A DNA stretch of 11,504 nucleotides from Candidatus Brocadiia bacterium. Its GTDB lineage: Bacteria; Planctomycetota; MHYJ01; JACQXL01. A program made the position numbers and the translations under genes. The notes beneath the pieces are model-generated. The model was not told the origin of the DNA, ran no database searches, and saw nothing but the letters and a program-made list of their open reading frames with translations. Where the stretch lies: positions 1 to 11,504 of the forward strand of contig JAGUXD010000085.1 of assembly GCA_020062035.1 (NCBI GenBank), written 5' to 3'. The stretch's first letter is position 1. The number at the start of each line of letters is the position of its first letter. Below, piece after piece: positions 1-11,504 of the stretch.

Positions 1-48
1 CTGCTGAAAAATGATTTTATATCTTATTAAACGAATAGACTTTTTCCG

Positions 49-203
49 TCAGCCCAATGGGTTGGTTTTTATCTTCTTCAACTCGCTTTTAGGCACCTCA
101 GTTCGTCGTCCCAACGGAATAAATGCCCCTTCTACTCTTAACTTACTGAAATAATTTCCTGCTCAAATTTGGTAAAATATTCTTCCCCTACCCGCTTACG
201 CAT
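49..203 (-). pseudogene. Possible decayed coding fragment downstream of the methyltransferase
   Basis: No intact gene is visible in the first 224 bases. On the minus strand a 21-codon frame starts at an ATG at 203 and stops at 138. It overlaps a second open frame of 37 codons (162 down to a TGA at 49) in another register. Read one after the other they give protein-like sequence: KRVGEEYFTKFEQEI, then VEGAFIPLGRRTEVPKSEL. The first frame is also in register with the methyltransferase stop at 225-227. This pattern fits a frameshifted remnant of an unidentified gene, but the pieces are short and I recognise no family, so chance is not excluded. A weak CCCA-A-TGGG palindrome lies at 53-61. Confidence 0.25.
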
Positions 204-224
204 TTTGCACAAGGTCGTCTGATA

Positions 225-848
225 TTACAAGAGTTGTAGAAATATTTGGAGTTTTTCAGTATGCCCTAATTTAATCAGCACGGCACTAACTCCTAAAATA
301 ACTGCTAAAGTTACCTGGATTTCCTGATTTTCCCAGAAGACCCGCCAGGTCCATACTTTTGATGTTGTAGGTCTATATGCGGATAATGTCTTCGGGATGT
401 AATCTGGAACTGTTTTGTCATAGTCAGCATAAGCGGCGCCAAACTTTTCTAAAAGCCGTGTGCTTTCTATTTTTCGCTTGGTCGGGATATACACAAATAG
501 AAAAGCCGCTAATTCTACTAATATAATAAAATGGATATAAGGATTGATAGCGAGCATATTAAATCCCAGAAGGATAATAAAAGACCCGGCATACATCGGG
601 TTTTTGATATAGGCATAAGGACCGCTTGTGGTAAGATTCTTGTTCTTTTCCAGATGACCGGTTGCCCAGATGCGGAGCGACACGCCTGAAATGATAAGCG
701 TCAATCCCGCGATAAAATAGGGCAGATAAAAAATACCGCTTCTGGTGTAAGGAAACGATGGTTCTGACAGATAGATAAGAACCAGAGCAATAAGTATTAC
801 GAATAAAAACCGTTGATTGACCTTTTGCAATCGCTTCTTCAGTTTCAT
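225..848 (-). CDS. Isoprenylcysteine carboxyl methyltransferase / phospholipid methyltransferase family membrane protein
   Basis: A 207-residue integral membrane protein. Hydrophobic segments lie at about residues 13-28, 40-60, 86-100, 104-121 and 177-194. The family signature GPYAYIKNPMYAG is at 76-88, and the SAM-binding C-terminal block runs from E128 through LLEKFGAAYADYDKTVPDYIP (132-152). Enzymes of this superfamily transfer a methyl group from S-adenosylmethionine to membrane-embedded substrates (prenylcysteine carboxylates or phospholipid amines). Bacterial members mostly have unknown substrates, so none is assigned. The extra hydrophobic helix after residue 175 looks like the extended C-terminus of some bacterial homologues. 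It is the last gene of the minus-strand cluster, 33 nt after the FkbM gene. No clear Shine-Dalgarno precedes the ATG. Family assignment is confident; reaction is not. Confidence 0.85.
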   Translation of the reverse strand: MKLKKRLQKVNQRFLFVILIALVLIYLSEPSFPYTRSGIFYLPYFIAGLTLIISGVSLRIWATGHLEKNKNLTTSGPYAYIKNPMYAGSFIILLGFNMLAINPYIHFIILVELAAFLFVYIPTKRKIESTRLLEKFGAAYADYDKTVPDYIPKTLSAYRPTTSKVWTWRVFWENQEIQVTLAVILGVSAVLIKLGHTEKLQIFLQLL

Positions 849-863
849 ATTGAACCGCAGTGA

Positions 864-878
864 AATCCCAGTGGGATT
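864..878. repeat. Intergenic perfect palindrome
   Basis: AATCCCA-G-TGGGATT has 7-bp arms around one central base. It lies in the 33-nt gap between the FkbM and membrane methyltransferase genes. No T tract follows on the minus strand, so it does not look like an intrinsic terminator. It could be an RNA-processing hairpin or one copy of a dispersed palindromic element. Confidence 0.6.
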
Positions 879-881
879 GTT

Positions 882-1679
882 CTATTTGCGGATGGCCAAC
901 TGTCCCGCCCAGGCGGGACTGCGGGTGGCATAAATATATCTGCCGTTATACTCTGAACTTGTTTCAAAGCCCAATTTCTGTAGTTTATCTTGCATCGTGT
1001 CCGGGGATGCACCTTCTATTGCGTGATATTCCATTACAATAGAACTGATTCTGGCAGATATATCTGTTGTTAAACTATTAATTATCTCGTGTTCCGCTCC
1101 TTCGCAATCTAACTTAAGAAAATCTATTCGCAAGAGATTATGCTGGGCAATAATATCAGCGATAGAAATAGACCTGACCTTTTGGGTCCTGCGTCCGGCG
1201 TCCGGCGTTTCCTGCGTCCTTTGTCGGAGCGGGATGGTTAATGTAGAAGAACCTGTGGATGTGGGTTTTGCCAGATAAAACTCTCGCTCACCGCTTCTTC
1301 CGGAAACACACATTTCAAATGCAGTTATATTCATCAATTTATTAAGTTCTATATTTCTTTTTAGGAGTTGATAATTACTCGGTTCAGGTTCAAAAGATAA
1401 TACTCTGGAAACCCGAGGCGCAGCCAAGACACTGAAACAACCAATGTGAGCCCCCACATCAACTACTGTTGAATCCTTCTTCAACGGCACAAAATCCCTG
1501 ATATAGTGTTTTGTTACAAAGTTTGACCTCGCAATCATCAGGTCATTAGTATTAGGGCGAACCCAGAGTTTTGTGCCATTGCGCATTTCTAAGACGAAGT
1601 CCTTACGCAATAGTCCAAAACGTTCACAATAAAACTGAAACCAGTTCTTGAATACAGCAATATTTTTAGAAAGCGACAT
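882..1679 (-). CDS. FkbM family SAM-dependent methyltransferase
   Basis: A 265-residue cytoplasmic class I methyltransferase. SAM motif I is STVVDVGAHIGCFSVLAA (70-87), the acidic post-I strand is SFEPEPSNYQLLKRN (95-109), and the FkbM signature is IDFLKLDCEGAEHEII (185-200). FkbM enzymes O-methylate sugars of polysaccharides, LPS-like glycans or natural products. Placement among glycosyltransferases suggests methylation of a surface-glycan sugar, which is inference. Two stretches look foreign to the family. Residues 152-166 (QRTQETPDAGRRTQK) are encoded by a GC-rich direct-repeat block just before the conserved VRSISIADII strand. Residues 254-260 (SPAWAGQ), near the C-terminus, are encoded by a perfect 18-bp palindrome. 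Both are in frame and spare the catalytic motifs, so the enzyme may still be active. No Shine-Dalgarno is obvious. Confidence 0.92.
   Translation of the reverse strand: MSLSKNIAVFKNWFQFYCERFGLLRKDFVLEMRNGTKLWVRPNTNDLMIARSNFVTKHYIRDFVPLKKDSTVVDVGAHIGCFSVLAAPRVSRVLSFEPEPSNYQLLKRNIELNKLMNITAFEMCVSGRSGEREFYLAKPTSTGSSTLTIPLRQRTQETPDAGRRTQKVRSISIADIIAQHNLLRIDFLKLDCEGAEHEIINSLTTDISARISSIVMEYHAIEGASPDTMQDKLQKLGFETSSEYNGRYIYATRSPAWAGQLAIRK
902..919. repeat. Perfect 18-bp palindrome inside the FkbM coding region
   Basis: GTCCCGCC-CA-GGCGGGAC has 8-bp GC-rich arms and a 2-nt centre. In the minus-strand coding frame it supplies SPAWAGQ near the protein's C-terminus. It is far more GC-rich than the surrounding gene, which suggests a small mobile or dispersed palindromic element captured in frame. 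Confidence 0.8.
1187..1219. repeat. GC-rich direct-repeat block inside the FkbM coding region
   Basis: TCCTGCGTCC occurs at 1187-1196 and again at 1210-1219. Between and overlapping these, GCGTCCG is repeated in tandem at 1191-1197 and 1198-1204. The block encodes charged, low-complexity residues (about 152-166) immediately before the conserved strand of the FkbM domain. Its composition differs sharply from the flanking AT-rich coding sequence. Confidence 0.75.
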
Positions 1680-1712
1680 AACGCAAGTTTTTATGGCTCC
1701 GCTAAATAATTA

Positions 1713-1907
1713 CTATGCAGAATAGTTTTGTCTGCATATCAATTCTTCCATTTTATCTAAGGAATCTTCCCATCTGAATTTCAGGGACATTTTATATCCA
1801 TTTTCTGAAATCTTGGTTAAGAGGGTTTTGTCAGATAGCAATTTAATAATATTTTCTGCCAATGCTTCTGGATTTTTAATAGGCGGAACAAGAAAAGTTA
1901 TTCGCAT
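1713..1907 (-). pseudogene. Internally deleted glycosyltransferase (GT4-like) remnant
   Basis: Only 64 codons. The first ten residues, MRITFLVPPI, look like the N-terminus of a GT4-type glycosyltransferase, whose starts often read MKITFLxPPI before the first glycine-rich loop. From residue 11 the sequence (KNPEALAENIIKLLSDKTLL...ENGYKMSLKFRWEDSLDKMEELI) matches the extreme C-terminal helices that normally follow a LLVPPKNPEALA motif. Everything between, about 300 residues including the nucleotide-sugar site, is absent. The ends may have been joined through the shared VPP coding sequence. The ATG overlaps the end of the upstream glycosyltransferase by 10 nt, as expected for an original coupled start. 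A genuine small protein is possible, but no catalytic residues remain. Confidence 0.72.
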
Positions 1908-2890
1908 ACAATCCTTTTTAATATCCCTATCAATTTCGGTGCATTTGCCTTGACCGAATAATATTTTTCCACTATTTCTCTTGTGGCTAAACCCAGATTC
2001 CTTCGCAAGGCGTTATCTTCTATCAATAGAGCAATCTTATTAAACCAGTCATCATCATTGGAAGCCAGAAAGCCGTTGACTCCATCCCGAATAATTTCCT
2101 TATGAATTCCGACTGCTGAAGCAACTGAAGGAACACTTGATGCCAGATACTGTAGTAATTTCGTAGCGCATTTGCCTTGCGACCACGGGTCATCAGGCAA
2201 TGGTGCTAATCCAATATCAAAACTCAATACATCCTGTGCCTCATCTTTCTCAACCCATTGTTTCTTAATGATTTCTATATCAGGATTGTTAAAGAACTCA
2301 CTACAGACTATTTTTAGTTTGATATCTTTGTATGCCTGGCTCAACTTACCGAGAACTCCTTCTAAAGATTTTAAGAATACAAGAGATGAACTTGTGCCAA
2401 TCCATCCCAGAATAATATTGGGGGCTCCTGATGAGTAGGATTTTACAGGATATTTTGAGGTATCAACGGTGGTTGGAATAATCCATATTTTCTGATTATA
2501 CGGTTCGGCTAACGATTTCAGATAAGAATTACCTGCAATGATGCCGTCGCATCTTTTTACCATAGAAATAAATTGTCTCATCCGCAGGGGCGAAGCCGGC
2601 GTGGGGTGTCTGGAACTATTAAACATCACGGCATCGTCAAAATCATAGATTAGTTTGTGCCCTCTTGCCTTAAATCGTTTGAGCCAGAAAGGATGCACTC
2701 GCTTTTTCTGGAAAAATACCACATCAAAATTACTGGCTCGGTTAAGCAATCTCCACCATCCGAAAATAGTCTGTGGGAAATAAACTACCTCGCTATTAAT
2801 ATCTGCTTTTTTAAGATAATCTAAATATTGTACCACCCGATGCCGTGTGGCAGGATGGTTCCCGGAACGAACGATAAATAATACCTTCAT
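1898..2890 (-). CDS. Glycosyltransferase, GT4-like (group 1 family)
   Basis: A 330-residue cytoplasmic or membrane-associated glycosyltransferase. The N-terminal Rossmann half contains YDFDDAVMF (82-90) and DGIIAGNSYLKSLA (115-128). The C-terminal half carries LGWIGTSSSLVFLKSL (161-176), FDIGLAPLPDDPWSQGKCATKLLQYLA (224-250) and SVASAVGIHKEIIRDGVNGFLA (255-276). These fit the GT4 donor-binding half, with a shortened linker typical of the group that begins with DFDDA. Donor and acceptor sugars cannot be read from sequence. It starts 12 nt after the GT9 gene and its last 10 nt overlap the start of the deleted remnant, so it is in the operon. No Shine-Dalgarno is apparent. Residues 95-103 (HPTPASPLR) come from a GC-rich patch that may be another short insertion, but this is weak. 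Confidence 0.88.
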   Translation of the reverse strand: MKVLFIVRSGNHPATRHRVVQYLDYLKKADINSEVVYFPQTIFGWWRLLNRASNFDVVFFQKKRVHPFWLKRFKARGHKLIYDFDDAVMFNSSRHPTPASPLRMRQFISMVKRCDGIIAGNSYLKSLAEPYNQKIWIIPTTVDTSKYPVKSYSSGAPNIILGWIGTSSSLVFLKSLEGVLGKLSQAYKDIKLKIVCSEFFNNPDIEIIKKQWVEKDEAQDVLSFDIGLAPLPDDPWSQGKCATKLLQYLASSVPSVASAVGIHKEIIRDGVNGFLASNDDDWFNKIALLIEDNALRRNLGLATREIVEKYYSVKANAPKLIGILKRIVCE

Positions 2891-2902
2891 AACAAAATAT
2901 GG

Positions 2903-3976
2903 TTAATTTCCTTTAAGTATTATCTCCTCAGAAACCCTCTGAAATACTTCATCTACGGTTATGGATGACATACAAATCGGCTTAACACACTTTCGTTTCT
3001 GGCAAGGGCTACACAGAACTTTATTTTTATCAGGTGATATTACAATGGGTTTTCTATTATCAGAAAAGGAATATGGGGCATAAATTCGCGGGTCTTTTGG
3101 TCCATAAAGCCCGATAACCTGAGTGCCGACAAGATTAGCCAAATGTAGCGGAGCAGAATCGCTACCGATGAATAACCTTGCCCGTTTTAGCAATAAGCCG
3201 AGCCGATTAAGAGAAAGTGCTTGAGGTAAAATTACTGCTTTATGTTTCATCTGCGAGTTGATAGATTCTGCTAACGCTTTTTCTCTGCCAGCCCAAGAAA
3301 TCATAGCGATTATATCAAATGTTTCTATGAGACGGTCCAATAATTGTGCGTATTTTTCAGGAGCCCATCTTTTGAAGATGCCAAAATCACTCGTTCCCGG
3401 ATGCACCACCACTAATGGCTTATTTTCCGGATTATGAATGGATAGAAAACTATCAATATAAGATTCATTTTCTTTAGTAAAGGATAAAGTTGGGCAAGAC
3501 CTTTTTTCAGACAGAAATTTACTTATATCAAGACCGAGTTCTTTCAGGATTAAAATATTTCTTTCTACACGATTGATGGGCTGGGATGGTAAGATTATTT
3601 TATAATTAGTAAATAATGCATTTCCCTCTCTGGCGGGTTTTATTCCGATACGATGTGATGCGGAACTTAAATAGGTAATGAGGCCACTTTTTAGATTGCC
3701 CTGAAAATCAAGAGTTATATCAAATTCATCTTTACGAATATCCCTGATAAGTCTGCAAGTTCTTGTTATTTTCTCAGGGCTTCGCCTATCAAAAATAAAA
3801 ACCTTATTAAGATAAGGAAGCCCAACAAGTAAATCTTTTGCCTTATCCTCCACGACCCAGGCGATATAACTTTTTGGGAAATTATGCCTTACAACCATAA
3901 GTGCAGGTAGGGTGTTGATTACATCACCGATTGCACTTAACCTTACTATCAGAATTTTATTGAATTTCAGTGTCAT
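2903..3976 (-). CDS. Glycosyltransferase family 9 (lipopolysaccharide heptosyltransferase-like)
   Basis: A 357-residue GT-B enzyme. The N-terminal half has KILIVRLSAIGDVINTLPA (7-25), with the family's catalytic Asp at D18, then FDITLDFQGNLKSGL (85-99) and RIGIKPAREGNALFTNY (109-125), which resembles heptosyltransferase I. The C-terminal half has VVVHPGTSDFGIFKRWAPEKY (189-209) and the GT9 signature LFIGSDSAPLHLANLVGTQVIGLYGP (268-293). Family members transfer heptose from ADP-heptose to the LPS inner core at the cytoplasmic face. Heptose is likely but unproven here, because GT9 also includes other specificities. Six cysteines lie near the C-terminus: C322, C325, C330 and C335 within SPCQKRKCVKPIC, plus C74 and C161 earlier. 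The clustered four are a common GT9 feature. First gene of the minus-strand operon; no Shine-Dalgarno. Confidence 0.92.
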   Translation of the reverse strand: MTLKFNKILIVRLSAIGDVINTLPALMVVRHNFPKSYIAWVVEDKAKDLLVGLPYLNKVFIFDRRSPEKITRTCRLIRDIRKDEFDITLDFQGNLKSGLITYLSSASHRIGIKPAREGNALFTNYKIILPSQPINRVERNILILKELGLDISKFLSEKRSCPTLSFTKENESYIDSFLSIHNPENKPLVVVHPGTSDFGIFKRWAPEKYAQLLDRLIETFDIIAMISWAGREKALAESINSQMKHKAVILPQALSLNRLGLLLKRARLFIGSDSAPLHLANLVGTQVIGLYGPKDPRIYAPYSFSDNRKPIVISPDKNKVLCSPCQKRKCVKPICMSSITVDEVFQRVSEEIILKGN

Positions 3977-3987
3977 AAGAATATGAT
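3960..3987 (+). promoter_or_regulatory. Candidate sigma70-type promoter for the kinase gene
   Basis: TTGAAT (3960-3965), a 16-nt spacer, then TATGAT (3982-3987). Transcription would start near 3994, leaving a leader of about 26 nt that contains AAAGGG (4007-4012), 7 nt before the ATG at 4020. It overlaps the 5' end of the divergent GT9 gene. Confidence 0.4.
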
Positions 3988-4016
3988 ATTATAGCAACTT
4001 ATTTATAAAGGGTAAA
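3988..4016 (-). promoter_or_regulatory. Candidate sigma70-type promoter for the minus-strand glycan operon
   Basis: On the minus strand, TTTACC (4016-4011), a 17-nt spacer, then a consensus TATAAT (3993-3988). The start point would fall near 3981, only about 5 nt before the GT9 ATG at 3976. This agrees with the absence of a Shine-Dalgarno and suggests a leaderless or nearly leaderless transcript. Confidence 0.42.
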
Positions 4017-4019
4017 GGA

Positions 4020-5021
4020 ATGTTAGAGTTACGGAATAGTTATCCAAATTTGGTTATACCCGAATATTTTCAGGTAAAACACCTGCGAAATGAATGGCGG
4101 ATTATCCACCAGGATTATTTAAGCGAAATAAATTCTATTTTTGACAACAGGAAAGACGCCGAGATTATCCTTTCCCACCCCGATGGACTTCAGAGCAAAC
4201 TTGGAAGAGGAAAATATCCAATAGTAAATATAAAAGATATAGAAGTAATTGTAAGAACTTATAAACGAGGTGGATTACCAGCGTGGTTATTACCTGATGT
4301 ATTTATCAATCCCAGAAGGGTATTAAACGAGTTAATTCTGACTGAAAAAGCCCGACATAATGGCGTCCCCCTGGCTGAGATATTAGCAGTGCAGATAAAA
4401 TGGGTCTTTCCATTTTTATATACGGCTAAAATTATCTCCAAAAAGATACAGAATACACAAACATTAGAAGATTATCTTATCTTTTTATCCAGAAGATACG
4501 GCTCTGATTACAAGAATCTTTATCAGATAAAAAAGGGGCTGATTGGTTCTATTATTCATACAATGAAGCAATTACATCAAGCAGGCATATTTCACAACGA
4601 CCTGAATATTCGTAACATTCTGATTCAAACGAAGCCTCAGCCCTTACAGGATAAACTTCGTCCTGACCCTTTCGTCAGGGATGTCCCCGTTCTTTCAACC
4701 TATATTATAGACCTTGATAAAGCGGTGTATGAGGAGCCGCTTTCTTGGGAGAAGAGGGTAAACAATCTAATTCGTCTCAATCGCTCATTAGAGAAATTAT
4801 GCTTCAGATATAAATCTCTTGATATAATTACGCATACAGACCGTTTGTCGTTTCTTATGGAGTATTTTAAGAATAGTGATATAAACAAACCACAACAGAA
4901 TAAATTCATTAACAAATGCGTTAGGAATATACGAGTGCATAAATGGTGGTGGGCGATAACTCATTCATCCCACCCCGTTTCAGTCTGCCAATGCGGCCGG
5001 GCCGGTACGAGACAGGAGTAA
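4020..5021 (+). CDS. Lipopolysaccharide kinase (Kdo/WaaP family)-like protein
   Basis: A 333-residue protein-kinase-fold enzyme. VIVRTYKRGGLPAWLL (76-91) is the KdkA/WaaP-type basic strand. The catalytic loop is GIFHNDLNIRNILI (189-202), with Asp at D194. The metal-binding motif is YIIDLDKA (228-235). Members phosphorylate Kdo or heptose in the LPS core using ATP at the inner membrane, which fits the divergent GT9/GT4 genes. Between catalytic loop and metal motif the family normally has only a few residues. Here about 20 extra (roughly 204-226, including LRPDPFVRDVPV) come from a palindrome-bearing segment. The last 18 residues (from 316, SSHPVSVCQCGRAGTRQE) are encoded by another GC-rich stretch and look like an added tail. 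AAAGGG at 4007-4012 supports the start. Kinase activity with this insertion is untested. Confidence 0.85.
   Translation: MLELRNSYPNLVIPEYFQVKHLRNEWRIIHQDYLSEINSIFDNRKDAEIILSHPDGLQSKLGRGKYPIVNIKDIEVIVRTYKRGGLPAWLLPDVFINPRRVLNELILTEKARHNGVPLAEILAVQIKWVFPFLYTAKIISKKIQNTQTLEDYLIFLSRRYGSDYKNLYQIKKGLIGSIIHTMKQLHQAGIFHNDLNIRNILIQTKPQPLQDKLRPDPFVRDVPVLSTYIIDLDKAVYEEPLSWEKRVNNLIRLNRSLEKLCFRYKSLDIITHTDRLSFLMEYFKNSDINKPQQNKFINKCVRNIRVHKWWWAITHSSHPVSVCQCGRAGTRQE
4657..4692. repeat. Palindrome-bearing insertion in the kinase gene
   Basis: CCTGAC (4662-4667) pairs with GTCAGG (4674-4679) across a 6-nt loop. TTCGTC is also repeated directly (4657-4662 and 4671-4676). The segment codes for LRPDPFVRDVPV between the catalytic loop and DLD motif of the kinase, where homologues are short. 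Confidence 0.65.
4975..5018. repeat. GC-rich segment at the kinase gene 3' end
   Basis: A composition outlier containing CGGCC-G-GGCCG (4994-5004), bounded by GTCT (4983-4986) and AGAC (5010-5013). It encodes the last residues of the kinase (VSVCQCGRAGTRQE) after the apparent natural end near WWWAITH. Possibly a short element that replaced the original stop codon. Confidence 0.4.
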
Positions 5022-5039
5022 AATAACTTCCTATTTTAG

Positions 5040-5067
5040 TTGAATTTTAAGATGGATTTTATATAGA
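5040..5067 (+). promoter_or_regulatory. Candidate promoter for the acyl-CoA synthetase gene
   Basis: TTGAAT (5040-5045), a 16-nt spacer, then TATAGA (5062-5067) in the 95-bp AT-rich gap. It uses the same -35 hexamer and spacing as the candidate at 3960. The -10 box is only a partial match. Confidence 0.3.
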
Positions 5068-5116
5068 TATAAAAAATATGCCGCTAAAAGAAGACAGGAA
5101 CAGAGGACTGAGAAAT

Positions 5117-7096
5117 ATGAAAGAAGTAATTTGGGAACCATACGGTAGTTATATCACTGAAAGTAATATCACCCGCTTTATGCAGAGGCATTCTATCAAG
5201 ACCTACAATGAGTTAATTAAACGCTCAACAGACGATATTGAATGGTTCTGGGATGCGGCTCTTAAAGACCTTGGTATTGAGTGGTATAAACCTTATACCA
5301 GGATACTTGATACCTCGGCTGGTTTCCCCTGGGCGAAATGGTTTATTAATGGGAAGATAAATATTGTGCATAACTGCATAGACCGACATATCGCAAATCC
5401 CAAATCGCAAATCCCAAATCCTCCGCCAAAGGTGGATCCGCCCCTGGAGGACAAAATTGCTTTCATCTGGGAAGCCGATGATGGTGCAGTTAGGAAAATT
5501 AGTTATGACGAGTTAAATAAAATGGTTTGCCAAGTTGCGAATGGCTTAAAGTCATTAGGTATTAAGAAAGGTGATACAGTCGGTATTTATATGCCGATGA
5601 TACCAGAACTTGTTGCGGTATTTTTCGGATGTCTCAAGATAGGAGCCGTGGTTATCCCGATATTCTCCGGCTTTGGCGCAACGGCTTTAGCAACAAGATT
5701 ATCTGATGCTGAAGCAAAAGTTGTGTTCACTGCAGATGGTGGATTTCGCCGTGGTAAACAAGTGCTACTTAAAAAAGAGGTTGATATTGCCGCAAAGGAT
5801 ATACCAACTATCAAGAATATAATTGTAGTTCAACGATTGGGGCTGCCTGATGTACCGATGACAAAAGGCCACGATTTATTCTGGAACGAGGTCATTTCTA
5901 ATCAATCAGAAGATTGTAAAACAGAGGTTCTGGATGCCGAAGATATTGCCCTGATTATATACACCTCAGGCACGACCGGGAAACCCAAGGGTACTGTTCA
6001 TACGCATGCCGGCTGTCTTGCCCAGATGTCTAAGGAATTGGGCTATTATTTTGATGTAAAGCAAAATGATATTTTTTTCTGGTTCACTGATATTGGCTGG
6101 ATGATGGGGCCTTGGGAAATTATCGGCGTCTCGTTTTTCGGTGCAACTTTTGTAATCTACGAAGGTGCGCCCGATTATCCTAAGCCAGACCGACTCTGGG
6201 ATATAATAGAACGACATAAAATAAATTCGCTCGGTATCTCGCCAACCGCTATCAGATTACTGATTACTTATGGCGATGACTGGGTCAGGAAACATAACCT
6301 TTCCTCTTTGCGAATACTCGGCTCAACCGGCGAACCGTGGGACCCGGAATCATATCTCTGGCTCTTTAAGAAGATTGGACAAAAACGGTGTCCGATTATA
6401 AATATCTCAGGCGGAACAGAAATTGTCGGATGCCTTCTTTCTCCTTTACCGATTACTGCCCTCAAACCCTGCACCTTACGAGGTCCGGGACTGGGAATGG
6501 ATATTGATGTATTTGATGACAAAGGCAAGCCGATTCGGGGAGGAATTGGTCATCTGGTCTGTAAAAAACCAGCACCATCTATGACCAAGGGTTTTCTTAA
6601 AGACCCGCAACGATATTTAGAGACCTATTTTTCCCGCTGGGAAAATATCTGGTATCACGGTGATTGGGCAAAGGTAGATGAAGATGGATTCTGGTTTCTT
6701 TATGGCAGAAGCGATGACACCATCAAGGTCGCAGGAAAAAGAACAGGGCCCGCAGAAATAGAATCCGCATTGATTGAACATCCGGCAGTTAGCGAAGCAG
6801 CCGCAATCGGTGTCCCTCACGATATTAAAGGTGAAACCGTTGTTTGTTTTGTAGTCCTGAAACCCTCGGTTCTGCCTTCAGAGACCATTAGAGAAGAACT
6901 TAAAGGACAGGTGGTAAAGCATTTAGGAAAAACCCTAAAACCTGATGAGTTAAAATTTGTTAAAATGCTACCCAAGACCCGTTCTGCTAAAATTGTTCGC
7001 GGCGTAATTAAACGAAAGTATCTAAAACAGGACTTGGGCGATATTTCTTCTGTGGAAAATATGGATGCGATAGAAGAAATTGGTCGTGCCGTTTAA
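5117..7096 (+). CDS. AMP-forming acyl-CoA synthetase (acetyl-/acetoacetyl-CoA synthetase-like)
   Basis: A 659-residue ANL-superfamily enzyme that activates a carboxylic acid with ATP to an acyl-AMP and transfers it to CoA. The ATP loop is YTSGTTGKPKG (282-292). Further motifs are NISGGTE (429-435), YHGDW (513-517), the GRSDD hinge (530-534) and, in PKTRSAKI, the adenylation lysine K625. Acetate-specific Acs has WWQTETGG where this has NISGGTE. The lost pocket tryptophan argues for a larger acyl group; acetoacetate is one option. Residues 92-111, between VHNCIDRH and the IAFIWE strand, are encoded by a repeat block absent from typical relatives. An ATG at 5078 is in frame, but the ATG at 5117 has AGAGGA (5102-5107) at 9-nt spacing and gives the family's usual MKEVIWEP start. 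Confidence 0.93.
   Translation: MKEVIWEPYGSYITESNITRFMQRHSIKTYNELIKRSTDDIEWFWDAALKDLGIEWYKPYTRILDTSAGFPWAKWFINGKINIVHNCIDRHIANPKSQIPNPPPKVDPPLEDKIAFIWEADDGAVRKISYDELNKMVCQVANGLKSLGIKKGDTVGIYMPMIPELVAVFFGCLKIGAVVIPIFSGFGATALATRLSDAEAKVVFTADGGFRRGKQVLLKKEVDIAAKDIPTIKNIIVVQRLGLPDVPMTKGHDLFWNEVISNQSEDCKTEVLDAEDIALIIYTSGTTGKPKGTVHTHAGCLAQMSKELGYYFDVKQNDIFFWFTDIGWMMGPWEIIGVSFFGATFVIYEGAPDYPKPDRLWDIIERHKINSLGISPTAIRLLITYGDDWVRKHNLSSLRILGSTGEPWDPESYLWLFKKIGQKRCPIINISGGTEIVGCLLSPLPITALKPCTLRGPGLGMDIDVFDDKGKPIRGGIGHLVCKKPAPSMTKGFLKDPQRYLETYFSRWENIWYHGDWAKVDEDGFWFLYGRSDDTIKVAGKRTGPAEIESALIEHPAVSEAAAIGVPHDIKGETVVCFVVLKPSVLPSETIREELKGQVVKHLGKTLKPDELKFVKMLPKTRSAKIVRGVIKRKYLKQDLGDISSVENMDAIEEIGRAV
5390..5450. 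repeat. Tandem repeat plus palindrome inserted in the acyl-CoA synthetase gene
   Basis: ATCGCAAATCCCAA is repeated exactly (5390-5403 and 5404-5417). It is followed by a hairpin-forming segment: CCTCC (5420-5424) pairs with GGAGG (5446-5450), or alternatively TCCGCC (5422-5427) pairs with GGTGGA (5431-5436). The block is in frame and encodes about 20 proline-rich residues in the N-terminal domain. Confidence 0.8.
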
Positions 7097-7103
7097 TATA
7101 GCG

Positions 7104-7727
7104 ATGGAAGACAAAACTAATCTCAATCCGTTAAATAGCAATGTTCTATTATTGAATAAGTATTACATTGCTTTAAGAGTCATTTCTGCGCGTCGGGCAT
7201 TTCTTTTCCTTGCCAAAGATTATGCCGAGGTGATTAACAAAAATAACGGACGATTTGAGGGTTATAGGTTCTATCACTGGATTAAAGAATCAGGCAATGA
7301 CGGCTACCTTGATGACGAATACATCCATACGCCCACTTTGCGGATACTGGTGCCACGGGTAATCCGTTTATTAGAATACGATAAAATGCCGAGAAGGGAA
7401 TGGAAATTTAACCGCAAAAATATTATGATTCGTGATAATTATCAATGTCAATATTGCGGAAAAAAATATTCACTCGGCTTTCTAACCATAGACCATATTA
7501 TTCCTCGTTCTCGTGGCGGGACAACATCATGGGTAAATGTGGTTACTTCCTGTACCAAGTGTAACACCAAAAAAGGCGGCAGACTACCTCAAGAAGCAGG
7601 AATGAACCTGATAAAAAAACCACAAGCCCCCAAGTTTGACCATAGTCTTATGAGATTGCTCATCAACCCCAAATACTCTATCTGGAAAGAATTTATTAAA
7701 GATATCTCTACTAAACTCAGCACATAA
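7104..7727 (+). CDS. HNH endonuclease
   Basis: A 207-residue protein counted from the ATG at 7104. An in-frame TTG at 7080 would add 8 residues and overlap the previous gene, but the conserved part begins only at VLLLNKYYIALRV. The HNH domain has a CQYC knuckle (C115, C118), FLTIDHIIPRSRGG with the catalytic D130-H131, WVNVVTSCTKC with N145 and the second zinc pair (C150, C153), then NTKKGGRLPQEA. The fold cuts DNA with a beta-beta-alpha-metal active site. The N-terminal half (ALRVISARRAFLFLAKDYAEVI) is shared by stand-alone bacterial HNH proteins of unknown role. No methyltransferase or intron accompanies it, so a restriction or homing role is not supported. It lies 7 nt after the synthetase stop, so the two are probably cotranscribed. 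No Shine-Dalgarno is clear. Confidence 0.9.
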   Translation: MEDKTNLNPLNSNVLLLNKYYIALRVISARRAFLFLAKDYAEVINKNNGRFEGYRFYHWIKESGNDGYLDDEYIHTPTLRILVPRVIRLLEYDKMPRREWKFNRKNIMIRDNYQCQYCGKKYSLGFLTIDHIIPRSRGGTTSWVNVVTSCTKCNTKKGGRLPQEAGMNLIKKPQAPKFDHSLMRLLINPKYSIWKEFIKDISTKLST

Positions 7728-7740
7728 TTTATGTGCTGGG
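7716..7740. repeat. Strong palindrome spanning the HNH stop codon
   Basis: CAGCACATAA-T-TTATGTGCTG (7718-7738) is a perfect 10-bp inverted repeat. It extends by a T-G wobble and a C-G pair to 7716-7740. The HNH TAA is inside it, and the next gene's ATG lies 12 nt beyond. The following TTTT (7747-7750, within GTTTTCTT) is displaced, so it is at best a weak terminator. It may instead act in mRNA processing, or hide the next gene's ribosome-binding region. Confidence 0.6.
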
Positions 7741-7752
7741 CGAAGTTTTCTT

Positions 7753-10700
7753 ATGGAATTAAAAGGCGATTTATCTTCTGTTTCGTTAGTTAATATCTTT
7801 CAGGGTATTATTTCCGAAGGCAAGGAAGGAACCCTGATTATTTATGATGATAAGAGTAAAAAGGAAATATATTTTTCTAAGGATGGTATTCGGCTTCTTT
7901 CAAGTGGTGAGCGAAAGGGTTTAGCCATCGGCGAGTTACTGGTCAATAGAAAAATTATTACCCCGGCACAACTATCTCAAGCCCTCACAACCCAGAAAAC
8001 AACCTCTCTGAAATTAGGGGAAATTCTTTGCCATATGAAGGTCATCACCCCTCAGCGGATTGATGAAATAATTAAAGAACAGATAGAAGATGAAATTTGT
8101 GATGTTTTCAGATGGGAAAACGCAAGGTTTGAGTTCACGGGCCCTCCGCCCACAAAATCTTTAATGTCCGAACAAAACCCGGTTACTGTTTTAAGTTTAG
8201 ATGTCAATCACCTGCTCAAAAAGATATCACAACGTTCACAAGATTGGGAGAGCGTTAAAGGACTTTTCAAGGGGTATCACTCTATCATCAGGTTATCTGA
8301 TAATTATGAGGAAAAGTTAGAAGCAATTCAATTGTCAGAAGATGAAAGAGTTATCTTTTCATTGATGGAAGGATTCAAGACATTAGATGATATTGTAAAG
8401 TCATCACCGCTTGGTGCGATTGGGACATATAAGGCAGTTTATAACCTTTCCCAGAAAGGGATTGTTTGTGAAATCGGGCTTAATGAAATTAAAGACTATG
8501 CCCGACAACTGCGTAAGGAGAAGAATCTAACAGGTGCATTATTATTTTACCAACAGGCATTAAGTATTAATCCCCAAGATTTAGGCATTCTTGAAAATGT
8601 CGCTGAAATTCTGGAAAAATCAGAACGTTTTACTGAAGCCGGCGAAAAATATAAACAATTAGCCAAACTTCTTACAGACAAAAGCGATATTAATCTGGCG
8701 ATTACTTACTACAAAAAATCTCTCTCTTTTTTACCAGCAGATGAAGAAATTTATAACATCCTATTTAATCTCTGGTTGATTCAAAACCAGAAATCAGAAG
8801 CAATAAAGACAGGTAAAGAGTTGCTAAAACTCTATGCGCAGTCTAAAAAGATTAAAGAACTGCTTGAATTGGTAGACAAGATTTCATCCATTCAAACACC
8901 CGGTGGGACCGATGTTGAATTGCGCGCCTATGTTGTATCCGCGTATTTCCAGATGGGCGAATATAATAAATCAAGAGAGGAACTTGATAAAATCATAAAG
9001 GACATACCGCAGAGTAAAATTGATTTGCTGATTAAAACATATGAAAGTGTCTTAAAAATAGAACCCAGACAATCTGATGTCCGTTATCGGCTGGATGACC
9101 TTCGCAAAACTAAACTCCAACAAAGGAAAAGAACAAGAAAGCGTCTTGCTATTACTGGCGGTATTATTTTCGTCTTACTTATTGTTGCTCTTATTGGCTG
9201 GAACGATTATGCCACTTATAAAAGATTTGAACTCCTTAAACAGGAAGTTGACAATTTCAAGAAAAAAGAAGATTACGAGTCAGCCATTAGTAAATATCAA
9301 CAATTCAAATTTACCCTTGCGTTTTATACCAGAAGTGCCCTTCAGAAAGAAATTAATTCTCTACACCTCCTTTCACAGAAAAGGGAAGATAAAATTAATG
9401 CTATTTTTAATAAGGAATTGATATCCTTACAGGAAAGATACAAAAACATTCAGGTAATCAAAGAGAAACAGAACTACGATAACGGCTTGAAAGAGATAAT
9501 AGAGATAGAACCAATTGTAATCAGCGCGATTGATAACCTGCCGAACAGAATTCATTTATTAGGCGGTAGCGATACAATTATAGAAAACCATCTTCAGAAT
9601 TATCAGCAGTTTTTAGAAGAAATCCGGAGAGACAGATTAGCAACAGAAAAATATCTTGAGTCCGCTTCATCGCTACATCAGAAGTCAAAAGAACTTACAC
9701 AGATGGGAAAATTAGAAGAATCCGCCAGAGTAATAAGAGAATTGGTGAGTGCATATCCGGCTTCTCATATGGCACAAACAGCCAGAATTCCTATTTATGT
9801 AGAGACAATTCCCTCTGGTGCTGATGTCTTTCTTAATAATGTAAAACAAGGGAAGACCTCCTTAATACTTTATCTTTCACTTAAAGAAACATCTGTGATA
9901 AATCTTAAGAAAAGGGGATTCTCTTCGTTCACTAAAGAAATCAAGTCATACGAAGACCCGTTTTTACGCATCTCATTAGAAAAGGCATTCAAATGGCAAT
10001 TTAATACTAATTTGCCGCTTGAAACAACACCCCTGATATATAACGATATGGTTTTTATTACGACAAAAGATGGCTATCTTAAGGCAATTGATTCACATAA
10101 TGGCTCATTAAAATGGGTCTTCAAGACCGATACCCCCTCAGAGATATACTCATCGCCCCAGATAAATAATAATATGATTATATTTGGGGCGACAGATAAT
10201 AATCTCTATGCGGTGCGTTCAAATGCGCCGATTAAACTTTTCCAGGTCAAAACAAATGCTCCTATTCGTGCCTCTGCATTCTTTTCACAGGATAGAAAAA
10301 TAACACTAATAAACAACACTGATAAAAACCTTTATGCTATTTCTGAAAATAGCGCGGTTTTATGGAAATATAATGCTAAGGCAAAAATATCTGCCGGTGG
10401 GGTAGTAGATAATATGATTGTCTATATTACCTCCGAAGACGGGCTTCTTCACGCCCTTGATCTGACAAACGGCGAAAAAATCTGGGCTTTATCTCTGGGA
10501 GAAAAACTTACACCTCCTATTATTGATAAGAGAATGCTTTATGCCGGTAGCACAAATAAGACAATCTATGCGGTTAATCTGGCATCGCGAGCAATCCAAT
10601 GGTCATATCAACTTAAACACGAAATAACAGCCCATTTAAGTTTAGCAGACGATTCTCTTTTAGTTCCCTGTAATGATGGTATATTACATTGCTTTGATAT

Positions 10701-10950
10701 AAATACGCAAAAAATCAGATGGCATTTTAATACTAAAGGTCCGTTAAGCGCAGGTGCGATTGTTTCCAGAAAAGATAATGTTGTTTATTTTGGTAGTGAA
10801 GATACATATTTTTACGCGATAACTCTTTCAAACGGGCAAGAAATCTGGAAGTATAAAACCAATAATAAGATTCGTGCTATACCATCTATGGATGATACGA
10901 CTGTTTACATCGGTAGTGACGATGGTTTTCTGCACGCAATAGAAAAATAA
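7753..10950 (+). CDS. DUF4388/PATAN-MshEN-TPR-TM-PEGA-PQQ propeller membrane protein
   Basis: A 1065-residue membrane protein with no recognised name. Order: a DUF4388 (PATAN)-like domain (1-55; MELKGDLSSVSLVNIF...); an MshEN/T2SSE-N-like region with two LGELL...IT..QL repeats (57-127); a linker; TPR-like helices (about 245-440, e.g. GALLFYQQALSINP); a basic patch (QQRKRTRKR, 456-464); one transmembrane helix (465-484); a long helical, probably coiled-coil region (490-665); a PEGA domain (680-742, VETIPSGADVFLNN); and a PQQ-type propeller (745-1065). Eight W-containing repeats (W748, W788, then WKY, IWA, QWS, RWH and IWK forms) end in DGFLHAIEK, which can close the ring with the first strand. 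The basic patch predicts N-terminus in the cytoplasm, propeller outside. PATAN and MshEN modules occur in signalling and pilus/secretion ATPase systems; a scaffold or sensor role is inference. Confidence 0.88.
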   Translation: MELKGDLSSVSLVNIFQGIISEGKEGTLIIYDDKSKKEIYFSKDGIRLLSSGERKGLAIGELLVNRKIITPAQLSQALTTQKTTSLKLGEILCHMKVITPQRIDEIIKEQIEDEICDVFRWENARFEFTGPPPTKSLMSEQNPVTVLSLDVNHLLKKISQRSQDWESVKGLFKGYHSIIRLSDNYEEKLEAIQLSEDERVIFSLMEGFKTLDDIVKSSPLGAIGTYKAVYNLSQKGIVCEIGLNEIKDYARQLRKEKNLTGALLFYQQALSINPQDLGILENVAEILEKSERFTEAGEKYKQLAKLLTDKSDINLAITYYKKSLSFLPADEEIYNILFNLWLIQNQKSEAIKTGKELLKLYAQSKKIKELLELVDKISSIQTPGGTDVELRAYVVSAYFQMGEYNKSREELDKIIKDIPQSKIDLLIKTYESVLKIEPRQSDVRYRLDDLRKTKLQQRKRTRKRLAITGGIIFVLLIVALIGWNDYATYKRFELLKQEVDNFKKKEDYESAISKYQQFKFTLAFYTRSALQKEINSLHLLSQKREDKINAIFNKELISLQERYKNIQVIKEKQNYDNGLKEIIEIEPIVISAIDNLPNRIHLLGGSDTIIENHLQNYQQFLEEIRRDRLATEKYLESASSLHQKSKELTQMGKLEESARVIRELVSAYPASHMAQTARIPIYVETIPSGADVFLNNVKQGKTSLILYLSLKETSVINLKKRGFSSFTKEIKSYEDPFLRISLEKAFKWQFNTNLPLETTPLIYNDMVFITTKDGYLKAIDSHNGSLKWVFKTDTPSEIYSSPQINNNMIIFGATDNNLYAVRSNAPIKLFQVKTNAPIRASAFFSQDRKITLINNTDKNLYAISENSAVLWKYNAKAKISAGGVVDNMIVYITSEDGLLHALDLTNGEKIWALSLGEKLTPPIIDKRMLYAGSTNKTIYAVNLASRAIQWSYQLKHEITAHLSLADDSLLVPCNDGILHCFDINTQKIRWHFNTKGPLSAGAIVSRKDNVVYFGSEDTYFYAITLSNGQEIWKYKTNNKIRAIPSMDDTTVYIGSDDGFLHAIEK

Positions 10951-11003
10951 TTTTCAGATTGGCTTGACGTAGAAATTATATTAATAGGAACCACAGACCC
11001 CGA

Positions 11004-11020
11004 CCCCGATTTCATCGGGG
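11004..11020. repeat. Perfect palindrome downstream of the propeller gene
   Basis: CCCCGAT-TTC-ATCGGGG is a 7-bp stem with a 3-nt loop, preceded by a tandem GACCCC pair (10996-11007). No T tract follows, so it is not a canonical intrinsic terminator. Confidence 0.7.
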
Positions 11021-11063
11021 CACTGATAGGTGAAGAGATAAATCGCTTTACTTTTCCCCTTTC

Positions 11064-11092
11064 CCACCCCCTCAAAGAAAAGGTGGGGGTGG
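11064..11092. repeat. G/C-rich inverted repeat downstream of the propeller gene
   Basis: CCACCCCC (11064-11071) pairs with GGGGGTGG (11085-11092) over a 13-nt A-rich loop. No U tract follows. It resembles the other short GC-rich palindromes scattered through the window. Confidence 0.65.
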
Positions 11093-11238
11093 AAGACGAT
11101 GTTTCCGCCATCCTTAACTTCTTAATAATATGTGGGTTAGAGCAAATACCGCGCCAGAACAGCCATTATTTACCCACACTAATCCGTGATGACCTTTTGT
11201 TTTAATATAAAGTTGTCCCAGCGGGATCAGATAAATAG

Positions 11239-11504
11239 CGGTTTGTAGCCGATGGAGTATCCCCATTGGAATTACTACCGAGTAGAACCCCGAATAGAAC
11301 CCTGGATAGCACTCCAGGAAGCACTCCGGATAGCATTCCGGATAGCATTCCAGTAAGCACTGCAGTAAGCACTGCAGTAAGCACTGCGGTAAGCACAAGA
11401 GGAAGTAGTAGATTAAGCGGTCAATTAAGCAGTAGTAAAGGCGTATGGGATAGTATTCCCCCCTATCACCTTGCATTTCAATCTAACCCATTGTCAGTGA
11501 TAAG
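11239..11504 (+). CDS. Possible partial Ser/Thr/Pro-rich repeat protein, open to the window edge
   Basis: After a TAG at 11236-11238 the plus-strand frame is open for about 88 codons to the end of the window. It reads RFVADGVSPLELLPSRT, then four-residue units (DSTP, GSTP, DSIP, VSTA), then RLSGQLSSSKGVWDSIPPY. There is no ATG. A TTG at 11266 with GGAG at 11254-11257 is the only plausible start, and that is weak. Ser/Thr/Pro-rich units resemble flexible linkers of secreted proteins. A hydrophobic frame of VLTA/MLSG units is open on the minus strand over the same repeats, so periodicity alone may keep several frames open. It is also in register with the propeller gene upstream, despite intervening stops. 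Confidence 0.25.
11282..11437. repeat. Degenerate 12-bp tandem repeat, about 13 units
   Basis: Consecutive 12-mers are ATAGAACCCTGG, ATAGCACTCCAG, GAAGCACTCCGG, ATAGCATTCCGG, ATAGCATTCCAG, then TAAGCACTGCAG twice, TAAGCACTGCGG and TAAGCACAAGAG, decaying into TAAGCGGTCAAT and TAAGCAGTAGTA. The variant changes gradually along the array, from CCC to TCC to TGC types, as expected from stepwise slippage duplication. There are no spacers, so it is not a CRISPR array. Unit length is a multiple of three, which preserves reading frame. Confidence 0.85.

Follow-up and report, generated by a model that had tools for sequence, protein, structure and literature searches.

What are the short GC-rich palindromes and repeats that are scattered through this stretch of planctomycete DNA, and how have some of them come to be translated within unrelated genes? 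The window analysed here is the entire contig C169 (11,504 b), and it belongs to a bin of 1.19 Mb in 211 contigs that is 64% complete. Close homologues of its Kdo-kinase protein that carry organism names come from Planctomycetota, which places the group in that phylum. An earlier note had listed eight modules between and inside genes, and all eight are present in the sequence. Three genes of the window host them:

882-1679, - strand: FkbM-type methyltransferase (PF05050)
4020-5021, + strand: Kdo/WaaP-like kinase (PF06293)
5078-7096, + strand: acetyl-CoA synthetase, ACS (PF00501, PF13193, PF16177; PDB matches)

The other genes encode a PEMT/ICMT-type protein, two glycosyltransferases, an HNH endonuclease and a DUF4388/TPR/beta-propeller protein. 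The modules are as follows:

864-878, intergenic: palindrome AATCCCA-G-TGGGATT, 7-bp arms around one base; its core TCCCA(G/C)TGGGA is family F6
903-918 (listed as 902-919): palindrome TCCCGCC-CA-GGCGGGA; 902-919 is a perfect GC-rich hairpin with 8-bp arms
1187-1219, inside the FkbM-type gene: direct repeats of about 7 bp (CTGCGTC/CGGCGTC/CGGCGTT), no palindrome
4657-4692: hairpin region, translated as DKLRPDPFVRDVP in one of the loops of the Kdo-kinase-like protein; the hairpin at 4662-4679 is perfect, with 6-bp arms and a loop of 6
5390-5421, + strand, in the ACS gene: 7/14-bp tandem repeat ATCGCAAATCCCAA
5422-5436 and 5437-5451, + strand, in the ACS gene: two tandem 15-bp degenerate palindromes TCCGCC-NNN-GGNGGA (family F5)
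7716-7740: palindrome with 12-bp half sites CCCAGCACATAA, the first base pair mismatched here; 7718-7738 is perfect, with 10-bp arms
10989-11026, intergenic: module CCACAGACCCCGA-CCCCGATTTCATCGGGG, whose core at 11004-11020 is a perfect hairpin with 7-bp arms
11064-11092: hairpin CCACCCCC...GGGGGTGG, 8-bp arms around a long loop, part of a longer repeated stretch

The 902-919 palindrome sits in an imperfect 35-bp extension (895-929), which has a fully extended copy in L003 and encodes residues of the FkbM-type protein close to its C-terminus. At 7716-7740, the left arm of the palindrome includes the TAA (7725-7727) that ends the HNH endonuclease gene.

Hairpins of this kind exceed chance both in the window and in the rest of the genome. 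The window holds 7 with arms of at least 6 bp and at least 4 GC pairs, versus 2.3 in Markov shuffles; three of the 7 lie in a tandem array at 11283-11396 that was absent from the earlier list. We sampled the genome by picking 60 of the 211 contigs by number and leaving out nine that were all N, and the remaining 51 contigs (305,357 b, or some 26% of the assembly) contain 76 hairpins with arms of at least 7 bp and at least 5 GC pairs, versus 11.8 by chance.

Do the individual modules recur? Six of the eight do (the palindromes at 864-878, 902-919, 5390-5450, 7716-7740, 11004-11020 and 11064-11092), so the set is not one of single-copy sequences. For 1187-1219 and 4657-4692, no second copy was found in the own-genome loci examined, which comprise roughly one quarter of the assembly together with the fetched loci. 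In the assembly, the core of 902-919, TCCCGCCNNGGCGGGA, occurs 20 times without a mismatch and 43 times if one mismatch is allowed; its composition predicts 0.0016 exact copies, and the reversed control has none. A search of 23 genomes, our own included, found the sister family TCCCGCT-NN-AGCGGGA (TCCCGCTNNAGCGGGA) in 35 copies here, 20 in G002, 16 in G003, 13 in G008 and 6 in G001, with 0-1 copies in each of the 18 others. A 26-nt long form of 11004-11020 occupies 18 places in the assembly (up to 3 mismatches); G002 has it once, in an exact copy, and 28 other relatives lack it. Its core and left flank are common to six other sample contigs, and the window's own copy diverges from the long form past the core. 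Families F5 and F6 each have 10 sites in the 51 contigs plus the window, those of F6 being divided between 2 inside ORFs and 8 outside. The 7716-7740 type forms palindromes at three further places (L003, L014 and L009/L079), and 11064-11092 has one other copy (L086:137-165) within a 244-bp match at 75%. Such copy numbers bear on the view that no mobile element is involved, and that replication slippage and template switching in unconstrained DNA produce the palindromes and heptamer runs where they stand. An in-place origin alone would not yield one shared core, scattered genome-wide in 20 exact copies for TCCCGCCNNGGCGGGA and 35 copies for TCCCGCTNNAGCGGGA, nor a 26-nt form at 18 places nearly restricted to this genome.

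Some repeats are compound, and the window has others of its own. At the L009/L079 place (L079, ~3500-3540) a palindrome of the 7716-7740 type has an F6 palindrome at its centre, a CCCCGAT palindrome lies between the arms of the ACCGCAGAGACGC type in L076 (~10870-10935), and an F2 palindrome abuts the 11004-11020 type in L245 (~353-420). Window positions 1-76 are a dispersed repeat with a terminator-like hairpin at 48-66; it matches L063 at 96% over 76 bp and L061, L031 and L019 over shorter lengths. The array at 11283-11396, with a 12-bp unit resembling AGCACTCCAGTA, runs on to the window end, and this stretch is matched at 80-87% by L074, L001, L067 and L027, always at a contig end or close to one. 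A 5-mer look for a PELVEG-type repeat returned nothing closer than near matches in the own-genome loci.

The suspicion that several element families are present was borne out, with one refinement: 902-919 and 11004-11020 belong to a single superfamily in which the half-sites are constant and the inner pairs change together. The frame YCCCG...CGGGR is fixed and the inner base pairs vary jointly. At CCCG-N6..8-CGGG sites in the 51 contigs and the window, both inner pairs are complementary in 42 of 56 cases, compared with 10 of 152 for a control of seven other half-site pairs. When all loop lengths are admitted, CCCG/CGGG gives 47 complementary sites of six inner-pair kinds, and the next outer pair also matches in 44 of them.

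Paired changes that maintain palindromy are also what speaks for a selected role in RNA, as transcription terminators or other hairpins, together with a weak excess of T-rich tails (15 of 62 palindromes, 24%, versus 15% at random positions). The position of the palindromes makes this explanation very improbable. As the earlier note had described, they recur both intergenically and in genes, where they are translated in frame: 27 of the 62 lie in ORFs and 35 outside, on crude longest-ORF-first gene calls. Since 89% of bases are called coding, the palindromes are concentrated between genes (binomial 9e-18); the 27 sites within ORFs speak against terminators. Moreover, only 1 of the 25 intergenic sites with both neighbours lies between convergent genes, versus 17% of intergenic bases, and selection on RNA hairpins leaves the insertions in enzyme loops unexplained.

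How far does the superfamily extend? Families F1 to F4 reach 124 per Mb in our own genome, at least 72 in the family and at least 37 in the order; the latter two densities are lower bounds because some of the family and order loci overlap. None of the loci had been fetched by palindrome pattern. F1-F4 were not found in 180 kb of class and phylum loci or in 441 kb of named records from other phyla, both sets being GC-richer. In whole genomes, which all represent other genera, exact F1 occurs 6, 39 and 23 times in the family, 1, 5, 0, 11 and 64 times elsewhere in the order, and 0-3 times in single genomes of the class and phylum. Its distribution within the order is patchy (none in G006, one in G004, 64 in G008). 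Most of the modules are thus dispersed, multi-copy sequences, far above chance and almost limited to one order of Planctomycetota. This distribution makes an artefact of assembly or binning scarcely credible. The bin is fragmented (211 contigs, 64% complete) and several contigs end in repeats, but the cores are shared by genomes of the family and order that are independent of this one, and the inserts lie within intact frames of conserved enzymes.

Could a RAYT (Y1) transposase have moved the palindromes as REP elements, leaving the in-gene copies as by-products? Y1_Tnp genes occur in 8 of 8 same-order relatives, and intragenic REPs are on record (PMC3733652). However, a Y1 gene was not found in our own genome (64% complete), and the numbers of Y1 genes and F1 palindromes are uncoupled: G006 has 5 Y1 matches and no F1, and G008 has 1 and 64. 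Any palindrome of F1-F6 is found at only 2 of the relatives' 8 Y1 loci. GTAG and CGTC tags lie within 10 nt of 2 and 3 of the 62 palindromes, against a background of 1.8 and 1.4. We regard mobilization by RAYT as improbable. The tests disfavour both GTAG/CGTC REPs and terminators.

What happens when a repeat falls within a gene? The earlier note had proposed that three genes of the window carry residues foreign to their protein families. This holds for ACS and the Kdo-kinase-like protein, whose homologues do not have the residues; the FkbM homologues are too remote (23-34% identical) and too variable in length at the module sites to support it. The ACS is 17 residues longer than that of G001 (81% identical) and 15 longer than that of G005, and its insert (15-17 residues) is present in 0 of 14 readable relatives. 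At the site of a single heptamer unit in G001, the window shows a 14-bp duplication together with two 15-bp palindromes in tandem. In 115 of 120 proteins, our own included, the linker is 10-15 residues long; in the other five it measures 18-32, and these are all among the 14 best-scoring proteins and carry differing inserts. A value of 1e-5 on these homologues is indicative because they are not independent (the P0033 linker is that of G008). In the Kdo-kinase-like protein, the loop has 23 residues, compared with 3-8 in 18 of 22 homologues, 10 in one and 17-19 in three with other sequences there; the HSPs of G003 and G013 jump over residues 204-226. On these alignments, this protein has a true insertion of about 16 residues. 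Structure models predict both the ACS insert and the kinase loop to be without secondary structure.

The pattern extends to other proteins and genera. In-gene hosts include aspartokinase, MurF, a HisA/HisI/HisE-type fusion, WaaA, HtrA-like proteases and ribosomal protein S5, whose N-terminal extension contains the palindrome, beyond the reach of PDB matches. A further palindrome lies in what we take from its sequence to be an IleRS-like C-terminus. Some copies are thus in frame in housekeeping genes, at linkers, turns or termini, and F1 is read in different frames as SRLGGT, SRPGGI, SRRGGT or SPAWAG. We compared WaaA, MurF and aspartokinase among homologues of more than 38% identity, with L277 truncated at the site. 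Our WaaA insert is absent from 7 of 7 aligned relatives, and the loop instead holds AATCCGC-type units in G002 and G003 and CTAACAA-type units in G005 and G007; the 7-bp units in the inserts of G003, G005 and G007 were delimited by eye. In a WaaA-like protein (L067:1832-3223), residues 293-339 form an insert (about 47 residues) with several hairpin pieces. On contig C146, part of a GTPase-like frame (one TGA) is similar, at 57%, to 28 residues of the WaaA insert; we leave this match aside, since a reading of the DNA did not show it to be an element. In MurF, the palindrome at one orthologous place differs between our genome and G001 with length unchanged, G003 has a 24-residue insert with inverted CCCGCC/GGCGGG, and PDB alignments are ambiguous. 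Aspartokinase has gained 3 residues (9 bp) relative to 6 of 6 readable relatives, beside a 16-bp palindrome, and here the PDB alignments agree. A phosphatase-like gene of G002 contains a palindrome that our own orthologue (60% identical) does not, with CAATTCG flanking it on both sides. Orthologous loops of ACS, Kdo kinase, WaaA and MurF therefore carry unrelated inserts in different genera.

Several of these cases favour an origin in place. Aspartokinase gains 9 bp, not the 16 bp of its palindrome, next to a half-site that the relatives resemble too, and therefore half of the palindrome may have pre-existed. MurF palindromes differ at the same place at equal length, the WaaA loop holds 7-bp runs of differing sequence, and the ACS heptamer occurs once in G001 and is duplicated here. 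Nor was a regular target-site duplication, the mark of a MITE, found: flanking direct repeats of at least 5 nt accompany 4 of 142 copies (1.3 expected), and those of at least 4 nt accompany 13 of 142 (about 4.9 expected). In-place formation as the whole explanation nevertheless seems unlikely to us, given the shared cores and the 26-nt form.

We consider it probable that most of the modules are small non-autonomous repeats, both palindromes of 15-45 bp and 7-bp tandem repeats, which form several families and have multiplied in one order of Planctomycetota. We propose that a copying and insertion process would bring copies to new sites, and that hairpin-templated repair or template switching may finish or maintain the second arm. 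Templated completion is suggested because aspartokinase gains only 9 bp and the MurF palindromes differ at the same place. The in-gene copies would be the survivors, those that kept the frame, introduced no stop and lie in tolerant loops, and the repeats would be selfish or neutral rather than functional parts of proteins. More tentatively, and with considerable doubt, we can imagine an order-wide superfamily of self-perfecting palindromes, in which short half-sites are scattered and hairpin-templated synthesis adds the second arm on the spot, so that the arms stay complementary as the inner bases drift; with the 7-bp slippage repeats, this superfamily would be a continuing source of in-frame extensions at shared permissive loops of core enzymes.

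Why do such short repeats matter? The loops of ACS, Kdo kinase, WaaA and MurF form a natural series in which to study how parasitic or slippage-made DNA becomes protein, and how short palindromes originate and remain perfect. The repeats also account for odd repeated peptides in the annotated proteins of this group.

How do these repeats compare with known systems? We found no description of these repeat families, or of insertion at shared loops, in the open-licence literature, and several described systems resemble them in part. Heptanucleotide repeats of Beggiatoaceae (for example TAACTGA) are 7-bp direct repeats dispersed in the genome (PMC4679880); here the 7-bp units are different, and they occur in the coding loops of ACS and WaaA, accompanying palindromes or taking their place. 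Nematomorph mitochondria have coding inverted repeats whose arms stay complementary, and template switching has been proposed for them (PMC6649704). Those palindromes reach 284 bp, whereas ours are short, dispersed families with shared cores. GTAG/CGTC REPs, according to PMC3733652, are palindromes of 20-40 bp, chiefly intergenic, at times in ORFs or giving a stop codon, and reported from Planctomycetes too. Our palindromes are likewise short and mostly intergenic, with some in ORFs and one supplying a stop codon, but the tags are not enriched here and a link to RAYT genes was not found. Rickettsia palindromic elements, as presented in PMC10969869, are in-frame palindromic repeats in unrelated genes, with several families per genome. 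The in-frame insertions in ACS, WaaA and the phosphatase-like gene of G002 are of this kind. Membership among the Rickettsia elements, the precedent named in the earlier note, does not follow: those elements are about 150 bp long and have a conserved peptide, whereas the present ones measure 15-45 bp, have no conserved peptide, are read in varied frames, have other sequences and belong to another phylum. The repeats behave like Rickettsia palindromic elements and intragenic REPs and are classed with neither. Rickettsia is the best-known case of palindromes inserted in frame, and an uncultured order of planctomycetes shows the same with different element families.
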